Positions 1-64,000 of a DNA stretch of 64,000 nucleotides are shown in pieces. Source of the DNA: an uncultured Pseudomonadota bacterium (GTDB lineage: Bacteria; Pseudomonadota; Gammaproteobacteria; Steroidobacterales; Woeseiaceae); NCBI GenBank assembly GCA_913055625.1, contig CAJXJW010000001.1:434001-498000 (forward strand), in the 5' to 3' direction. How positions within the stretch are numbered: position 1 is the stretch's first letter; the number at the start of each line of letters is the position of its first letter. A program made the position numbers and the translations under genes. The notes below the pieces were generated by a model. The model did not search any database, was not told where the DNA came from, and saw nothing but the letters and a program-made list of their open reading frames with translations.

Positions 1-52
1 CGAGCAGGTCGAGCAGGCGGGCTCTCGCTTCGTTTCTTACCGGGCTGCTCAT
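1..52 (-). CDS. flgN: Probable FlgN flagellar chaperone, 5' end only
   Basis: Only the first 17 codons are in the window (MSSPVRNEARARLLDLL); the gene continues beyond position 1. It starts 15 bases after the flgM stop on the same strand. The name rests on position alone: flgA-flgM-flgN is the usual order in Gammaproteobacteria, and FlgN is the export chaperone for the hook-junction proteins FlgK and FlgL. The visible stretch is charged and looks helical, which fits, but is too short to prove identity. Confidence 0.55.
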   Translation of the reverse strand, partial: MSSPVRNEARARLLDLL

Positions 53-67
53 CGCGACCGGCCCGGC

Positions 68-397
68 TTACTTGCCGAGCTGGCGCTCGAAGCGCAGCAT
101 CGCGTCGGCGATGGAGGCGGCGTCGAGCTCGTACTCGCCGTTTTCGATGGCCGACCGGAGCTCGTCGACGCGCGCCTCGTCAATCGACGCCGCTGTGTCC
201 AGGGACGTCTCGAGGCGGGCGAGGAGCTTCGCGCGGCCGGTCAGCTCGACCGTATCGTGGGCGCCGGCCATACGATCAGCCCGCCCGTGCAGCGCAGTCC
301 GGTCCGGCGCGACCCGGTTGTCGGCCGTCGCTTCCGAGGCCTTCTTGCCGAGTTTCCCGATCGCGGCCTGGTCGACCGATCCAATTTTATTAGCCAT
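68..397 (-). CDS. flgM: Anti-sigma-28 factor FlgM
   Basis: A 109-residue cytoplasmic protein that would bind FliA (sigma-28) and hold late flagellar genes off until the hook is finished and FlgM is exported. The N-terminal half is polar and low in complexity, as in FlgM, which is disordered when free. The C-terminal half (about residues 50-109) carries the helical sigma-binding region, with the family-like stretches VELTGRAKLL and VDELRSAIENGEY. It follows flgA with an 11-base gap and has its own sigma-28 box inside the end of flgA, so FliA would drive its own antagonist. The fliA partner is at 35.6 kb. Confidence 0.93.
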   Translation of the reverse strand: MANKIGSVDQAAIGKLGKKASEATADNRVAPDRTALHGRADRMAGAHDTVELTGRAKLLARLETSLDTAASIDEARVDELRSAIENGEYELDAASIADAMLRFERQLGK

Positions 398-408
398 GCG
401 CTCAATTC

Positions 409-1260
409 TCAGTGTTTTGAGTTGCTGATCCCGGTATCGGCCATCGGGGCGGATACTTTAGGGTCCGGATTGCGAAATTCTCCCGTGGCTGGCATCAGTA
501 CCTCGACCAGCTCGCGGGAGCGGACGATGCCTTCGACGACACGCCCGGAATTGTGGTTCTCGACGCGAATGCGCTGGTTCAATGCCCCGTCCGCCAGGGC
601 CTTGCCGCTCATTCGGACCTGGATGCCGCTCACCTCGACCGCGAGCGTCACGCTCTGCCCGCGCCGCACGGCGATTTCCGCCTGCAGAAAGTGCGGCTCG
701 AGCACGCGACCGGCCAGGACGGAGGTCTTCAGGCGTTGCCCGACCAGGTCGTTCCGGCTGTTCACGTAGCCCGTCGCCCGGCCGGAGACGTCGCGGGTCT
801 CGGCGACCAGGTCGCCCTCGGCCAGCACGTGGCCGCGCGGCAGCGGCCGGCTGGCGACCCAGACGGACGTGCTAACCGTCATCTCGACCGGCACGTAGAC
901 TTTCCAGGGGCGGCTGCCGGGGCAGCGTACGCCGACGATCGTGCGGGCGCCGATGCGCGTACCGGGCCGCATGAAGCCTTCCAGGGGACGGTCGCAGGCC
1001 GCGAGCCGCAGGCGCTGATCGAAGCCCTGCGCCGACAGTCGCGTGTCGCCGGCATCGGGCGCTGACAGCCGTTCGCGCAGGTACTGTTCGGCCGCAGCAG
1101 AGATTGCCGCCGGGTCGTGCCAGTCGGCGGCGGTCGCCATGCCGGCCGCCAGCAGCAGGACCGCGAGTCGCGGCACGCGCCGGGCGAGCCCCGCGGTGTC
1201 GGGTTTGTGGCGGTCCCGCGGGGCCGCCGTCAAATAACTGACGAATCGTTCTCGATTCAC
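409..1260 (-). CDS. flgA: Flagellar P-ring assembly chaperone FlgA
   Basis: A 283-residue exported protein expected to help FlgI assemble into the periplasmic P-ring. A hydrophobic stretch near residues 29-45 (AVLLLAAGMATAA) is a signal peptide. It sits unusually far from the first Met, so a later start is possible, although no better-placed ATG is obvious. The C-terminal half carries the SAF-type domain of FlgA (for example RPLPRGHVLAEGDL, RVLEPHFLQ and VRRGQSVTL). The gene is divergent from flgB, and a perfect sigma-54 box on its own strand lies about 120 bases upstream. Its last 60 bases contain the sigma-28 promoter of flgM. Confidence 0.9.
   Translation of the reverse strand: MNRERFVSYLTAAPRDRHKPDTAGLARRVPRLAVLLLAAGMATAADWHDPAAISAAAEQYLRERLSAPDAGDTRLSAQGFDQRLRLAACDRPLEGFMRPGTRIGARTIVGVRCPGSRPWKVYVPVEMTVSTSVWVASRPLPRGHVLAEGDLVAETRDVSGRATGYVNSRNDLVGQRLKTSVLAGRVLEPHFLQAEIAVRRGQSVTLAVEVSGIQVRMSGKALADGALNQRIRVENHNSGRVVEGIVRSRELVEVLMPATGEFRNPDPKVSAPMADTGISNSKH
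435..460 (-). promoter_or_regulatory. Sigma-28 promoter for flgM, inside flgA
   Basis: Read on the minus strand this is TAAAG, 14 bases, then GCCGATA. It matches the FliA consensus TAAAGTTT-N11-GCCGATAA in both boxes and in spacing. It lies in the last codons of flgA and ends about 38 bases before the flgM start. Confidence 0.8.
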
Positions 1261-1379
1261 GCATCACCTTTTGTCGGTCAACCAGCGCACCGGACCGCGC
1301 GGACCCGCGGCCCGGTGCGCTTCGTAGTCGGTTCGGCAGCGCCGTGACACACCGCCAAACCGGTCCTCGAAAGAGATGA

Positions 1380-1395
1380 TGCAAATGCCGTGCCA
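1380..1395 (-). promoter_or_regulatory. Sigma-54 promoter for flgA(MN)
   Basis: On the minus strand the sequence is TGGCACG-GCAT-TTGCA, a perfect match to the sigma-54 -24/-12 consensus with the GG and GC correctly spaced. It faces flgA, leaving a leader of roughly 110 bases. Confidence 0.88.
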
Positions 1396-1442
1396 TGCGT
1401 GAAAGCGCTGCCAGGAAAGGGTGGCGCGGGGCATGGCAGCGT

Positions 1443-1462
1443 CTTGCCGCGGAAACGGCAAG
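1443..1462. repeat. Inverted repeat between divergent sigma-54 promoters
   Basis: CTTGCCG, six bases, CGGCAAG; a further TTGCCGCG copy follows at 1466-1473. It lies about 50 bases from the flgA box and 85 from the flgB box, a plausible distance for an activator site. It does not resemble a FleQ consensus I know, so the role is inferred from position. Confidence 0.4.
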
Positions 1463-1546
1463 GGTTTGCCGCGCGCAGACGGCGCGCCCTTGCGCCGCTA
1501 TCGGCCGGCCCCGCGAGAACTTTAGCGCGGCGTGGTGATGCAGGGT

Positions 1547-1562
1547 TGGCACGCGGATTGCA
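1547..1562 (+). promoter_or_regulatory. Sigma-54 promoter for flgB operon
   Basis: TGGCACG-CGGA-TTGCA is a perfect -24/-12 element. The transcript would start about 12 bases later, giving a leader of about 35 bases to the flgB ATG at 1609. It probably drives flgBCDEFGHIJ as one operon. Confidence 0.9.
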
Positions 1563-1608
1563 TTGGCTACGGCGAAGGCCACGCATTGGCCCTTCGGGAA
1601 AAGGACAC

Positions 1609-2007
1609 ATGAACCTGGAAGGACTGACACAACGGGAAGACATGTTGCGGTTTCGCGCGCAGCGCAACGAAGTGCTCGCGTCGAACATCGCGAATGCCGA
1701 CACGCCCGGCTACAAGGCGCGCGACCTCGCGTTCAGCGCGGCGCTGCGCGATGCCGAGGGCGCCGGTCCGGCCCTGTCCGGCAGCAATCGACTGCACCTC
1801 GATACGGGGCGCGCCCCGGAGCGGCTGACGACGCAGGACGCCCTGAAGTACCGCGTACCGATGCAGCCGGCGCTCGACGGCAACACGGTGGAGACCGACG
1901 TCGAGCAGGCTCAGTTCGCGGAGAACGCGCTGATGTACCGCGCGACGCTGGCGTTTATCGACAGCCAGATTCGCACGATCAAGTTTGCTATCAAGGGGGG
2001 TGACTGA
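1609..2007 (+). CDS. flgB: Flagellar proximal rod protein FlgB
   Basis: A 132-residue rod subunit at the base of the rod, next to FliE and the MS-ring. It starts MNLEGL, and the family signature NIANADTPGYKARD is near residues 27-40. The C-terminal helix ends in FAIKGGD. The start at 1609 is chosen because an AAAGGA ribosome site precedes it and the length suits the family; upstream in-frame codons lie in the promoter region. Its stop overlaps the flgC start (ATGA). It is the first gene of the rod-hook operon. Confidence 0.94.
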   Translation: MNLEGLTQREDMLRFRAQRNEVLASNIANADTPGYKARDLAFSAALRDAEGAGPALSGSNRLHLDTGRAPERLTTQDALKYRVPMQPALDGNTVETDVEQAQFAENALMYRATLAFIDSQIRTIKFAIKGGD

Positions 2008-2420
2008 TGTCACTGTTCAACGTCTTCGACACGGCCGGCAGCGCAATGAGCGCGCAAACCGTCCGCATGAACGTCACGTCGAGTAATCTCGCCAACGCCG
2101 GCAGCGTCAGCGGCAACCCCGACCGGGTCTACCGCGCCCGCCAGCCGGTGTTCTCATCGTTCAGCGACGCGCTGAACAGCCAGTCCGGCAGCGCCGGCGT
2201 GCGCCTCGAGCGCATCGTGGAAAGCAACGCGCCGCTCGCGACGCGTTACCAGCCGGACCACCCGGAGGCGAACTCGCACGGCTACGTGTACGTCTCGAAC
2301 GTCAACACGGTCGAGGAGATGGTCAACATGATCTCGGCGTCGCGTTCCTACAAGAACAACGTGGAGATCATCAATACGACCAAGGATCTCCTGACCCAGA
2401 CACTGTCGCTCGGGAGGTAG
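2007..2420 (+). CDS. flgC: Flagellar proximal rod protein FlgC
   Basis: A 137-residue rod protein. The N-terminus (MSLFNVFDTAGSAMSAQTVR) and the SSNLANAGS stretch match the rod family, and the C-terminus has the family helix MVNMISASRSYKNNVE. It is translationally coupled to flgB by the ATGA overlap, with a GGGGGG-containing ribosome site inside the end of flgB. Length is normal for FlgC (about 135-150). Confidence 0.95.
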   Translation: MSLFNVFDTAGSAMSAQTVRMNVTSSNLANAGSVSGNPDRVYRARQPVFSSFSDALNSQSGSAGVRLERIVESNAPLATRYQPDHPEANSHGYVYVSNVNTVEEMVNMISASRSYKNNVEIINTTKDLLTQTLSLGR

Positions 2421-2425
2421 GCATC

Positions 2426-3091
2426 GTGACGACACCGGTCAGTACAGACACATCCGCGCTATTCGGCACCCAGCCCGCGGCGGCCAGCCGGAGTGACCTG
2501 GGGCAGGAGGATTTCCTGACCCTGATGATCACCCAGTTCAAGAATCAGGACCCGTTCGAGCCCATGGACAACGGTGAATTCCTCGGGCAGCTCGCGCAGT
2601 TCAGTACCGTCAACGGCATTTCGTCGTTGAACAGTTCGTTTGAGGGCCTCTCGAGCGCGCTGCAGGACGAGCAGGCGCTGCAGGCGGCGAACCTGGTTGG
2701 CCGCAGCGTGCTCGCGGACACCGACGTCGCCTGGTTCGACGGCACTGCCGACATCGACGGCGCCATCGAGCTGGGCGCTACCGCCAGCAACGTCGAGATT
2801 GACATCGTCAACGCCAATGGCGAGCTCGTGAAGAAGCTGAGCCTCGGCGAACAATCGCCCGGAATCGTGAACTTCAGTTGGGACGGCCGCGACGCATCCG
2901 GCGATGTCGTCGACAACGGTCACTACCAGATGAACGCGCGCGTCCTGCGCGGCTCGAACGTCGAGTCGGTCGGCACCTACCTCAGGGCGGACGTGGAATC
3001 CGTCACGCTCGGGCGGCTCGGCCGCGGAATGACCCTCAACCTGGCAGGCGGCAGCACGCTGTCCCTGGCCGACGTACACCAGATCACCTAG
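2426..3091 (+). CDS. flgD: Flagellar hook cap/scaffold FlgD
   Basis: A 221-residue hook-capping protein that lets FlgE polymerise and is then replaced by FlgK. The N-terminal region has the family block DFLTLMITQFKNQDPFEPMD (about residues 30-49) followed by EFLGQLAQFSTV. The C-terminal half is the beta-rich FLG/Tudor-like region, with GIVNFSWDGRDASGD. It starts with GTG at 2426, five bases after the flgC stop, behind GGGAGG. Length is typical. Confidence 0.94.
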   Translation: MTTPVSTDTSALFGTQPAAASRSDLGQEDFLTLMITQFKNQDPFEPMDNGEFLGQLAQFSTVNGISSLNSSFEGLSSALQDEQALQAANLVGRSVLADTDVAWFDGTADIDGAIELGATASNVEIDIVNANGELVKKLSLGEQSPGIVNFSWDGRDASGDVVDNGHYQMNARVLRGSNVESVGTYLRADVESVTLGRLGRGMTLNLAGGSTLSLADVHQIT

Positions 3092-3102
3092 GAGATCACG
3101 AT

Positions 3103-4320
3103 ATGCCATTCACGATTGCACTCAGCGGGCTGAATGCCGCCTCGGCGGACCTCAGCGTCACCGCGAACAACGTCGCCAACGTCAATACCAACGGCTTCAA
3201 GGAGTCCCGCGCGCAGTTCGCGGAAGTCTTCGCCGTTGGCACGCAGAGCGTCAGCTCCAGCGCGGCCGGCAGCGGCGTCAAGCTGGCGGCGATTGCGCAG
3301 CAGTTCACGCAGGGCAACATCGATTTCACCGACAACGCGCTCGACCTCGCGATCGGTGGCGAAGGCTTTTTCGTGCTCAGCGACAACGGTGCCCGAAGCT
3401 ACACCCGTGCCGGCGCATTCGGCGTGGACAACAACGGTTACGTCGTCAACTCCCAGGGCGCGCGCCTGCAGGCTTACCCTTACGCGGGCGGCGGTCTGTT
3501 CAACACAGGCACGCCGAACGACCTGCAGCTCTCGACCGGCGCGAACCCGCCGTCGGCCACGACGCGGGCGACGCTCGGCATCAACCTGCCGGCTGATGCT
3601 TCCCCGCCGCCGAACGCGGTGTTCGACGCGACGGATCCGACGAGCTTCAACCACACGACGTCGGTCACGATCTACGACTCGCTGGGTGCGGCGCACACGG
3701 CTACCGTGTACTTCATCAAGGACGCCGCGCCGAACACGTGGAACACCGAGGTGCAGATTGACGGCAACCCGGTGGCCGGCGCGACGCAGATTACGTTTGC
3801 CGGCGACGGCAGCCTGCAGACGCCGGCCGGCGGGCAGATGGCGCTGGCGGCTTACAACCCGGGCACGGGTGCATCGGATATCTCGATGTCGATGGACTTC
3901 GCCGATGCAACGCAGTTCGGTGACAACTTCGGCGTGAACTCGCTGTCGCAGGACGGCTTCACCACCGGCCGGCTGACGGGTGTCAGCGTCGACGCCGAGG
4001 GCGTTGTGTTCGCGCGCTTCACGAACGGCCAGTCGACGTCGCTCGGCAAGCTCGCCATGGCGAACTTCGCGAACCCGCAGGGCCTGCAGCAGCTTGGCGA
4101 CACGGCCTGGGGCGAATCCTTCCAGTCCGGTGACGCGCTGCTCGGCGAGGCCGGCACGGCCTCGTTCGGCAGCATCCAGTCGGGCGCACTGGAAGCGTCC
4201 AACGTCGACCTTACCGCTCAGCTGGTCCAGATGATCACCGCGCAGCGCAACTTCCAGGCGAACGCACAGATGATCTCGACCGCCGACACCGTCACGCAGA
4301 CGGTCATCAACATCCGCTAG
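3103..4320 (+). CDS. flgE: Flagellar hook protein FlgE
   Basis: A 405-residue hook subunit. The N-terminus (MPFTIALSGLNAASADLSV) and NNVANVNTNGFKESR are the rod/hook family signature, and the C-terminal helix SNVDLTAQLVQMITAQRNFQ is diagnostic. The middle is the variable surface region. The start at 3103 follows TAGGAG and gives the family N-terminus; the frame is open further upstream but lies inside flgD. There are 40 bases to flgF with no recognisable promoter, so it is probably read with its neighbours. Confidence 0.95.
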   Translation: MPFTIALSGLNAASADLSVTANNVANVNTNGFKESRAQFAEVFAVGTQSVSSSAAGSGVKLAAIAQQFTQGNIDFTDNALDLAIGGEGFFVLSDNGARSYTRAGAFGVDNNGYVVNSQGARLQAYPYAGGGLFNTGTPNDLQLSTGANPPSATTRATLGINLPADASPPPNAVFDATDPTSFNHTTSVTIYDSLGAAHTATVYFIKDAAPNTWNTEVQIDGNPVAGATQITFAGDGSLQTPAGGQMALAAYNPGTGASDISMSMDFADATQFGDNFGVNSLSQDGFTTGRLTGVSVDAEGVVFARFTNGQSTSLGKLAMANFANPQGLQQLGDTAWGESFQSGDALLGEAGTASFGSIQSGALEASNVDLTAQLVQMITAQRNFQANAQMISTADTVTQTVINIR

Positions 4321-4360
4321 GCGCGATAGCGGCTGACGGCGGACTTCGAGGAACGAAGCG

Positions 4361-5101
4361 ATGGACAAGATGATCTACGTTGCGATGACCGGCGCAAAGC
4401 AGACGGAATACGCGCAGGCCATTAACAGCAACAATCTCGCCAACGCGTCGACGACCGGGTTTCGGGCGGATCTCCACGCATTCAGCTCGATCCCGGTCGA
4501 CGGGCCCGGCGTCGATTCCCGTGTGAACGCGGTGGTCGATTCCTACGGCACGGACTTCGCGCAGGGCGCCATCGAAAACACCGGCCGCAATCTCGACGTC
4601 GCGGTGCAGGGAGCGGGCTTCATCGCCGTCCAGTCGCCGTCGGGCGGGGAGGCCTATACGCGCGCCGGCGACTTGCGGGTCAGTGCCGGCGGCTTGCTCG
4701 AAACAGGCGCCGGACATCTCGTCATTGGCGACGGTGGTCCGGTCGCGATCCCGCCGAACGGCAGCCTGCTGATCGGATCGGATGGCACGATTTCGATCCA
4801 GCCGATCGGGCAGGGGCCCGAGACGCTCGCCGTCGTCGACCGCATCAAGCTCGTGAAACCGCCGATCCGGCTGCTGGAGAAGGACGACGACGGCCTACTG
4901 CACCTGCAGGGCGGTGCGACGGCCGACGCGGACGGCAGCGTGCGCGTGCAGTCCGGCGCCCTGGAACACAGCAACGTCAACGTCGCGCAGACGCTGGTCA
5001 ACATGATCGAACTGGCGCGGCAGTACGAAATGCAGGTCAACGTCATCAAGTCATCTGAGGAAAACGCCGACGCCGCCGCGCAAATGATGCGCATGAGCTG
5101 A
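4361..5101 (+). CDS. flgF: Flagellar proximal rod protein FlgF
   Basis: A 246-residue rod protein. [20 protein letters not shown] with [18 protein letters not shown] is the typical FlgF beginning, as opposed to FlgG, and the end ([20 protein letters not shown]) is the family C-terminal helix. Ribosome site GAGGAACGAAGCG precedes the ATG. It is followed 19 bases later by flgG, as in other rod operons. Confidence 0.94.
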
Positions 5102-5120
5102 TGGCACGAGGAATACGTCC

Positions 5121-5906
5121 ATGAACCAAGCACTCTGGGTGGCCAAGACCGGCCTCGACGCACAACAGACACGCATGACCGTGGTGTCGAACAATCTCGC
5201 GAACGTGAACACGACTGGCTTCAAGCAGGGCCGCGCCGTGTTCGAGGACCTCCTGTACCAGAACGTCCGGCAGTCCGGCGGGCAGAGCTCGCAGGACACG
5301 ATGCTGCCGTCCGGTCTGAGCCTCGGCACCGGTGTGCGCGTCGTGGCAACGGAGAAGCTGTTCACGCAGGGCAGCGTTCTGCAGACGGGCAACTCGATGG
5401 ACGTCGCGATCAGCGGCCGGGGCTTCTTTCAGGTTCTGAAGCCCGATGGCGACATTGCCTACACCCGGGATGGGACGTTTCAGATCAACGACCAGGGCGA
5501 GATGGTCACGGCCAGCGGCTATGTCGTCCAGCCGGGCATCACGATTCCGGACGGGGCGCAGAGCATCACGATCGGCATGGACGGTACCGTCTCGGTCAAG
5601 TTGCCGGGGCAGGCAGCTCCGACCCAGGTCGGCACGCTGGAGACCGTCGACTTCATCAACCCGGTCGGCCTCCAGCCGGTCGGCGAGAATCTCTATCTCG
5701 AGACTGCGTCGAGCGGTACCGCACAGGCGGGCACGCCGGGATTGAACGGGCTCGGCTCGCTGATCCAGGGCGCGCTCGAGGGCTCGAATGTCAACGTCGT
5801 GTCCGAACTGGTGAACATGATCGAAACGCAGCGCGCCTACGAGATGAACTCGAAGGCCATCTCGACGAACGACCAGATGATGCAATACGTGAACAACAAC
5901 CTGTGA
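5121..5906 (+). CDS. flgG: Flagellar distal rod protein FlgG
   Basis: A 261-residue protein, near the normal length of about 260. [19 protein letters not shown] and [20 protein letters not shown] are the FlgG signature, and the C-terminus [20 protein letters not shown] is the conserved helix. FlgG forms the distal rod that crosses the P- and L-rings. The stop (TGA, 5904-5906) is 11 bases before the preferred flgH start. Confidence 0.96.
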
Positions 5907-5917
5907 CGGGCTCAACG

Positions 5918-6589
5918 ATGAATGTAATCAAACGACTGCTCACGATCGGGCTCGCACTTTCGGCGGCCGCCTGCGCCACCGGGCCGGACACCGACAGCGT
6001 GTACAGCCCGCCGCCCGTGCCGCAGACCTACTACGTGCCGCCCACTGACGGCGCGATATTCCGGTCAGGAACGGAGATTCGGCTTTTCGAGGATCTCAAG
6101 GCCGGCCGCGTCGGCGATATCCTGACGGTTCGGCTCGTCGAGCGTACCGACGCGAGCAAGAATTCGCAGACCCAGACGTCGCGGTCGGCCAATGCCGACC
6201 TGGCGAATCCGGAAGTCTTCGGGCGGCCGATCACGCGCGGCGGCGTGCCCCTGCTCGGCGGCAGCCTGGATGGCTCGACGTCGTTCGACGGCAGCGGTGC
6301 CAGCAGCCAGAGCAACAGCCTGAGCGGCGACATCACGGTTACGGTCATCGACCGTCAGCCGAACGGCAATCTCGTGATCCAGGGCGAGAAGTGGGTGACG
6401 ATCAACCAGGGCCGCGAGTTCATCCGCGTCACCGGCGTCATCCGGCCGAACGACATCGAGACGGACAACTCGGTCCTCTCCACGCGCATCGCGAATGCGC
6501 AGATCGATTACAGTGCGAAGGGCGCGCTTGCGGACGCGAACCGCATGGGCCTCCTGAGCCGCTTCTTCAACTCCATCCTGTTCTTGTGA
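5918..6589 (+). CDS. flgH: Flagellar L-ring lipoprotein FlgH
   Basis: A 223-residue outer-membrane ring protein. [20 protein letters not shown] is a lipoprotein signal with a relaxed lipobox (AAAC, Cys19). Family motifs follow: [29 protein letters not shown] and ITVTVIDR. The end ([11 protein letters not shown]) matches FlgH. A GTG in frame at 5903 overlaps the flgG stop, but the ATG at 5918 gives the proper signal peptide. The L-ring works with FlgI as the bushing for the rod. Confidence 0.94.
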
Positions 6590-6606
6590 GCGGTGAGATG
6601 CAGACC

Positions 6607-7728
6607 ATGACCCGGCTTACCCGTCCCGTATGCGCGCTGCTGATTGCGGCGCTGACGTTCGCTTCGCCGCCGGCGACAGCCGAGCGTGTGAAAGACCTTG
6701 CCACCGTCGAGGGCGTGCGCGACAACCAGCTCGTGGGCTACGGCCTCGTCGTCGGCCTGAACGGGACGGGTGACCAGACCACGCAGACCCCGTTCACCGT
6801 GCAGAGCATCATCAACATGCTGACGCAGTTCGGCGTGACGATTCCGCCGGGCACGAACCTGCAGCTCAAGAACGTGGCCGCAGTGACGATCCAGGCGGAG
6901 CTGCCTGCGTTTGCGAAGCCGGGCCAGAAACTCGACGTCACGGTTGCTTCCATCGGCAACGCCAAGAGCCTGCGCGGCGGCAGCTTGCTGATGGCCCCGC
7001 TGCGGGGCGCGGACGGCAACGTCTACGCGGTCGCGCAGGGCAACCTCGTGGTCGGCGGTTTCGGCGCGTCCGGTTCGGACGGTTCGAGCATCACCGTCAA
7101 CATTCCGAGTGCCGGCCGGATTCCGAACGGTGCGATCGTCGAGCGCAAGGTCAGCAACGAATTCCTGACGCGCGAGTCCATCAGGCTCAACCTGCACACG
7201 CCCGATTTCACGACGTCGACGCGCCTCGCGCAGCAAATCAACGCGACGATGGGGCCCGGTACCGCGATTGCGATCGATTCGGTGTCGGTCGACGTGCGGG
7301 CACCGGCGGACCCCGCCCAGCGGACGAGCTACGTCGCGGCTCTCGAGAGCCTCGAAGTGGAGCCTGGCGAAGTACAGGCCAAGGTCATCGTCAATTCCCG
7401 CAGCGGCACGGTGGTGATCGGCGCGAACGTGCGCGTCATGCCGGCCGCCGTATCCCACGGCTCGCTCGTGGTCACGATCAGCGAGACGCCGTTCGTGAGC
7501 CAGCCGATCGCACCGTTCGGGCGGACCGGCCAGACCGTCGCCTCCAGCGATTCGCAGGTGTCGATCGATGATTCCGATTCGCGCATGTTCCTGTTCAAAC
7601 CCGGCACGAGTCTCGACGACATTGTGCAGGCGGTGAACCGTGTCGGCGCGGCGCCGGGCGACCTCGTGGCCATCCTCGAGGCGCTGAAGCAGGCAGGCGC
7701 GTTGCGTGCCGAACTCGTGATCATCTAG
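6607..7728 (+). CDS. flgI: Flagellar P-ring protein FlgI
   Basis: About 373 residues, close to the usual 365-370. An N-terminal signal peptide ([17 protein letters not shown], cleaved before ERVKDL) sends it to the periplasm, where it forms the P-ring. [20 protein letters not shown] and [13 protein letters not shown] are diagnostic. The ATG at 6607 is chosen because GGTGAG lies 9 bases upstream; an ATG at 6598 is also in frame but sits directly against that site. It is followed by flgJ after 18 bases. Confidence 0.94.
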
Positions 7729-7746
7729 TCAGGAGCACCCGAACCC

Positions 7747-8646
7747 ATGACCGGCATTGCGACCGACTTCACCCAGTTTGCCGAGCTGCGCTACGACGCG
7801 GACCGCAACGACCCTGCCGCATTGCGCGAGGTCGCGGGCCAATTCGAGGCACTGTTCCTGCAGACGATGCTGAAGTCGATGCGCGATGCGTCGCCGGAGG
7901 ATCCGCTGTTCGGCGACAGCGAGTCGCTGGATATGTACGAGGGCATGCTGGACCAGCAGCTCGCCCTGGAAATGGCCAGCGGCCGGGGCATCGGCCTGGC
8001 TGACGTGCTCGTTCGGCAGATGGGCGGAGACGACGCCGGTGCCGCGCGCCCCGTGTCATTCCGTCCGGAAGTCTACGCTGGACCCGGTTCGCCGGTTCGG
8101 CGGCCGGCTGCCGCAGGGGACGATCCCGCGCCGCGTTGGGACAGCCCCGAGAGTTTCGCCCGTGACCTGTGGCCACACGTCGAGCGCGTGGCGAAGCGCC
8201 TGAACGTTGCTCCGGTCGGCGTGCTGGCGCAGGCGGCGCTGGAGACCGGCTGGGGCCGGCACGTGCCGGCGGGCGAGGACGGTCGCAGCAGCCTGAACCT
8301 GTTCGGCATCAAGGCGGGCCAGTCCTGGGACGGTGACAGCGTGCAGAAGCGCACGCTCGAGTTCGACGGTGGCATCGCCCGGCAGGAGACCGCGCGCTTC
8401 CGCGCGTACCGGGATGTCGGCGAGAGTGTTGCGGACTACCTGAACCTGCTGGCGGACAACCCGCGATATGCCGCGGTGGTCGATCACGGAGACAACGTCG
8501 CCGGCTTCGCGTCGGCGCTGCAGGCGAGCGGTTACGCGACGGACCCGGCATACGCGGACAAGATTGCCCGCGTCGCCGGCAGCGAGACGATGGCCCGGGT
8601 GCTCGACGGCTTAAAGATTTCTCCTGCGGCGCCGATAGCGCACTGA
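7747..8646 (+). CDS. flgJ: Rod assembly protein/muramidase FlgJ
   Basis: A 299-residue bifunctional protein. The N-terminal domain (about residues 15-90, FEALFLQTMLKSMRDA and MYEGMLDQQLALEMA) is the rod cap. After a Pro-rich linker, the C-terminal half is a glucosaminidase-type domain with LAQAALETGWGRH; Glu166 is the likely catalytic residue. It opens the peptidoglycan for the rod. The last codons contain the sigma-28 promoter of flgK. Some bacteria have FlgJ without the enzyme domain; here it is complete. Confidence 0.93.
   Translation: MTGIATDFTQFAELRYDADRNDPAALREVAGQFEALFLQTMLKSMRDASPEDPLFGDSESLDMYEGMLDQQLALEMASGRGIGLADVLVRQMGGDDAGAARPVSFRPEVYAGPGSPVRRPAAAGDDPAPRWDSPESFARDLWPHVERVAKRLNVAPVGVLAQAALETGWGRHVPAGEDGRSSLNLFGIKAGQSWDGDSVQKRTLEFDGGIARQETARFRAYRDVGESVADYLNLLADNPRYAAVVDHGDNVAGFASALQASGYATDPAYADKIARVAGSETMARVLDGLKISPAAPIAH
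8612..8638 (+). promoter_or_regulatory. Sigma-28 promoter for flgKL, inside flgJ
   Basis: TAAAG, 14 bases, GCCGATAG: both boxes and the spacing match FliA promoters. It lies in the last 12 codons of flgJ, 18 bases before the flgK start, so flgKL could be boosted as late genes apart from the sigma-54 operon. Confidence 0.82.
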
Positions 8647-8656
8647 GGGCCCGAAA

Positions 8657-10543
8657 ATGCCAAGTGTCATGAATACCAGCCTGACGGGAATGCTCGCGTT
8701 CCAGCGCGCGCTCGCCGTCACCAGCCATAATATTGCCAACGCGAACACGCCCGGCTACAGCCGACAGGTGGTCGATTTCTCCGCGCGCCCCGGTACGGGC
8801 GTCGGCAGCGGCTACATCGGCGGCGGCGTGCAGATCTCGTCTGTCCGCCGGATGTACGACGACCTGCTCGGTGAGAACCTGCAGACGGCGACGACCGGGC
8901 AGGCCCGATTCAGTACGCTCAACGACCTGGCAAGCCGCCTCGACGCGCTGCTCGCGGACCCGGACACCGGGCTCAGTTCCAGCCTGCAGTCGTTCTTCGG
9001 TGCCGTCCAGGACGTCGCGAGCGACCCGGCGTCGATTCCCGCGCGGCAGGCCCTGCTCGGGGAGGCGTCGAGCGTTGCGGAACGGTTCCAGTCGCTGGAC
9101 GGGCAGCTTGATGATATCGGCAAGGAAGTGAACGCCGGCGTCCGCGGCGCTGTCGGCGATATCAATCGACTCGCGTCCTCCATCGCCGAAGTGAACCAGC
9201 GCATTGCCGTGGCCGGCGGCCTCGATCGCGCGCCGGTGGACCTCCAGGATGAGCGCGACCGCCTCGTGCGTGAGCTGTCCGGGAAAGTCGGCGTCACGAC
9301 GGCGCTGCAGGACGACGGTACGCTGAGCGTGTTCATCGGCTCCGGGCAGACGCTCGTGATCGGCAACAACGCCCAGGAACTCGCCGTGCAGCAGAGCGAG
9401 TTCGACCCGACGATCGTCAACGTGGTCTACAAGGGCAGCGCAGGCACTGCGTCGATGGATCGCTCGCTGACCGGCGGTGAACTCGGCGCGTACCTGGAGT
9501 TCCGCGACAGCCTGCTCGATCCGGCGAGACGCTCGCTCGGACAAACGGCGACAGCGTTTGCCAGCCAGTTCAACGCGCAACACGAAAGCGGCATGAACCT
9601 CAGCGGCGCGCTCGGAGAGGCATTTTTCGACGTCGCCACGCCCGCCGTCAATGGTTCCGCGAACAATACCGGTACCGGCAGCGTCGTCGCCTCGGTCGGC
9701 GACCTGGGTGGCCTGACGGGCGATGACTATGTGCTCACCTACGACGGTTCGGACTATGCCCTGACGAACTTCTCCACCGGCGCGGCGGTCCCGATGACCG
9801 GCAGCGGTACCGTGGGCGACCCGTTCATTGCGGACGGCCTGGAGCTCGTCGTATCCGGTGCGCCGGCGGCGGGCGACAAGGTTCGTATCGTCTCGACCGC
9901 GGAGGCGGCCGGGAGCGTCCGGAGCCGGATCAGCGACCCGACGTCGGTCGCGATCGCCGCACCGACACGCGCGACCGCGGCACTCGGCAACCTGGGTGAC
10001 GCCGAGATTTCGCAGAGCGTGGTTACCGACATCTCGGACCCGGCGCTGCTGAGTACCGCCGTGATCGAGTTCACGAGCGCGTCGACGTACACGATCAATG
10101 GCGCGGGGAGTTTCGCGTACACCGACGGCGACCCGATCACGATCAACGGCAGCGAAGTCACGATCTCCGGGGTGCCGGCCGTCGGCGACCGGTTCACGAT
10201 CGAAGCCAATTCGGGCGCCTCGGGCGACAATCGCAACGGCCTGCGCCTGGCCGGTGTCCAGTCCGTCGGCGTGCTTGCCGGCGGCACGGTCAGTATTGGC
10301 GAAAGCCACAGCCGGCTGATCGCGGCGGTCGGCAGCACGACGCACCAGGTCAAGTCGAACCTCGCCGCGCAGGACGCCCTGCTGACCAGCGCCGAAGACG
10401 CCGTCATGTCACAGTCGGCCGTGAATCTCGACGAGGAGGCCGCGAAGCTCATCCAGTACCAGCAGGCCTACCAGGCCGTTGCCCAGGTCGTGGCCGTGGC
10501 CAACAGCCTGTTCGACAGTCTCCTTTACGCGACGAGGCGGTGA
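8657..10543 (+). CDS. flgK: Hook-filament junction protein FlgK (HAP1)
   Basis: A 628-residue junction protein exported with FlgN. NTSLTGMLAFQRALAVTSHN and NIANANTPGYSRQVVDF form the family N-terminus. The C-terminus VNLDEEAAKLIQYQQAYQAV is the conserved helix. The centre (about residues 320-560) is long and beta-rich with few recognisable motifs, the usual variable domain. The start has GAGGG 7 bases upstream; the ATG at 8669 (MNTSLTG) is an alternative. It is followed by flgL 4 bases later. Confidence 0.95.
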   Translation: MPSVMNTSLTGMLAFQRALAVTSHNIANANTPGYSRQVVDFSARPGTGVGSGYIGGGVQISSVRRMYDDLLGENLQTATTGQARFSTLNDLASRLDALLADPDTGLSSSLQSFFGAVQDVASDPASIPARQALLGEASSVAERFQSLDGQLDDIGKEVNAGVRGAVGDINRLASSIAEVNQRIAVAGGLDRAPVDLQDERDRLVRELSGKVGVTTALQDDGTLSVFIGSGQTLVIGNNAQELAVQQSEFDPTIVNVVYKGSAGTASMDRSLTGGELGAYLEFRDSLLDPARRSLGQTATAFASQFNAQHESGMNLSGALGEAFFDVATPAVNGSANNTGTGSVVASVGDLGGLTGDDYVLTYDGSDYALTNFSTGAAVPMTGSGTVGDPFIADGLELVVSGAPAAGDKVRIVSTAEAAGSVRSRISDPTSVAIAAPTRATAALGNLGDAEISQSVVTDISDPALLSTAVIEFTSASTYTINGAGSFAYTDGDPITINGSEVTISGVPAVGDRFTIEANSGASGDNRNGLRLAGVQSVGVLAGGTVSIGESHSRLIAAVGSTTHQVKSNLAAQDALLTSAEDAVMSQSAVNLDEEAAKLIQYQQAYQAVAQVVAVANSLFDSLLYATRR

Positions 10544-10547
10544 TCTG

Positions 10548-11741
10548 ATGCGGACCTCGACCCTGGGTAGCTACCAGTCCGGTCTGAGCCTGATGCAACG
10601 CATGCAGGCGGCGATCGATCATACGCAGAAACAGGTGTCCACCGGGCGCAGGCTGCTGACGCCGTCGGACGATCCGCTGGGTGCCACGCGGGCGCTCGAA
10701 CTGCGGGAATCCCTCGCCGGGCTGGCGCAGTTCGATCGCAATGCGACGATGGCACAGAATCGGCTGAGTCACGAAGAGTCCGCACTGGCGTCCGTGAACA
10801 ACGTGTTGCAGCGCGTTCGTGAACTTGCACTGCAGGCCAACAATGCGACGCAAAGCAACGAAACGCGGGCGCAGATCGCGGTCGAGATGCGCGAGCACCT
10901 GGATCAGCTCGTCCAGATCGCGAACCAGACGGATGGCAACGGCCGTTACCTGTTCGCCGGCGGCAAGCTGGACGCGGCGCCGGTCGCGAAGGTGGGCGGC
11001 AGCTACACGTACAGCGGTGACCAGGGCCAGCGCCTCGTCGAGATCGGCGACGGTCGTTTCGTTGCCGACGGGGACAGCGGCGACGCGGTGTTCTTCCGCG
11101 TGCGCACCGGCAATGGCACGGTGCAGGCGTTGCCGGACGGAGCGAACACCGGCAGCGGTGTCATCGGCGCCGTCGGAACCGCGGACATGGCGGCATGGGT
11201 TCCCGACCGCTACACGGTCGAGTTTCTCGATGACACGAATTACGAGGTGCGCGATTCCGGCGGTGCGCTCGTCACGTCCGGCGCGCACGCGAGCGGTGAG
11301 GAACTCGGCTTCCTCGGCGTTCGCTTCGAGCTGTCCGGGTCCGTCGCGGCGGGCGACCGCTTTGTCGTCGAGGCGAGCCCTAACCAGGACGTGTTCTCGA
11401 CCATCGACAAGCTCGCGAGCGCGATCGAGATGTCCGTGATCGACGATACCTCCGGCGCGGTGCAAACGAACGGCATCAATGCCGGGCTGCGCGACATCGA
11501 CCAGGCCATCGGCCGAATTCTCGACGTCAGAACGCAGGTCGGCTCGCGCCTGGCGGCCATCGAGAGCCAGGTCGACAACAACTCGAACCAGTCCCTGATC
11601 GCGACGGAGCTCCTCGCGGACATCGAGGACCTGGACTACGCCGAGGCGCTGTCGCGCCTCAGCCAGCAGATCTCGACACTCGAAGCCGCCCAGCAATCCT
11701 TCGTCGCGGCACGCCAGCTCTCGCTGTTCGACTATCTCTGA
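10548..11741 (+). CDS. flgL: Hook-filament junction protein FlgL (HAP3)
   Basis: A 397-residue flagellin-like junction protein. MRTSTLGSYQSGLSLMQRMQ and QVSTGRRLLTPSDDPLGATR are the FlgL N-terminal signature. The C-terminus (EALSRLSQQISTLEAAQQSF then SLFDYL) is typical. It starts at 10548 just after the flgK stop, in the order expected for the operon end. A short GC hairpin follows the stop. FlgL is an export client of FlgN and sits between FlgK and the filament. Confidence 0.94.
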   Translation: MRTSTLGSYQSGLSLMQRMQAAIDHTQKQVSTGRRLLTPSDDPLGATRALELRESLAGLAQFDRNATMAQNRLSHEESALASVNNVLQRVRELALQANNATQSNETRAQIAVEMREHLDQLVQIANQTDGNGRYLFAGGKLDAAPVAKVGGSYTYSGDQGQRLVEIGDGRFVADGDSGDAVFFRVRTGNGTVQALPDGANTGSGVIGAVGTADMAAWVPDRYTVEFLDDTNYEVRDSGGALVTSGAHASGEELGFLGVRFELSGSVAAGDRFVVEASPNQDVFSTIDKLASAIEMSVIDDTSGAVQTNGINAGLRDIDQAIGRILDVRTQVGSRLAAIESQVDNNSNQSLIATELLADIEDLDYAEALSRLSQQISTLEAAQQSFVAARQLSLFDYL

Positions 11742-11749
11742 GTACCGGC

Positions 11750-11766
11750 CGCCGCTGTGTGCGGCG
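11750..11766 (+). terminator. GC hairpin after flgL
   Basis: CGCCGC-TGTGT-GCGGCG begins 9 bases after the flgL stop. There is no T-tract, so it may stabilise mRNA ends or act weakly as a terminator. Confidence 0.35.
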
Positions 11767-11876
11767 CATAGCGCGCGGTCCTGCTGCGGCGGAACTGCGT
11801 CACAGTTTCAGCATCTTGTGCTCATGTTTGCACGTCGTCGGTCGGTCCCGCGGCCAAAGTCCTGCAAATCCCCCTA

Positions 11877-11903
11877 TAAAGTTTTTGTCCCGCCGTCCGA
11901 TAA
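11877..11903 (+). promoter_or_regulatory. Sigma-28 promoter for fliC
   Basis: TAAAGTTT, 11 bases, TCCGATAA: the -35 box is perfect and the -10 box has one mismatch to GCCGATAA. The leader to the fliC ATG is about 95 bases. The rest of the 266-base gap shows no gene. Confidence 0.9.
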
Positions 11904-12007
11904 CCCTGTGTGAAGGATGGCCAGCATCTTGAGAAACGGCCATGCGACAAAGTATCCGGGAAAGGTAACAAACCGGGCGTACTATCAAGCAATCAGGAGT
12001 TACTGCA

Positions 12008-13447
12008 ATGGCACAAACGATCAATACCAACGTTGCTTCGCTCAATGCACAACGTAACTTGAATCGTTCGCAAGGTTTGCTGAACCAGTCACTGGAACGA
12101 CTGTCGACGGGCCTGCGAATCAACAGCGCAAAGGACGATGCCGCGGGTCTCGCGATCTCCGAGCGTTTCACCACGCAGATTCGTGGCCTCAACCAGGCTG
12201 TGCGAAACGCGTCTGACGGCATCTCGCTGGCACAGACGGCAGAAAGCGCGCTGGGCGAGCTGACGAACAACCTGCAGCGTATCCGCGAGCTGGCCGTACA
12301 GTCGGCCAACGCGACGAACTCGGCCTCGGACCGCGCGGCACTGAACGCCGAAGTTCAGCAGCGCATCGCTGAAGTCGAGCGCATCGCGAGCCAGACGTCG
12401 TTCAACGGCCGCAAGGTACTGGACGGCACGTTCGGCAGTGCGCAGTTCCAGGTGGGCGCGAATGTCGGCGAGACGATCAGCGTCAACCTTACGACCGGCA
12501 TGCGTGCCAGCCAGATGGGCCAGATCGCCAGCGCGACGGGTTCGGCGGTGACGAGCAACGCTCTCGCCGACAACGGCCTCACGATCGCCGTCGGTGGTGC
12601 ACCGGCAGTCAACGTGGGTGCGTCTGTTGCAGGGTCGCTGAACGGCCAGGAAGCCGACAGCGCCTACGCGAAAGTACGTGCCATCAACAACGCCGGCGTC
12701 GCCGGCCTGTCGGCCACAGCGTCGAACAGCCACACCGGCGCGTTCGTCACGATCGACGGCAGCAGCGCCACGACGGCGTCCACCTACGCGCTGACGATCA
12801 ACGGCGTCGACATCTTCACCGGTGCCGACAACGTCGCGATCGGTGCATCGCTGACGGCGTCTGACGTCGCGGCCCAGGTCAACCTGTACTCGTCGCAGAC
12901 CGGCGTTTCGGCCTCGGTCAGTGGCACGGACCTGACGTTCACGTCGATCGACGGCCGCAACACGTCGATCACCGAGAACATCACGCTCGGCACGAGCGCA
13001 ACCGGTACCGGTATCGCTGCGGCCCAGGAAGGCGTGATTCGCGGAACGGTGAAGCTGTCGGCCTCCGACAACATCGTGATGACCGGCGCGTTCGCCGACA
13101 TTGGCCACGCGGCCAGCATCTCGAAGGATGCCGGCACGCTGATCGGTGTTGACGTGCTGAACGTCGAAAACTCGGAAGCAGCCATCAATCGTGTCGATTC
13201 GGCGCTCACGGTCGTCAGCGACCTGCGTTCGAACTTCGGCGCGATCCAGAACCGCTTCGAGTCGACGATCGCGAACCTGCAGGCCGTCTCCGAGAACCTG
13301 TCTGCTTCGCGCAGCCGGATCCAGGACGCGGACTTTGCAGCCGAGACCGCCGCGCTGACCAAGGCGCAGATCCTGCAGCAGGCCGGCGTCGCCGTCCTTT
13401 CGCAGGCAAACGCCCAGCCGCAGCTCGCCCTGAGCCTGCTGCAGTAA
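12008..13447 (+). CDS. fliC: Flagellin
   Basis: A 479-residue filament subunit. The conserved D0/D1 ends are intact: [20 protein letters not shown] with [20 protein letters not shown] at the start, and [20 protein letters not shown] with PQLALSLLQ at the end. The centre (about residues 175-370) is a Thr/Ser/Ala/Gly-rich variable domain that would be surface exposed. It is the only flagellin gene here. Transcription should be from the sigma-28 box at 11877. AGGAG precedes the ATG. A 12-base-pair hairpin follows the stop. Confidence 0.97.
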
Positions 13448-13466
13448 GCGCGGAGAGCGAATAGCG

Positions 13467-13500
13467 CCGCGCCGGGAGACAAGGATGGCTCCCGGCGCGG
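13467..13500 (+). terminator. Strong hairpin between fliC and flaG
   Basis: A perfect 12-base-pair stem (13467-13478 with 13489-13500) and a 10-base loop lie 20 bases after the fliC stop. It has no T-run, so it may reduce read-through into flaG or protect the fliC message rather than end transcription fully. Confidence 0.6.
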
Positions 13501-13518
13501 ACTTCCCGGAGAACGACG

Positions 13519-13878
13519 GTGACGGACCGCAACCTGATAGCATCGAATGACATGACCGGCACCTACCGGGTTCCGGCTCAGGCTCAGCGCAGCGCTCCGG
13601 CAACCGGCACGCCGGCGTCACAGGCCGGCGAAACCTTGCCGCTTCGCGGCGTCGACCGCCAGGAACTCGAGGCGCTGGCCGAGAAACTGAACCTCGCCAG
13701 CCGGTCGATCGGGCGTGACCTGCGATTCAAGGTGGACCTCGATCGTCACAGCGCGGTCATCCAGGTCATCGACCGGGATACCGGGGAAGTCATCAGGGAA
13801 ATACCACCGGAGCGCGCTCGCGTTTCGGCCACGGACAACGGCGAACTCGTACTGCGGCTGCTGGACAGCCGGGCATGA
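13519..13878 (+). CDS. flaG: FlaG family flagellar protein
   Basis: A 119-residue FlaG-like protein. The conserved part is the C-terminal half (about residues 50-119: FKVDLDRHSAVIQVIDRDTG then EVIREIPPE), the usual FlaG core. The N-terminal third is polar and variable. FlaG sits between flagellin and fliD in many polar flagellar clusters and affects filament length, but its exact role is unsettled. It starts with GTG at 13519 after GGAGAACGAC; the ATG at 13552 is an alternative. Confidence 0.87.
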   Translation: MTDRNLIASNDMTGTYRVPAQAQRSAPATGTPASQAGETLPLRGVDRQELEALAEKLNLASRSIGRDLRFKVDLDRHSAVIQVIDRDTGEVIREIPPERARVSATDNGELVLRLLDSRA

Positions 13879-13906
13879 TGATGCGCGCCGTACCGCGAAG
13901 CATTCA

Positions 13907-13922
13907 TGGCACGTTTCTTGTA
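13907..13922 (+). promoter_or_regulatory. Possible sigma-54 promoter for fliDS
   Basis: TGGCACG-TTTC-TTGTA has a perfect -24 box and correct spacing, but GT replaces GC in the -12 box, so it may be weak. It lies 33 bases before the fliD ATG. Confidence 0.55.
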
Positions 13923-13954
13923 AGCACCGTGGTAATGCACTACGGAGAGGAAAC

Positions 13955-15343
13955 ATGGCCGGCATAATTTCATCAGGGATCGGGTCCGGGCTCGATATCG
14001 CCGGGATCGTACAGAGTCTCGTTGCTGCGGAGGGAACACCCGTGGAGACCAGGATCAGCCAGAAGGAAGCGCGGGCCCAGGCGCGTCTTTCGGCATTCGG
14101 CAGCCTGAAGTCCGCGCTGGCGGATTTCCGCGACAAGCTCAACGCAATGAAGACTGCGGATGCGTTTCTCGCACGGAAGGCTACCTCGGGTAACGAAGAG
14201 GCGCTTGCCGTCACCGCCAGCGGCAAGGCGTTACCGGCCCGCTACGATGTCGAAGTCGTGCAGCTCGCCTCGGCGCACAAGCTGACGTCAGGCGCGTTTA
14301 GCGGGTCCGATGCCGTGGTCGGCACGGGCACGCTGATGGTCAGCGCAGGTGCGGCCACCATGGCCGTCGAGATCACGGAGAACAACAACACGCTCACGGG
14401 AATTCGCGACGCTATTAATGCGGCGAGCGACAACCCGGGGCTGGCCGCAACGATCGTCAATGCGGACAGCGGCAGCTACCTGATCCTGACGGCTGACAAG
14501 CCGGGCACACCGAACGTCTTGACGGTCAGGCACTCCGGCGGCGACGGCGGCCTTTCCGCGCTGGACTACGATCCGCTCAATGGCGCGACGCAGCTCACCG
14601 AATCGCGCCCGGCACAGGATGCGCTCGTCCGCATCGATGGCCTGGACGTCGTCGGCAACACGAACAGCATCGAAGGCGCCATCGAAGGCGTGACGCTCGA
14701 TCTGCTCGCCGCGACGGAAGGCGCGACTGTCAGCCTCAAGGTCGAGAACGATCTTGACGCGGCGCGCAAGCTCACCGGCGATTTCGTCGCGAGCTACAAC
14801 GCGCTGATGAACACGCTCGACTCGCTGACCGACTACAACGCGGAAGACTCCTCGGCAGGGCCCTTGCTCGGTGATGCCACCGTGCGCGGCATACGCGACC
14901 AGATCCGGCGCGAGATGAGCAACACCGTCAAGGATGTCGAGAGCCCGTTTGCGAACCTGCGCGACGTTGGTGTCGAGACACAGCTCGATGGCACGCTCGT
15001 GATCAACGAGGGTGAGTTGTCGGATGCGCTGGCCGCCGAGTTCGCCGGCTTCGGCAAGATGTTTTCCGCCAGCGACGGCTTTGCCGTTCGCCTGCATGCG
15101 TTGACCGACGGTTTTCTCAGCTCCGGCGGAATACTCGAAACCCGCAGCGAGGGCCTGAAGTCGCAGATCGATAGCCTCGGAGACCAGCGGGATTCGTTGA
15201 ATGAACGCCTGGCGGCACTGGAAACGCGCCTGTTGCGCCAGTTCAACGCGCTCGACTCGCTGCTCGCCCAGTTGTCGTCGACCAGTAATTTCCTCAACCA
15301 GCAACTGAACAGCCTGCCCGGCGTCGACCGCCCGGGCACCTGA
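13955..15343 (+). CDS. fliD: Filament cap protein FliD (HAP2)
   Basis: A 462-residue protein that caps the filament and guides flagellin folding. The start MAGIISSGIGSGLDIAGIVQ is the FliD family signature, followed by LVAAEGTPVETRI. The C-terminal coiled-coil region (about residues 390-455, LKSQIDSLGDQRDSLNERL) is typical. It starts at 13955 behind GGAGAGG, and the frame upstream runs inside flaG. FliD export uses the FliT-type chaperone; a FliT-like gene follows fliS. Confidence 0.95.
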   Translation: MAGIISSGIGSGLDIAGIVQSLVAAEGTPVETRISQKEARAQARLSAFGSLKSALADFRDKLNAMKTADAFLARKATSGNEEALAVTASGKALPARYDVEVVQLASAHKLTSGAFSGSDAVVGTGTLMVSAGAATMAVEITENNNTLTGIRDAINAASDNPGLAATIVNADSGSYLILTADKPGTPNVLTVRHSGGDGGLSALDYDPLNGATQLTESRPAQDALVRIDGLDVVGNTNSIEGAIEGVTLDLLAATEGATVSLKVENDLDAARKLTGDFVASYNALMNTLDSLTDYNAEDSSAGPLLGDATVRGIRDQIRREMSNTVKDVESPFANLRDVGVETQLDGTLVINEGELSDALAAEFAGFGKMFSASDGFAVRLHALTDGFLSSGGILETRSEGLKSQIDSLGDQRDSLNERLAALETRLLRQFNALDSLLAQLSSTSNFLNQQLNSLPGVDRPGT

Positions 15344-15358
15344 TCGGAGGTAACGAAG

Positions 15359-15772
15359 ATGCTGTCACCCAGCACAGGATCGGCCGCACGGGCCTACCAC
15401 TCCATGGACATGCAGGGCCGGGTAGCGTCCGCGACGCCTCATCGCCTGATCCAGCTGATGATGGAGCGCGCGTTAGCGAAGATCGGTCTCGCGTCGAAGC
15501 AGATTTCCGAGGGCAACCTGCTGGACAAGGGCGGCAACATTTCCGATGCGATCAGCATCGTCAATGGATTGCAGGCGAGCCTCGACCCGTCGGCGAATCC
15601 CCGCATGACCGAGAACTTCGACGCGCTGTACGCCTATATGACGCGACGCCTGCTCGAGGCCAACCTGCACAACGATGCGGACAAGCTCAACGAAGTGGCG
15701 GGACTTCTGCGGGAATTGAAGGAAGCCTGGGACGCGATCGCCGACCAGGCCGCGGCGGCCGACAATGGCTAG
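15359..15772 (+). CDS. fliS: Flagellin export chaperone FliS
   Basis: A 137-residue helical cytoplasmic chaperone that binds the flagellin C-terminus and stops early polymerisation. The family motif ASATPHRLIQLMMERALAKI appears here as VASATPHRLIQLMMERALAK (about residues 22-41), followed by DAISIVNGLQASLDP and YMTRRLLEAN. GGAGG precedes the ATG. The end overlaps the next gene by 8 bases, suggesting coupled translation. Confidence 0.95.
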   Translation: MLSPSTGSAARAYHSMDMQGRVASATPHRLIQLMMERALAKIGLASKQISEGNLLDKGGNISDAISIVNGLQASLDPSANPRMTENFDALYAYMTRRLLEANLHNDADKLNEVAGLLRELKEAWDAIADQAAAADNG

Positions 15773-16064
15773 CTCGATGCTTGCCAGCGACGTCACGCCC
15801 GACACCATCGTGCTGGAGATGTCGGAGCACCTCGGCGCGCTGGCGGCGGCCGGCGAGTGGGACGAGCTCGAGCAACTCGTTGCCCGCCTGCAGCGGGCGA
15901 TCGTCGACGTCCCCGAGCGCCGGCGCCGCGATCTCGCCAGGATGCTGCAGGAACGCATTGCCGGCATCACGGACGAGGCCCGCCGCGCGCGCGGCGAAGT
16001 CTCGCGCGAACTCACGCACCTGCGGCGGGGGCGCCGGGCGACCCAGGCCTACGGTCTGACCTAG
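15765..16064 (+). CDS. fliT: FliT-like flagellar chaperone
   Basis: A 99-residue all-helical protein overlapping the end of fliS. It has short heptad-like stretches (GEWDELEQLVARLQRAIVDV) and a basic C-terminus. FliT proteins are weakly conserved; the call rests on size, helical make-up and position after fliDS. FliT would chaperone FliD and in some species modulates flagellar gene activation. Another small export-related helper is possible. Confidence 0.65.
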   Translation: MASSMLASDVTPDTIVLEMSEHLGALAAAGEWDELEQLVARLQRAIVDVPERRRRDLARMLQERIAGITDEARRARGEVSRELTHLRRGRRATQAYGLT

Positions 16065-16083
16065 CGCGCTCCGCACATCCCAT

Positions 16084-16105
16084 ATTTGTGACCAGGTTCG
16101 CAAAT
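16084..16105. promoter_or_regulatory. CRP/Vfr-like palindrome upstream of fleQ
   Basis: ATTTGTGA-CCAGGT-TCGCAAAT: 8-base arms with one mismatch around a 6-base spacer, close to the CRP half-sites TGTGA-N6-TCACA. It lies 61 bases before the fleQ start. In Pseudomonas aeruginosa Vfr controls fleQ, which makes the position meaningful. No core promoter is clear next to it. Confidence 0.5.
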
Positions 16106-16166
16106 CGGTGCTCGTGACCGGTTTATGCTGTGCCCCGGATTACGTTAACAACGTCAGGGGCACTCA

Positions 16167-17495
<1,329 letters not shown>

Positions 17496-17599
17496 CGCCG
17501 TTCGCCGTCCGGCGGAGGCCCCTCCCGCAACGTCATTTTCTTGACGCTCGCACCCGTCGAGTGAGCCATAACCTGTTGTATTTATAAGAAATACAAAAA

Positions 17600-17615
17600 T
17601 GGCACGCATCTTGCT
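17600..17615 (+). promoter_or_regulatory. Sigma-54 promoter for fleR-fliE operon
   Basis: TGGCACG-CATC-TTGCT is a perfect -24/-12 element after a 104-base AT-richer gap from fleQ. It implies FleQ activates the fleR-like gene and the fliEFGHIJ genes behind it. Because the -12 box ends at 17615, translation must start downstream. Confidence 0.9.
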
Positions 17616-17668
17616 TGATCACCGGTAACTGCAGCAAGACGTCGGAAATCCGACGAGCGAGGGACGTT

Positions 17669-18994
17669 TTGGCCGAATTGACGGAATCCTGCATCCTGGT
17701 CGTGGACCGGGATCCGGCACAGCGCGACGTGGTGTGCGAGGCCATCGCCGGCACCGCGCGACGCGTCGTGGCGGCCGAAAGCGACAGCGAGGCTCTCGAA
17801 ATTCTCGGGCGCGAGCGGGTAGGCCTGGTCTTCAGCGAACTGGCTGGCAATGCGCCCGGGGTGACGACACTGTTCCGCCAGATCCAGCAGCGGCACCCGG
17901 AGGTGCCGGCCGTCGCGATGGCGGCCGAGGGATCGATCGAGCACGCGGTCGACGTGATGCGCGACGGCGCAGCGGACTACCTCGTCAAGCCGGTCGACGT
18001 AACGCGGCTTGCAAGTGTCGTCCAGAAGTATTTCGCGCCGGGCCAGCACGTCGCGGACCCGGTGGCCGTCGATGCGTCGTCGGTCGCACTGCTGCAGACG
18101 GCGCGACGGGTTGCCGCAACTGAGGTCACCGTGACCATCTCGGGCGAGAGCGGCTCGGGCAAGGAGGTACTGGCCCGCTACATTCACGCGCATTCCGGGC
18201 GGCGCAATGGCCCCTTCGTCGCGATCAACTGCGCGGCGATCCCCGAGAACATGCTGGAGGCCGTGCTGTTCGGTCACGAGAAGGGCGCTTTCACCGGCGC
18301 GACGCGGTCGCATGCCGGCAAGTTCGAGCAGGCGAACGGCGGTACATTGCTGCTGGACGAGATCTCCGAAATGGACCTGGCGTTGCAGGCGAAGTTGCTG
18401 CGCGTCATCCAGGAGCGCGAAGTTGAGCGCATCGGTGCGAGCGCACCGGTCGCCGTCGACGTTCGCGTGGTGACGACGACGAACCGCAACCTGCGTGAGT
18501 GGGTGGCGTCCGGGCGCTTTCGCGAGGACCTCTACTACCGTCTGAACGTCCTGCCGCTGCACGTCCCGGCACTGCGCGACCGCCCCGCGGACATCGTGCC
18601 GCTCGCCGAGATGTTCCTCGCGCGTCACGACCGGCACCGCCACCTCGCGCATTGTGCCCGCGCGGCGCTCAGTGCCTACCATTGGCCGGGTAACGTCCGG
18701 GAACTCGACAATCTCGTGCAACGCAGCGCGATCCTGTCGACCGGTCCCGAGATCCTCGTGTCAGACCTGGCGTTCGAAGCGGCGAACGGGGCCATGTCGG
18801 CTCCCGACGACAGCGGCCTGCACGAACGCCTCGCGCACCATGAATTCGAATGTATCCGCAAGGCACTCGAAGCCCACGGCGGTAAACGCGCCGCGGCAGC
18901 GGAAGAACTCGGCATCAGCGCGCGCACGCTGCGCTACAAGCTGGCCCGCCTGCGCGAGCTCGGCATGAGCGTGCCCGGAGACCGCCATGAATGA
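17669..18994 (+). CDS. fleR: FleR-like sigma-54 regulator, atypical receiver
   Basis: About 441 residues: receiver domain (1-120), AAA+ domain with Walker A GESGSGKE (159-166) and GAFTGA (206-211), then a Fis-type helix-turn-helix (AAAEELGISARTLRYKLARL). The receiver is degenerate: the usual phospho-Asp is Glu57 (LVFSEL instead of LVxSDV), and the switch Thr/Ser is Ala, although the late Lys (YLVKP) stays. No fleS kinase gene lies between fleQ and this gene. The TTG start at 17669 follows GAGGG by 5 bases; earlier in-frame codons fall at or before the promoter. The 3' end overlaps fliE by 8 bases. Confidence 0.82.
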   Translation: MAELTESCILVVDRDPAQRDVVCEAIAGTARRVVAAESDSEALEILGRERVGLVFSELAGNAPGVTTLFRQIQQRHPEVPAVAMAAEGSIEHAVDVMRDGAADYLVKPVDVTRLASVVQKYFAPGQHVADPVAVDASSVALLQTARRVAATEVTVTISGESGSGKEVLARYIHAHSGRRNGPFVAINCAAIPENMLEAVLFGHEKGAFTGATRSHAGKFEQANGGTLLLDEISEMDLALQAKLLRVIQEREVERIGASAPVAVDVRVVTTTNRNLREWVASGRFREDLYYRLNVLPLHVPALRDRPADIVPLAEMFLARHDRHRHLAHCARAALSAYHWPGNVRELDNLVQRSAILSTGPEILVSDLAFEAANGAMSAPDDSGLHERLAHHEFECIRKALEAHGGKRAAAAEELGISARTLRYKLARLRELGMSVPGDRHE

Positions 18995-19307
18995 GATCAG
19001 CCCGGCCCAGTTGCTCGACCAGATCCGCATCCTCAACAAGGGGCTGCAGATCACGCCGGCCGACGCTACCGGTCCGGCGCAAAGGCCCGACTTCGGCGAC
19101 CTGCTGGGCAAGTCGCTGAACGCCGTCAACGAACTGCAACAGCAGTCGAACGCGCTGAAGACCGGCTTCGAGAATGGCACCGGCAGCGCGAGCCTCGCGG
19201 AAGTGATGATCGCGGCGCAGAAGGCGGACATCTCGTTTCGCGCCGTAACGGAAGTGCGCAACAAGCTCGTCCAGGCATACCAGGACATCATGAATATGCC
19301 GGTGTGA
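18987..19307 (+). CDS. fliE: Hook-basal body protein FliE
   Basis: A 106-residue protein linking the MS-ring to the rod. FGDLLGKSLNAVNELQQQSN and SLAEVMIAAQKADISFRAVT are the family core, and the end (NKLVQAYQDIMNMPV) is typical. It overlaps the preceding regulator by 8 bases, so its translation is likely coupled to it. It is the first of the fliEFGHIJ run. Confidence 0.95.
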   Translation: MNEISPAQLLDQIRILNKGLQITPADATGPAQRPDFGDLLGKSLNAVNELQQQSNALKTGFENGTGSASLAEVMIAAQKADISFRAVTEVRNKLVQAYQDIMNMPV

Positions 19308-19342
19308 TCGACGGCAGCAAAACGAAGGAACTCTGAGCTCCC

Positions 19343-20977
19343 ATGGAAAACAAGAACGTGACTGAAAGCGCGCCGCAGGCGGTCAGCAACCTGAACCTCG
19401 GTGGCGTACTCCGGATCCCGGCCGTGCACCAGGCGATGCTGCTGATTGGCATCGCGGCGGCCGTGGCGGCCGGTTTTGCGATCGTCCTCTGGTCGCAGAC
19501 GCCCGGCTACACGACGTTGTTCGGCGAACTCGAGTCCGGGGAGGCGGCTGAGATCGCCGACGCGCTGCGCTCGGCGAACATCGACTACAAGCTGGACGAG
19601 AAGAACGGCGGGATCCTCGTGCCGGAGTCGGCGCTGCACAACGCCCGCCTGCAGCTCGCGTCGCAGGGTCTGCCGGCCAGCGCGGCGGGCGGCATGAACT
19701 TGCTGCAGGACCAGTCGAGCTTCGGTGTCAGCCAATTCATGGAAAACGCCCGCTACCAGCACGCGCTGGAAGCCGAGTTGGCCCGCACCATCGCCAGTCT
19801 CGGGAGCGTGCGCGACGCGCGTGTGCACCTGGCGATTCCGAAGCAGTCGTCGTTCATCCGCGACCGCAAGTCCGCCAGTGCGTCGGTCCTCGTGCACCTG
19901 CACCGGGGCCGCGTCCTCGAGGCGGAACAGGCCGGCGCCGTCGTCAACCTCGTCGCGGCCAGCGTGCCCGACCTGTTGCCCGCCAACGTCACGGTCGTCG
20001 ACCAGTTTGGCACGCTGCTGAGTGCCGGTATGCATGCCGCGGACGCCCAGGCCAACAGCCAGTTTCGCTATGTCCGCAAGCTCGAAGACGTGTACCGGGC
20101 GCGTATCGTCGACCTGCTGACGCCGATCCTGGGGCCCGGCCGCGTGCGGGCGCAGGTCGTCGCTGACGTCGACTTCACGATGACCGAGGAGACGCGCGAA
20201 TCCTTCGACCCACAGCGGACGGTCGTCCGCAGCGAACGCGTCAGCGAAGACCTGACGACGGGCGTAGGCAACGGCGCCTCCGGCATCCCGGGCGCACTCA
20301 GCAACCAGCCGCCCGAAGCTGCCGAAGCGGAAAGCACCGCGTTCGTCGGCCCGTCCGAGGCGGTTCAGAACAGCGCAAAGACCAGCACCCGCAACTACGA
20401 GGTGGACCGGACCATCAGCCACACCCGTCCGCAGGCCGGCCGCATCGTCAAGCTGTCCGTCGCCGTGCTCGTCGACGAGGGGGCGAACGGCGAGGCCGAC
20501 GAAGGCGCCATACGGATCGATGAGGCCGCGCTCGCGAACTACACGGCGCTGGTCAAGGAGGCCGTCGGCTTTGACGAAGCGCGCGGTGACAGCGTCGTCG
20601 TCCTCGGCGAGTCGTTCCTGCAGGCTGACGATGGCTCGGTCGTGGAGCCGCCGGCGTTCTGGGAGAAGCCGGTGCTGCGCGACACGATGAAGCAGATTCT
20701 CGGCGCGCTGATTGTGCTGGCGATCGCGTTCGGCATCGTCCGGCCGATGCTGCGCGGCGTGTTCACGAGCAACGGGCAGCCGGCGCTGGCGGGTGAATAC
20801 CTGGGTGGCGGCGGAAACTTCCCGGTGCCGTCCGGCGGCGGGCGTCTCGCCACCGCCGGCGGGCAGGGTGGCATGGTGAGTTTCGATGAGAAGGTGGCGG
20901 CCGCGAAGAACATCACCGGCCGAGACCCGGCACGGGTGGCGCAACTCGTGAGGAAGTGGGTGGCTGGCAATGAGTGA
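19343..20977 (+). CDS. fliF: MS-ring protein FliF
   Basis: A 544-residue membrane ring protein. The first transmembrane helix is near residues 32-52 (AMLLIGIAAAVAAGFAIVLW), and the second near 451-468 (QILGALIVLAIAFGIVRPML). Between them lie the periplasmic ring-building domains, with NYEVDRTISHTRPQAGRI typical of FliF. The C-terminal tail (DPARVAQLVRKW) is the FliG-binding part. Its end overlaps fliG by 8 bases. Length is normal (about 540-570). Confidence 0.96.
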   Translation: MENKNVTESAPQAVSNLNLGGVLRIPAVHQAMLLIGIAAAVAAGFAIVLWSQTPGYTTLFGELESGEAAEIADALRSANIDYKLDEKNGGILVPESALHNARLQLASQGLPASAAGGMNLLQDQSSFGVSQFMENARYQHALEAELARTIASLGSVRDARVHLAIPKQSSFIRDRKSASASVLVHLHRGRVLEAEQAGAVVNLVAASVPDLLPANVTVVDQFGTLLSAGMHAADAQANSQFRYVRKLEDVYRARIVDLLTPILGPGRVRAQVVADVDFTMTEETRESFDPQRTVVRSERVSEDLTTGVGNGASGIPGALSNQPPEAAEAESTAFVGPSEAVQNSAKTSTRNYEVDRTISHTRPQAGRIVKLSVAVLVDEGANGEADEGAIRIDEAALANYTALVKEAVGFDEARGDSVVVLGESFLQADDGSVVEPPAFWEKPVLRDTMKQILGALIVLAIAFGIVRPMLRGVFTSNGQPALAGEYLGGGGNFPVPSGGGRLATAGGQGGMVSFDEKVAAAKNITGRDPARVAQLVRKWVAGNE

Positions 20978-21980
20978 AGCAACAGGCATGCAGGCCAGCG
21001 GCACGGAACGGGCGGCACTCCTGCTGATGACGCTGGGCGAGCAGGAGGCAGCCGAGGTGCTGCGCTACATGAATGCTGACGAAGTGCAGGCAATCGGGAC
21101 GGCCATGGCGTCGATGAAAAAGGTCACGCGCGACGATGCGGACTTCGTGCTCGATAATTTCATTACCGACTTCGAAGACAACGTCGTGCTCGGCGCTGAC
21201 GCGCAGAGCTACGTTCGCAACATCCTGTCGAACGCGTTCGGGCCGAGCAAGGCGAACGCGTTCATCGACCGGATCATGGCCGGCGAGGACGCTACCGGAC
21301 TCGAAGCCCTGAAGTGGATGAGTTCGCGCGACGTCGTGAAGATCGTCAAGGACGAGCATCCGCAGATCGTTGCGATCGTTCTCGCCTACCTCGGTGCCGA
21401 CCAGGCTGCCGAGGTCGTTGAGCAGCTGCCGGAGGAGGTGCGCTCCGACATCCTGATCCGGGTCGCGACGCTGTCGGACATCCAGCAGGGCGCGTTGGCG
21501 GAGATCGAGAACCTCATCGCCAGCAAGGCCAGCGGCGACGGTGCGGGCGCGGCGCGCAAGGTGGGCGGCGAGAAAGTGGCCGCCAACATCGTGAACGCGC
21601 TGAAGGTCGATCGCGGCCAGGCCCTGCTGGAGCAGATCAAGGAGAAGGACGCCGAGGTCTCGGATCGCATCGCGGAGATGATGTTCACGTTCGACACGTT
21701 GCTGAACGTCGCGGACCGTGGCATCCAGGCGCTGCTGCGCGAAATCTCGAACGACCTGCTGGTCGTCGCGCTGAAAGGCTGCGACCCGGCGGTGTCCGAC
21801 AAGCTGCTGAACAACATGTCGAAGCGCGCATCGGCGCTGCTGAAGGAGGACATGGAGGCGAAGGGGCCGATCAAGCTCTCGGAAGTGGAGGCCGCGCAGA
21901 AGGAAATTCTCGACGTGGCACGGCGCTTGTCGGAATCGGGCGACATCGATCTCGGCCAGGGCGACGACGAGTATGTCTGA
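20970..21980 (+). CDS. fliG: Motor switch protein FliG
   Basis: A 336-residue rotor protein that binds FliF and interacts with the stator. The EHPQ motif (DEHPQIVAIVLAYL, Glu129) marks the middle domain, and the C-terminal torque domain carries FTFDTLLNVADRGIQALLRE with the expected charged residues. It overlaps fliF at the start and fliH at the end by 8 bases each. The stator partners are the PomAB proteins at 38-40 kb. Confidence 0.97.
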   Translation: MSEATGMQASGTERAALLLMTLGEQEAAEVLRYMNADEVQAIGTAMASMKKVTRDDADFVLDNFITDFEDNVVLGADAQSYVRNILSNAFGPSKANAFIDRIMAGEDATGLEALKWMSSRDVVKIVKDEHPQIVAIVLAYLGADQAAEVVEQLPEEVRSDILIRVATLSDIQQGALAEIENLIASKASGDGAGAARKVGGEKVAANIVNALKVDRGQALLEQIKEKDAEVSDRIAEMMFTFDTLLNVADRGIQALLREISNDLLVVALKGCDPAVSDKLLNNMSKRASALLKEDMEAKGPIKLSEVEAAQKEILDVARRLSESGDIDLGQGDDEYV

Positions 21981-22566
21981 GAATTCGGCAGCCGCCGAAC
22001 GCTGGAAAGTACCCGCCATCGACGGTGGCGACGGTGCCGGCTATCTCACCGCCGGGCGTCTCGAGGAATTGCAGAAGGCCGCGTACGACGAGGCGTACGA
22101 GCGCGGTCTCGCCGAGGGCATTGCGGCCGGCGAGGAGCAGGTGACAGAGCGCGTTCGCCGCCTCGAGCAGCTGTTGCACGCGCTGGCGCGGCCGTTCGAC
22201 GAGCTGGACGACCAGGTCGAGAAGCAGCTCGTCGAGCTCGCGATGACCGCGGTGCAGCAGCTATTTCGCCGCGAGATCAAACGCGAGCCCGCTCATGTGA
22301 TCGGCGTCGTTCGCGAGGCAATCGGGTTGCTACCCGTAGCCAGCCGCGACGTACGCGTGCATCTGCATCCCGACGACGCGAAGCTCGTTCGAGAGCGGCT
22401 CGCGCCTTCGGACAACGAGCCGGCCTGGATTATCGTCGAGGACCCGCTGCTGGCGCACGGCGGCTGCACTGTCACGACCGACACCTCGCGTATCGACGCC
22501 ACTGCGGAAGCGCGCCTCAGTTCGGTCATGCAACAGATTGCGGGAGACCAGCGCCATGCAACGTGA
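21973..22566 (+). CDS. fliH: Flagellar export ATPase regulator FliH
   Basis: A 197-residue cytoplasmic stator of the export ATPase. It has an Ala/Gly/Glu-rich helical stretch ([20 protein letters not shown], about residues 37-56) with repeated GxxxG-like spacing, followed by a coiled coil. The C-terminal domain ([10 protein letters not shown] and [20 protein letters not shown]) is the FliH/HrpE family end. It overlaps fliG and fliI. Confidence 0.94.
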
Positions 22567-23959
22567 CGCGGTCCCGATGCCGGCTGGTCCCCTGCCGAAC
22601 CGCAGCCTCGAACGCGCGCTCAGGCTAGGCGCCTTCACCGACCGGGCGGCCGAGGCGGCGCCCGAGATGGTCGTCGAAGGCGTCCTGCGACGCAGCGTCG
22701 GCCTGACGATGGAGGCGGAAGGCTGCCATGCAGAGCTCGGCGGGCGTTGCGACGTCGTCGCCGCAGACGGCCGCCGCGTGGAGACAGAGGTCGTCGGCTT
22801 CTCCGGCGAACGCCTGTTCCTGATGCCGGTGGCCAACGTGCGTGGCGTGGGGCCCGGTGCGCGCGTGATCCCTGTGTCCGGCACGCCGGAGATCCGGGTC
22901 GGTGACGAACTGCTCGGCCGCGTGCTCGACGGGCGAGGCGATCCGCTGGACGGCGGGCCGCCGATCCGCAGCAGCGATCGGGTCTCCCTGTTCGGCCAAC
23001 CGATCAACCCGCTCCGGCGACGGCCGATCCGCCAGCAGCTCGACGTCGGCGTGCGATCGATCAACTCGATCCTGTCGGTCGGCCGCGGCCAGCGCATGGG
23101 CTTGTTCGCCGGCAGCGGCGTCGGCAAGAGCATGCTGCTCGGCATGATGACGCGCAACACGGAAGCCGATGTCGTGGTCGTGGGCCTGATCGGCGAGCGC
23201 GGCCGCGAAGTGCGCGAGTTCATCGATGAATCGCTGGGTGAACGCGGGCGCCGGAAGGCCGTGGTCGTCGCAACCCCCGCGGACGATACACCGCTGATGC
23301 GCCTGCACGGCGCGTGGCTTACGGCCGCGATCGCCGAGTACTTCCGGGACCAGGGCCGCAATGTGCTCCTGCTGATGGACTCGTTGACGCGCTTCGCCCA
23401 GGCCCAGCGCGAGATTGCGCTGGCGATCGGCGAGCCGCCTGCGACGAAGGGCTACCCGCCGTCGGTGTTCGCGAAACTGCCGCAGCTCGTCGAGCGCGCG
23501 GGCAATGGCGCCGAGGGAAGCGGGTCGATCTCGGCGATCTACACCGTGCTCGCGGAAGGGGATGATCAGAACGACCCGGTCGTCGACGCGTCACGCGCAA
23601 TCCTTGACGGCCATATCGTGCTGTCGCGCAGCATGGCGGACGCCGGCATCTACCCCGCCGTCGACGTCGAGTCCTCGGTCAGCCGTGCGATGACGCGCTT
23701 CGTCGACCACTCGCAGCAGGAACTGGTCACGCGGTTCCGGCAGGTTTACGCGACTTACCAGGAGAATCGGGATCTCGTGTCGGTCGGCGCCTACCAGCCG
23801 GGCACGAACCCGCAGCTCGACGAGGCGATTGCGCTGTGGCCGGCCATCACCGGTTTCCTGCGCCAGCACCACGACGACTGCATCGACGCAAAGAAGAGCC
23901 TCGCGGACCTGCGCGCTTTGTTCACGCCGCGCGACGACGATGACGAGGCCGACGCGTGA
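22556..23959 (+). CDS. fliI: Flagellum-specific export ATPase FliI
   Basis: A 467-residue F1-beta-like ATPase that energises flagellar type III export. Walker A is AGSGVGKS (185-192); [20 protein letters not shown] carries the Walker B/DSLTR motif, and [20 protein letters not shown] is a family signature. The start at 22556 is chosen because CGGGAG lies 10 bases upstream; it overlaps fliH by 11 bases. The end overlaps fliJ (ATGA-like, GTGAAAC). Confidence 0.96.
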
Positions 23960-24402
23960 AACAGAAGGCGGATCGACTCCGGCGAATACTCGCGCTGGCG
24001 GCAACGGAGGAACGCCGGCTTGCGGTCCAGACCGGGCGGTCGCAGGCGCGGCTCAACGAACAGCGCACGCGCCTTCGCGAGCTGCACGAGCATCGCCGGA
24101 CGTATGCAAAGCGAACGCCGGAAGCCGGCAACGTTCCCGCGGCCCACTGGAAGGACTACCAGGGATTCCTCGGACGGCTCGACCAAGCCGTCCGTTCGCA
24201 GCAGCAGATCATCACGGATTGCGAGCGCTCACTGGACCTGCACCGCCGGCGCTGGCAGGTGAAGCGGCAGCGCGTGGAGTCGTTGCAGCAGGTCGTCGAT
24301 CGCGCCGAGGAGGTGCTGCGCCGGGCGACGGAGCGGCGCGAGCAGCGCGCGCTGGACGACCTGCCGGCCGGCCGCCACGGCTTCGGCCACGGCGGGGCGT
24401 GA
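23956..24402 (+). CDS. fliJ: Flagellar export protein FliJ
   Basis: A 148-residue coiled-coil stalk protein for the FliI ATPase ring, rich in Arg, Glu and Gln. It starts with GTG overlapping the fliI stop by 4 bases. Low-complexity coiled coils give little direct similarity, so the call leans on position after fliI, size and helical content. A sigma-54 box begins on the next base after its stop. Confidence 0.9.
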
Positions 24403-24418
24403 TGGCACGCAACTTGCT
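24403..24418 (+). promoter_or_regulatory. Sigma-54 promoter for fliK
   Basis: TGGCACG-CAAC-TTGCT is a perfect -24/-12 element. It begins immediately after the fliJ stop codon and leaves a leader of about 50 bases to fliK. Confidence 0.9.
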
Positions 24419-24481
24419 ATTTCTCAACTGACACCCGGAAACGTCGACAGTGATCGACCCACGATGACCATGGGAGCCCGA

Positions 24482-25870
24482 ATGCGGCCCGAATTGCCCA
24501 CCAGTATCGAGTCCTTGTTGCGACAGGTCCGCCCCGGCGGCGGCCATTTTTCTGCATCGAAACAACAAGTTGAGACGAGCGGCTTCGCGAACCTGCTGGT
24601 CGCCGGCACGGCGCCGGCGACGCAGGGCGACGTCGTGCCGGCCGCCGTCCCGGTCCACCCCGCCGGCGACATCCTGCCGCCGGCCGGCAAGGCTCTGCCG
24701 GGTGGCCGCACGCCGCCGCCGGACCCGGCCGGGCCGCTGTCACCTCCGACGGACACGGCCGTCGAGCCGGCCGCGGACGTGTCGACCGAGTCGCTGGCAC
24801 TGATGCTCGAGGATAGCGGCAGCGTTGCGGTCCCCGCCGGGATGCCGCCGGTATCCCGGCAGGGGAGCGACGGCGCGGCGTCGGAGGGCTCGGGGGAGGG
24901 GAAACCCGCCGAGGCCCGCCCGGTGACCCCGGTTGTTGCGCCGGTCGTCGTCCCGCCGTCGGCGGGCCCCGATGACGGGGCGGGCTCCACGACGAACGTC
25001 GCGGCGCGCGCTATACCGGTCGCCGCCCCGCCGTTGCCACAGGACCCGGGCCGTGCTCCGGCCCCGTCCAAGCGGGCGACGCCGCCACTCGCGGTTGCCG
25101 CGACCGGCGATGCCGGCCGGCCGTTGCCGGAGACGCGCATCGAGGTTGCGCCGGCGGCATCCGGCCGTCCGCAGCCCGTGCCGTCGACGGACGACGCGGC
25201 GCTGCGCGCGGATGCTGCGACCCGCAGCGTGCGCGATGCGCTCGTGCCGATGGCCACCGCCGCGCCGGTACCGCGACCCGCGCCGTCCGACGCGACGGTG
25301 CGAGCGCGTCCGGCGGGCGAAGCGGGGCACGCAATCGACCGGCTGCCTGCCGCGGCAACCGACGCCGGGCAGGGACTGCAGGCGGGCGGGCCGGCGCGAG
25401 CGGCCGACCCGGCCGTTTCCGCCCCGGCGACAACCGCCCGAGACAGCATCAGCGTGCCGGTCCAGGACCCGGCGTGGGATTCGGCGTTGTCCGAGCGCGT
25501 CGTGATGATGTCGCGCGACCAGCGTCACAGCGCCGAATTGCGCCTCTCGCCGGCCGACCTCGGCCCGCTGCGCGTCCAGCTGACGGTCGAGGACGGTAAG
25601 GCCGACGTCAGTTTTCACGTCCAGCACGGCGTGACGCGTGACGCGATCGAACAGGCGCTACCGCGGCTTCGCGAAATGCTCGCCGACAACGGCTTGCAGC
25701 TCGGCCGCTGCGATGTCGGTGATGCCGGGACCCAGGACCGCGCCGCGAGCCGCGACGCACGTCCGGCGCCGAGCGCTCCGCCCGGCACGGCCGACGCGGA
25801 GGACGACGGGACGACGGCACCGGCGACGACGCTGCGCGAGGCGCGCGGCCTGATCGATACGTTCGTCTGA
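24482..25870 (+). CDS. fliK: Flagellar hook-length control protein FliK
   Basis: About 462 residues. The first ~330 residues are Pro/Ala-rich and of low complexity, as expected for the ruler part. The C-terminal domain (about 340-420) has the conserved core AELRLSPADLGPLRVQLTVE with DVSFHVQHGVTRDAIEQALP and LREMLADNGLQLG, the export-switch region that contacts FlhB. The ATG at 24482 is preferred because GGGAG lies 5 bases upstream; ATG codons at 24464 and 24470 are in frame. It has its own sigma-54 promoter and a separate unit follows. Confidence 0.92.
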   Translation: MRPELPTSIESLLRQVRPGGGHFSASKQQVETSGFANLLVAGTAPATQGDVVPAAVPVHPAGDILPPAGKALPGGRTPPPDPAGPLSPPTDTAVEPAADVSTESLALMLEDSGSVAVPAGMPPVSRQGSDGAASEGSGEGKPAEARPVTPVVAPVVVPPSAGPDDGAGSTTNVAARAIPVAAPPLPQDPGRAPAPSKRATPPLAVAATGDAGRPLPETRIEVAPAASGRPQPVPSTDDAALRADAATRSVRDALVPMATAAPVPRPAPSDATVRARPAGEAGHAIDRLPAAATDAGQGLQAGGPARAADPAVSAPATTARDSISVPVQDPAWDSALSERVVMMSRDQRHSAELRLSPADLGPLRVQLTVEDGKADVSFHVQHGVTRDAIEQALPRLREMLADNGLQLGRCDVGDAGTQDRAASRDARPAPSAPPGTADAEDDGTTAPATTLREARGLIDTFV

Positions 25871-25896
25871 TGGTCTGGATGCCGTGAAGCCCCGGG

Positions 25897-25961
25897 GCGT
25901 CAAGAATCCGTCGGCCGGTCTCCGGATCTCGCCGGAAGGCCGGCGGAGCGTCAGGAATCCG
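25897..25961. repeat. 14-base direct repeat after fliK
   Basis: GCGTCAAGAATCCG (25897-25910) and GCGTCAGGAATCCG (25948-25961) differ at one base. They flank the hairpin at 25908-25946. The function is unknown; the spacing of 51 bases is near five helical turns. Confidence 0.5.
25908..25946 (+). terminator. Long hairpin after fliK
   Basis: A 9-base stem, CCGTCGGCC with GGCCGGCGG (one G-U pair), encloses a 21-base loop that itself contains CCGG repeats. There is no T-run. It may limit read-through from fliK into the fliL promoter region; the rest of the 216-base gap has no gene. Confidence 0.4.
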
Positions 25962-26041
25962 GCGACGGAAAACCGCTGACCCGGGTTCCACCATATCGTA
26001 ACCCATTGAAAAAATAAAGAAAAAGACCTTCTACCGGCTCT

Positions 26042-26057
26042 TGGCATGCGCCTTGCA
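26042..26057 (+). promoter_or_regulatory. Sigma-54 promoter for fliL operon
   Basis: TGGCATG-CGCC-TTGCA: one change from the -24 consensus, with a perfect -12 box and spacing. It is preceded by an A-rich stretch (26007-26025) and should drive fliLMNOPQR-flhBA onward. Confidence 0.85.
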
Positions 26058-26086
26058 TCACTCCTGTCGACCCACAGGAGCTGGAC

Positions 26087-26599
26087 ATGGCAGAAGAGCA
26101 AACCCAGATCATCGATTCCCCGGCACCTGCCGGCAGAAGCAAGCTATGGCTGTTCGCCGGCATTGGCGTCGTTACCCTTGCTGCGTTGGGCGTGGGCGCG
26201 TGGCTGTTTCTTGCGAGCCCGGGCACGTCCGAGGCCGAGGCCGAGGGCGCGCCGGTCGCCGAGAAGCCGCCGTCCAAGCCGCCGATCTACCAGAGCCTGC
26301 ACCCGGCACTGGTCGTCAATTTCAAGGACGAGACGGGCGACGCGCACTACATGCAGATCACGATGGAGGTCATGTCGCGTGACCAGTCCGTCATCAACGC
26401 CGTGCGCGAACACACGCCGGCGATCCGGAACGCGCTGATCCTGCTGTACAGCGGCGCCATCTTCGAAGATGTCGAGACCCGGGCCGGCAAGGAAAAGATG
26501 CTGGCGGACGGACGCGCCGAGATCGAGCGCATCGTCGCGGAGGCGAGCGGCGAACGGGGCGTCGAGGCGCTGTATTTCACGTCACTGGTCATCCAGTAA
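26087..26599 (+). CDS. fliL: Flagellar basal body-associated protein FliL
   Basis: A 170-residue inner-membrane protein that surrounds and stabilises stator units. A single transmembrane helix lies near residues 22-43 (WLFAGIGVVTLAALGVGAWL). The periplasmic domain has the family pattern HPALVVNFKDETGDAHYMQI and ends VEALYFTSLVIQ. GGAG lies upstream of the ATG. It leads the fliL-fliA gene run and would work with the PomAB stator. Confidence 0.94.
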   Translation: MAEEQTQIIDSPAPAGRSKLWLFAGIGVVTLAALGVGAWLFLASPGTSEAEAEGAPVAEKPPSKPPIYQSLHPALVVNFKDETGDAHYMQITMEVMSRDQSVINAVREHTPAIRNALILLYSGAIFEDVETRAGKEKMLADGRAEIERIVAEASGERGVEALYFTSLVIQ

Positions 26600-26610
26600 C
26601 GGCGGGCGTC

Positions 26611-27603
26611 ATGAGCGACCAGATCATTTCCGACGAAGAGAAGAGCGCGCTGCTCGATGGTGTCGAGAGCGGCGACGTCGAGGTCCACTCGAGCACCGGA
26701 CCGCGCTATGCGACCGTGGCGGAGTTCAGCATCCCGCCGCACAACTGCATCGTCTCGAACAGCTTTCCGCGCCTGCAGAAGCTGAACCGAAATGTCGCGG
26801 GCAGCTTCGGCAAGGCCGTCAGCGTGATGCTGAACCGCAAGGTAGACGTCCTGCCGGGGCCGGTTTCGATCGACACCTGGGGCGAATTCTCCGGACGCGG
26901 CGACGCGCCATCCGTACTGTACGCGTTTTCCGCAAACCCGTTGACGGGCAACGCCGTGATCATCGTCCCGGCTGCCCTGGTCGGGCACATCGTGGAGACG
27001 TTCTTCGGTGGGCCCGCACTGCGTCGCGGAGAGCGCCGTGGCGGCGAGTTCACGCCGGGCGAACTGAAGGTGGTCTCGCTGTTCTGCGAGGAACTGGCGC
27101 GCGCAATCGCGACGACCTGGAAAGGCGTGACCGAGTTGTCGCCGCAACGCACCGGGCTCTACCAGAGCACCGACGTCGTCGACGTGCTCGACGGAGCCGC
27201 CGAGATCGTCGCCTGCGAGTTCGTCGCGCAGTTCGGCGAAGAACACTTCGAGTATCACGTGGCCTGGCCGGTCGCGATGCTGGCGCCGCTGCTGCCCGTG
27301 CTCGAAGGGCAGAAGAAGAACCGCGATGCCGCGCAGGACGCCCGCTGGGAACAGGTGCTCCGCGCGACCCTGCCGGACGCAACCGTCGGCCTGACGACCT
27401 GCATCGGCAACGCACGCCTGAACCTCCGCAGCATCGCCGACCTGGCGGCCGGCGATGTCATCGAGTTCGTGAATCCGCGGCGCGGCCGCATTTTTGCCGG
27501 CAGCGTGCCGGTGCTGGAAGGCCGCTTCGGCGTGCATGACGGCCGCTACGCCATCGAGGCGGGCCGCTGGCTCACGAATGACGCCGAGCCGCGTACCCAC
27601 TAA
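26611..27603 (+). CDS. fliM: Motor switch protein FliM, divergent N-terminus
   Basis: A 330-residue C-ring protein. The middle CheC-like domain (about 50-230) and the C-terminal SpoA-like domain (ATVGLTTCIGNARLNLRSIA then AAGDVIEF) are clear. The N-terminus reads IISDEEKSALLDGV where typical FliM has LSQxEIDALLxGV, so the CheY-P binding motif is weak: Glu-Ile-Asp has become Glu-Lys-Ser. The loop usually read as GGDGR is GGPAL here. It lies 11 bases after fliL, with fliN next. Confidence 0.92.
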   Translation: MSDQIISDEEKSALLDGVESGDVEVHSSTGPRYATVAEFSIPPHNCIVSNSFPRLQKLNRNVAGSFGKAVSVMLNRKVDVLPGPVSIDTWGEFSGRGDAPSVLYAFSANPLTGNAVIIVPAALVGHIVETFFGGPALRRGERRGGEFTPGELKVVSLFCEELARAIATTWKGVTELSPQRTGLYQSTDVVDVLDGAAEIVACEFVAQFGEEHFEYHVAWPVAMLAPLLPVLEGQKKNRDAAQDARWEQVLRATLPDATVGLTTCIGNARLNLRSIADLAAGDVIEFVNPRRGRIFAGSVPVLEGRFGVHDGRYAIEAGRWLTNDAEPRTH

Positions 27604-27636
27604 CCCGGAAACGAGGAAGACCCGAGGAATCTCCGC

Positions 27637-28002
27637 ATGAATGAAGAAACGACGAAAGACAGCGCATCAAAGCCGGGCGCTGCCGCGAACTACGCGCCGG
27701 ACCAGCTCCAGGACAACGGCGCGAGTGCGGCCGGGGGCGAGGTCAATCTCGACCTCGTACTCGACATCCCGGTCAGTGTCAGTCTGCGCGTCGGCTCGAC
27801 CGACATCGCGATTCGCGATCTCGTCAAGCTGGTGGAAGGATCGGTGATCGCCCTGGACCGCGAGGCAACGGAGCCGATGGACCTGCTGGTCAACGGCACG
27901 TTGATCGCGCGCGGCGAGATCGTCGTCGTCGACGGCCGCTTCGGCGTTCGCCTGACGGACGTCGTCAGCCCGCTCGAACGTATCGAGACGCTCAGCCAAT
28001 GA
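27637..28002 (+). CDS. fliN: Motor switch protein FliN
   Basis: A 121-residue C-ring protein. The SpoA domain is typical: VNLDLVLDIPVSVSLRVGST, then LVKLVEGSVIALDREATEPM and LVNGTLIARGEIVVVDGRFG. The N-terminal 35 residues are polar and variable. The end overlaps fliO by 4 bases (ATGA). FliN docks FliH and takes part in switching. Confidence 0.96.
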   Translation: MNEETTKDSASKPGAAANYAPDQLQDNGASAAGGEVNLDLVLDIPVSVSLRVGSTDIAIRDLVKLVEGSVIALDREATEPMDLLVNGTLIARGEIVVVDGRFGVRLTDVVSPLERIETLSQ

Positions 28003-28349
28003 CCGTGAACCCCGCAGGCGGGCCCGAACTCGTGAGCATGGTGGCGAGCCTGCTGCTCGTCGTCGGCGCCATCATCGCGTTCGGCTGGCTGTTCTCGCGC
28101 AGCAAGATGATCGGCTCGGGCAACAGCGATGCCATACAAATCGTCGCCAGTCGCGCGCTGGGCGCCAAGGAGCGCCTGGTGCTCGTCGAGGTCGGCAAGA
28201 CGCAGGTCCTGATCGGCATGACCCCGGCCAGCGTGCAGTCGCTGCACGTCTTCGACACGCCGCCGGTCGAGGCCCGGGACCCGAATGCCGGCATTCCGCA
28301 GGGATTCGCGAACCGGTTGCGCACGGCGCTAAAGGAGATTCGCCGTTGA
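27999..28349 (+). CDS. fliO: Flagellar export protein FliO
   Basis: A 116-residue membrane protein that helps FliP ring assembly. One transmembrane helix lies near residues 12-31 (MVASLLLVVGAIIAFGWLFS). The cytoplasmic domain has the family feel of IVASRALGAKERLVLVEVGK and TQVLIGMTPASVQSLHVF. It starts by ATGA overlap with fliN and ends overlapping fliP by 4 bases. Confidence 0.93.
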   Translation: MTVNPAGGPELVSMVASLLLVVGAIIAFGWLFSRSKMIGSGNSDAIQIVASRALGAKERLVLVEVGKTQVLIGMTPASVQSLHVFDTPPVEARDPNAGIPQGFANRLRTALKEIRR

Positions 28350-29086
28350 GCGTTTTCCGCTACATCGTTCCGGCTTTTCTGCTGTGCCTCGCATTGCCGG
28401 GCACCGTACTCGCGCAGGATCCGCTCGCGCTGGCGACCGACGCGCTCGAGGGGCCATCGTATTCGCTGAGCCTCCAGATCCTCGTGCTCATGACGCTGCT
28501 GACGCTCCTGCCGGCCGTCGTGCTGTCGATGAGCGCGTTCGTCCGCATCATCATCGTGCTGTCGATCATTCGGCAGGCGCTTGGGACCGCGCAGACGCCG
28601 CCGAACCAGGTACTGCTCGGCATCGCGCTGTTCCTGACGTTCTTCGTCATGTCGCCGGTCATCAGCGAGATCCAGACGACCGCCGTGGAGCCCTATGTCG
28701 AGGGTACGCTGGACGCACGGGCCGCACTCAGCGCCGGCCTCGCGCCGTTGCGCGGCTTCATGATGGACCAGACCCGCGAAACCGACCTCGAACTGTTTGC
28801 CGGCATGGCCGGCCACGAGCAGTTCGCGGCGCCGGAAGACGTGCCGCTGGCCGTGCTGATTCCCAGTTTCATCGTAAGCGAGCTGAAGACAGCGTTCCAG
28901 ATCGGTTTCCTCGTCTTCATCCCGTTTCTCGTCATCGACCTTGTCGTGTCCAGCGTGCTGATGTCCATGGGCATGATGATGCTGTCGCCGATGCTGATCT
29001 CGCTGCCGTTCAAGATCATGTTGTTCGTCCTGGTCGACGGGTGGGCGCTCGTGCTCGGCACGCTGGCCTCCAGTTTCTACACCTGA
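28346..29086 (+). CDS. fliP: Flagellar export gate protein FliP
   Basis: A 246-residue core channel subunit of the type III gate. An N-terminal signal-like segment (YIVPAFLLCLALPGTVLAQ) precedes the mature part, as in FliP. SMSAFVRIIIVLSIIRQALG and TPPNQVLLGIALFLTFFVMS are the family signatures; several further helices follow, ending VDGWALVLGTLASSFYT. It starts with TTG at 28346, overlapping fliO. Confidence 0.95.
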   Translation: MSVFRYIVPAFLLCLALPGTVLAQDPLALATDALEGPSYSLSLQILVLMTLLTLLPAVVLSMSAFVRIIIVLSIIRQALGTAQTPPNQVLLGIALFLTFFVMSPVISEIQTTAVEPYVEGTLDARAALSAGLAPLRGFMMDQTRETDLELFAGMAGHEQFAAPEDVPLAVLIPSFIVSELKTAFQIGFLVFIPFLVIDLVVSSVLMSMGMMMLSPMLISLPFKIMLFVLVDGWALVLGTLASSFYT

Positions 29087-29095
29087 GGTGCCGAC

Positions 29096-29365
29096 ATGAC
29101 CCCGGAAACCATCACGACCATCGGACAGCAAGCCATGTGGGTAACGATGCTCATTGCCGCGCCGTTGCTGTTGTCCGCACTACTTGTCGGGTTGCTGATC
29201 GGCATGTTCCAGGCTGCGACCCAGATCAACGAGATGACGCTGTCGTTCATCCCCAAGCTGCTCGTGATGGTCGGCGCGCTGGTCGTCGCGGGCCCCTGGA
29301 TGCTCGGAGTGATCGTGAACTACACGCGGACACTCATCGAGCAGATTCCTTCACTGATCTCCTGA
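29096..29365 (+). CDS. fliQ: Flagellar export gate protein FliQ
   Basis: An 89-residue protein, the exact family size, with two transmembrane helices (about 17-37 and 54-75). TQINEMTLSFIPKLLVM is the characteristic loop/second-helix motif. It packs around the FliP-FliR ring as a gate valve. It starts nine bases after fliP behind GAGGTG. Confidence 0.96.
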   Translation: MTPETITTIGQQAMWVTMLIAAPLLLSALLVGLLIGMFQAATQINEMTLSFIPKLLVMVGALVVAGPWMLGVIVNYTRTLIEQIPSLIS

Positions 29366-29402
29366 CCATGCGAGGTCGTAATTATGCAAACGAGATACGA
29401 AA

Positions 29403-30182
29403 TTGACGGTGGACCTGCAACTGGTGCCGATCCTCGACTACCTGGTGACGGGCGTCTGGCCATTCGTGAGGATCGGTGCCTTCGTCATGGTGATGCCGGT
29501 CGTGGGCGGTGGCTTCGTGCCGACGCGCGTTCGGCTGCTCCTGGCGCTGGCGCTGACTGCGGTGATCACGCCGTCGCTCCCGGTGGCTACGGCACCGGAG
29601 GTGTTCAGTGCGGCGGGTCTGGTCACGATAATTCAGGAAGTCGCGATTGGCGTCGTGCTGGGATTCTTAGTTCAGCTTGTCTTCGACGCGATCGCCCTGG
29701 GCGGCCAGATCATCGCCATGAGTATGGGGCTGGGCTTCGCGGTATTCCTGGACAAATCTCGTGGCGTGAACGTGCCGGTGCTCGGGCAGATGTTCCTGAT
29801 GTTGTCGATGCTCGTCTTCTTCGAGATGGATGGGCACCTGGCGTTGATTCAGCTACTGGCTCACAGCTTTCACGCCTGGCCGATCTCGTCGGGTGGCATC
29901 GGTGCGCCGATCGTCGGGGAGCTGCTTCAGTGGAGCACCCAGCTGTTCGTCTTCGCATTGAAAGTGGCGCTTCCCGCGATCACGGCCATTCTCGTGGTCA
30001 ACCTGGCCTTCGGCGCGATGAGCAGGGCGGCCCCGACGCTGAACCTGTTCGCCGTCGGTTTCCCGGTATCGATGTTGTTGGGCTTCACGGTCATTTTTTT
30101 CAACATGGACGTGTTCCTGGAGAACGCGACGAATTTCTTTTCGATAACGCTTTCGGCACTTGCTGAAATGCTTGCGATGTAG
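29403..30182 (+). CDS. fliR: Flagellar export gate protein FliR
   Basis: A 259-residue protein with about six hydrophobic helices. Features include FVPTRVRLLLALALTAVITP, a GVVLGFLVQLVFDAIALGG segment and SRAAPTLNLFAVGFPVS, all FliR family. The start is uncertain: TTG at 29403 gives the listed length, and GTG at 29409 is equally possible; no strong ribosome site is seen. FliR completes the P5Q4R1 export gate. Confidence 0.94.
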   Translation: MTVDLQLVPILDYLVTGVWPFVRIGAFVMVMPVVGGGFVPTRVRLLLALALTAVITPSLPVATAPEVFSAAGLVTIIQEVAIGVVLGFLVQLVFDAIALGGQIIAMSMGLGFAVFLDKSRGVNVPVLGQMFLMLSMLVFFEMDGHLALIQLLAHSFHAWPISSGGIGAPIVGELLQWSTQLFVFALKVALPAITAILVVNLAFGAMSRAAPTLNLFAVGFPVSMLLGFTVIFFNMDVFLENATNFFSITLSALAEMLAM

Positions 30183-30194
30183 GCGAAGCGATCG

Positions 30195-31319
30195 ATGGCC
30201 GAAGACCAGACACAGCAGGAACGTACCGAACAAGCGACACCGAAGCGTCGCGAGGACGCCCGCAAGAAGGGCGACGTTCCGCGTTCCCGGGAGCTCACGA
30301 TGACCGTCGTGATGCTGTCCGGCGCCTCGTCGATCCTGCTATTGGCCGAACCGATGGGCGGGAACCTCGTGTCGCGCTTCGGGGAGGCGTTCGCAATCGA
30401 TCGCGCGCGAGTGTTCGACCCGGCGCAGATGACAACCGCGCTGGCCGAGCTTGCGACCGGCGTGTTCGGCAGCCTGGCGCCGCTGGCGATCATCCTGATC
30501 GCCGCGGCGGTGCTGAGCGCGGTGCTCATCGGCGGCTGGTCTTTCAGCCTTGAAGCGGCGGCACCCAAGTTCGGGCGCCTGAACCCGGTAAAGGGTCTCA
30601 AGCGAATTTTCAGCGCGAACGGGCTCAACGAACTCGTCAAGTCGCTGGCCAAATTCGCGGTGGTCGCAACGGTCGCGATGGCCTGGCTGTGGTTCAGCGT
30701 TGATCAGCTTGCAGGACTCGGCCGGGAATCGATTTCGAGCGGCGTGGCCCACGCACTCGAGATTTGCGGCATGTCCCTGCTCGTCGTCAGCGCCGGCCTC
30801 GTGCTGATCGCGATCGTCGACGTGCCGTTCCAGCTCTGGCAGTACGAGAAGAAGCTCCGCATGACCCGCCAGCAGGTCAAGGAAGAGTTCAAGGAGACGG
30901 AAGGACGGCCCGAAGTGAAGTCCCGCATTCGCGCACTGCAGCAGCAGGTTGCCACGCGCCGGATGATGGAGGAGCTGCCGACGGCCGACGTCGTCATCAC
31001 GAACCCCACGCACTACGCCGTGGCATTGCGCTACGACGACGCGACGATGAATGCGCCGCGCGTCATTGCGAAGGGCAAGGACCTCGTCGCTGCGCGCATT
31101 CGTGAGCTTGCGACGGAGCACGGGGTCCCGTTGTTCTCGGCGCCGCCGCTCGCACGCGTGCTGTTTCGGACCACCGGAATCGGCGACGAGGTGCCGTCGC
31201 GCCTGTACACGGCAGTCGCGCAGGTGCTGGCGTACATCTACCAGCTCGACGCGACCTCGAACCCGGCCCGGCACCAGCCGCAGAAGCCGGTCATTGAACT
31301 GGATGAAGACGAGTTCTGA
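30195..31319 (+). CDS. flhB: Export gate substrate switch FlhB
   Basis: A 374-residue protein with four hydrophobic helices in the first ~210 residues and a cytoplasmic C-terminal domain. The self-cleavage motif NPTH (Asn270) sits in VVITNPTHYAVALRY. The N-terminus EQATPKRREDARKKGDVPRS is diagnostic. Cleavage after Asn lets FlhB switch, with FliK, from hook to filament export. It precedes flhA by 3 bases. Confidence 0.97.
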   Translation: MAEDQTQQERTEQATPKRREDARKKGDVPRSRELTMTVVMLSGASSILLLAEPMGGNLVSRFGEAFAIDRARVFDPAQMTTALAELATGVFGSLAPLAIILIAAAVLSAVLIGGWSFSLEAAAPKFGRLNPVKGLKRIFSANGLNELVKSLAKFAVVATVAMAWLWFSVDQLAGLGRESISSGVAHALEICGMSLLVVSAGLVLIAIVDVPFQLWQYEKKLRMTRQQVKEEFKETEGRPEVKSRIRALQQQVATRRMMEELPTADVVITNPTHYAVALRYDDATMNAPRVIAKGKDLVAARIRELATEHGVPLFSAPPLARVLFRTTGIGDEVPSRLYTAVAQVLAYIYQLDATSNPARHQPQKPVIELDEDEF

Positions 31320-31322
31320 TAC

Positions 31323-33371
31323 ATGGCTACGACGCAACACGTGAACGACCTTATCCGCGGAGCCGGCATGCCGATCCTGCTGCTCGCCATGCTCGCGATG
31401 ATGATGGTGCCTCTGCCACCGGTCGCGCTGGATGCGCTGTTCACGTTCAATATCGCGCTCTCCACCGCAATCCTGTTGACCACGGTCTACGTGAATCGCC
31501 CGCTCGAATTCGCGGTATTCCCGACGATCCTCCTCGTCGTGACGCTGATGCGGCTGGCCCTGAACATCGCGTCGACGCGCGTCGTGCTACTGAACGGCCA
31601 TACCGGCACGTCGGCAGCGGGCAAGGTCGTCGAGGCATTCGGCGAATTCGTCGTCGGCGGCAATTACGCCGTCGGCCTCGTGATCTTCGCGATCCTCGTC
31701 ATCATCAACTTCGTCGTCGTGACGAAGGGTGCCGGCCGGGTGTCGGAGGTGTCCGCGAGGTTCACCCTCGACGCAATGCCCGGCAAGCAGATGGCCATCG
31801 ACGCCGACCTGAACGCCGGCGTTATCGACCAGGAGGCCGCGCGCGAGCGGCGCCAGGAAATCCGCGAGGAAGCGGATTTCTACGGCTCGATGGACGGCGC
31901 GAGCAAGTTCGTCCGCGGTGATGCCATCGCCGGCATACTGATCCTCTTCATCAACATCATCGGCGGCCTGATCATCGGCACGTCCCAGCACGACCTGTCG
32001 TTCTCGGCGGCCGTGCACAACTACACGCTACTGACGATTGGTGACGGCCTGGTCGCGCAAGTGCCTTCGCTGCTGCTGTCGACGGCGGTGGCGATCATAG
32101 TGACGCGTGTGTCGCGGTCTCAGGACATGCGCAAGCAGGTCTTCTCGACATTGTTCCGGGACCCGCGGACGCTGCTGGTCACGGCCGCGGTGCTGGGCGT
32201 GCTCGGCCTGATTCCGGGTATGCCGAATTTCGCGTTCCTGAGCTGCGCCGCGCTGTGCGCGTTTGCGGCGCACCGGGTCGGGAAGGCGCCGCCGGAGGCT
32301 CAACGCGAGGAGGAGGCGGCCGCATCCACGGAACCGGCGCTTCCGGAACTCGGCTGGCAGGACGTCGATCCCGTGGATCGCGTGGGGCTCGAGGTCGGGT
32401 ACCGGCTTATCCCGCTCGTCGACCGCGCACGCCAGGGGCCCCTGGTCGGTCGCATCAAGGGCGTGCGCAAGAAACTGACTGAAGACCTGGGCTTCCTGGT
32501 GTCGCCGGTGCACATCCGCGACAACCTCGAACTGGCGCCGAACGCCTACCGGATCACGCTGGCGGGCGTGGCCGTGGGCGAGGGCGAGGTGCACGTCGGC
32601 AAGGACCTCGCGATAAACCCGGGCCAGGTGTTCGGCTCGCTGGCCGGTATCGAGACCCGCGACCCGGCCTTCGGGCTCGAGGCCTGCTGGATCGAGCCTG
32701 CACAGCGCGAGGAGGCCCAGATGCTCGGCTACACGGTTGTCGACCCGGCCACCGTGGTTGCGACCCACCTGAGCGAGATCCTGAAGGCGAACGCCCACGA
32801 GCTTCTGGGCCACGAGGAGTGCGTGCGGCTGCTCGACCGTCTCGCGGAGACGTCGCCAAAGCTCGTCGAAGAGCTGACGCCGAAACTGCTACCGGCGAGC
32901 ACGATTACCCGCGTCCTTCAGAACTTGCTGCTGGAAAAGATCCCGGTCCGGAACATCCGGAAGATCGCCGAAACTTTGTCGGAGCACGGGGCGCGGAGTC
33001 AGGATCCCGACGTTTTGTCGGCCGCCGTGCGCGTCGCGCTCGGGCGCTCGATCGTCCAGAACGTAGCAGGAATGCGGCCTGAGCTGCCGGTTTTGACGCT
33101 GGAGCCGGAGTTGGAACGAATCTTGAATGAGAGTCAACAGAACGACGGTACGGTCGGGCTGGAACCGAAAATGATGGAAAGACTGCACAAGACGCTGACG
33201 GAAAAGGCCCAGAGCCAGGAGATGGCCGGCGAGCCCGCCGTGCTCCTGGTCGCGCCGATGGTGCGGCCGTGGATGGCGCGCATGATGCGCAACATCCGCA
33301 ACCTGCACGTGCTCGCCTACAACGAGGTGCCGGACGATCGGCGCATCGAGATGCTGGGCGCCGTGCGGTGA
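31323..33371 (+). CDS. flhA: Flagellar export gate protein FlhA
   Basis: A 682-residue export-gate protein. The first ~320 residues hold about eight hydrophobic helices and the FHIPEP motif (RFTLDAMPGKQMAIDADLNA). The cytoplasmic half (about 350-682) forms the docking ring for chaperone-substrate complexes and ends MLGAVR. Length is typical (680-700). A gap of 82 bases to flhF holds no clear promoter. Confidence 0.97.
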   Translation: MATTQHVNDLIRGAGMPILLLAMLAMMMVPLPPVALDALFTFNIALSTAILLTTVYVNRPLEFAVFPTILLVVTLMRLALNIASTRVVLLNGHTGTSAAGKVVEAFGEFVVGGNYAVGLVIFAILVIINFVVVTKGAGRVSEVSARFTLDAMPGKQMAIDADLNAGVIDQEAARERRQEIREEADFYGSMDGASKFVRGDAIAGILILFINIIGGLIIGTSQHDLSFSAAVHNYTLLTIGDGLVAQVPSLLLSTAVAIIVTRVSRSQDMRKQVFSTLFRDPRTLLVTAAVLGVLGLIPGMPNFAFLSCAALCAFAAHRVGKAPPEAQREEEAAASTEPALPELGWQDVDPVDRVGLEVGYRLIPLVDRARQGPLVGRIKGVRKKLTEDLGFLVSPVHIRDNLELAPNAYRITLAGVAVGEGEVHVGKDLAINPGQVFGSLAGIETRDPAFGLEACWIEPAQREEAQMLGYTVVDPATVVATHLSEILKANAHELLGHEECVRLLDRLAETSPKLVEELTPKLLPASTITRVLQNLLLEKIPVRNIRKIAETLSEHGARSQDPDVLSAAVRVALGRSIVQNVAGMRPELPVLTLEPELERILNESQQNDGTVGLEPKMMERLHKTLTEKAQSQEMAGEPAVLLVAPMVRPWMARMMRNIRNLHVLAYNEVPDDRRIEMLGAVR

Positions 33372-33453
33372 CGAGGGTTTGGAGCGGGTGGCCCCGTGCG
33401 CGATGCGACATCGCCGGCCGGTGCCGAATGATCCGAGGACGTGAGGACAGGCT

Positions 33454-34704
33454 GTGAAGATCAAGAGATATTTGGACAAGGACATGCGGCGCGTGCTGCA
33501 GCAGGTGCGCGCGGAGCAGGGACCCGATGCCGTGATTCTGTCGAATCGCCGCGTCCCGGAGGGCATCGAGGTCATCGCTGCGATCGACTACGACGAGTCT
33601 CTCGTTCGGCATGCCACCGGCGTCCCCGCCGAACCTGCGCAGAGGTCGGAACCGGCTGCCGTTTCCGAGACTGACGAAACGGAGGAGGTGCGGGCAGCCG
33701 CGATCCCGGCGGCCCGGAAGACGACGCCGATCGCCGACGCCAGGGAAGTCGACGATGCGCGCCTCGATGCGCCACGTAGCGTGCGCGACGAACTGACGTC
33801 GCTGCGCGGCCTGCTGGAGACCCAGATGGCGGGCTTGATCTGGAAGGAAACCGCGCAGAAGAGCCCGTTGCGGGCGCAGGCGCTGCGCAATCTCGCGAGG
33901 CTCGGCATCGCACCGGACGTAGCGAGCCGCGTCGTCGACCGGCTGGAGCCGATCGACGAGGTTCGTCGGCTCTGGCACGCACCGCTTACCGCGCTTGCAA
34001 CTCTATTGCCGGTGCGCGAGGAGACCTTGCTCGACGAGGGCGGCGTCGTCGCGCTGGTAGGACCGACCGGCGTCGGCAAGACGACGACCATCGCCAAGAT
34101 CGCGGCGCGCTACGCGATGCGCCATGGCGATGACGGCATTGCGCTGATTTCGGCAGACGCCTATCGCATCGGCGCGCGCGAGCACCTGTCAGCGTTTGCG
34201 AACATCATCGGCGCGAACGTCTACACCGCCGGCAGCACCGGGGAACTCTCCGACCTGCTCGCGAAACTGCGCCACAAGCGACTGGTCCTGGTGGATACCG
34301 AGGGCCGCAGCCCGCGCGACCGCAGCCTGGCGGATCGCCTGGCGGCGTACGGCAGCAACAGCGATCGCGTGCGCTTCTACCTGACGCTGTCGGCCGCGAG
34401 CCAGACCGCGTCAATCGACGAGGCCATCCGCGAATTCCGGCGCATCCCGCTCGAAGGCTGCGTCGTGACGAAGATCGACGAGGCGGCGCAGCTCGGCGGC
34501 ATCATCAGCTCACTGATCCGCAATGACCTGCCCGCGTGCTGGTTCTCCGACGGGCAACAGATCCCGGATGACCTGCATGCCGCCGCGCGCAAACGCATGT
34601 GGCTACTGAACCAGGCCGTGGACTGCCTGGAGCACCACGAGCCGTCGATCGACGAGCAGTTCATGGCGGCAAACTACGCCACGGGGGCCGTTGCCCATGC
34701 GTGA
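33454..34704 (+). CDS. flhF: Polar-flagellum GTPase FlhF
   Basis: A 416-residue SRP-type GTPase that marks the pole and number of flagella. The N-terminal basic part starts MKIKRYLDKDMRRVLQQVR. The G domain has G1 GPTGVGKTTT (203-212) and G4 TKIDEA. The G3 motif reads DTEG (Asp281, Glu283) instead of the common DTAG. It starts with GTG at 33454. Its end overlaps fleN by 8 bases, the usual flhF-fleN pairing. Confidence 0.94.
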   Translation: MKIKRYLDKDMRRVLQQVRAEQGPDAVILSNRRVPEGIEVIAAIDYDESLVRHATGVPAEPAQRSEPAAVSETDETEEVRAAAIPAARKTTPIADAREVDDARLDAPRSVRDELTSLRGLLETQMAGLIWKETAQKSPLRAQALRNLARLGIAPDVASRVVDRLEPIDEVRRLWHAPLTALATLLPVREETLLDEGGVVALVGPTGVGKTTTIAKIAARYAMRHGDDGIALISADAYRIGAREHLSAFANIIGANVYTAGSTGELSDLLAKLRHKRLVLVDTEGRSPRDRSLADRLAAYGSNSDRVRFYLTLSAASQTASIDEAIREFRRIPLEGCVVTKIDEAAQLGGIISSLIRNDLPACWFSDGQQIPDDLHAAARKRMWLLNQAVDCLEHHEPSIDEQFMAANYATGAVAHA

Positions 34705-35572
34705 GTCGAACCAGGCTGAACAGTTGCGCCGGCGAATGGCGCGGCCACCCGTGAAAGTCTATGCCGTCTGCAGCGGCAAGGGCGGGGTGGGCAAGACCAA
34801 CGTGGCGACGAACCTGGCGATCGCGCTGGGGAACCTGGGTCGCAATGTCGCGCTGCTCGACGCCGACGTCAGCCTCGCAAACGTGGACGTGCTGCTTGGC
34901 CTGCAGCCGCGCTACAACCTGTCGCACGTCGTGGCGGGCGAGGCCGACCTGGAGTCCACCGTGCTCGCGGGTCCGGGAAACGTGCGCATATTCCCGGCAT
35001 CGTCGGGCAACTTTCGGATGACCGAGTTGCCGGTGGCCTCGCAGGTGAATCTCATCCGGGCATTCAGCACACTGTCGAACCAGCCTGACGTGCTGGTCGT
35101 CGATACGTCGTCGGGTATTTCGCCCGAGGTCGCCCGCTTCGTGCAGGCCGCGCAACACGCGGTCGTCGTCGTGTGCGACGAACCTGCGTCGATTACCGAT
35201 GCGTACGCACTGATCAAGGTTTTCAGCCGCAACTACGGCATTACGCGCTTCAACGTCGTCACGAACCGCAGCCGCCGCAAGCAGTCCGGGAAGCAGCTGT
35301 TCGACAAGCTGCGCCGCGTCACCGACAGCTATCTCGACGTGGTGCTGCGGCACCTCGCCGATGTGCCGGAGGACCGCTACCTGGTGAAGGCCGTGCAGGA
35401 ACAGCGGGCGGTGCTGGACGCGTACCCCCGTAGCACGTCCGGCACGGCGTTCGCAGAGCTCGGCAATGCTGCCGACGCCCTGCCGGCGAGGCGAGATGCG
35501 TCCGGCGGCATCGAGTTCTTCTTCGAGCGCCTGCTGTCCGGCCCCGGCTGCCGGGAGGGGAAGGTGGCATGA
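34697..35572 (+). CDS. fleN: Flagellar number regulator FleN/FlhG (MinD-like)
   Basis: A 291-residue ParA/MinD-type ATPase. It has the deviant Walker A SGKGGVGKT (26-34, Lys33), LLDADVSLANVDVLLGL and a DTSSGI switch. FleN partners with FlhF and represses FleQ in Pseudomonas, keeping one polar flagellum. The ATG at 34697 has GGGGG 9 bases upstream; an in-frame TTG at 34691 is weaker. The C-terminal stretch (GGIEFFFERLLSG) may be the membrane-associated helix. The stop overlaps fliA (ATGA). Confidence 0.95.
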   Translation: MRESNQAEQLRRRMARPPVKVYAVCSGKGGVGKTNVATNLAIALGNLGRNVALLDADVSLANVDVLLGLQPRYNLSHVVAGEADLESTVLAGPGNVRIFPASSGNFRMTELPVASQVNLIRAFSTLSNQPDVLVVDTSSGISPEVARFVQAAQHAVVVVCDEPASITDAYALIKVFSRNYGITRFNVVTNRSRRKQSGKQLFDKLRRVTDSYLDVVLRHLADVPEDRYLVKAVQEQRAVLDAYPRSTSGTAFAELGNAADALPARRDASGGIEFFFERLLSGPGCREGKVA

Positions 35573-36288
35573 TCGCCTACAGCCAGGTGGAGACCGTCGG
35601 CGCGCCGACGCAGGACGAGTTGGTCATCGCGAACCTGTCGCTGGTCAAGCGCATCGCGTACCACCTGTCCGCCCGGATGCCGTCCAGCGTCGACATTGAC
35701 GACCTGATCCAGGCCGGCATGCTTGGCCTGATCGAGGCGGCGAGTTCCTTCGACGCGAGCCGCGGTGCGAGTTTCGAGACCTACGCCGGTATCCGGATTC
35801 GCGGCGCAATGATCGACGATATCCGGCGGCACGACTGGACGCCCCGGTCCGTCCACCACAAGTTCCGCCAGGTCGCGGACGCCATTCACGCCATCGAAGC
35901 GCGGGAAGGACGCGCACCGGAGCCGGCCGAAGTGGCCGGGCATCTCGGCATCGAACTCGACGAATACCACCGTATTCTGCGTGACAGCGCGAGCTGCCGG
36001 CTGTGCAGCCTCGATGAGGGCCTGGGCGACATGCCGACCGGGCGCGACCCGGCGGCAGCGGCCGGAGAGGCGCCTGACGAGGTGTTTTCAAAAAACCAGT
36101 TCGCGGAGCAACTCGCGGCGGCGATCGATGAATTGCCGGAGCGTGAGAAGCTCGTGCTGTCACTCTATTACGAGCAGGACCTGAACCTTAAGGAAATCGG
36201 CGCGGTGCTCGACGTTTCGGAGTCCCGCGTCAGCCAGATCCACAGCCAGGCGGTGCTCCGACTCCGCCGTGTCACGGAGAACTGGTAA
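35569..36288 (+). CDS. fliA: Flagellar sigma factor FliA (sigma-28)
   Basis: A 239-residue RNA polymerase sigma factor. Region 2 has DDLIQAGMLGLIEAASSFDA and FETYAGIRIRGAMIDDIRRH; region 4 has LPEREKLVLSLYYEQDLNLK and VSESRVSQIHSQAVLRLR. It recognises the TAAAG-N14-GCCGATA sites before flgM, flgK, fliC and pomA in this window. FlgM would inhibit it. Translation is coupled to fleN by ATGA. No chemotaxis genes follow. Confidence 0.97.
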   Translation: MIAYSQVETVGAPTQDELVIANLSLVKRIAYHLSARMPSSVDIDDLIQAGMLGLIEAASSFDASRGASFETYAGIRIRGAMIDDIRRHDWTPRSVHHKFRQVADAIHAIEAREGRAPEPAEVAGHLGIELDEYHRILRDSASCRLCSLDEGLGDMPTGRDPAAAAGEAPDEVFSKNQFAEQLAAAIDELPEREKLVLSLYYEQDLNLKEIGAVLDVSESRVSQIHSQAVLRLRRVTENW

Positions 36289-36299
36289 GAGAGGACGAG

Positions 36300-36479
36300 A
36301 TGCCGGATTACCTGTCGCGAATTTCGAACGTCAATCCCGCCTACCCCGTGCGCCCGGCGCGCCCGGGTAAGCGGGACGCGGAGAAGAAGGACAGGGACCG
36401 TGCGCGCCGCGACGACGAAGCGCCGGCAAACCACGAGCCGGATACCGATCAACCCCCCACCATAGACGAGTTAGTGTGA
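36300..36479 (+). CDS. Small 59-residue protein between fliA and DUF2802 gene
   Basis: A short frame starting ATG 11 bases after the fliA stop, behind GAGAGGACGAG, and ending in an ATGA overlap with the next gene. The protein starts MPDYLSRISNVNPAYPVRPA and continues as a charged, likely disordered tail (many Arg, Asp, Glu) ending PPTIDELV. I do not recognise it. The coupled layout and good ribosome site support translation. In many relatives this spot holds cheYZAB-cheW. Confidence 0.6.
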   Translation: MPDYLSRISNVNPAYPVRPARPGKRDAEKKDRDRARRDDEAPANHEPDTDQPPTIDELV

Positions 36480-36910
36480 TGAATGTTTTCGATGCCGATA
36501 TAGCGTACCTGGTCATCATCGCGAACGCGGTGCTACTGGCGGCTGCCGCGCTCGCGGTCCTGCGCTTTACGCGCCAGTCGAGGGCGCTCCTCGATTTCTG
36601 GCAGAGCCCGACCGGCGCCGCCGTCAGCGAGGAGTCCAATCCCGCGGAGCACATGCAGAAACTGCTGCGGTCCGTCCAGACCCTGGAAGCCCGCGTGCGC
36701 GAGCTGCAGGAGCAGGTCGGGGAGGTCGCGGAACGGCCCGAGCCGGAGACGCGAGGAAACGTGAGGCCGCTGCCGATCGACAATGCGGCCCGCCTGGCGC
36801 GAACCGGCGCGAGCGTCGAGGAACTCACACGGACCTGCGGCCTCAATATCGGGGAGGCACGCTTGCTGCAGCAACTCCATGCCAAACGTCAAACCGCCGA
36901 GTGCGGCTGA
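36479..36910 (+). CDS. DUF2802 motility-linked membrane protein
   Basis: A 143-residue protein with one N-terminal transmembrane helix (residues 8-30, IAYLVIIANAVLLAAAALAV). Residues 55-80 are a coiled coil (LLRSVQTLEARVRELQEQVG), and the C-terminal DUF2802 motif is ARTGASVEELTRTCGLNIGE with ARLLQQLH. This family usually sits just after cheW in polar-flagellum loci of Pseudomonas and Vibrio; its function is not known. A GTG three bases upstream is also in frame. Confidence 0.85.
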   Translation: MNVFDADIAYLVIIANAVLLAAAALAVLRFTRQSRALLDFWQSPTGAAVSEESNPAEHMQKLLRSVQTLEARVRELQEQVGEVAERPEPETRGNVRPLPIDNAARLARTGASVEELTRTCGLNIGEARLLQQLHAKRQTAECG

Positions 36911-36922
36911 GGATAAGAAACA

Positions 36923-37762
36923 ATGTCGAGAGAAGATCGCTTCCGGTTTGTGAGCCTGCTCGCGCTCGAGCTGGAGAACAACGATATCGAGCTGCCGTCG
37001 CTGCCCGACGTCGTCATGAAGATTCGCAAGATGCTCGAGTCGGATTCCGCGGACTTCGACAAGGTGAGCCAGGCCGTCAGCCTGGACCCGGTGCTCGTGT
37101 CCCGGCTCTTCGTGTTCGCCAACTCGGCGTACTACAGCAGGGGCAACGACAAGGTCGATTCCCTGGAGGTGGCCATCAGCCGACTGGGCTTCGAGGTCGT
37201 GCGCAATACGGCCATGTCACTCGCGATGAAACAGCTCTACGGCTCGAACAAGCATGCCGAGGCATCGAAGCACCTGCGGGCCATCTGGGCGAACGGCATG
37301 AAACTGTCGTGCATGGCCTGGGCCGTAGCGAAGAAGGTGCCGGCTGTGAACCCGGAATCGGCGTACCTGGCCGGGCTCACGCACGATGTCGGCAAGCTGT
37401 ACATTGTCACGAAGGCGGAGGAGTTTCCGTCGATCCTCGGTGACGCCGCGTCGCTCAAGTCGATGTTCGACGAGTGGAACGCGCAGATCACGAAGACGAT
37501 CATGGAATCGTGGGGCTTTAGCGACGAGATGGCCGAGTCTGCGGATGCCGCCACCTATCGCGACGAGGACCCGGAGAGCGCGGTGCGGCTGGTCGATGTC
37601 ATCTGGGCGGCCGGCAAGCTGCTCGAGGCCGGCAACAGCGGCACGGTCGATCCGCGGGAAATTCCGACGTTCGTGAAGCTTGGCGTCGGACGAAAGGCGC
37701 TGCCCGACATCATGGGCAGTTACCGCGACAAGCTGCGATCGATGCAGGAGTCGCTGGCCTGA
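36923..37762 (+). CDS. HDOD domain signalling protein
   Basis: A 279-residue cytoplasmic protein. The HDOD domain covers most of it: LPSLPDVVMKIRKMLESDSA, QAVSLDPVLVSRLFVFANSA and YLAGLTHDVGKLYIV, which keeps an HD pair (THDVGK). HDOD proteins are HD-like regulators in signalling and motility and usually lack proven phosphohydrolase activity. It follows the DUF2802 gene by 12 bases, so it is probably in the flagellar transcript. A hairpin follows before the convergent PilZ gene. Confidence 0.85.
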   Translation: MSREDRFRFVSLLALELENNDIELPSLPDVVMKIRKMLESDSADFDKVSQAVSLDPVLVSRLFVFANSAYYSRGNDKVDSLEVAISRLGFEVVRNTAMSLAMKQLYGSNKHAEASKHLRAIWANGMKLSCMAWAVAKKVPAVNPESAYLAGLTHDVGKLYIVTKAEEFPSILGDAASLKSMFDEWNAQITKTIMESWGFSDEMAESADAATYRDEDPESAVRLVDVIWAAGKLLEAGNSGTVDPREIPTFVKLGVGRKALPDIMGSYRDKLRSMQESLA

Positions 37763-37765
37763 CAA

Positions 37766-37785
37766 GCGCCGCCGCGAAGCGGCGC
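37766..37785. terminator. Hairpin between convergent HDOD and PilZ genes
   Basis: GCGCCGC-CGCGAA-GCGGCGC, a perfect 7-base stem in the 30-base gap between convergent genes. It could serve both strands; no T-run is present. Confidence 0.5.
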
Positions 37786-37792
37786 AACCGAT

Positions 37793-38398
37793 CTAGAGCG
37801 AATCGAGCTGGAGACGACGCATCCGCAGCGTCTCCGATTCGCGGCTGAACATGTGCTGGATCAGGGTCTCGCGCAGCTCCGGCTTCATGTCGTGAAACTC
37901 GACGGCGATGCCGTGGCTCAGTTTCGGGTCGCTGCTGTCCGGCGGCGGGACCTCCCGGACCACCGTCGCGAACGCGTCGACGAAGCGGTTGTCGGACTCG
38001 AGCAGGAACTCGATCAGCAGTTTCGTGCCGACCGGTATCGCCTGCGACGACGAGAACACGATGCCGTCCGCGCTCAGCTCACAGACCTGCGGCGTGGTAT
38101 TCGCGAGCTCTGTTCGCAGCTTCTGCAACTCCGGCATCTGCTGAACGATGACGTTCACCTTGTCGTTCAGCAGGCTGAGGCACCGCGCGACGGGGCTCGA
38201 ATCAGCGTTGAGCCGCTGCATCTCCGCACCGATTCGTGCATCGATGTCCGCCATGGCCGAGGCCACGCGCGCGCCGAGCCCGTGGCGCAGGCGTCGTCGT
38301 TCCAGGCCCTCGTTGAAGTCGAGGTCGCTTAAGGGTTCGTACCGGAGGTACACCGTTTCGCGAACGCGAAAGGACCGTCTCTGTTGCGTGTCGTTCAT
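37793..38398 (-). CDS. PilZ-type c-di-GMP receptor in stator operon
   Basis: A 201-residue cytoplasmic protein. An arginine motif RRSFR lies at residues 7-11, a helical insert (about 40-100) follows, then the second PilZ signature as ELSADG (the usual form is D/NxSxxG). The C-terminal half is beta-rich and ends in a helix. It follows pomB by 4 bases on the same strand, so it is made with the stator. By analogy with YcgR-like proteins it may brake or tune the motor when c-di-GMP is high. The split layout and Glu at the first motif position make binding uncertain. Confidence 0.75.
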   Translation of the reverse strand: MNDTQQRRSFRVRETVYLRYEPLSDLDFNEGLERRRLRHGLGARVASAMADIDARIGAEMQRLNADSSPVARCLSLLNDKVNVIVQQMPELQKLRTELANTTPQVCELSADGIVFSSSQAIPVGTKLLIEFLLESDNRFVDAFATVVREVPPPDSSDPKLSHGIAVEFHDMKPELRETLIQHMFSRESETLRMRRLQLDSL

Positions 38399-38402
38399 AG
38401 CG

Positions 38403-39302
38403 CTACTCTCCTGCGCTCGCGAGTTCGGGCAGACTGCCGTTCTCGATGCTCATTTGGCGAAGCTGGTCGAGTTCGCCGCCGCGGACGATGGCAATGTCGA
38501 CGCGCCGGTTCTTGGCGCGGTTCTCGGCCGTGTCGTTCGCTGCGCGCGGCTCGGTATCGGCATGGCCCGTTACCGTGATGCGGGCCGGGTCGATGGGGGA
38601 GACGTCGAGCACCTGGTGCGCGACGGAAACCGCGCGCGACGTCGACAGTTCCCAGTTGGAACGAAATCGAGGTGTCGATATCGGGACGTTGTCAGTGTGG
38701 CCGGAGATCGTCACCTCGCCGCTGTTGTCGTCGATGAGACGTGCAATCTTCGTCAGGACCGGCAGGAATTCCGGCCGCACGTCGGCCATGCCGGAGTCGA
38801 AAGACGCGTTTTCCATGATGTGAATCGTGACGCGCAGCCCCTCCGTTTCGATGGAGACGTAGCCGCGCTCGATCTCCTCTTTCAGCGCGATGCGCAAGCG
38901 CTGCGCGTGCTTGCGCGTTTCCTCGATCTCCTCGAGTTCCCGGTTCAGCGCGTCGAGCGTGCTCTTGTTGGAGTCTATCGTGAACTGCCGCACCGTATTG
39001 ATCGGCGTGTCCTCGGGTTTGCCGGGGCTGAACTCGCGCGCCACGACGCTCGTGCCTTTCGGAATCGACTTGGCTTCTACGTCGGCCTGCACGCCGAAGG
39101 CTTCTCGCATCGAACCCGACAGCTGCTTGAACTTCAGGACGTCCATCTCCGAGAACGCGAGCAGCAGTACGAAGAAGCACATCAGCAACGTCATCAGGTC
39201 GGCGAATGTCATCACCCAGCCGGGGAGGCCGGGCTTTGCAGCCTGTTCTGCCGTGACGTCCACTTGGCGAGATGACGCGGGGCGCTTAGTCCGCCGCGTC
39301 AC
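38403..39302 (-). CDS. pomB: Sodium-type flagellar stator protein PomB (MotB family)
   Basis: A 299-residue stator B subunit. The single transmembrane helix (about 29-51) is GWVMTFADLMTLLMCFFVLL followed by LAFSEMDVLKFKQ, close to PomB; Asp35 is the ion-binding residue. A plug-like region follows, then an OmpA-like peptidoglycan-binding domain with SGHTDNVPI and NRRVDIAIV. It overlaps the pomA end by 17 bases. The similarity to PomB rather than H+-type MotB suggests sodium drive; sequence alone does not prove it. Confidence 0.9.
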   Translation of the reverse strand: MTRRTKRPASSRQVDVTAEQAAKPGLPGWVMTFADLMTLLMCFFVLLLAFSEMDVLKFKQLSGSMREAFGVQADVEAKSIPKGTSVVAREFSPGKPEDTPINTVRQFTIDSNKSTLDALNRELEEIEETRKHAQRLRIALKEEIERGYVSIETEGLRVTIHIMENASFDSGMADVRPEFLPVLTKIARLIDDNSGEVTISGHTDNVPISTPRFRSNWELSTSRAVSVAHQVLDVSPIDPARITVTGHADTEPRAANDTAENRAKNRRVDIAIVRGGELDQLRQMSIENGSLPELASAGE

Positions 39303-40050
39303 CCTCCTTGCGTTTCGAACGAGGCAGGTAGGCTTCGAGCAGGTTTTCGATCACGCGCGGGTTCTGGCCGCTCTGGATGCTCAGCAGCGCGTCGATGATC
39401 AGTGACTTGTTCATGTTCTCCTCGCGGCTGCGAACTGCCAGTTTGTCCGCGATCGGCAGCGCGATCATGTTTGCGAGGATCGCACCGTATAGCGTCGTCA
39501 GGAGCGCCACGGCCATCGCGGGCCCGATCTTTTTCGGATCATCCATGTTCGCGAGCATCTGCACGAGGCCGATCAGCGTACCGATCATGCCCATTGCGGG
39601 GCCCACGTCGCCGATGGCCTTGAAGATGTCCTGTCCGTCGCTGTGCCGGCGCAGGGTTTGCGCGAGATCCTTCTGCAGCATCGCGCGCACCGTATCCGCT
39701 GGGTGCCCGTCGATCAGCAGGCCGAGGCCGTTCTTCATGAAGGAGTCCTTGATCTCGCGGTCTTCCAGCGACAACAGGCCGCCCTGGCGCGCAGCCTTGG
39801 CGAGATCGACGGCTTCCTCGATCAGTTCCTCAGCGTTCATCGGGCGGTACAGAAAAGCCTTGACGGCGATCGACGCGGCACCGAAGAACTTGCCCAGGCT
39901 GAACTTCATCATCGTGACGAGCGCGGTGCCGCCGAGTACGACGAGAATCGACGGCGTGTTCACGAAGGTCCCCGCCGAACCGCCGAGGAAAATCGATACC
40001 AACACAATCGCCAGGGCCCCGAAAAGCCCGATGAGTGTCGCAAGGTCCAA
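39286..40050 (-). CDS. pomA: Sodium-type flagellar stator protein PomA (MotA family)
   Basis: A 254-residue four-helix stator A subunit. MDLATLIGLFGALAIVLVSI starts the protein like PomA; GDVGPAMGMIGTLIGLVQML and GPAMAVALLTTLYGAILANM are the conserved helices 3 and 4 that line the ion path. The cytoplasmic loop (about 60-150) carries the charged residues that contact FliG. It heads the pomA-pomB-PilZ operon, with a sigma-28 box about 45 bases upstream. Confidence 0.93.
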   Translation of the reverse strand: MDLATLIGLFGALAIVLVSIFLGGSAGTFVNTPSILVVLGGTALVTMMKFSLGKFFGAASIAVKAFLYRPMNAEELIEEAVDLAKAARQGGLLSLEDREIKDSFMKNGLGLLIDGHPADTVRAMLQKDLAQTLRRHSDGQDIFKAIGDVGPAMGMIGTLIGLVQMLANMDDPKKIGPAMAVALLTTLYGAILANMIALPIADKLAVRSREENMNKSLIIDALLSIQSGQNPRVIENLLEAYLPRSKRKEGDAAD

Positions 40051-40097
40051 GCTGGGCTCCTTCGAAACTGCGTGCCAGGGTTTGTTCTACTTACTTA

Positions 40098-40123
40098 TAT
40101 CGGCTGATTCGGCGCGCGCTTTA
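40098..40123 (-). promoter_or_regulatory. Sigma-28 promoter for pomAB-pilZ
   Basis: On the minus strand: TAAAG, 14 bases, GCCGATA. Both boxes and the spacing match the FliA consensus. It ends 48 bases before the pomA start, in the gap after the diguanylate cyclase gene. Confidence 0.82.
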
Positions 40124-40162
40124 GGGTGCGATGCAGCGACGGCCGGGGCCTGCGGGGACGGC

Positions 40163-41284
40163 TCAGTCCGGCGTCGGCGGGCCGAGAACGGCCCGGTCGC
40201 GGCCTTCTTTCTTTGCGACGTACAGTGCTTCGTCGGCGCGTTCGACGGCCGACTTGACGCAATCGGCCGTTTCGAGCTCCGTGTAGCCGATGGAGCAGGA
40301 AGCAATGGCCTCGTCGGGGGCGTCAGGGATGCGCACCTCCCGGACGTAGCCGAGGAAACGCTCGACGAGCTTCGTCGAGTTTGCGGCGGACGTGTCATTG
40401 AGAATGACGGCAAACTCGTCGCCGCCGTAGCGGGACACGAAGTCGCCCTTGCGGATGAAGGCCCGTGCGAGGCATTCGCCGACCTGGCGCAGCACCTCGT
40501 CGCCCGCCGCGTGTCCGTAACGGTCATTGATCTCTTTGAAGTTGTCGAGGTCGATCAGTGCCAGCGTTGCGGCCTGGTTCAGGATAAAGCGCGTGTTCAG
40601 GCTCTGCAGGATCGAGGCGTCGAACGCACGCCGGTTGTACGCGCCGGTCAGGGAGTCGCGCTTCATTTCCTCGCGCGCCGCGACCAGGTCCTGGCGCAGG
40701 TTCAGCATCCGTTCGTTGAGTTCCGATAGCTGCGACTCGTAGTGGCGTTTCTGCTCGGCGAACGTCTCACGGACCTGTTCAAACGTGACCGACAATGCTT
40801 CGCGTATCTCCGGCATCAGGCCGCGGCCGATCGCTTCCTCGATGTTCTGCAGGTTGCCGAGGACCGTCGACTCCGTGGCCTGGTCGCGTTCCCCGATACT
40901 CCGCAGTCCGGACACCAGGTCGGCGACCACGCTGCGATAGTCGTTCAGGCGCTCCGAGACGAACGACTTCTCCGCCTTCCGTCGATCAGCATAGAATTGC
41001 CGGACCATGGCCCACTGGCGCACACCCTGCGGACAGGCTTCGATACCGGCCGACTCTACGGGCGTCCCGTTCGCGACGTGGCTCGAATACTCCCGGCAGA
41101 CTTCCACGAAGGTGTCAGGGTCCATCTCGCCGTCGACGGGAAACGACTCGTCGCCCATCACGCGAATGACCGAGGAGAGGGTGTCGATTGCGCCGTCCGT
41201 CAGGGAATCGAGAGGTCGTGCCTGCGTGCCGGACGGCTCGCCGTCGCGATCTGCGTTACCCATGAGCCTGGCTACAAATGACAT
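40163..41284 (-). CDS. Diguanylate cyclase (GGDEF)
   Basis: A 373-residue cytoplasmic protein that would make c-di-GMP from two GTP. The C-terminal domain (about 210-365) has LTGAYNRRAFD, ALIDLDNFKEINDRYGHAAG and an intact RYGGDEFAV (GGDEF at 287-291). I see no RxxD inhibitory site just upstream of it. The N-terminal 200 residues are helical with a coiled-coil stretch (about 150-205) and no recognised sensor or membrane helix. It lies upstream of the stator operon but is read from its own promoter, so a local link to PilZ/stator is plausible. Confidence 0.9.
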   Translation of the reverse strand: MSFVARLMGNADRDGEPSGTQARPLDSLTDGAIDTLSSVIRVMGDESFPVDGEMDPDTFVEVCREYSSHVANGTPVESAGIEACPQGVRQWAMVRQFYADRRKAEKSFVSERLNDYRSVVADLVSGLRSIGERDQATESTVLGNLQNIEEAIGRGLMPEIREALSVTFEQVRETFAEQKRHYESQLSELNERMLNLRQDLVAAREEMKRDSLTGAYNRRAFDASILQSLNTRFILNQAATLALIDLDNFKEINDRYGHAAGDEVLRQVGECLARAFIRKGDFVSRYGGDEFAVILNDTSAANSTKLVERFLGYVREVRIPDAPDEAIASCSIGYTELETADCVKSAVERADEALYVAKKEGRDRAVLGPPTPD

Positions 41285-41593
41285 CAGTTCTGCCTCTTGT
41301 GTTCTTATTTTTTCAATTACGTACGATTCGGTCGCGGCGGCGCGATTTCACGTGTCTCACCCCTGAACTATCGGCGTAGCGCCATCGATCTTTAGGCTCA
41401 ATAGCGCGCATTTTTTGGCTGAATGTGGTCAAAAATATGCGCATATTCGCTCAGTTTGACAGTCAGTGGGTAGCATCGACCAGATAGGCGGGTACTATCC
41501 GGGGGGCTTGCTATAACTGGGTTGGTACGACTATATTGAGAACTCTAAGATCCCGTCTATAAACCCGACTGGACATAACGGAGACCGCCGGGC
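41285..41593. other. AT-richer divergent intergenic region
   Basis: A 309-base gap between the diguanylate cyclase (minus) and the split FleQ-like gene (plus). It is visibly lower in GC than the flanking genes. It holds a 14-base perfect palindrome (41434-41447), and a possible sigma-70 pair TTGCTA-N18-TATATT (about 41510-41539, plus). No coding frame is convincing, and no sigma-54 or sigma-28 box was found. Confidence 0.5.
41434..41447. repeat. Perfect 14-base palindrome AATATGCGCATATT
   Basis: AATATGCGCATATT reads the same on both strands. It lies in the middle of the divergent gap, 147 bases before the split FleQ-like gene, and could be an operator. Confidence 0.5.
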
Positions 41594-41857
41594 TTGTCAG
41601 CATCCAATCGGACGATCCTTATCCTTGGCGACGACCCGCAGGTCGCTCTGCACCTCAAAGAGCTGGTCGAGTTCATGGATGTCCCCCATGTCATTACCGC
41701 CATGCCGGGCGACTGGAAGGCACGGCTCGGCGACGGGCGGCTCGAAGCCCTGTTCGTGAACCCGGAACTGCCGGACGAGACGGTGTGCAGCGTCCTTGAC
41801 GAATTGTCCGAGTTCGACCCGAACGTGTCCGTCGTCATGCTCGAGGAAGCCGTGTGA
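41594..41857 (+). CDS. FleQ-like regulator, N-terminal receiver-like part
   Basis: An 87-residue frame, [20 protein letters not shown] then [20 protein letters not shown], resembling the N-terminal FleQ domain (the DW pair and spacing fit). It starts TTG at 41594, with GGAG about 10 bases upstream, and ends at a TGA that overlaps the next gene's GTG by 4 bases (GTGA). The domain stops short of its last helix; that helix appears to continue in the next frame. It is either one half of a split FleQ paralogue or the first part of a frameshifted gene. Confidence 0.65.
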
Positions 41858-42993
41858 GAAATCGCGCCGGCCTCCGGGAGCGGTTTCCGTGGGCCAGGAT
41901 TCACTCCCTGACTTACCCGTTGCGGCTCGATTCCCTGCACGATGTGCTCGAGGAAATCCGGGCGTCGCACCTGCCCGTGCACAACGAGTCGCACCCACTT
42001 GGCGAGGGCAACCTGGTCGCCGCCAGCGCCGCGATGAAGGACGTCATTCGCCTCGTCGAGCAGGTCGCACCCTCGCAGGCCACTGTGCTGATCACCGGCG
42101 AGTCCGGGGCGGGCAAGGAGCTCGTCGCGCGCCGCATTCACGAATTGTCCGGCCGCAAGGGCGAATTCATCGCGGTGAACTGCGGCGCAATCCCGGAGAA
42201 CCTGCTCGAAAGCGAATTATTCGGCCACGAACGCGGCGCTTTTACCGGCGCGGTCAAGGCTCGTCCCGGCAAGTTCGAGCTGGCAAACGGTGGCACGTTC
42301 TTTCTCGACGAAATTGGCGACATGCCGCCGGTCATGCAGGTCAAGCTGCTGCGTGTTCTCGAGGAACGGGTCATCGAGCGCGTCGGCTCGACCACGAGTA
42401 TCCCGGTCGACGTGCGCCTGGTCGCGGCAACGCACCGCGACTTGCCGAAGCGTATCGCGAGCGCCGACTTCCGGGAGGACCTCTACTACCGGCTGAGCGT
42501 ATTCCCGATCGAGATTCCGCCGCTGCGCGAACGCCGAGACGACATCGTGCCGCTCGTGCAGGAGTTCGTGCGGCGCCTCGGCGAGAACGGCCGGACGCGG
42601 ATGCAACTGAGTGACGATGCGCTGCGGTGTCTCTGCGAATACGATTGGCCGGGGAACATCCGGGAGCTGTCGAACCTCATCGAGAGGCTCGTCGTGACCT
42701 GCCCGGGCGGGCAGGTCGATATCACGGACCTGCCACGCGCGATCAGCGGCCTCGAACGTATCGCGGCGGAGGATGAGGCGACGCCGGCCGCGCAGGGGCC
42801 GGTGCCGATTGCACCGCAACTGCCGGAAGGCGGTATTGCGCTCAAGGATTACCTCGACCAGGTGGAGCGCCGGTTGATCGAAGAGGCGCTGACCGACACG
42901 GACGGCGTCGTGCAGAAGGCGGCGGAAAAACTGGGCCTCGGGCGCACGACGCTGGTCGAGAAAATGCGGCGCTTCGACATCCACAAGCCCTGA
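41854..42993 (+). CDS. FleQ-like sigma-54 activator, AAA+ and HTH part
   Basis: A 379-residue frame. Residues 1-45 look like the end of a FleQ receiver ([20 protein letters not shown]). The AAA+ domain has Walker A GESGAGKE (82-89), GAFTGA (128-133) and FFLDEIGDM. The C-terminal helix-turn-helix is [20 protein letters not shown]. No LFRS motif is present. Together with the preceding frame it makes about 466 residues, a normal FleQ length. It is a second FleQ-type activator beside the one at 16 kb; its targets are unknown. Confidence 0.78.
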
Positions 42994-43085
42994 TTTTCGC
43001 GGAGCCTCCGCCGCGTGTCGCGGTGCGAAGGTCTTTGCCGCCCCGATGCTCGGGGCCGCCCGCCCGGCGACCCGTCGCAATAAAT

Positions 43086-43119
43086 GTCCAAGTCACACTA
43101 AGAGTAGTGTAATCTGGAC
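43086..43119. promoter_or_regulatory. Dyad operator for the Nudix regulator
   Basis: Outer arms GTCCA/TGGAC and inner arms ACACTA-AGAG-TAGTGT share one centre (43102.5). The dyad ends 11 bases before the NrtR-like start, a place typical for autoregulation. Confidence 0.7.
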
Positions 43120-43129
43120 ACCAGTCACT

Positions 43130-43801
43130 ATGCCGTACACCTACGATTACCCGCACCCCGCCGTTACGGTCGACGTCGCGGTCCTGACCGTCGAGGACGG
43201 TGCGTTGAAGATTCTCCTGATCCGGCGGGCGAACCCGCCGTTCGAAGGGGACTGGGCGCTGCCCGGCGGCTTCGTCGACATTGACGAAAGCCTGAAGCGC
43301 GCGGCGTGGCGGGAACTGGCCGAGGAGACCGGGGTGCACGCCGGCTTCCTGACGCAACTCGGAGCGTTCGGCCGTCCGGACCGCGACCCGCGGGAGCGCA
43401 TCATTACCGTGGCCTACTACGCGCTGCTGCCGGCCCGCCAGCTGCGGATCCGGGCCGACAGCGACGCGGCGGACGCGCGCCTGTTCGAGGTCGCCGCGCT
43501 GCCGGCACTGGCCGGGGATCATGGCCAGATCATCGCGCGCACGCTGTCGCGAGTCCGGGAACAGTCCGCCGACCTGGTGCTGCCGCTGCGCCTGCTGCCG
43601 GACAGGTTCACGATGAGCGAGTACCAGGTGGCCTGCGAGTGCGTGCTCGGTCAGTCCCTCGACAAGCGAAACTTCCAGAAGCGGGTCCAGGCCGCCGGCT
43701 GGCTGGAGTGCACGGGGGAGCAACGCCGGCGCGGCGCCCACCGGCCGGCGCGCCTGTACCGGCGCCGGGAGACGGCCGCGGATTCAGCGCCGATTCAGTG
43801 A
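43130..43801 (+). CDS. NrtR-like Nudix transcriptional regulator
   Basis: A 223-residue protein. The N-terminal Nudix domain keeps a full Nudix box (residues 47-69: G, five residues, E, seven residues, RELAEETGV). The C-terminal winged-helix-like half has LDKRNFQKRVQAAGWLE and ends RPARLYRRR, the NrtR pattern. NrtR proteins control NAD cofactor genes by sensing ADP-ribose; nadC lies 15 kb away in this window. The start at 43130 begins MPYTYDYPHP, the family N-terminus; the upstream frame covers the dyad operator. The intact box leaves open that it is an active hydrolase. Confidence 0.82.
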   Translation: MPYTYDYPHPAVTVDVAVLTVEDGALKILLIRRANPPFEGDWALPGGFVDIDESLKRAAWRELAEETGVHAGFLTQLGAFGRPDRDPRERIITVAYYALLPARQLRIRADSDAADARLFEVAALPALAGDHGQIIARTLSRVREQSADLVLPLRLLPDRFTMSEYQVACECVLGQSLDKRNFQKRVQAAGWLECTGEQRRRGAHRPARLYRRRETAADSAPIQ

Positions 43802-43852
43802 TGCTTCATCGACGATTCAGGCGGCCAGCGGCAATCTGGCGGTGACAGGGAA

Positions 43853-43870
43853 CGCCGGCCCGTGCCGGCG
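43853..43870 (+). terminator. GC hairpin after NrtR-like gene
   Basis: CGCCGGC-CCGT-GCCGGCG, a 7-base stem 50 bases after the stop and 25 bases before the next start. No T-run follows. Confidence 0.35.
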
Positions 43871-43895
43871 GCGCTGCGAACCCAGGGAGGGTGTC

Positions 43896-44114
43896 ATGGA
43901 AATCGTCTACGCAGCCGAACGTGCCTCGTTCGCGGCATTGATCAGCGAGCATTCCCGGGAGCCGGTGGATCCCGTGGACGTGCGCTACCGGGAGAACCCG
44001 GACGAGACCGGCAGCTTTTACATCGACTGGAAGTTGCACCACTATACGTTGCAGCCGGGCGGGAGGCTCGTGCGGCGCGCGACGTTGAGGAGGGTGCGAC
44101 GGGATGTTGATTGA
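43896..44114 (+). CDS. Small 72-residue protein of unknown function
   Basis: Starts ATG at 43896 with a strong AGGGAGG site 5 bases upstream. The protein (MEIVYAAERASFAALISEHS near the start) has no signal peptide, no Cys and a basic C-terminus (RRATLRRVRRDVD). I do not recognise it. Its end overlaps the next gene by 11 bases, so the two are likely coupled. Confidence 0.55.
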   Translation: MEIVYAAERASFAALISEHSREPVDPVDVRYRENPDETGSFYIDWKLHHYTLQPGGRLVRRATLRRVRRDVD

Positions 44115-44598
44115 CAGGTTGCCGGGCCGGACGGGGCGCCGTCGCGGCGCTGCGGCGTTCGTGCTCTGGATCGGAGCACTGGCTGTCGCCGCCGCGTTCG
44201 CGGGGGTGGACGAAGATCGCCGGGCCATAACGGCGATGCTTACGGACTTCCTGGCGAACGTCGGTGACATCGCCGTGCACGAGCGCTTCTGGGCAGACGA
44301 TCTCGTCTACACGTCTTCGGGCGGCGCGCGATTCGGCAAGCAGGACATCCTCGAGGGCATGCGCGCGGCGCCTCCCCGAGATTCCGATGCGCCGCCTGCG
44401 ATCTACACGGGCCGCGACGTCGATATACGGGTCTACGGGGACAGCGCCGTGCTCGCGTTTCGACTGGTCGCGACGAACGGCGGGGACGCGCCGGAAGAAT
44501 TCTTCAACACCGGGACCCTGGTGCGCCGCGACGGCCGCTGGCAGGTCGTCGCGTGGCAGGCGACGCGCATACCCGACGTGGACACGGCTCGCGACTGA
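44104..44598 (+). CDS. Exported NTF2-like/DUF4440-type protein
   Basis: A 164-residue protein with an N-terminal hydrophobic stretch (about 15-34, GAAAFVLWIGALAVAAAFAG) that looks like a signal peptide. The rest has the NTF2-like pattern: an early helix pair (ITAMLTDFLANVGDIAVHER), FWADDLVYTSSGG, then strands with a late W-rich end (GRWQVVAWQATRI). Such domains bind small ligands or act as enzymes; no active-site call is possible. It ends in TGATCA directly against the convergent hemolysin III gene. Confidence 0.65.
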   Translation: MLIDRLPGRTGRRRGAAAFVLWIGALAVAAAFAGVDEDRRAITAMLTDFLANVGDIAVHERFWADDLVYTSSGGARFGKQDILEGMRAAPPRDSDAPPAIYTGRDVDIRVYGDSAVLAFRLVATNGGDAPEEFFNTGTLVRRDGRWQVVAWQATRIPDVDTARD

Positions 44599-45270
44599 TC
44601 AGGCGGTCGCCGGCGTCGGCAGTACGAAGAAATACACCGCGACGAAATGGCACGCGCTGCCGCCCAGGACGAGCAGGTGGAAAATCGCGTGGCCGAACGG
44701 CAGCCGGGGAATGCTGTAGAACGCCGCACCCAGCGTATACGCAATGCCGCCGCTGACCAGCCAGACCATGCCGTCGCCGGGGAACGAAGCGACCAGCGGC
44801 TTGATGGCGAAGATGATTACCCAGCCCATGAAGACGTACATCAGCGTCGACAGGAGGTCGTAGCGGCCCGTGTAGAACAGCTTCAGCGTAATGCCCACTG
44901 CTGCCATGCCCCAGGTGACGCCGAACAGCGTCCAACCGATCCAGCCGTTGAGCGTGACGAGCGCAAAAGGCGTGTAGGTGCCGGCGATCAGCACGTAGAT
45001 GGCGGCGTGATCGAGTTTGCGCATGCGCGCGCGACGCAATTCGTCGCGGCTGCTGTGGTAGATCGTCGATGCGGCGTAGAGCAGGACCAGGCTGCCGCCG
45101 AAGATCGCGAAGCTGGTGACGTGCCAGGCATCGCCGTGGGCGATGGCCCGTAACAGCAGGAACACGAAGCCGACGATGCCGAGCACCAGGCCGGCGGCGT
45201 GCGTCAGCACGTTCAGCAGCTCTTCTGCCGGCGGATAGTGGTGATGCCGTCGTGCCGGTGTCGATGTCAT
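44599..45270 (-). CDS. PAQR/hemolysin III family membrane protein
   Basis: A 223-residue protein with about seven transmembrane helices. Family signatures are STIYHSSRDE, KLDHAAIYVLIAGTYTPFA and the C-terminal GHAIFHLLVLGGSACHF, which supply the conserved Ser, Asp and His that bind metal in related PAQR proteins. The role in bacteria is poorly known. The ATG at 45270 has GGTGA upstream; a GTG at 45285 is in frame. Confidence 0.9.
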   Translation of the reverse strand: MTSTPARRHHHYPPAEELLNVLTHAAGLVLGIVGFVFLLLRAIAHGDAWHVTSFAIFGGSLVLLYAASTIYHSSRDELRRARMRKLDHAAIYVLIAGTYTPFALVTLNGWIGWTLFGVTWGMAAVGITLKLFYTGRYDLLSTLMYVFMGWVIIFAIKPLVASFPGDGMVWLVSGGIAYTLGAAFYSIPRLPFGHAIFHLLVLGGSACHFVAVYFFVLPTPATA

Positions 45271-45378
45271 GGCGTCACCCTGCACGAGTCGCCGGACCGG
45301 CGCAAGCGCCGTCAGGCGCCGATGCGGCCGTCCCGGGTGCTAGACTCGCGGCACCGGCCACGACGAGGCGAGACAACC

Positions 45379-45717
45379 ATGGACCTGACCAGCACGCAGG
45401 GCGTCATTCTGTCAAACACGGAGACCGTCCCGGGAAAGACGATCGTCGAGTTCTACGGCGTCGTTACGGGCAATACCGTGCGCGCCAAGCACATCGGAAA
45501 GGACATCCTCGCGGGCCTGAAGAACATCGTGGGCGGCGAACTCAGGGCCTACACGGAACTCTTGCAGGATTCTCGCCTGGAAGCCACGGAACGCATGGTC
45601 GCGCAGGCGAAGTCCGTCGGCGCGAACGCCGTCGTCAACGTGCGCTTCGCGACCAGTTCCATCGCGCAGGGCGCCTCCGAGTTGTTCGCCTACGGCACCG
45701 CGGTGCGCGTGGAATGA
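45379..45717 (+). CDS. YbjQ family (UPF0145) protein
   Basis: A 112-residue cytoplasmic protein of the DUF74/YbjQ family: LSNTETVPGKTIVEFYGVVT, GGELRAYTELLQDSRLEATE and AVVNVRFATSSI match the compact fold known from structures. Family members form ring-like oligomers; function is not established. The start at 45379 gives the normal length (about 105-110). It is followed after 4 bases by a related membrane-anchored protein. Confidence 0.85.
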   Translation: MDLTSTQGVILSNTETVPGKTIVEFYGVVTGNTVRAKHIGKDILAGLKNIVGGELRAYTELLQDSRLEATERMVAQAKSVGANAVVNVRFATSSIAQGASELFAYGTAVRVE

Positions 45718-45721
45718 ACGC

Positions 45722-46213
45722 GTGACGCCGGCCGACCTGGAGCAGTGGAACGTCGCGATGCGGTTGGGGCTGCCCCTCGCGGTCATCGCACTCGCCTACG
45801 TGATCGGAAGCTGGCTCGAACGCCGTCACTTTCGTCGTATTCGGGAGCGGGAGGAGGCATTCCGCACGTTCCCGGTCACGACGTTCGAGGCCTTGCCGGA
45901 GAACTGGCGCGTGGGTGGCAGCGAACTCGTTGCGGGCAGCGTCGTCGTGTCGCTCGACTACTTCAAACGCATCGTCGCCGGCCTGCGGGGATTGGTCGGG
46001 GGACGCATCCGGACCTACGAGCCGCTGCTCGACAGGGCGCGCCGCGAAGCCCTGCTGCGCATGATCGAAGTCGCGCGGAACCGGCAGTATGATGCCGTGA
46101 TCAACGTGCGCCTCGAAACGTCCAGGCTTGCCAACGCAAAGGGCAACGGCGAGGGCACCGCTGGCGTCGAGATGCTCGCATTCGGCACCGCGGTCAAGCT
46201 GGACCGCCGCTGA
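45722..46213 (+). CDS. Membrane-anchored YbjQ-like protein
   Basis: A 163-residue protein. One N-terminal transmembrane helix (about 13-32, MRLGLPLAVIALAYVIGSWL) is followed by a YbjQ-like domain with GRIRTYEPLLDRARREALLR and DAVINVRLETS, mirroring the preceding protein. It starts with GTG at 45722. The pair likely arose by duplication, with the second gaining a membrane anchor, and ends 10 bases before an M48 protease gene. Confidence 0.8.
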   Translation: MTPADLEQWNVAMRLGLPLAVIALAYVIGSWLERRHFRRIREREEAFRTFPVTTFEALPENWRVGGSELVAGSVVVSLDYFKRIVAGLRGLVGGRIRTYEPLLDRARREALLRMIEVARNRQYDAVINVRLETSRLANAKGNGEGTAGVEMLAFGTAVKLDRR

Positions 46214-46223
46214 CGGCGCGCCG

Positions 46224-47018
46224 ATGCGCTACGTATCCCGCAAGCCGCGCGACGACGTCAACGTCAGCCCGGAGCACCCGCTCGTGGAGGCCGCCACGCT
46301 CGCCGTCGGCGTCGGGGTTGCGACGGCCGTCGTCGTTCTCCTGCTCGTCGTGTTCGTGGACGTCGTCCTGCACTTCGTCCCGCCATCGGCCGAGGTTCGA
46401 CTGTTCGGCGACTGGCAGCCGGACGACCTGGTTCGTCTCGACGGGGACGACCCGCGCGAGGCGGCAGTCGCCGACCTGCTTGCGCGAGTCGCGGCACGCT
46501 GGCCGGACACGGACTACCGGTTCCGTGCCGTCGTCAACGTATCGGACGAGCCCAACGCGCTTGCGATGCCCGGCGGGCTGATCGTCGTTACGACGGGATT
46601 GCTCGACGACGTCGAATCGGAGAACGAGCTGGCGTTCGTGCTGGGCCACGAGCTCGGCCATTTCCGAAACCGTGATCACATACGCGGGCTCGGTCGGGGC
46701 GTCGTGTTGACGATCGCTCTCGCGGCCGTGAGCGGGAAATCGGGTGGCGTGACGCCGGGCATGACGGTCGCCGACGTCACGCTGCGCAGCGTCGGGCGCC
46801 GGCAGGAGATCGACGCGGATGCCTTCGGGCTGGCGCTCGTCGACGCCGAGTTCGGCCATGTGAACGGCGCCGACGACTTTTTCCGGCGTCACGGCGAGTC
46901 GGCGGGCGGCTGGTTCGCCACGCATCCCGCGGCGGCCGATCGGGTAAGCCGGCTCGGGGAGGCGGCGGATTCCCGGGGGTACGACCGGCAAGGCGAGCTG
47001 ACCGGACTTTCGTGGTGA
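46224..47018 (+). CDS. M48 family membrane metalloprotease
   Basis: A 264-residue protein with an N-terminal transmembrane helix (about 26-50, TLAVGVGVATAVVVLLLVVF) and a zinc-protease domain. HELGH at 142-146 is the HExxH motif, and EIDADAFGL downstream supplies the third ligand. This fits Zn peptidases of the M48/BepA-like group acting at the periplasmic face. It is the third gene of a tight run with the YbjQ pair, which suggests a joint membrane or envelope role. Confidence 0.82.
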   Translation: MRYVSRKPRDDVNVSPEHPLVEAATLAVGVGVATAVVVLLLVVFVDVVLHFVPPSAEVRLFGDWQPDDLVRLDGDDPREAAVADLLARVAARWPDTDYRFRAVVNVSDEPNALAMPGGLIVVTTGLLDDVESENELAFVLGHELGHFRNRDHIRGLGRGVVLTIALAAVSGKSGGVTPGMTVADVTLRSVGRRQEIDADAFGLALVDAEFGHVNGADDFFRRHGESAGGWFATHPAAADRVSRLGEAADSRGYDRQGELTGLSW

Positions 47019-47083
47019 GGCTCCAAAGCGTGCCGGGCTTTGTGTAGGCTAGGCGGCTACTCGGGTCAGCCGGAAACGTCAGC

Positions 47084-49291
47084 ATGTCCGTCTTCGACGA
47101 ACTGAAACGGCGAAACGTGTTTCGCGTGGCCGCGGCCTATGCCGTGGTCGGGTGGCTGGTCGTCGAGGTCGCGACGACGCTGTTGCCGACCTTCGGGGCG
47201 CCGGAGTGGGTGGCCAAAGCGCTCGTCGTCGTCATTGCCCTGGGATTCGTGCCGGCGATCATCGTCGCCTGGGCCTTCGAGCTCACGCCGGACGGCATCC
47301 GGCGCGAGTCGCAGGTCGACCGGCAGGCCTCGATCACTCGGGAGACCGGGCGCAAGCTCGACCTGGTCACGATCGCCGCCGTCATCATCGGCGTTGGTTT
47401 CCTCGGGCTGTCACGCTTCATCGGGTCTCCGGCCCCGGCCGGCCCGGCATCCGGGGCGGCAGTGCCAATGGATGCGTCGGTGGCTGTCCTGCCGTTTGTC
47501 AACATGTCGGATAGCGGTGAGAACGAGTACTTCTCGGACGGTCTTACCGAGACGCTGCTGCACATGCTGGCCCAGGTTCCCGAGCTCAAGGTCGCGGCAC
47601 GCACGTCGAGTTTCGCGTTCAAGGGACGACAGCAGGACGTGCGCGAGATCGCGAGCGCACTCAGCGTTGCGCACGTGCTGGAAGGGAGCGTCCAGCGTGC
47701 CGGCGACAGGGTGCGGATCACGGCGCAGCTCATACGCGCCGACGACGGGTTTCATGTCTGGTCGGAAAGCTACGACCGGACGTTGAGCGATATTTTTTCG
47801 ATCCAGGACGAGATCGCGACGTCGGTCAGCGGCGCGCTCACACACTCGTTGCTGGGTGGTGGCGACGTCGTCGCCATTGTGAGTATCGACACGGAGAACA
47901 TCGGCGCCTACGACGCGTACCTGAAAGCGCTCAGCGACATCGCGACGCATTCGTACGCCAGTCTGGCCTCTGCGGAGCAACAGTTGAAGCAGGCACTGGC
48001 ACTGGATCCGGGCTTCAGCGACGCGAAGATCGGCCTCGCTCACGTCTACATGCGGCAGGCGAACACGGGAATGCTGCCGATCGAGGAATCCTGGCGTCGG
48101 GCCGGCGCGTTGCTGGACGAGGTGATTGCAGCCCACCCGGACAACTACGAAGCGCAGGCCCATGCGCTCATCAACGACATCGAGTATCACGTACAGACCG
48201 GAAATTCGCTGGCCGAGGTCGAAGCCGTTCCGCAACTCCGCGATATTCTCAGTAGATCGCCGGCCAACCAGCCTGCCCGGATTCAGCTCGCGCGCACACT
48301 GGCATTCTTCAAGCAGCCGGACGAGTCCGAGGAACACTTCCGCATCCTCCTGGAAACCGATGCGCTGAATCCGCAGCTGCACTGGCTGCGCGGCGATGCC
48401 ATGCTCAACGCCGGGCGGATCGACGATGCGCTGGCAGCGTTTCAGCGCTCCGCCGAGCTCGAGCCGGACAATCCGAACGCCTGGGCGAGGATCGGCGACG
48501 TGCGCCGTCAGCAGGGCGACGCGGTCGGCTTCGTCGATAACTACCAGCGGGCCGTCGACAAGGATCCGCAGGACAGCGAACTGGCCTCGATGCTCGCGAA
48601 CTACCTGTTCCTGTTCGGCCTGATCGAGCACGGTGACGAATACCTGAACCGCGCCGCCGCGATTGCGCCGTCGCACCAGATGACTGCGGTCAGCCGGATG
48701 CTCAGGCACCGTTCGCTCGGCGACACGGACGCGGCGCTTGAGGTCGCCCGCTTCGTGATCGCGGATGACGGCGAGAGCCGGCATCGATCGTTCGCGCAGG
48801 CGGTAGCAGCGTTCGTCGACCTGAGCCTCGCCCGGGGCGAGGCGGAGTCCGCCTACCTGTTCCTCGAGAACAACGTGCCCGGCATCAATCGGCCCGACCG
48901 CACGGACCTGCCGCTGAAAGTGGTGATTGCGCAGTCGACGATGTTCCCGCTTTGGTACGCCGCGTTGCCTGACGACCAGGCGGAGGAGAAGATCGCAGAC
49001 TGGGAGCGGAGCCTGCAGATTGCCGGCTTCGACGCGTCGGACCAGCCCTACGACTACGTCGATATCCTGGCGCTACGGGGCGACACGGCGGGCGCGGCGG
49101 ACATCGTGCTCGAGTCGCTGTTATCGCGCCCGCCGGCGCGGTTCGCCGACTGGCAGCACTACTTTTCCCGGCGCCCGCTGGCGAAGGTCGTCGCCGATCC
49201 GCGCGTGGCAAGCGAGCTCGATCGTTACGCTGCGGAAACGGACCGGTTGCGCGAGTCCCTGCTCGCGCACTTTGCGAGCCGGTCTCCCTAG
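47084..49291 (+). CDS. Large membrane TPR protein with FlgO-like domain
   Basis: A 735-residue protein. Residues 1-110 hold about three transmembrane helices (starting VFRVAAAYAVVGWLVVEVAT), followed by a TolB/FlgO-like domain (about 128-250: VAVLPFVNMSDSGENEYFSD then GLTETLLHML). From about 300 on, several TPR-like helical repeats appear. Such proteins resemble the CadC/adenylate-cyclase-associated type without the DNA-binding domain and are common in marine Gammaproteobacteria. The role is unknown. Its stop codon overlaps that of the convergent permease gene by 4 bases. Confidence 0.8.
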   Translation: MSVFDELKRRNVFRVAAAYAVVGWLVVEVATTLLPTFGAPEWVAKALVVVIALGFVPAIIVAWAFELTPDGIRRESQVDRQASITRETGRKLDLVTIAAVIIGVGFLGLSRFIGSPAPAGPASGAAVPMDASVAVLPFVNMSDSGENEYFSDGLTETLLHMLAQVPELKVAARTSSFAFKGRQQDVREIASALSVAHVLEGSVQRAGDRVRITAQLIRADDGFHVWSESYDRTLSDIFSIQDEIATSVSGALTHSLLGGGDVVAIVSIDTENIGAYDAYLKALSDIATHSYASLASAEQQLKQALALDPGFSDAKIGLAHVYMRQANTGMLPIEESWRRAGALLDEVIAAHPDNYEAQAHALINDIEYHVQTGNSLAEVEAVPQLRDILSRSPANQPARIQLARTLAFFKQPDESEEHFRILLETDALNPQLHWLRGDAMLNAGRIDDALAAFQRSAELEPDNPNAWARIGDVRRQQGDAVGFVDNYQRAVDKDPQDSELASMLANYLFLFGLIEHGDEYLNRAAAIAPSHQMTAVSRMLRHRSLGDTDAALEVARFVIADDGESRHRSFAQAVAAFVDLSLARGEAESAYLFLENNVPGINRPDRTDLPLKVVIAQSTMFPLWYAALPDDQAEEKIADWERSLQIAGFDASDQPYDYVDILALRGDTAGAADIVLESLLSRPPARFADWQHYFSRRPLAKVVADPRVASELDRYAAETDRLRESLLAHFASRSP

Positions 49292-50475
49292 AGTTCCCTG
49301 AGCGCCTGCGCCACCGGCAGCCGCGCGGCGCGGATCGCCGGGAAGAACCCGCCAACCACGCCGATGATCAGGGCTGCGTACAGGCCCTGCAGCAGCAGGT
49401 CCGGCGTCACGGCGAAATCGAACACGACCTGGCTGAAGCTCTGGCCGTTGAGCGTCGACACCTGGAACCCGTTGAAGACGACGAAGGCGATGAGCCCGCC
49501 GACGACGCCGCCGATCAGCGCGAGGATCGTGGACTCGACGACAGTGGAGACCATGACGGGAAACGGCCCGAAACCGAGCGCGCGGAGCGTCGCGATCTCC
49601 TTGCCGCGCACGGAGACCGACGAGTACATCGAGTTCAGCGCGCCGAAGACGGCGCCGATGGCCATCAGGATGGTGAGCGGGTAGCCGACGCCCCGGATGA
49701 ACTGCGTCATTCCAGACGCCTGCGTCGAGTAGTACTCGCGCTCCGTCATGACGTCTGGCTCGATGCGCGGATCCTCGGTGAGCGCGGTTTCCAGCGCCTC
49801 GATGCTGTCCGGCGACTCCAGGCGAACCCGCACGGACTGGTACGAGTTGCCGCGGCGGTACGCGTCCTGCAGTACCCGCACGTCGGCCCACAGCTCGGAC
49901 TCGGACACGCTGCCGTTCGCCTCGAAGATGCCGACGATATCCCACTCGTTCTGGCCGAAGCGGATGGACGAGCCGACGTCGAGGCCGACGAACTCCTGGT
50001 GCGCCGAGCGGCCGACCACGATCTCGCGCTTGCCGGGCTCGAAGAGGCGGCCTTCCGCGATGCGGACGCCCGGCCGGACCTCCAGCGCGCCGGCCATCAC
50101 GCCGCGGAACGGCACGTTGGCATCGGCGTCGCTGTTGCGCATGCGCACGTCGGCAATGACATAGAGTTCCGGCGACACGATCGGCTTGTCACCGTCTCTC
50201 AGCACGCCGGGCGCGTTCTCGATGATGACGACCTGCTCGTTCGAGAAACCGCTGTTCATTTCCGACGTCGCCCCGGTGCGCAGGACGATGGCAGTACCGT
50301 CCGTGCCGGCGGAGAGCATCGTGCGCTCGAAGCCGCGCGCCATCGAAAGGACCGCCGCGAACACGAGCACGACGGCAGCAACGCCGACGACCGCGACCAT
50401 CGACGACCCGAGGCGCTGTGGCAGGTTGCGCAGGTTGAGCAACGTGATGGCGATTATCTGCTTGATCGATTTCAT
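49288..50475 (-). CDS. ABC transporter permease (MacB/LolC-like)
   Basis: A 395-residue permease with an N-terminal helix (about 20-42, SMVAVVGVAAVVLVFAAVLS), a large extracytoplasmic domain (about 45-270), and three C-terminal helices. KEIATLRALGFG and RAARLPVAQALREL are the family signatures (MacB/FtsX type). It is the last gene of a four-gene operon with another permease, an ATPase and an HlyD-type adaptor. The start at 50475 gives the family N-terminus. The substrate cannot be told from sequence. Confidence 0.88.
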   Translation of the reverse strand: MKSIKQIIAITLLNLRNLPQRLGSSMVAVVGVAAVVLVFAAVLSMARGFERTMLSAGTDGTAIVLRTGATSEMNSGFSNEQVVIIENAPGVLRDGDKPIVSPELYVIADVRMRNSDADANVPFRGVMAGALEVRPGVRIAEGRLFEPGKREIVVGRSAHQEFVGLDVGSSIRFGQNEWDIVGIFEANGSVSESELWADVRVLQDAYRRGNSYQSVRVRLESPDSIEALETALTEDPRIEPDVMTEREYYSTQASGMTQFIRGVGYPLTILMAIGAVFGALNSMYSSVSVRGKEIATLRALGFGPFPVMVSTVVESTILALIGGVVGGLIAFVVFNGFQVSTLNGQSFSQVVFDFAVTPDLLLQGLYAALIIGVVGGFFPAIRAARLPVAQALREL

Positions 50476-50483
50476 GAGAGTCC

Positions 50484-51641
50484 TCAGGCGCGGGCGAGTG
50501 CGTCGACGATCGTCAGGCGCATGGCTTTGAGCGCCGGGAAGATGCCAGCCGCGATGCCGGCGCCAATCATGATGGCCAGTGCGGTCATCGCGGACGAACC
50601 CGGCAGGTAGATTCCCGGAAGGAACGCGCCGATCGCCGACGCGGCGACCTGAACGAGCAGCCAGCCGAGCCCCAGGCCGAGCAGCCCGCCGATCAGCATG
50701 ATCGTGATCGACTCGGTGAGCACGATACCGAGAACCGAGCCGTCGCTGAAGCCCAGCGTCTTGAGGACGGCCAGTTCCGAGATGCGTTCCCGGACTGACT
50801 GCGACATCGTGTTGCCGGCAACCAGGAGCAGCGTGAAGAATACGGCGCCCAGGATCAGCGTGACGATGAGCTGGATGTTGCCGAACTGTTTCGCAAACGA
50901 CTGGGCGAACGCGGCCTCCGTGCTGGTGTCGGTTTCGCTCGGCGAGTTCGCGAACTGCATATCGATGGCATTGGCGACGGCCACGGCGTCCGCGCCGGGC
51001 TCGATGCGCAGCACGTACCAGCCGACCGTGCCCTTGCCGTACAGGCGGTTCTCCTCGAAGTAGTCGTAGTTCATCAACATGTACGCCGACGAGCCGCGGG
51101 GATCGGACGTGGAGAAGATGCCCTCGATGTCGAATTCCCAGTTGTTGCCGCCGTCGGCATTCGGCCAGATCGTGGAGATGAGCGGAATGCGGTCGCCGAC
51201 CTTGATGCCGAAGCGGTCTGCGATCTCCCGGCCAATGACGGCGCCGGTGCGGTTCTTCGCGAACGCTTCGAGCTGTTCCGGCGGGATGTCGAGTTCCGGG
51301 TACAGCGCGAAGTACTCGTACGGATCGGTTGGAAACTGCCCGAACTGATTGCGTGGATCCTGGTAGTAACCGCCGAACCACGAGGCGTGAGTGACGCCGG
51401 CCACGCCTTCCGTCGCCGCGATGCGGTTCTTGTAGGCGATCGGCAACGGGTTGATCAGCGAGATCTTCTCGATCACGACGAGGCGTTCGGCGTCGGCGAC
51501 GTCAGCGCCGGCGCGGAACGCGTAGCCGATCGCGGACAGCAGTGCGAACAGCAGGAACGCGACGAGCACCGACAGGATCGTTAGCGACGTGCGGACCTTC
51601 TTCCGCCAGACGTTCTTCCAGACGAGTCCGAAGTATTTCAT
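50484..51641 (-). CDS. ABC transporter permease (MacB/LolC-like), second
   Basis: A 385-residue permease with the same layout: N-terminal helix (about 18-38), an extracytoplasmic domain, then three C-terminal helices (the first about 260-282). RISELAVLKTLGFSDGSVLG is the coupling motif, and ALKAMRLTIVDALA the end. Its start overlaps the ATPase end by 4 bases. Two unlike permeases suggest a heterodimeric transporter. Confidence 0.88.
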   Translation of the reverse strand: MKYFGLVWKNVWRKKVRTSLTILSVLVAFLLFALLSAIGYAFRAGADVADAERLVVIEKISLINPLPIAYKNRIAATEGVAGVTHASWFGGYYQDPRNQFGQFPTDPYEYFALYPELDIPPEQLEAFAKNRTGAVIGREIADRFGIKVGDRIPLISTIWPNADGGNNWEFDIEGIFSTSDPRGSSAYMLMNYDYFEENRLYGKGTVGWYVLRIEPGADAVAVANAIDMQFANSPSETDTSTEAAFAQSFAKQFGNIQLIVTLILGAVFFTLLLVAGNTMSQSVRERISELAVLKTLGFSDGSVLGIVLTESITIMLIGGLLGLGLGWLLVQVAASAIGAFLPGIYLPGSSAMTALAIMIGAGIAAGIFPALKAMRLTIVDALARA

Positions 51642-52327
51642 GCCACTTCCCGCTGCTTCAGCGTGCCCTTGTCGCAGTGGAGGGTGCGCTGCGCGTAATC
51701 GGCGGCCTGCGCGTCATGCGTCACCATGACGATGGTCTTGTCGTGCTCGCGGTTCAGGATTTGCAGGAGTTTCAGGATCTCGTCGGCCGTCTCCCGGTCG
51801 AGGTCGCCAGTCGGCTCGTCGCAAAGCAACAGCGGCGGGTCCGAGACGATCGCCCGCGCAATGGCGACACGTTGCTCCTGCCCGCCGGATAGCTCGCGGG
51901 GGTAATGTCGTGCGCGGTCGCCGAGACCGACGATGTCGAGCGCGATCTTCGCCCGGCGGGCGCGTTCCGAGCCACCGAAGCGCGTGAGCAGCAGCGGCAG
52001 CTCGACGTTCTTCTGCGCGGTCAGCACCGGCAGCAGGTTGTAGAACTGGAAGATGAACCCGACGTTCGTCGACCGCCAGCTCGAGAGTTGGCTGTTCGAC
52101 ATCTTCGACAGCTCGGCGTCGCCGACCCGCACCGAGCCTGCCGTGGGCCGGTCCAGCCCGCCGAGCAGGTTGAGGAGGGTCGTCTTCCCGGATCCGGACG
52201 GCCCCATAATGGCGATGAAGTCGCCCTTCGGAATCGTGAGATCGAGCTGGTGCAGGACCTCGACGCGCTCCTTGCCTTTCTGGTAGGTCCGGCTTACGCC
52301 CTCGAGTCGTGCCAGTGTTTCCGTCAT
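51638..52327 (-). CDS. ABC transporter ATPase (LolD/MacB-like)
   Basis: A 229-residue ATPase. Walker A GPSGSGKT (42-49), the signature [12 protein letters not shown], and Walker [13 protein letters not shown] are intact. The fold and size match LolD/MacB-type ATPases. The start at 52327 follows GGGGGAC, while a longer Asn-rich start at 52369 is less likely. It is the second gene of the HlyD-ATPase-permease-permease operon. Confidence 0.93.
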
Positions 52328-52378
52328 GTTCGTCCCCCGCGGGCCTCGCGGCCCGTTGTTGTTGTTCAATGCGTGTTG

Positions 52379-53608
52379 TCAGTCGCTCGCTGTCTTGATG
52401 CGCTGCCCGTTTTCCAGCGGCGATTCGGCGGATTGCACGACCGTGTCACCCGCGACCAGGCCAGACACTACCAGAACGCGGTTGCGGTCACGGGGGCCGC
52501 CGACTTCGACATTGCGTCGTTCGGCGGCGCCGTTCCGGACCAGCCAGACGTAGTCGCCGCTGTCGTCCGAGTGCAACGCCTGCCCGGCGATCATGACGCC
52601 CTGGACCTCCGGTTCCTCGTTCGCCGGCAAGGCGCCGAGGAACGAGACCTTGACGCCCATGTCGCGCAGGATGCGCCGGTCACGTTCGAGGAAGCCGATA
52701 CGTACCCGTACCGTGGCCTTCTGCCGGTCCGCGGTCGGGATGATGGCAACGACTTCCGCCGGGATGCGCCAGTCGGGATAGGCATCCAGCACGGCCGATA
52801 CCCGCTGCCCCGGTTCGACGCGCTGAATATACGCCTCATTCACGTCCACTTCGATTTCCAGTGAATCCGTGTCGATGATGGTGCAGATGCCGGTGCGGGT
52901 GAAGCCGCCGCCGGCCGACACCGGAGAAATCATCTCGCCGGGCTGTGCATTCTTGGTGACCACCATGCCGGAGAACGGCGCCCGGATCGTCATGTTCGCG
53001 AGCGCGTCTTCCGCCAGCGCGACGCTGCGCTCGGCGACCTTGACATTCTCCTCGCCGGTTTCCAGGCGCGCCTCCAGTTCGTCGTAGGTTGCAACGGCCT
53101 GGTCCACGCTGGACTGGCTCGCCAGGTCCCGCTCGCGCAGGTCGAGAAGCCGGTCGCGCGCGAGTTTCGCGTTTCGCAGCTGGGCACGGATCTCGTCGAG
53201 CTGGGCGCGTGCCGCCTCGACGCGGGAGACCGCGAGGTCGAGCTGGGCACGTTCCGTCGAGTCGTCCAGGGTTGCGACGACCTGGCCGGCCTCCACGCGC
53301 ATGCCTTCCTCGACCAGGACTTCCTCGACCTTGCCGGTGATCTTCGAGGAGACCGTCGTCTGGCGGCGCGCGACCACGTAGCCGGAGGCGTCGAGGACGC
53401 TGTTCGCCGCCGCCGCGCTCGGCGGCCGGCGGGCGATGTCCGTTTCCACCTGCACCGTGCCGCCGCCGCGGCCGGCCAGCAGCCACCAGGCTGCGATGCC
53501 CGCGACAACGACGAGCAGCAAGGCCGGCAGCCACCAGTTGCGTGCCGGTGGCGGTGCCGCGCTGCGATCGATCTTGAGCTCGTTGATGCGCTCTGACGGG
53601 TCGGCCAT
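52379..53608 (-). CDS. Periplasmic adaptor (HlyD/MacA family)
   Basis: A 409-residue membrane-fusion protein. A transmembrane helix lies near residues 25-45 (WWLPALLLVVVAGIAAWWLL). It is followed by a lipoyl-like split domain (GKVEEVLVEEGMRVEAGQVV and RAPFSGMVVTKNAQPGEMIS) and an alpha hairpin (about 115-215) rich in coiled coil. It would link the inner-membrane ABC transporter to an outer-membrane channel, although no TolC gene is in the window. It is the first gene of the operon. Confidence 0.9.
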   Translation of the reverse strand: MADPSERINELKIDRSAAPPPARNWWLPALLLVVVAGIAAWWLLAGRGGGTVQVETDIARRPPSAAAANSVLDASGYVVARRQTTVSSKITGKVEEVLVEEGMRVEAGQVVATLDDSTERAQLDLAVSRVEAARAQLDEIRAQLRNAKLARDRLLDLRERDLASQSSVDQAVATYDELEARLETGEENVKVAERSVALAEDALANMTIRAPFSGMVVTKNAQPGEMISPVSAGGGFTRTGICTIIDTDSLEIEVDVNEAYIQRVEPGQRVSAVLDAYPDWRIPAEVVAIIPTADRQKATVRVRIGFLERDRRILRDMGVKVSFLGALPANEEPEVQGVMIAGQALHSDDSGDYVWLVRNGAAERRNVEVGGPRDRNRVLVVSGLVAGDTVVQSAESPLENGQRIKTASD

Positions 53609-53665
53609 TCTTTTTGCTCTTGTCGTCTGCCGCCTGGTCCCCCCTGGCGGACGCGCAATGCTAAC

Positions 53666-53700
53666 AAAAAAACGCCCCGCGATCCGTGGATCGCGGGGCG
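53666..53700 (-). terminator. Rho-independent terminator
   Basis: On the minus strand: a 13-base perfect stem CGCCCCGCGATCC with a 2-base loop (or an 11-bp stem with a larger loop), followed by T7. It sits 46 bases after the stop of the lipoprotein gene and ends that transcript. Confidence 0.92.
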
Positions 53701-53746
53701 GAGCCTTTGGCGACGTCGCGGGCGAGGGCGCTGCGGCCGGCCCGGC

Positions 53747-55648
53747 CTACGGCTCGACGAGATGGATGCCGATCTTGTTCGCCGTGAGAATATTCGACGC
53801 GGCGTCGTAGTGGCCGCGCGCATGCACCGAGCGGGCGGGCGTCACGCCGTCGAGGCGTTCCGCGAGGTCGACCAGGAAGTCGCCGTAGTCGGTGTACAGC
53901 TGCAGGCTGGCCCTGGACCGGATGTAGAACAGTGCCCGGCCGTCCGTGGCCGGCTCGATCAGGGTGTTCGTGCCAAGTGTCGTCAGGTCGGTCAGTACGG
54001 GGCCCTGCTTGATGAATCGGCGGGCGTCGATGTCGGGATTCCGGTTGTCGAGGAGCAGGCCCGTCGTATCGAGCATCGTGAACGGCGTGGTGGTACCGCC
54101 GGCGCCCCAGCCCACCCCGAGCGCGCTCCGCACGCGGGAATAGTCGACGATCGTGCGGCCGTTGAAGTCCGGCGGGGCAGCGCCGAATGCCGCGGGGAAC
54201 CCGCGGGCGACGATGGGCTGGCCCGCGGCGGCACTGTCGACGGCGAGATCGCCGGTGGCGATCTCGTAGTTGTCGGGGGCGGCGTCCAGGTCCGGGGACA
54301 TGCCCGTGCCGGCAAAGTCGAACACCGACACGCGGCGTCGGTCGATCGAGTGCAGCGTGATGTCCGTCTGCCCGTCGATGACCGAGTTCACGACACCCGA
54401 CACGCGCGTCAGGTGCAGGCGCACGGCGCCTTCCGTGGCATCGAACAGGATCTGCGGGGACCTGGCGTCGGTGACACTGCCGCCGAGCTGCGCGCCACGT
54501 ACCGTCACGCGCTGGCCGATCGATATCGCGCCGGTATCGAGGTCGGCGCCACGATCGCCGTCGCGAAGCACTGTCGTGTTCGGGCCGACCTCGACGACGA
54601 TGTCATCGTGAAAGTGCGCGATGCGGTTCCACGGGATGAGTTTCGCGCCGCGCACGGTCAGGAAATTCCCGTCACGGGCAATGACATTGCCGACCACCGC
54701 GTCGAAATCGCTGCCCGGTACGCTGGATCCGGCCAGGGTGGTATGCGCCGTGAAGGTCCGGCTGACGACATCGAGCGTGCCGGCGGCGACCGTCGGCGTA
54801 CCCGGACCGGCGGCGCCCAGTGCCCGCAGGCCTTCGCTGCCGAGGAACGGTATGCCGTCCACCTCGAACTCGGTGTCGTCGGTCGTGTGCACGGACACCC
54901 GGCCGAAATCGCCATCGTGGTCGTGAAACGGCCGGATCGCGACGATGTAACTGCCGTCGTCCTCGTTCACCGAGACGAGCGGGCCGCGGACGCGCATGTC
55001 CTTTTCTTCGACCGGCGCGACCTCCGCGACGATGAACGGCTCCACGGCCGCCGTGACGGGTGTGGCCGCCAGGTCCACCAGGTGCGACGCGGCCAGGTCG
55101 AAATCGAGTTGCAACAGCGCGGGCCGGCCACGGGTCACGACCAGCCGGTCGCGATCGGAGAGCACGATGTCGAGTTCGGTCCGCGCCAGTGCGTTGCCAT
55201 CGTGGTCCGTGACGACGGCTTCGGTCGCCTCGCCGCCGGTTTCGACGTAAACCTCCGCATTCGCGTAGTCGAGGGTGATCGTGCCCGACACGTAGGTAGC
55301 GGGCGGAACCGTCGCGGCGGTCAGCAACTCGGTCAGGTCGACGTAGTCGGCGAAATCGATGCGCGTGCTGCGTGGCAGCGCCTCGACGACGCGGCCGCTC
55401 GCCGTCGTCAGCGTCAACTGCACGACGTCCACGGTATAGGTGATGAAATCGCCGTCCGCGTCCGTCAGGCCGACCAGGACCGTGCCGCACGCTTCGAAGG
55501 TCGTCGCATCGGTCGGGTCGCAGGCGGCGGCCGGCGCGGGATCATTGGTCGCCGTTGACCCGCCACCACCGCCGCAGGCCGCCATCGTGGCGACCAGCAG
55601 CCATGCGGCGACGCGGCCGGCCCGTTGTTTTATTGCTGCGTGGTTCAT
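53747..55648 (-). CDS. Large DUF4382/DUF5666-type lipoprotein
   Basis: A 633-residue outer-surface or periplasmic lipoprotein. The signal ends in ATMAACGGGGG, with the Cys near residue 25 as the lipobox and a Gly/Asn-rich linker. Residues 55-150 resemble DUF4382 (TYTVDVVQLTLTTASGRVVE and TYVSGTITLDYANAEVYVE). The rest holds several beta repeats of DUF5666 type (VRGPLVSVNEDDGSYIV, VVGNVIARDGNFLTVRGA). The ATG at 55648 is preferred because GGAG lies 6 bases upstream; 55654 is next. Function is unknown. It ends at a strong terminator. Confidence 0.78.
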   Translation of the reverse strand: MNHAAIKQRAGRVAAWLLVATMAACGGGGGSTATNDPAPAAACDPTDATTFEACGTVLVGLTDADGDFITYTVDVVQLTLTTASGRVVEALPRSTRIDFADYVDLTELLTAATVPPATYVSGTITLDYANAEVYVETGGEATEAVVTDHDGNALARTELDIVLSDRDRLVVTRGRPALLQLDFDLAASHLVDLAATPVTAAVEPFIVAEVAPVEEKDMRVRGPLVSVNEDDGSYIVAIRPFHDHDGDFGRVSVHTTDDTEFEVDGIPFLGSEGLRALGAAGPGTPTVAAGTLDVVSRTFTAHTTLAGSSVPGSDFDAVVGNVIARDGNFLTVRGAKLIPWNRIAHFHDDIVVEVGPNTTVLRDGDRGADLDTGAISIGQRVTVRGAQLGGSVTDARSPQILFDATEGAVRLHLTRVSGVVNSVIDGQTDITLHSIDRRRVSVFDFAGTGMSPDLDAAPDNYEIATGDLAVDSAAAGQPIVARGFPAAFGAAPPDFNGRTIVDYSRVRSALGVGWGAGGTTTPFTMLDTTGLLLDNRNPDIDARRFIKQGPVLTDLTTLGTNTLIEPATDGRALFYIRSRASLQLYTDYGDFLVDLAERLDGVTPARSVHARGHYDAASNILTANKIGIHLVEP

Positions 55649-55823
55649 CGGCATCTCCTTTTGCGCGTGCAGACTCGGTTCCTGTGGCCAGTAACGGGCC
55701 AGGCACGGCCGGGTTGACGCGGATTCGCCGCGCGGGCCACCGACCGCGACGAAAGCCCGTCATCTCAAAAATTACAGTCACTTATCTTGTATTCCTACGG
55801 TTACATGTCAGAATGCGGACTCA

Positions 55824-58481
55824 ATGACGTCGTCGCCCGACAGCAAGGCCAGCAGCGCCATACGGCAGCGTCGCCCGCGGGCCGGTACGCGGACCCGGGG
55901 CGCTGTCGACGCGTTGCAGACGAAAATCGCGGTCAATCTGCAGACGCTGTCGGCCATCGACCGGGACGCCCAACTCGATGCGAACATCGGCGAGCTGCCG
56001 GAAGCAGCCGGCGTCGACTGCGCGATGCTGTGCCTGTTCGATGAGGAGGGCAGCCGCATCCTGAGCGTGCACGGGTCGGCCCAGGGATTCGCGTCCTGCA
56101 GCCCGGCCGTCCTCGCCGGCGAGAATCTCGGCGACTGGCCCTGGCTCATGCTCCGCCTGGCCGAAGGGCGCGTGGTCGAAATCACGGACAGCCTCGCGCC
56201 ACCGCGGCGGGGCGAGAGCGAATTCCAGCGCCTGGCCGAGCTGCATTTCGGCTCCCTGCTGGTGCTTCCGCTCACCCTGCACGGTGAACTCGCTGGCTTC
56301 CTGGCGCTCGCCAACGAGCAGCCGGTCGATGCGTGGGATGCGAACCTGCACCTGCTCGTGAAGCTGATGGGGGCGTCGCTGACGTCCGGCCTCGAACGCC
56401 TGCGCGACCGCGCGGTCCTGCGGGACCTCGAGGAACGCAACGAACTCGTCGCGATGACGGCGAACGACGGTATCTGGGACTTTGACGGCCAGACCAAGCG
56501 CCTGGTCCTGTCCCCGCGCTGGCGGCGCATGCTCGGCTACGACATGGACGACGAGGAGGTGGTGCTCGACTGGTATCACCTCGTGCACCCCGACGACATG
56601 GCTCGGGTCCAGGCAAGGATGCGCGAACACCTCGATGGGCGGATCCCGTTCTTCGAGTCCGTGCATCGCATGAAGCATCGCAATGGCGAGTGGCGCTGGA
56701 TGGCGAGCCGGGCGCGCGCCGTGCAGGACCCGAACGGGCGCCTGTTGCGGCTGCTGGGGGTCGAGGTCGACATCACGGAGCGCAAGCTCTACGAGGACGC
56801 ACTGTTCCGCGAGAAGGAAAGCGCGCAGATCACGCTGCAGTCGATCGGTGACGGGGTCATCACGACGGATGCGGAGTGCGTTGTCGAATACGTAAATCCG
56901 GTTGCTGCAGACCTTACCGGCTGGAAGGTGGACGACGCGAGCGGCCGCTCCATCGACGAAATTTTTCGCGCGTTCCACGAAGAGACCTGCGAACCGTTGG
57001 AAAATCCGCTGGCCGTCGCGATTCGCCGGGATCGCGCGATCAAGTCGGTGCGGCCGACGCTGCTGATCCGCCGCGACGGCAATGAGCTGTACATCGAAAG
57101 CACCGCGTCGCCGATACGGGACGGGAAGGGCAACGTGACCGGCGGTGTGCTGGTCTTCCATGACGTCAGCGAGTCGCGGGAACTCAACAGGCGGCTCAGC
57201 TACCACGCAAGTCACGACATCCTGACCGGGCTCGTCAACCGGCGTGAGTTCGAGAATCGACTGGAGCGCGCGCTGAAGAGTGCCCGGGCGCGGGAAACCT
57301 CGTATGCGTTGCTGTACCTCGACCTCGACCAGTTCAAGATCGTCAATGACTCCTGCGGCCATTCCGCCGGCGATGCCTTGCTCGGGCAACTCGGCGCCCT
57401 GCTGAAATCGAAGATCCGCTGGCGCGATACGCTGGCGCGGCTGGGCGGCGACGAGTTCGGCGTGCTGCTCGAAAGCTGCAGCCTGGACGAGGCGATGCAG
57501 ACTGCCGAGTCGCTGCGCGTGGCGATCGGCGACTACAAGTTTACCTGGGACGAGCGGGCATTCCGGCTGGGTGTGAGCGTCGGCGTCGTGCCGATCACGG
57601 CGGACAACGAGGACGTCGCCACGTTACTAAGCGCGGCGGACAGCGCCTGCGCCGCCGCCAAGGACGCCGGGCGCAATCGGATCCACAGCTTCCAGGAAAA
57701 CGATATCGACCTGATGCGCCGGCGCCGCGAGATGCAGTGGGCGGCGCGCATCAACAACGCGCTCGAGGAAAACCGCTTCGAGTTGTTCCGGCAGACGATC
57801 CAGCCCTTGCAGAATGACGATGAAGGCGCCCATTACGAAATCCTTCTGCGAATGCGCGACGAGAGTGGCGGCATCATCTCGCCGGGGCTGTTCATCGAGG
57901 CCGCGGAACGCTACGGGATTACGCCGAGCATCGACCGCTGGGTCATTCGCAGCGCGTTTCGATGGCTGGTCTCCGAGGCGGACGAGCGTGAACGGCTGAC
58001 GCTGTGTTCGATCAACCTGTCGGGGCAGAGCCTGGGCGACGAAAAGTTTCTTCCGTTCGTCGTCGACCAGTTCCAGATGAGCGGGCTCGATGCGACGAAG
58101 ATCTGCTTCGAGATTACGGAGCATGCGGCCATAGCCGCCTATTCGCAGGCAAGCCGGTTCATCAACTCCTTGCGCGACCTCGGTTGCAAGTTTGCGCTCG
58201 ACGATTTCGGCACTGGCCTGTCATCGTTGAGTTACCTGAAGCATTTCCCGGTGGACTTTCTGAAAATCGACGGCAGCTTCGTCAAGGAGATACTGCATGA
58301 TCCGATCGACCGCGAAATGGTACGCTCGATTAATGAAATGGGGCACCTCACCGGCAAGCAGACCATTGCCGAGTTTGCGGAAAATGAAGAGATCGTCACG
58401 ATGCTCCGAGGTATGGGCATCGACTATGCGCAAGGGTATGGCGTAGCCGAGCCCAAACGCGTCACCCGCGCCGTCGCCTGA
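55824..58481 (+). CDS. GAF-PAS-PAS-GGDEF-EAL c-di-GMP protein
   Basis: An 885-residue cytoplasmic protein. A GAF-like domain (about 35-195) is followed by two PAS domains (about 200-315 and 330-455), a GGDEF domain with intact LGGDEFGV (541-545), and an EAL-type domain. The EAL motif reads EIL (Glu672), and NLSGQSL, DDFGTGLSS, KIDGSFVK and QGYGVAEP are all present, so both enzyme sites look complete. No membrane helix is seen. It could make or break c-di-GMP depending on the input, in a region next to motility genes with PilZ and another GGDEF. Confidence 0.9.
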   Translation: MTSSPDSKASSAIRQRRPRAGTRTRGAVDALQTKIAVNLQTLSAIDRDAQLDANIGELPEAAGVDCAMLCLFDEEGSRILSVHGSAQGFASCSPAVLAGENLGDWPWLMLRLAEGRVVEITDSLAPPRRGESEFQRLAELHFGSLLVLPLTLHGELAGFLALANEQPVDAWDANLHLLVKLMGASLTSGLERLRDRAVLRDLEERNELVAMTANDGIWDFDGQTKRLVLSPRWRRMLGYDMDDEEVVLDWYHLVHPDDMARVQARMREHLDGRIPFFESVHRMKHRNGEWRWMASRARAVQDPNGRLLRLLGVEVDITERKLYEDALFREKESAQITLQSIGDGVITTDAECVVEYVNPVAADLTGWKVDDASGRSIDEIFRAFHEETCEPLENPLAVAIRRDRAIKSVRPTLLIRRDGNELYIESTASPIRDGKGNVTGGVLVFHDVSESRELNRRLSYHASHDILTGLVNRREFENRLERALKSARARETSYALLYLDLDQFKIVNDSCGHSAGDALLGQLGALLKSKIRWRDTLARLGGDEFGVLLESCSLDEAMQTAESLRVAIGDYKFTWDERAFRLGVSVGVVPITADNEDVATLLSAADSACAAAKDAGRNRIHSFQENDIDLMRRRREMQWAARINNALEENRFELFRQTIQPLQNDDEGAHYEILLRMRDESGGIISPGLFIEAAERYGITPSIDRWVIRSAFRWLVSEADERERLTLCSINLSGQSLGDEKFLPFVVDQFQMSGLDATKICFEITEHAAIAAYSQASRFINSLRDLGCKFALDDFGTGLSSLSYLKHFPVDFLKIDGSFVKEILHDPIDREMVRSINEMGHLTGKQTIAEFAENEEIVTMLRGMGIDYAQGYGVAEPKRVTRAVA

Positions 58482-58488
58482 CGGCGCG
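58467..58488. terminator. Hairpin spanning the GGDEF-EAL stop
   Basis: A 9-base stem CGCGCCGTC/GACGGCGCG with loop GCCT encloses the TGA stop of the plus gene and faces nadC on the other strand. It could serve both convergent genes; there is no T-run. Confidence 0.45.
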
Positions 58489-58511
58489 GCACCGTCCCCA
58501 TCGCGGACGCG

Positions 58512-59366
58512 TCAATCGATGCGCATCAGCATCGACAGGTCGACCGCAGCCACGTTCTTGGTGATGGCGCCGACCGATATGTAGTCCACCCCGGTGTCGG
58601 CGATCGAGCGGATTGACTCCAGGCTGACGTTGCCGGAAGCCTCGAGTTCCGCGGCCAGGTAGCCGTAACCCGAATTGATGTCGACGGCGGCGCGCAGGTC
58701 GGCAAGGCTGAAGTTGTCGAGCAGGATACGGGACGCGCCGGCATCGAGCGCCTCGCGAAGCTCGTCGAGCGACTCGACTTCGACTTCGATCAGGATGTCG
58801 TCGGGACCGTTCGCCGCCGCCAGGGCGGCAGCGATGCTGCCCGCCCGCCGGATGTGGTTTTCCTTGATGAGGATGGCATCGAACAAACCGAACCGGTGGT
58901 TGCTGCCGCCGCCGCAGCGTACGGCGTATTTTTGCGCCACGCGCAGACCCGGCAGTGTCTTGCGCGTATCGAGCACACGTGCACGATTGTCACCGACCGC
59001 CGCGACGTAGGCGGCCGTCGTCGTCGCCGTCGCCGACAGTGTCTGAAGGAAGTTGAGCGACGTACGTTCGCCGGTTAGCAGGGATCGCGTGTTGCCGACC
59101 AGCTTGCAGATGACGTCGCCGGTATCCGCGGCCCGCCCGTCGTCGATGTACCAGTCGACGAGCACCCTGTCGTCGATCTGGCGAAACACTTCGTCGACCC
59201 AGGGCCGGCCGGCGATGACCGCCGGCTGCCGGGCGATGATCGTTGCGCCGGCCACGTCATCGGCATCGATGAGAGCGGCGGTTCGATCGCCGTCGCCGAT
59301 ATCCTCGGCGAGCGCGTCGCGAACATTGCGCTGAATCACGTCGCGCAGAAGCTTGTCGAATTCCAT
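58512..59366 (-). CDS. nadC: Quinolinate phosphoribosyltransferase NadC
   Basis: A 284-residue enzyme that makes nicotinate mononucleotide from quinolinate and PRPP in NAD synthesis. GERTSLNFLQTLSATATTTA, LDTRKTLPGLRVAQKYAVRC and GGGSNHRFGLFDAILIKENH are hallmark stretches with the substrate-binding Arg, His and Lys. The C-terminus has ASRILLDNFSL and SGNVSLESI. Length is normal. An NrtR-like NAD regulator sits 15 kb away, but no matching dyad was seen before nadC. Confidence 0.96.
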   Translation of the reverse strand: MEFDKLLRDVIQRNVRDALAEDIGDGDRTAALIDADDVAGATIIARQPAVIAGRPWVDEVFRQIDDRVLVDWYIDDGRAADTGDVICKLVGNTRSLLTGERTSLNFLQTLSATATTTAAYVAAVGDNRARVLDTRKTLPGLRVAQKYAVRCGGGSNHRFGLFDAILIKENHIRRAGSIAAALAAANGPDDILIEVEVESLDELREALDAGASRILLDNFSLADLRAAVDINSGYGYLAAELEASGNVSLESIRSIADTGVDYISVGAITKNVAAVDLSMLMRID

Positions 59367-59381
59367 GTCGCAGCACAGAAA

Positions 59382-59404
59382 CGCCGGCGCAATCCGCGCC
59401 GGCG
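59382..59404 (-). terminator. Hairpin after the urate-domain gene
   Basis: On the minus strand: a perfect 9-base stem, CGCCGGCGC with GCGCCGGCG, loop of 5, then a short TTTCTG. It lies 35 bases after the stop of the membrane gene and 16 bases before nadC. Confidence 0.6.
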
Positions 59405-59438
59405 CTCATTGGTCATGCGTTTTGCGGTCCGGCGCGGG

Positions 59439-60044
59439 CTAGATGAAGAAGCCCGAATGTCCGAAGCCCACCATGCTCATCAGCATCGGAATGGACAACA
59501 GCGTGTTCGTGCGCGACGCGAGGAAGGCAACGTTCTTGGCCTTCGCGATTTCCTCCGGCGTGGCTTTCACGATGCCGAGCACCTTCTTCTGGTTCGGCCA
59601 GATCAGGACCCAGACATTGAATAGCATGATCGTGCCGAGCCAGGCGCCGACGCCGATATTGAAGGCGCCAAGGTTGAAAGACTCACCGCCCATGCCGAGC
59701 ATGAACGCGGGGACAAACAGTTTGTAGTGCCCAAGGGCCGCGGCACCGGACAGCCAGGTCAGCAACGCGCCCCAGCGGAACCACCACAGCGCCCGCGGCG
59801 CGACGTATTTCGTGATACCGGCGCCGCCGGGGCCGCCGTCATCGGATGCGGCGGCGGCGAGTGCCGGGACCTGCACGAAATTGAAATAGTAGAGGAGCCC
59901 GATCCAGGTGATGCCCGCGAGGACATGGATCCAGACGATGAGGCTGAGCGCATTCAGGTTGATGCCCCCGGTCGCGATACCGATGACAACGGCTAGGATG
60001 ATTCCGGCGATGATCGTGCCGCCGACGGATTTCAACGGATTCAT
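59439..60044 (-). CDS. Urate hydroxylase (PuuD)-type membrane domain protein
   Basis: A 201-residue membrane protein with about five helices. WIHVLAGITWIGLLYYFNFV and FNVWVLIWPNQKKVLG are the conserved stretches of the Urate_ox_N domain of PuuD-type urate hydroxylases. Those enzymes usually add a cytochrome c part at the C-terminus; here none is present. The His in WIHVL may bind haem. No other purine genes are near, so it may have another redox role. It is monocistronic and is followed by a hairpin. Confidence 0.78.
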   Translation of the reverse strand: MNPLKSVGGTIIAGIILAVVIGIATGGINLNALSLIVWIHVLAGITWIGLLYYFNFVQVPALAAAASDDGGPGGAGITKYVAPRALWWFRWGALLTWLSGAAALGHYKLFVPAFMLGMGGESFNLGAFNIGVGAWLGTIMLFNVWVLIWPNQKKVLGIVKATPEEIAKAKNVAFLASRTNTLLSIPMLMSMVGFGHSGFFI

Positions 60045-60144
60045 TGCTGTTTCCCCTGGTGGATAGTCTCAAGTGGGCTTGCCGGCGGGCATGTTACTTT
60101 TTTTCGGTGGGCCACGCCGGGTAGCGGCCGGTATTATATACCAT

Positions 60145-60381
60145 ATGGAACAACGGCAGCGGGCGGGGCGGCGTGACGTGGTGGCGGACGAGAGTGTGCC
60201 GGCATCGCCGTGTGTTTCCCTGTGCACGCTCGACGACGACAACACGTGCGTGGGCTGCGGCCGGACACTGGACGAAATCGTGCGCTGGAGCTTGATGGGC
60301 GTGGCGGGACAACGCGACGTGCTGGCGCGGCTGGCGAAGCAGGAACAACGCGGGGGCGGCGGAGAGACGAATGACGGGTAA
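60145..60381 (+). CDS. DUF1289 domain Cys-rich protein
   Basis: A 78-residue protein. The DUF1289 core is ASPCVSLCTLDDDNTCVGCG followed by RTLDEIVRWSLM, with Cys spaced CxxxC-x7-CxxC, suggesting metal or iron-sulfur binding. Function is unknown. The start is uncertain: ATG at 60145 has no clear ribosome site, and GTG at 60178 is an alternative. The end overlaps a tiny lipoprotein gene by 11 bases. Confidence 0.78.
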   Translation: MEQRQRAGRRDVVADESVPASPCVSLCTLDDDNTCVGCGRTLDEIVRWSLMGVAGQRDVLARLAKQEQRGGGGETNDG

Positions 60382-60523
60382 GGCATGGAAGGCATGGCTG
60401 CTGGCACTGTTGCTGCTGCAAGCTTCGGGCTGCGCGGCGATGATGATGGGTGGCGGTGGGGGCTACGAGCCGCCGGACGAAACCTGTACGCAGGCACGAC
60501 GCGATGCGGGGCTATGCAAGTAG
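60371..60523 (+). CDS. Tiny lipoprotein (50 residues)
   Basis: Starts ATG at 60371 with GGAGAGACGA upstream, inside the end of the DUF1289 gene. The protein has a short signal (WLLALLLLQASG) ending in a lipobox-like ASGC (Cys21). A Met/Gly-rich part (MMMGGGGGYE) follows, then a tail with two further Cys. Such small entericidin-like proteins are easily missed. Overlap and ribosome site support it as real. Confidence 0.6.
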   Translation: MTGKAWKAWLLALLLLQASGCAAMMMGGGGGYEPPDETCTQARRDAGLCK

Positions 60524-60628
60524 GCCGGACTGGCGGAGAATGCAGGCGTGGGGCGGCACTTGATTCAAGCGTGCGAACCCCCAGTTCCAGTCACCCGCAG
60601 CAATAACGCAGGCGCAACAGGAAGAAAC

Positions 60629-60940
60629 GTGGACGTCAATTCCAGGATCGAAGAGCAACTCAAGGCCAACCCGGTGCTGCTGTACATGAAGGGCACTCCG
60701 GACTTCCCCCAGTGCGGATTCTCCGGCCAGGCCGTCGCCGCGCTGAACGCGATCGGCAAGCCGTATGCGTTCGTCAATATCTTCGAGGATCCGGAGATTC
60801 GTGAAGGTCTGAAGGTCTACTCGAACTGGCCGACTTTCCCGCAGTTGTACGTCAACGGCGAACTCATAGGCGGTAGCGACATCGTCGTCGAGATGTACCA
60901 CTCCGGCGAGCTGGCGAGCCTGCTGTCCGGCGACGACTGA
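60629..60940 (+). CDS. grxD: Monothiol glutaredoxin (GrxD family)
   Basis: A 103-residue CGFS-type glutaredoxin (CGFS at 29-32, in MKGTPDFPQCGFSGQ). It would carry [2Fe-2S] clusters with glutathione for delivery to other proteins. YSNWPTFPQLYVNGELIGGS is the family core. It starts with GTG at 60629 behind AGGAAG. It ends 21 bases before the convergent RNase T gene. Confidence 0.95.
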   Translation: MDVNSRIEEQLKANPVLLYMKGTPDFPQCGFSGQAVAALNAIGKPYAFVNIFEDPEIREGLKVYSNWPTFPQLYVNGELIGGSDIVVEMYHSGELASLLSGDD

Positions 60941-60961
60941 CGACTCGACGCCCGGCGGCGT

Positions 60962-61591
60962 TCAGCGGTCCGGGAGCGCTGCTTCAAACACCGGTCGGAA
61001 CCGGTTGACGATCTGGCAGAAGATGTCGGCCGTCACTTCGGCGTCATAGGCGGCGGAATGCGCTGCTGCCTCGTCGAACGGAATTCCGGCAGCATTCGCC
61101 GCGCGTGACAACACCGTCTGTCCGTAGGCGATGCCGCAAAGCGTGGCGGTGTCGAAGCAGCTGAACGGGTGGAACGGGTTGCGCTTTATGCCGGCGCGCG
61201 TGATCGCCTCGTTCAGAAAGCCCAGGTCGAAATGGGCGTTGTGCCCGACAAGGATCGCGCGGTTGCAGTGATTCTCGCGTATCGCGCGACGCACCTCCCG
61301 GAAGAGGCGGCCCAGCGCGTCACGTTCGTCGATGGCCGGTCGCAGCGGGTGATCCGGGTCGATACCGTTCACCGCGAGCGAGGCGCGCTCGAGGTTCGCG
61401 CCCGCGAACGGCTTGACGTGGTGGCGGATCGTTTCCCGCCGTGCCAACTCACCGTCGTTGTCGAAGCCGACAATGACGGCTCCGATCTCCAGCAGTGCAT
61501 CCGTGCGGCAATTGAAGCCGCCGGTCTCCACGTCGATGATGACGGGCAGGAAGCCGCGAAAACGATCCGCCATGGCGATTCCGGGAGTCAT
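60962..61591 (-). CDS. rnt: Ribonuclease T
   Basis: A 209-residue DEDD-type 3'-5' exoribonuclease for tRNA and 5S rRNA ends. The motifs IDVETGGFN (Asp, Glu), VGHNAHFDLGFLNEA and HSAAYDAEVTADI (His, Asp) are complete. MADRFRGFLPVIIDVETGGF matches the family; an ATG at 61573 is another possible start. Length is near the usual 210-225. It follows an M17 peptidase gene by 8 bases on the same strand. Confidence 0.95.
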   Translation of the reverse strand: MTPGIAMADRFRGFLPVIIDVETGGFNCRTDALLEIGAVIVGFDNDGELARRETIRHHVKPFAGANLERASLAVNGIDPDHPLRPAIDERDALGRLFREVRRAIRENHCNRAILVGHNAHFDLGFLNEAITRAGIKRNPFHPFSCFDTATLCGIAYGQTVLSRAANAAGIPFDEAAAHSAAYDAEVTADIFCQIVNRFRPVFEAALPDR

Positions 61592-61598
61592 GGCGCTG

Positions 61599-63104
61599 CT
61601 AGCCGGACAGATGTTCGTCGAGCAGCAGGCTCAGCGTGTAACGAATGCCGAACCCGGTGACTTTCGTCGGAACGTGGCCGAGGCCACCGTCGAATTCGCC
61701 GGCGCTGAGATCGATATGCACCCACGGGATGTCGCTCGGTACGAATTCGTTCAGGAAGCTCGCGGCAATGATGTGATCGCCGGTCGCCTGGACGGTACAC
61801 TGCTTGAGGTCGGCGACCTCGCTGGCGAGTTCGGCGACGAACTCCGGGCCGATGGGGAAAGGCCAGACGCGCTCTCCCGAGACGGCGCCCGTGCGCTTCA
61901 GCCGCGGGTGCCACTCCGGCCGGTTCGTGAACACGCAGCTGTAGCGCTTCGTGATCGCACCGATGGCCGCGCCGGTAAGCGTTGCATAGTCGACGATCAA
62001 CCCCGGTTCGTCACGGCTCGCGAGCACGAGCGTGTCGGCGAGCGCCATGCGGCCCTCGGCATCGGTATGGATCGTCTGAATCGTCTTGCCGTTCGCCGCG
62101 GTGACGACGTCACGCGATTTGTAGGCATCCGGCCCGATGCGGTTTTCCGTGATCGCGAGCCAGCAGTCCACGGCTTGCGGCAGCTCGAGCAACGTCATTG
62201 CAAGCAGGGTCCCGACGGCCACGGCGCTGCCCTGCATGTCGCCGTGCATGTCGAGCATCGACTGGAACGGCTTCAGGTTGTTGCCGCCGGTGTCGAAGAC
62301 GATGCCCTTGCCCACCAGGCTCAGGTCTGCTCTCGCGGACTTCTTCCCGGGACGGCGCCGGAGTCGCACGATGCACGCGCTGTCGTCGGCGTTGCCTTGT
62401 GCGACCGCGAGAAACGCACCCGCGCCCAGCGCGCGGAGGTCCTTCGTGGAGTAGCGCCGGTATTCCCAGCCGTGCTGCTTCGCCAGCGTGCGCAGGATGT
62501 CCGCGTAGTTGCGTGCATCGAGCATGTTCGGCGGCATGCAGGTCAGCCAACGTGCCAGGTTGTTCCCGTTTGCCTCCGCTTCGACGCGCACAGTGTCGAT
62601 TCGCTCGGCGAGGCCGAGCAGCCTCACCGTGCGTGTCGTCGCCTTCGAACCGGCCTTGCCATAATTCGGCATCGGGAAGGCCGCGGCAAGTGTCGCTGCC
62701 AGAACGTTCTTCGCGATCGTCCCAGCGTCACTGTCGCTGAAGCCCGCCACGCAGATGCCGATGCAACGGCCGGACTCGTTCGTTGCTGCCGCAAGCAACT
62801 TGCGGCCGAACTCGAGTTGCTCGAACGCGGTCGAGGTCGCCGCGATGGAGCCGCCGACGACGAGAGTCTGCCGCTTGTTCGCGAGCCGGTTCAGGAATAT
62901 CGCACCCGGGTTTTTGCTTCGCTTGCGGGCGACGGCTTTGAGTCTTGCGCCTTGCGGCAGCGCGTTCCATGTGCGTTGCGGAACGCGCTCAGGAAGTATC
63001 AACAGCAACTGATCGAGCGGTTCGAACAGCTTCGCGGTGACGCGTTCGGGATGCTGTACGACACGCACGCCGGGCGCATCATTCAGAAGCGGATGGTGAG
63101 TCAT
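61599..63104 (-). CDS. M17 leucyl aminopeptidase family protein
   Basis: A 501-residue cytoplasmic metallopeptidase. The two-metal site residues appear in VGKGIVFDTGGNNLKP, MHGDMQGSAVAVG and HTDAEGRMALADTL, which fit PepA-type enzymes although several positions differ from the classic NTDAEGRL. It would cleave N-terminal residues from peptides. The start at 63104 (MTHHPLLNDAPG) has AGGA 5-6 bases upstream; a longer frame reaches 63140. It may be a PepB-like or variant group. Confidence 0.88.
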   Translation of the reverse strand: MTHHPLLNDAPGVRVVQHPERVTAKLFEPLDQLLLILPERVPQRTWNALPQGARLKAVARKRSKNPGAIFLNRLANKRQTLVVGGSIAATSTAFEQLEFGRKLLAAATNESGRCIGICVAGFSDSDAGTIAKNVLAATLAAAFPMPNYGKAGSKATTRTVRLLGLAERIDTVRVEAEANGNNLARWLTCMPPNMLDARNYADILRTLAKQHGWEYRRYSTKDLRALGAGAFLAVAQGNADDSACIVRLRRRPGKKSARADLSLVGKGIVFDTGGNNLKPFQSMLDMHGDMQGSAVAVGTLLAMTLLELPQAVDCWLAITENRIGPDAYKSRDVVTAANGKTIQTIHTDAEGRMALADTLVLASRDEPGLIVDYATLTGAAIGAITKRYSCVFTNRPEWHPRLKRTGAVSGERVWPFPIGPEFVAELASEVADLKQCTVQATGDHIIAASFLNEFVPSDIPWVHIDLSAGEFDGGLGHVPTKVTGFGIRYTLSLLLDEHLSG

Positions 63105-63272
63105 GAAAATCCTGTGTCGAACTTGACCGGTACGGCCCAAACCGGGAACATTGCCGTCCCGATACCGAGCGCGCGGCCATTCGTGATCGTGCGGTGATCC
63201 TAGCAGGACGCCTGACTTTAATCACGCGATGCGCATTGCGGGCTCGCCATGTGCCAGGCATTCGGAAATTCT

Positions 63273-64000
63273 ATGACCAATTTCAATCTGTACGACGATA
63301 TCGATCCGTTGGAGACCAGCGAATGGCTGGAGTCGATTGACTCGGTATTGTCGCAACACGGGCCGGAGCGGGCGCACTTCCTGCTCAACCGCATCATCGA
63401 TCACGCACGACGGTCCGGTGCGTACCTGCCGTACTCTCCGAACACCGCCTACCTGAACACGATCTCCACGGGGCGCCAGCCGGAGTATCCGGGCGACCGC
63501 TCGCTGGAGAAGCGTATCGAGGCGCTGCTGCGCTGGAATGCGATGGCCATGGTTGTGCGGGCGAACCGCCAGAGCACGGAATACGGCGGCCATATTTCAA
63601 GCTACGCGTCGTCGGCCACGCTGTACGAGGTCGGGTTCAATCATTTCTGGCGCGGCGCGAGCGACAACCACCTGGGCGACATGATTTTCTACCAGGGGCA
63701 TTCGTCGCCGGGCATGTACGCGCGCGCGTTCCTCGAGGGTCGGCTCGACGAGGCCAAGCTGTCGCGCTTCCGTCAGGAAGTCGGCGGCGGCGGGCTGTCC
63801 TCGTACCCGCACCCGTGGCTGATGCCGGACTTCTGGCAATTCCCGACGGTGTCCATGGGCCTCGGCCCGATGATGGCGATCTACCAGGCTCGCTTCATGC
63901 GCTACATGGAGCATCGCGGGATGATCGAGCCGTCGGACCGCAAGGTCTGGGCGTTCCTCGGCGACGGCGAGATGGACGAACCCGAATCAATGGGTGCGAT
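63273..64000 (+). CDS. aceE: Pyruvate dehydrogenase E1 (AceE), 5' part
   Basis: The first 242 codons of a homodimeric-type E1 that decarboxylates pyruvate with thiamine diphosphate. The protein begins [20 protein letters not shown] and has [20 protein letters not shown] and [19 protein letters not shown]. The TPP motif starts with [10 protein letters not shown] near the edge. The ATG at 63273 follows CGGAAATTCT; an in-frame ATG at 63249 is possible. It is cut by the window end. It starts divergently from the M17 gene. Confidence 0.96.

Follow-up and report, generated by a model that had tools for sequence, protein, structure and literature searches.

FliM of this uncultured Woeseiaceae bacterium, encoded at positions 26611–27603 (+) of the window (the whole stretch of 64,000 nucleotides that was analyzed), appears to be a motor switch protein that has been uncoupled from CheY. 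The explanation that we favor, and hold to be probable as a whole, is that the ExxAL core of its N-terminal peptide has been kept for a CheY-independent job, plausibly the docking of FlhG. A sequence-only reading of the same DNA had described the peptide as degenerate for CheY binding and proposed that the motor may not be switched by CheY-P in the normal way. The observation was confirmed and is explained in outline; the interpretation was right with regard to CheY and wrong with regard to decay.

Results

The window contains a full flagellar locus, with fliD at 13715, fleQ at 16167, fleR at 17615, the genes from fliF (19343) through flhG (34691), and fliA at 35569. The motor should turn, because the EHPQ motif of FliG (20970–21980, +; assigned from its sequence and from relatives) is intact and both motA (39286–40050, −; assigned by place and sequence) and motB (38403–39302, −; Pfam) are open and conserved in relatives. 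The stretch between fleQ and fleR (17496–17614) contains no fleS (sensor kinase) gene here or in locus L072 of G060; a fleS match is present at this site in G005, G021, G062, G064, G066, and G067. A second FleQ-like sigma-54 activator is encoded in two frames that overlap by 4 bases, one for the N-terminal 87 aa (41594–41857, +) and one for a 379-aa AAA+/Fis piece (41854–42993, +). All 9 genus loci compared show this split, with a frame offset of 2 in seven and of 1 in two.

The 330-aa product of fliM was identified from its translation, from Pfam matches, and from a profile comparison. The middle domain (PF02154) scores 64.6 bits against a cut-off of 27 and the C-terminal SpoA-type domain (PF01052, FliMN_C) 40.8 bits against 23.8, and a profile built from 16 relatives matched the solved FliM 8umd over residues 1–319 with an E-value of 3.5e-45. 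The NCBIfam FliM equivalog TIGR01397 is matched over residues 4–317 with 140.9 bits, below its cut-off of 219.6; this cut-off is a naming threshold and not a defining trait of FliM, and the identity is upheld despite the shortfall because the gene sits between fliL and fliN. The N-terminus reads MSDQIISDEEKSALLDG, with ISDEEKSALL at residues 6–15 as originally reported, and runs in register with that of E. coli FliM. The residues I5, I6, S7, D8, E9, E10, K11, S12, A13, L14, and L15 are thus in step with what we take to be I5, L6, S7, Q8, A9, E10, I11, D12, A13, L14, and L15 in the E. coli protein. An AlphaFold model predicts a helix at residues 8–20 with low confidence (mean pLDDT 66.6).

The rewritten part of the peptide spans residues 4–26 (26620–26688, +), where the alignment and the contacts listed in Table 3 of PMC3774744 place changes at residues 8, 11, and 12 and retention of residues 10, 13, 14, 15, and 17. 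In that table Q8 of FliM contacts Val-108 of CheY, D12 contacts Lys-119, L6 contacts Ile-95, and I11 and L14 touch Ile-95, Ala-99, and Tyr-106; in the simulations described in PMC7012829 the salt bridge between Lys-119 of CheY and D12 of FliM was held for 90% of the time. The contact residues Q8, I11, and D12, a trait of the CheY-switched subset of FliM proteins, are replaced here by D8, K11, and S12, and L6 (as Ile), L14, and L15 are retained. The codon of K11 is at 26641–26643 (+), where the CheY-binding consensus has Ile. The second motif singled out in the sequence-only reading, GGPAL in place of GGDGR, was also read correctly, at residues 133–137 (27007–27021, +), the usual site of GGxG(R). 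It does not indicate altered switching: the loop varies in most relatives, with and without che genes, and the che-bearing G005 and G021 also depart from GGDGR, so that it is uninformative.

To this sequence evidence the genome adds the absence of a flagellar chemosensory system. The che genes are indeed missing after fliA (35569–36288, +; assigned by sequence and relatives), where a gap at 36289–36475 (+) is followed directly by a DUF2802 gene (36476–36910, +; Pfam); in G058, a relative from the order, this place is taken by cheY, a CheZ match, motA, and motB. The gap between fleQ and fleR (17496–17614, +) corresponds to the place where G005 and G021 carry a che cluster, between fleQ and fleS. 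The genome-wide search that had been called for was run on the assembly to which the window belongs (G000; 3,626,003 bases, 20 contigs, 99.45% complete), and a complete che system elsewhere was not found. One MCP-domain match and three CheW-domain matches occur in G000, all at 53–62 kb of contig C11, in a cluster of two REC proteins, CheW, MCP, a CheA of 1818 residues with three Hpt stretches, HATPase, CheW, and receiver domains, and a second CheW. We take this layout to be that of a Chp/Pil (pilus-type) chemosensory system. Outside this cluster no CheA, CheW, or receptor was found in the whole of G000, and CheD is absent from it as well.

Canonical CheY was searched for with the G058 protein, which scores 196 bits against the NCBIfam CheY cut-off of 189. 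When all candidates in 60 genomes were scored, orthologues with at least 191 bits were found in 4 of 60 relatives (G058, G046, G037, and G052), the same four that carry CheZ. Neither canonical CheY nor CheZ was found in G000 or in any of the 37 genus genomes. Among the matches listed, the best CheY match in the 37 genus genomes has 72 bits, and the best in G000, the receiver ending the Chp-type CheA, has 62 bits. Canonical CheY, CheZ, and a flagellar set of CheA, CheW, and MCP, by which a CheY-regulated switch would be recognized, are therefore all lacking from G000, and because no flagellar che system was found there, a motor that works without normal CheY-P switching is well supported at the level of gene content. 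The doubt originally cast on normal switching is thus supported by the missing che genes, and the arguments from the GG loop and from decay of the peptide fall away.

Decay is contradicted by the conservation of the peptide within the genus. An alignment of 16 FliM sequences from the same genus (alignment A1) comprises 14 che-less members, whose genomes have one MCP match each, of PilJ-like size, and lack a flagellar CheA, and the two che-bearing members G005 and G021; 9 of these 16 FliM bearers are less than 90% complete. Among the 14 che-less relatives, residues 4–25 have a mean pairwise identity of 70%, which ranks third of 307 windows of the same width, compared with 38% for residues 61–130 and 41% for residues 131–232. 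Residues E10, K11, A13, L14, L15, G17, and G21 are invariant in all 14, and residue 11 is Val in the two che-bearing members. The same K11 form is found in G099, a Woeseiaceae genome assembled as a single contig of 4,059,891 bases. A profile scan for FliM of near relatives returned 26 loci, mostly from Woeseiaceae MAGs and some labeled only as Gammaproteobacteria or Proteobacteria; four of the 26 are distant FliM proteins (one from Flavobacteriaceae and three from Rhizobiales/Beijerinckiaceae). The altered peptide is common to related species and conserved, so it is real and neither a sequencing error nor a one-off. The term degenerate accordingly describes the N-terminus when it is set against the E. 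coli protein and the CheY consensus and does not describe its selection; a decaying N-terminus is ruled out by the conservation in the genus together with a core that is invariant across the order. This suggests that the FliM tail may keep another job after loss of the residues that touch CheY. In the genus as a whole (g1), 21 of 37 genomes have no FliM match, and flagella are apparently often lost or missed there.

The comparison was extended to 198 genomes of the order that are at least 90% complete, 111 of them with FliM and 110 with a readable FliM N-terminus (that of G225 is lost at a contig end). In genomes with two FliM genes (G105, G131, G136, G158, and G179) the copy with the better motif score was kept, and the register of the motif in G143 was set by hand. 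Canonical CheY is present in at least 35 of the 198 genomes with up to the best 21 candidates per genome scored, a limit by which CheY may have been missed in receiver-rich genomes. In the 34 genomes with CheY, Q8 is kept in 34, I11 in 33, D12 in 34, and all three in 33. The corresponding counts in the 76 genomes scored as lacking CheY are 15, 9, 21, and 5, the last being G163, G219, G210, G191, and G059. The core shows no such dependence, with E10 and L14 in 110 of 110 sequences, A13 in 109, and an aliphatic residue 6 in all 110. Fisher's exact test gives p ~1e-21 for the association of Q8, I11, and D12 with CheY, a value that ignores descent. On a tree of the FliM body CheY changes 8 times, and the supported branches yield 6 independent pairs; 2–3 of these pairs differ in the expected direction, none in the opposite direction, and 3–4 not at all (sign test, p 0.25–0.5). 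The association of motif and CheY is consistent and is not proven by independent events, with shared ancestry accounting for much of it. Two further tail types were seen in this set. In family f15 (18 of 18 read) the tails have the form E[SNA]xALR, with L15 changed to Arg, and there is no canonical CheY. The five two-FliM genomes belong to family f10, and their second gene usually has a divergent tail, for example LSPEELEALVEG or LTSDEVQALVDA.

That the change in FliM followed from che loss in the genome at hand was also not upheld. In G005 and G021, which have V11, the che cluster has the order cheY1-cheA-cheW-MCP-STAS-X190-cheR-cheD-cheB-HDOD-cheY2-X163 and lies within the flagellar locus. 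K11 nevertheless occurs together with non-PilJ receptors (3, 2, 1, and 6, respectively) and a CheA of 685–735 residues in four genomes (G061, G062, G064, and G067); in the last three of these the stretches around the che cluster contain no flagellar structural gene. A tree of 34 rows, built from twelve flagellar genes with fliM left out, places G005 and G021 as sister to a K11 clade of 21 rows with a support of 99–100, and scatters the four che-bearing K11 genomes within that clade. The fewest changes on this tree are 5 for che and 1 for residue 11, a count that took G061 as che-bearing in spite of its very divergent CheA and that was the same whether low-completeness MAGs were treated as che-less or several of them were omitted. 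The unrooted tree of CheA, CheR, CheD, and CheB from G005, G021, G064, G062, and G067 (five rows only, with no starred branch and G061 left out) has the same shape as the flagellar tree, and because of this match the che cluster looks inherited and repeatedly lost.

Among the 21 Woeseiaceae with FliM that are at least 90% complete, CheD is found in seven, namely G005, G021, and G126 with V11 and G072, G104, G187, and G133 with K11; it was not found in the other 14, all of which have K11. Some handles apparently name one genome twice (G061 and G187, G062 and G072, G064 and G133, G067 and G104, G060 and G195, G066 and G088, G065 and G165), and G063, G065, G060, and G066 were reached through loci and have no completeness figure. 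The comparison shows that K11 arose once at the base of the clade, before the loss of che. K11 as a result of che loss is ruled out by the che-bearing K11 genomes and the flagellar tree: the clade in which the residue is fixed includes four members that have retained CheA and receptors. The Woeseiaceae che cluster of the CheD type ends in the receiver cheY2 and the 160-aa X163 (L040, 8602–9583; L043, 6764–7696; L097, L099, and L102), which are perhaps a receiver-partner pair. X163 matches no Pfam or NCBIfam family above cut-off, and X190 gave only a V-SNARE match below it.

Discussion

The favored explanation is that this flagellated Woeseiaceae bacterium has a normal C-ring FliM in a motor that would run without chemotaxis input. 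The CheY-CheZ pair that follows fliA in some relatives of the order is absent from the whole sampled genus, the CheA cluster is also gone from G000 with the Chp-type cluster alone remaining, and FliM has none of the three side chains specific for CheY. The hydrophobic residue 6 and E10, A13, L14, L15, and G17 remain under strong selection, which would be due to a CheY-independent job. The best candidate for this job is docking of FlhG, a protein that binds the N-terminus of FliM in polar flagellates and there governs the number of flagella as well as assembly of the C-ring. The motor would then be unidirectional, or its control would lie in expression or in c-di-GMP acting through the PilZ protein encoded beside motBA.

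FlhG as the retained partner is plausible by analogy with such flagellates. The gene (34691–35572, +) encodes a MinD-like ATPase, as judged from its place in the operon, a phmmer search, and matches to MinD-type NCBIfam models. Three FlhG columns are fixed differently between K11 and V11 genomes and none is charged; a co-change of charge with K11 was thus rejected, and with no column matching the charge change the comparison does not positively support FlhG as the partner. The C-terminus of FliN (27637–28002, +; Pfam FliMN_C, 80.5 bits) reads ERIE here and in the K11 genomes read, ERIM or ERIL in G005 and G021, and ERIR or ERVR in most relatives outside the clade; judging from these residues, a charge pair between ERIE and K11 of FliM is possible. 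Several points weigh against the favored explanation. The association with CheY is not significant when ancestry is respected, and five genomes scored as lacking CheY keep Q8, I11, and D12. Because four K11 Woeseiaceae keep CheA and receptors, K11 need not mean the loss of every CheY input; the CheYs of these genomes, of the W106 or L106 type, could bind through other residues, and the Chp-type cluster has two REC proteins that might conceivably influence the motor.

These last points lead to the view that the peptide has been re-specified for another CheY-like input, with cheY1 or cheY2 of the CheD-type cluster, or a receiver of the PilG/PilH type, binding the EKxALL form. It fits the high conservation of the N-terminus, the coexistence of K11 with CheA clusters in G061, G062, G064, and G067, the apparent inheritance of the cluster in all but G061 of the six che-bearing Woeseiaceae, and the two stand-alone receivers of the C11 cluster. 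However, the 14 of 21 Woeseiaceae without CheD all keep K11, so that the peptide is kept where the CheD-type cluster is gone, and in an alignment read by eye cheY1 has K95, K99, W106, and T119 and cheY2 has L106. We regard such re-specification as unlikely.

That a c-di-GMP effector took over, either the PilZ protein or a Cle-like receiver with the FliM tail as part of its dock, is in our judgment improbable. The PilZ-domain gene (37793–38398, −; PF07238, 28.8 bits) is a candidate c-di-GMP input to the motor and a candidate brake on it; in the genus the order PilZ-motB-motA-GGDEF adjoins the fliA-DUF2802 end of the locus, and in Caulobacter the Cle proteins have been reported (PMC5677366) to bind c-di-GMP and to dock on the switch at its canonical CheY site. 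The RRSFR motif of the PilZ protein is kept in 12 of 12 aligned sequences of the genus and reads RQDFR in G040, but many of the PilZ sequences have an imperfect second c-di-GMP motif, and the gene is also present in the che-bearing G005 and G021 and is thus not a replacement tied to che loss. Simple relaxation, with the tail drifting functionless once CheY is gone, would account for the wide variation at positions 8 and 12 among the genomes without CheY, but is disfavored and highly improbable, as none of the 76 such genomes has a change at E10, A13, or L14 and few stretches of FliM are as well conserved in the genus as this tail.

Returning to the CheY-uncoupled FliM with a retained core, we tentatively suggest a more general form of it, in which the motif would consist of two overlapping signals: a half specific for CheY (Q8, I11, and D12), which drifts or becomes rewritten once CheY has gone, and an ExxAL core that does not depend on CheY and is read by FlhG or another partner. 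In the Woeseiaceae K11 would have been fixed first and the CheA cluster lost several times later, the switch being uncoupled before the sensory machinery was discarded. The comparison offers a natural experiment in which the portion of the FliM tail that binds CheY can be told apart from the portion required for something else. Woeseiaceae are common bacteria of marine sediments, and if their motors have no chemotaxis input, their flagella would be used to attach or to disperse under controls of another kind. In a recent metagenome study complete flagellar gene sets have been described as a niche-specific trait in most sediment Woeseiaceae MAGs, with no mention of che genes in the available part of the text (PMC12175321). 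In the open-access literature we found no paper on the FliM N-termini of che-less Woeseiaceae.

Among known systems, the C11 cluster shares with Chp/Pil systems the two REC proteins, the CheW, the MCP, the multi-Hpt CheA, and the second CheW; these systems in known cases act on type IV pili and not on FliM. With FliM of the E. coli/Salmonella type, which has an EIDAL N-terminus, the protein shares the domain order and the N-terminal register, and it differs in having Asp for Q8, Lys for I11, Ser for D12, and GGPAL in the loop. Docking of FliM with FlhG has been described for Shewanella putrefaciens and other monotrichous flagellates (PMC12826062); the locus here resembles theirs in its flhF, flhG, and fleQ-type regulators and in the retained FliM N-terminus, whereas the FliM peptide differs in sequence and FlhG binding is here a candidate function. 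Variants of EIDAL in C-ring proteins have likewise been described before: PMC6946799 reports full or degenerate EIDAL motifs in FliN and FliY of other bacteria and conservation of EIDAL in most FliM proteins. Unlike those cases, the altered motif here is that of FliM itself, in a clade without CheY.
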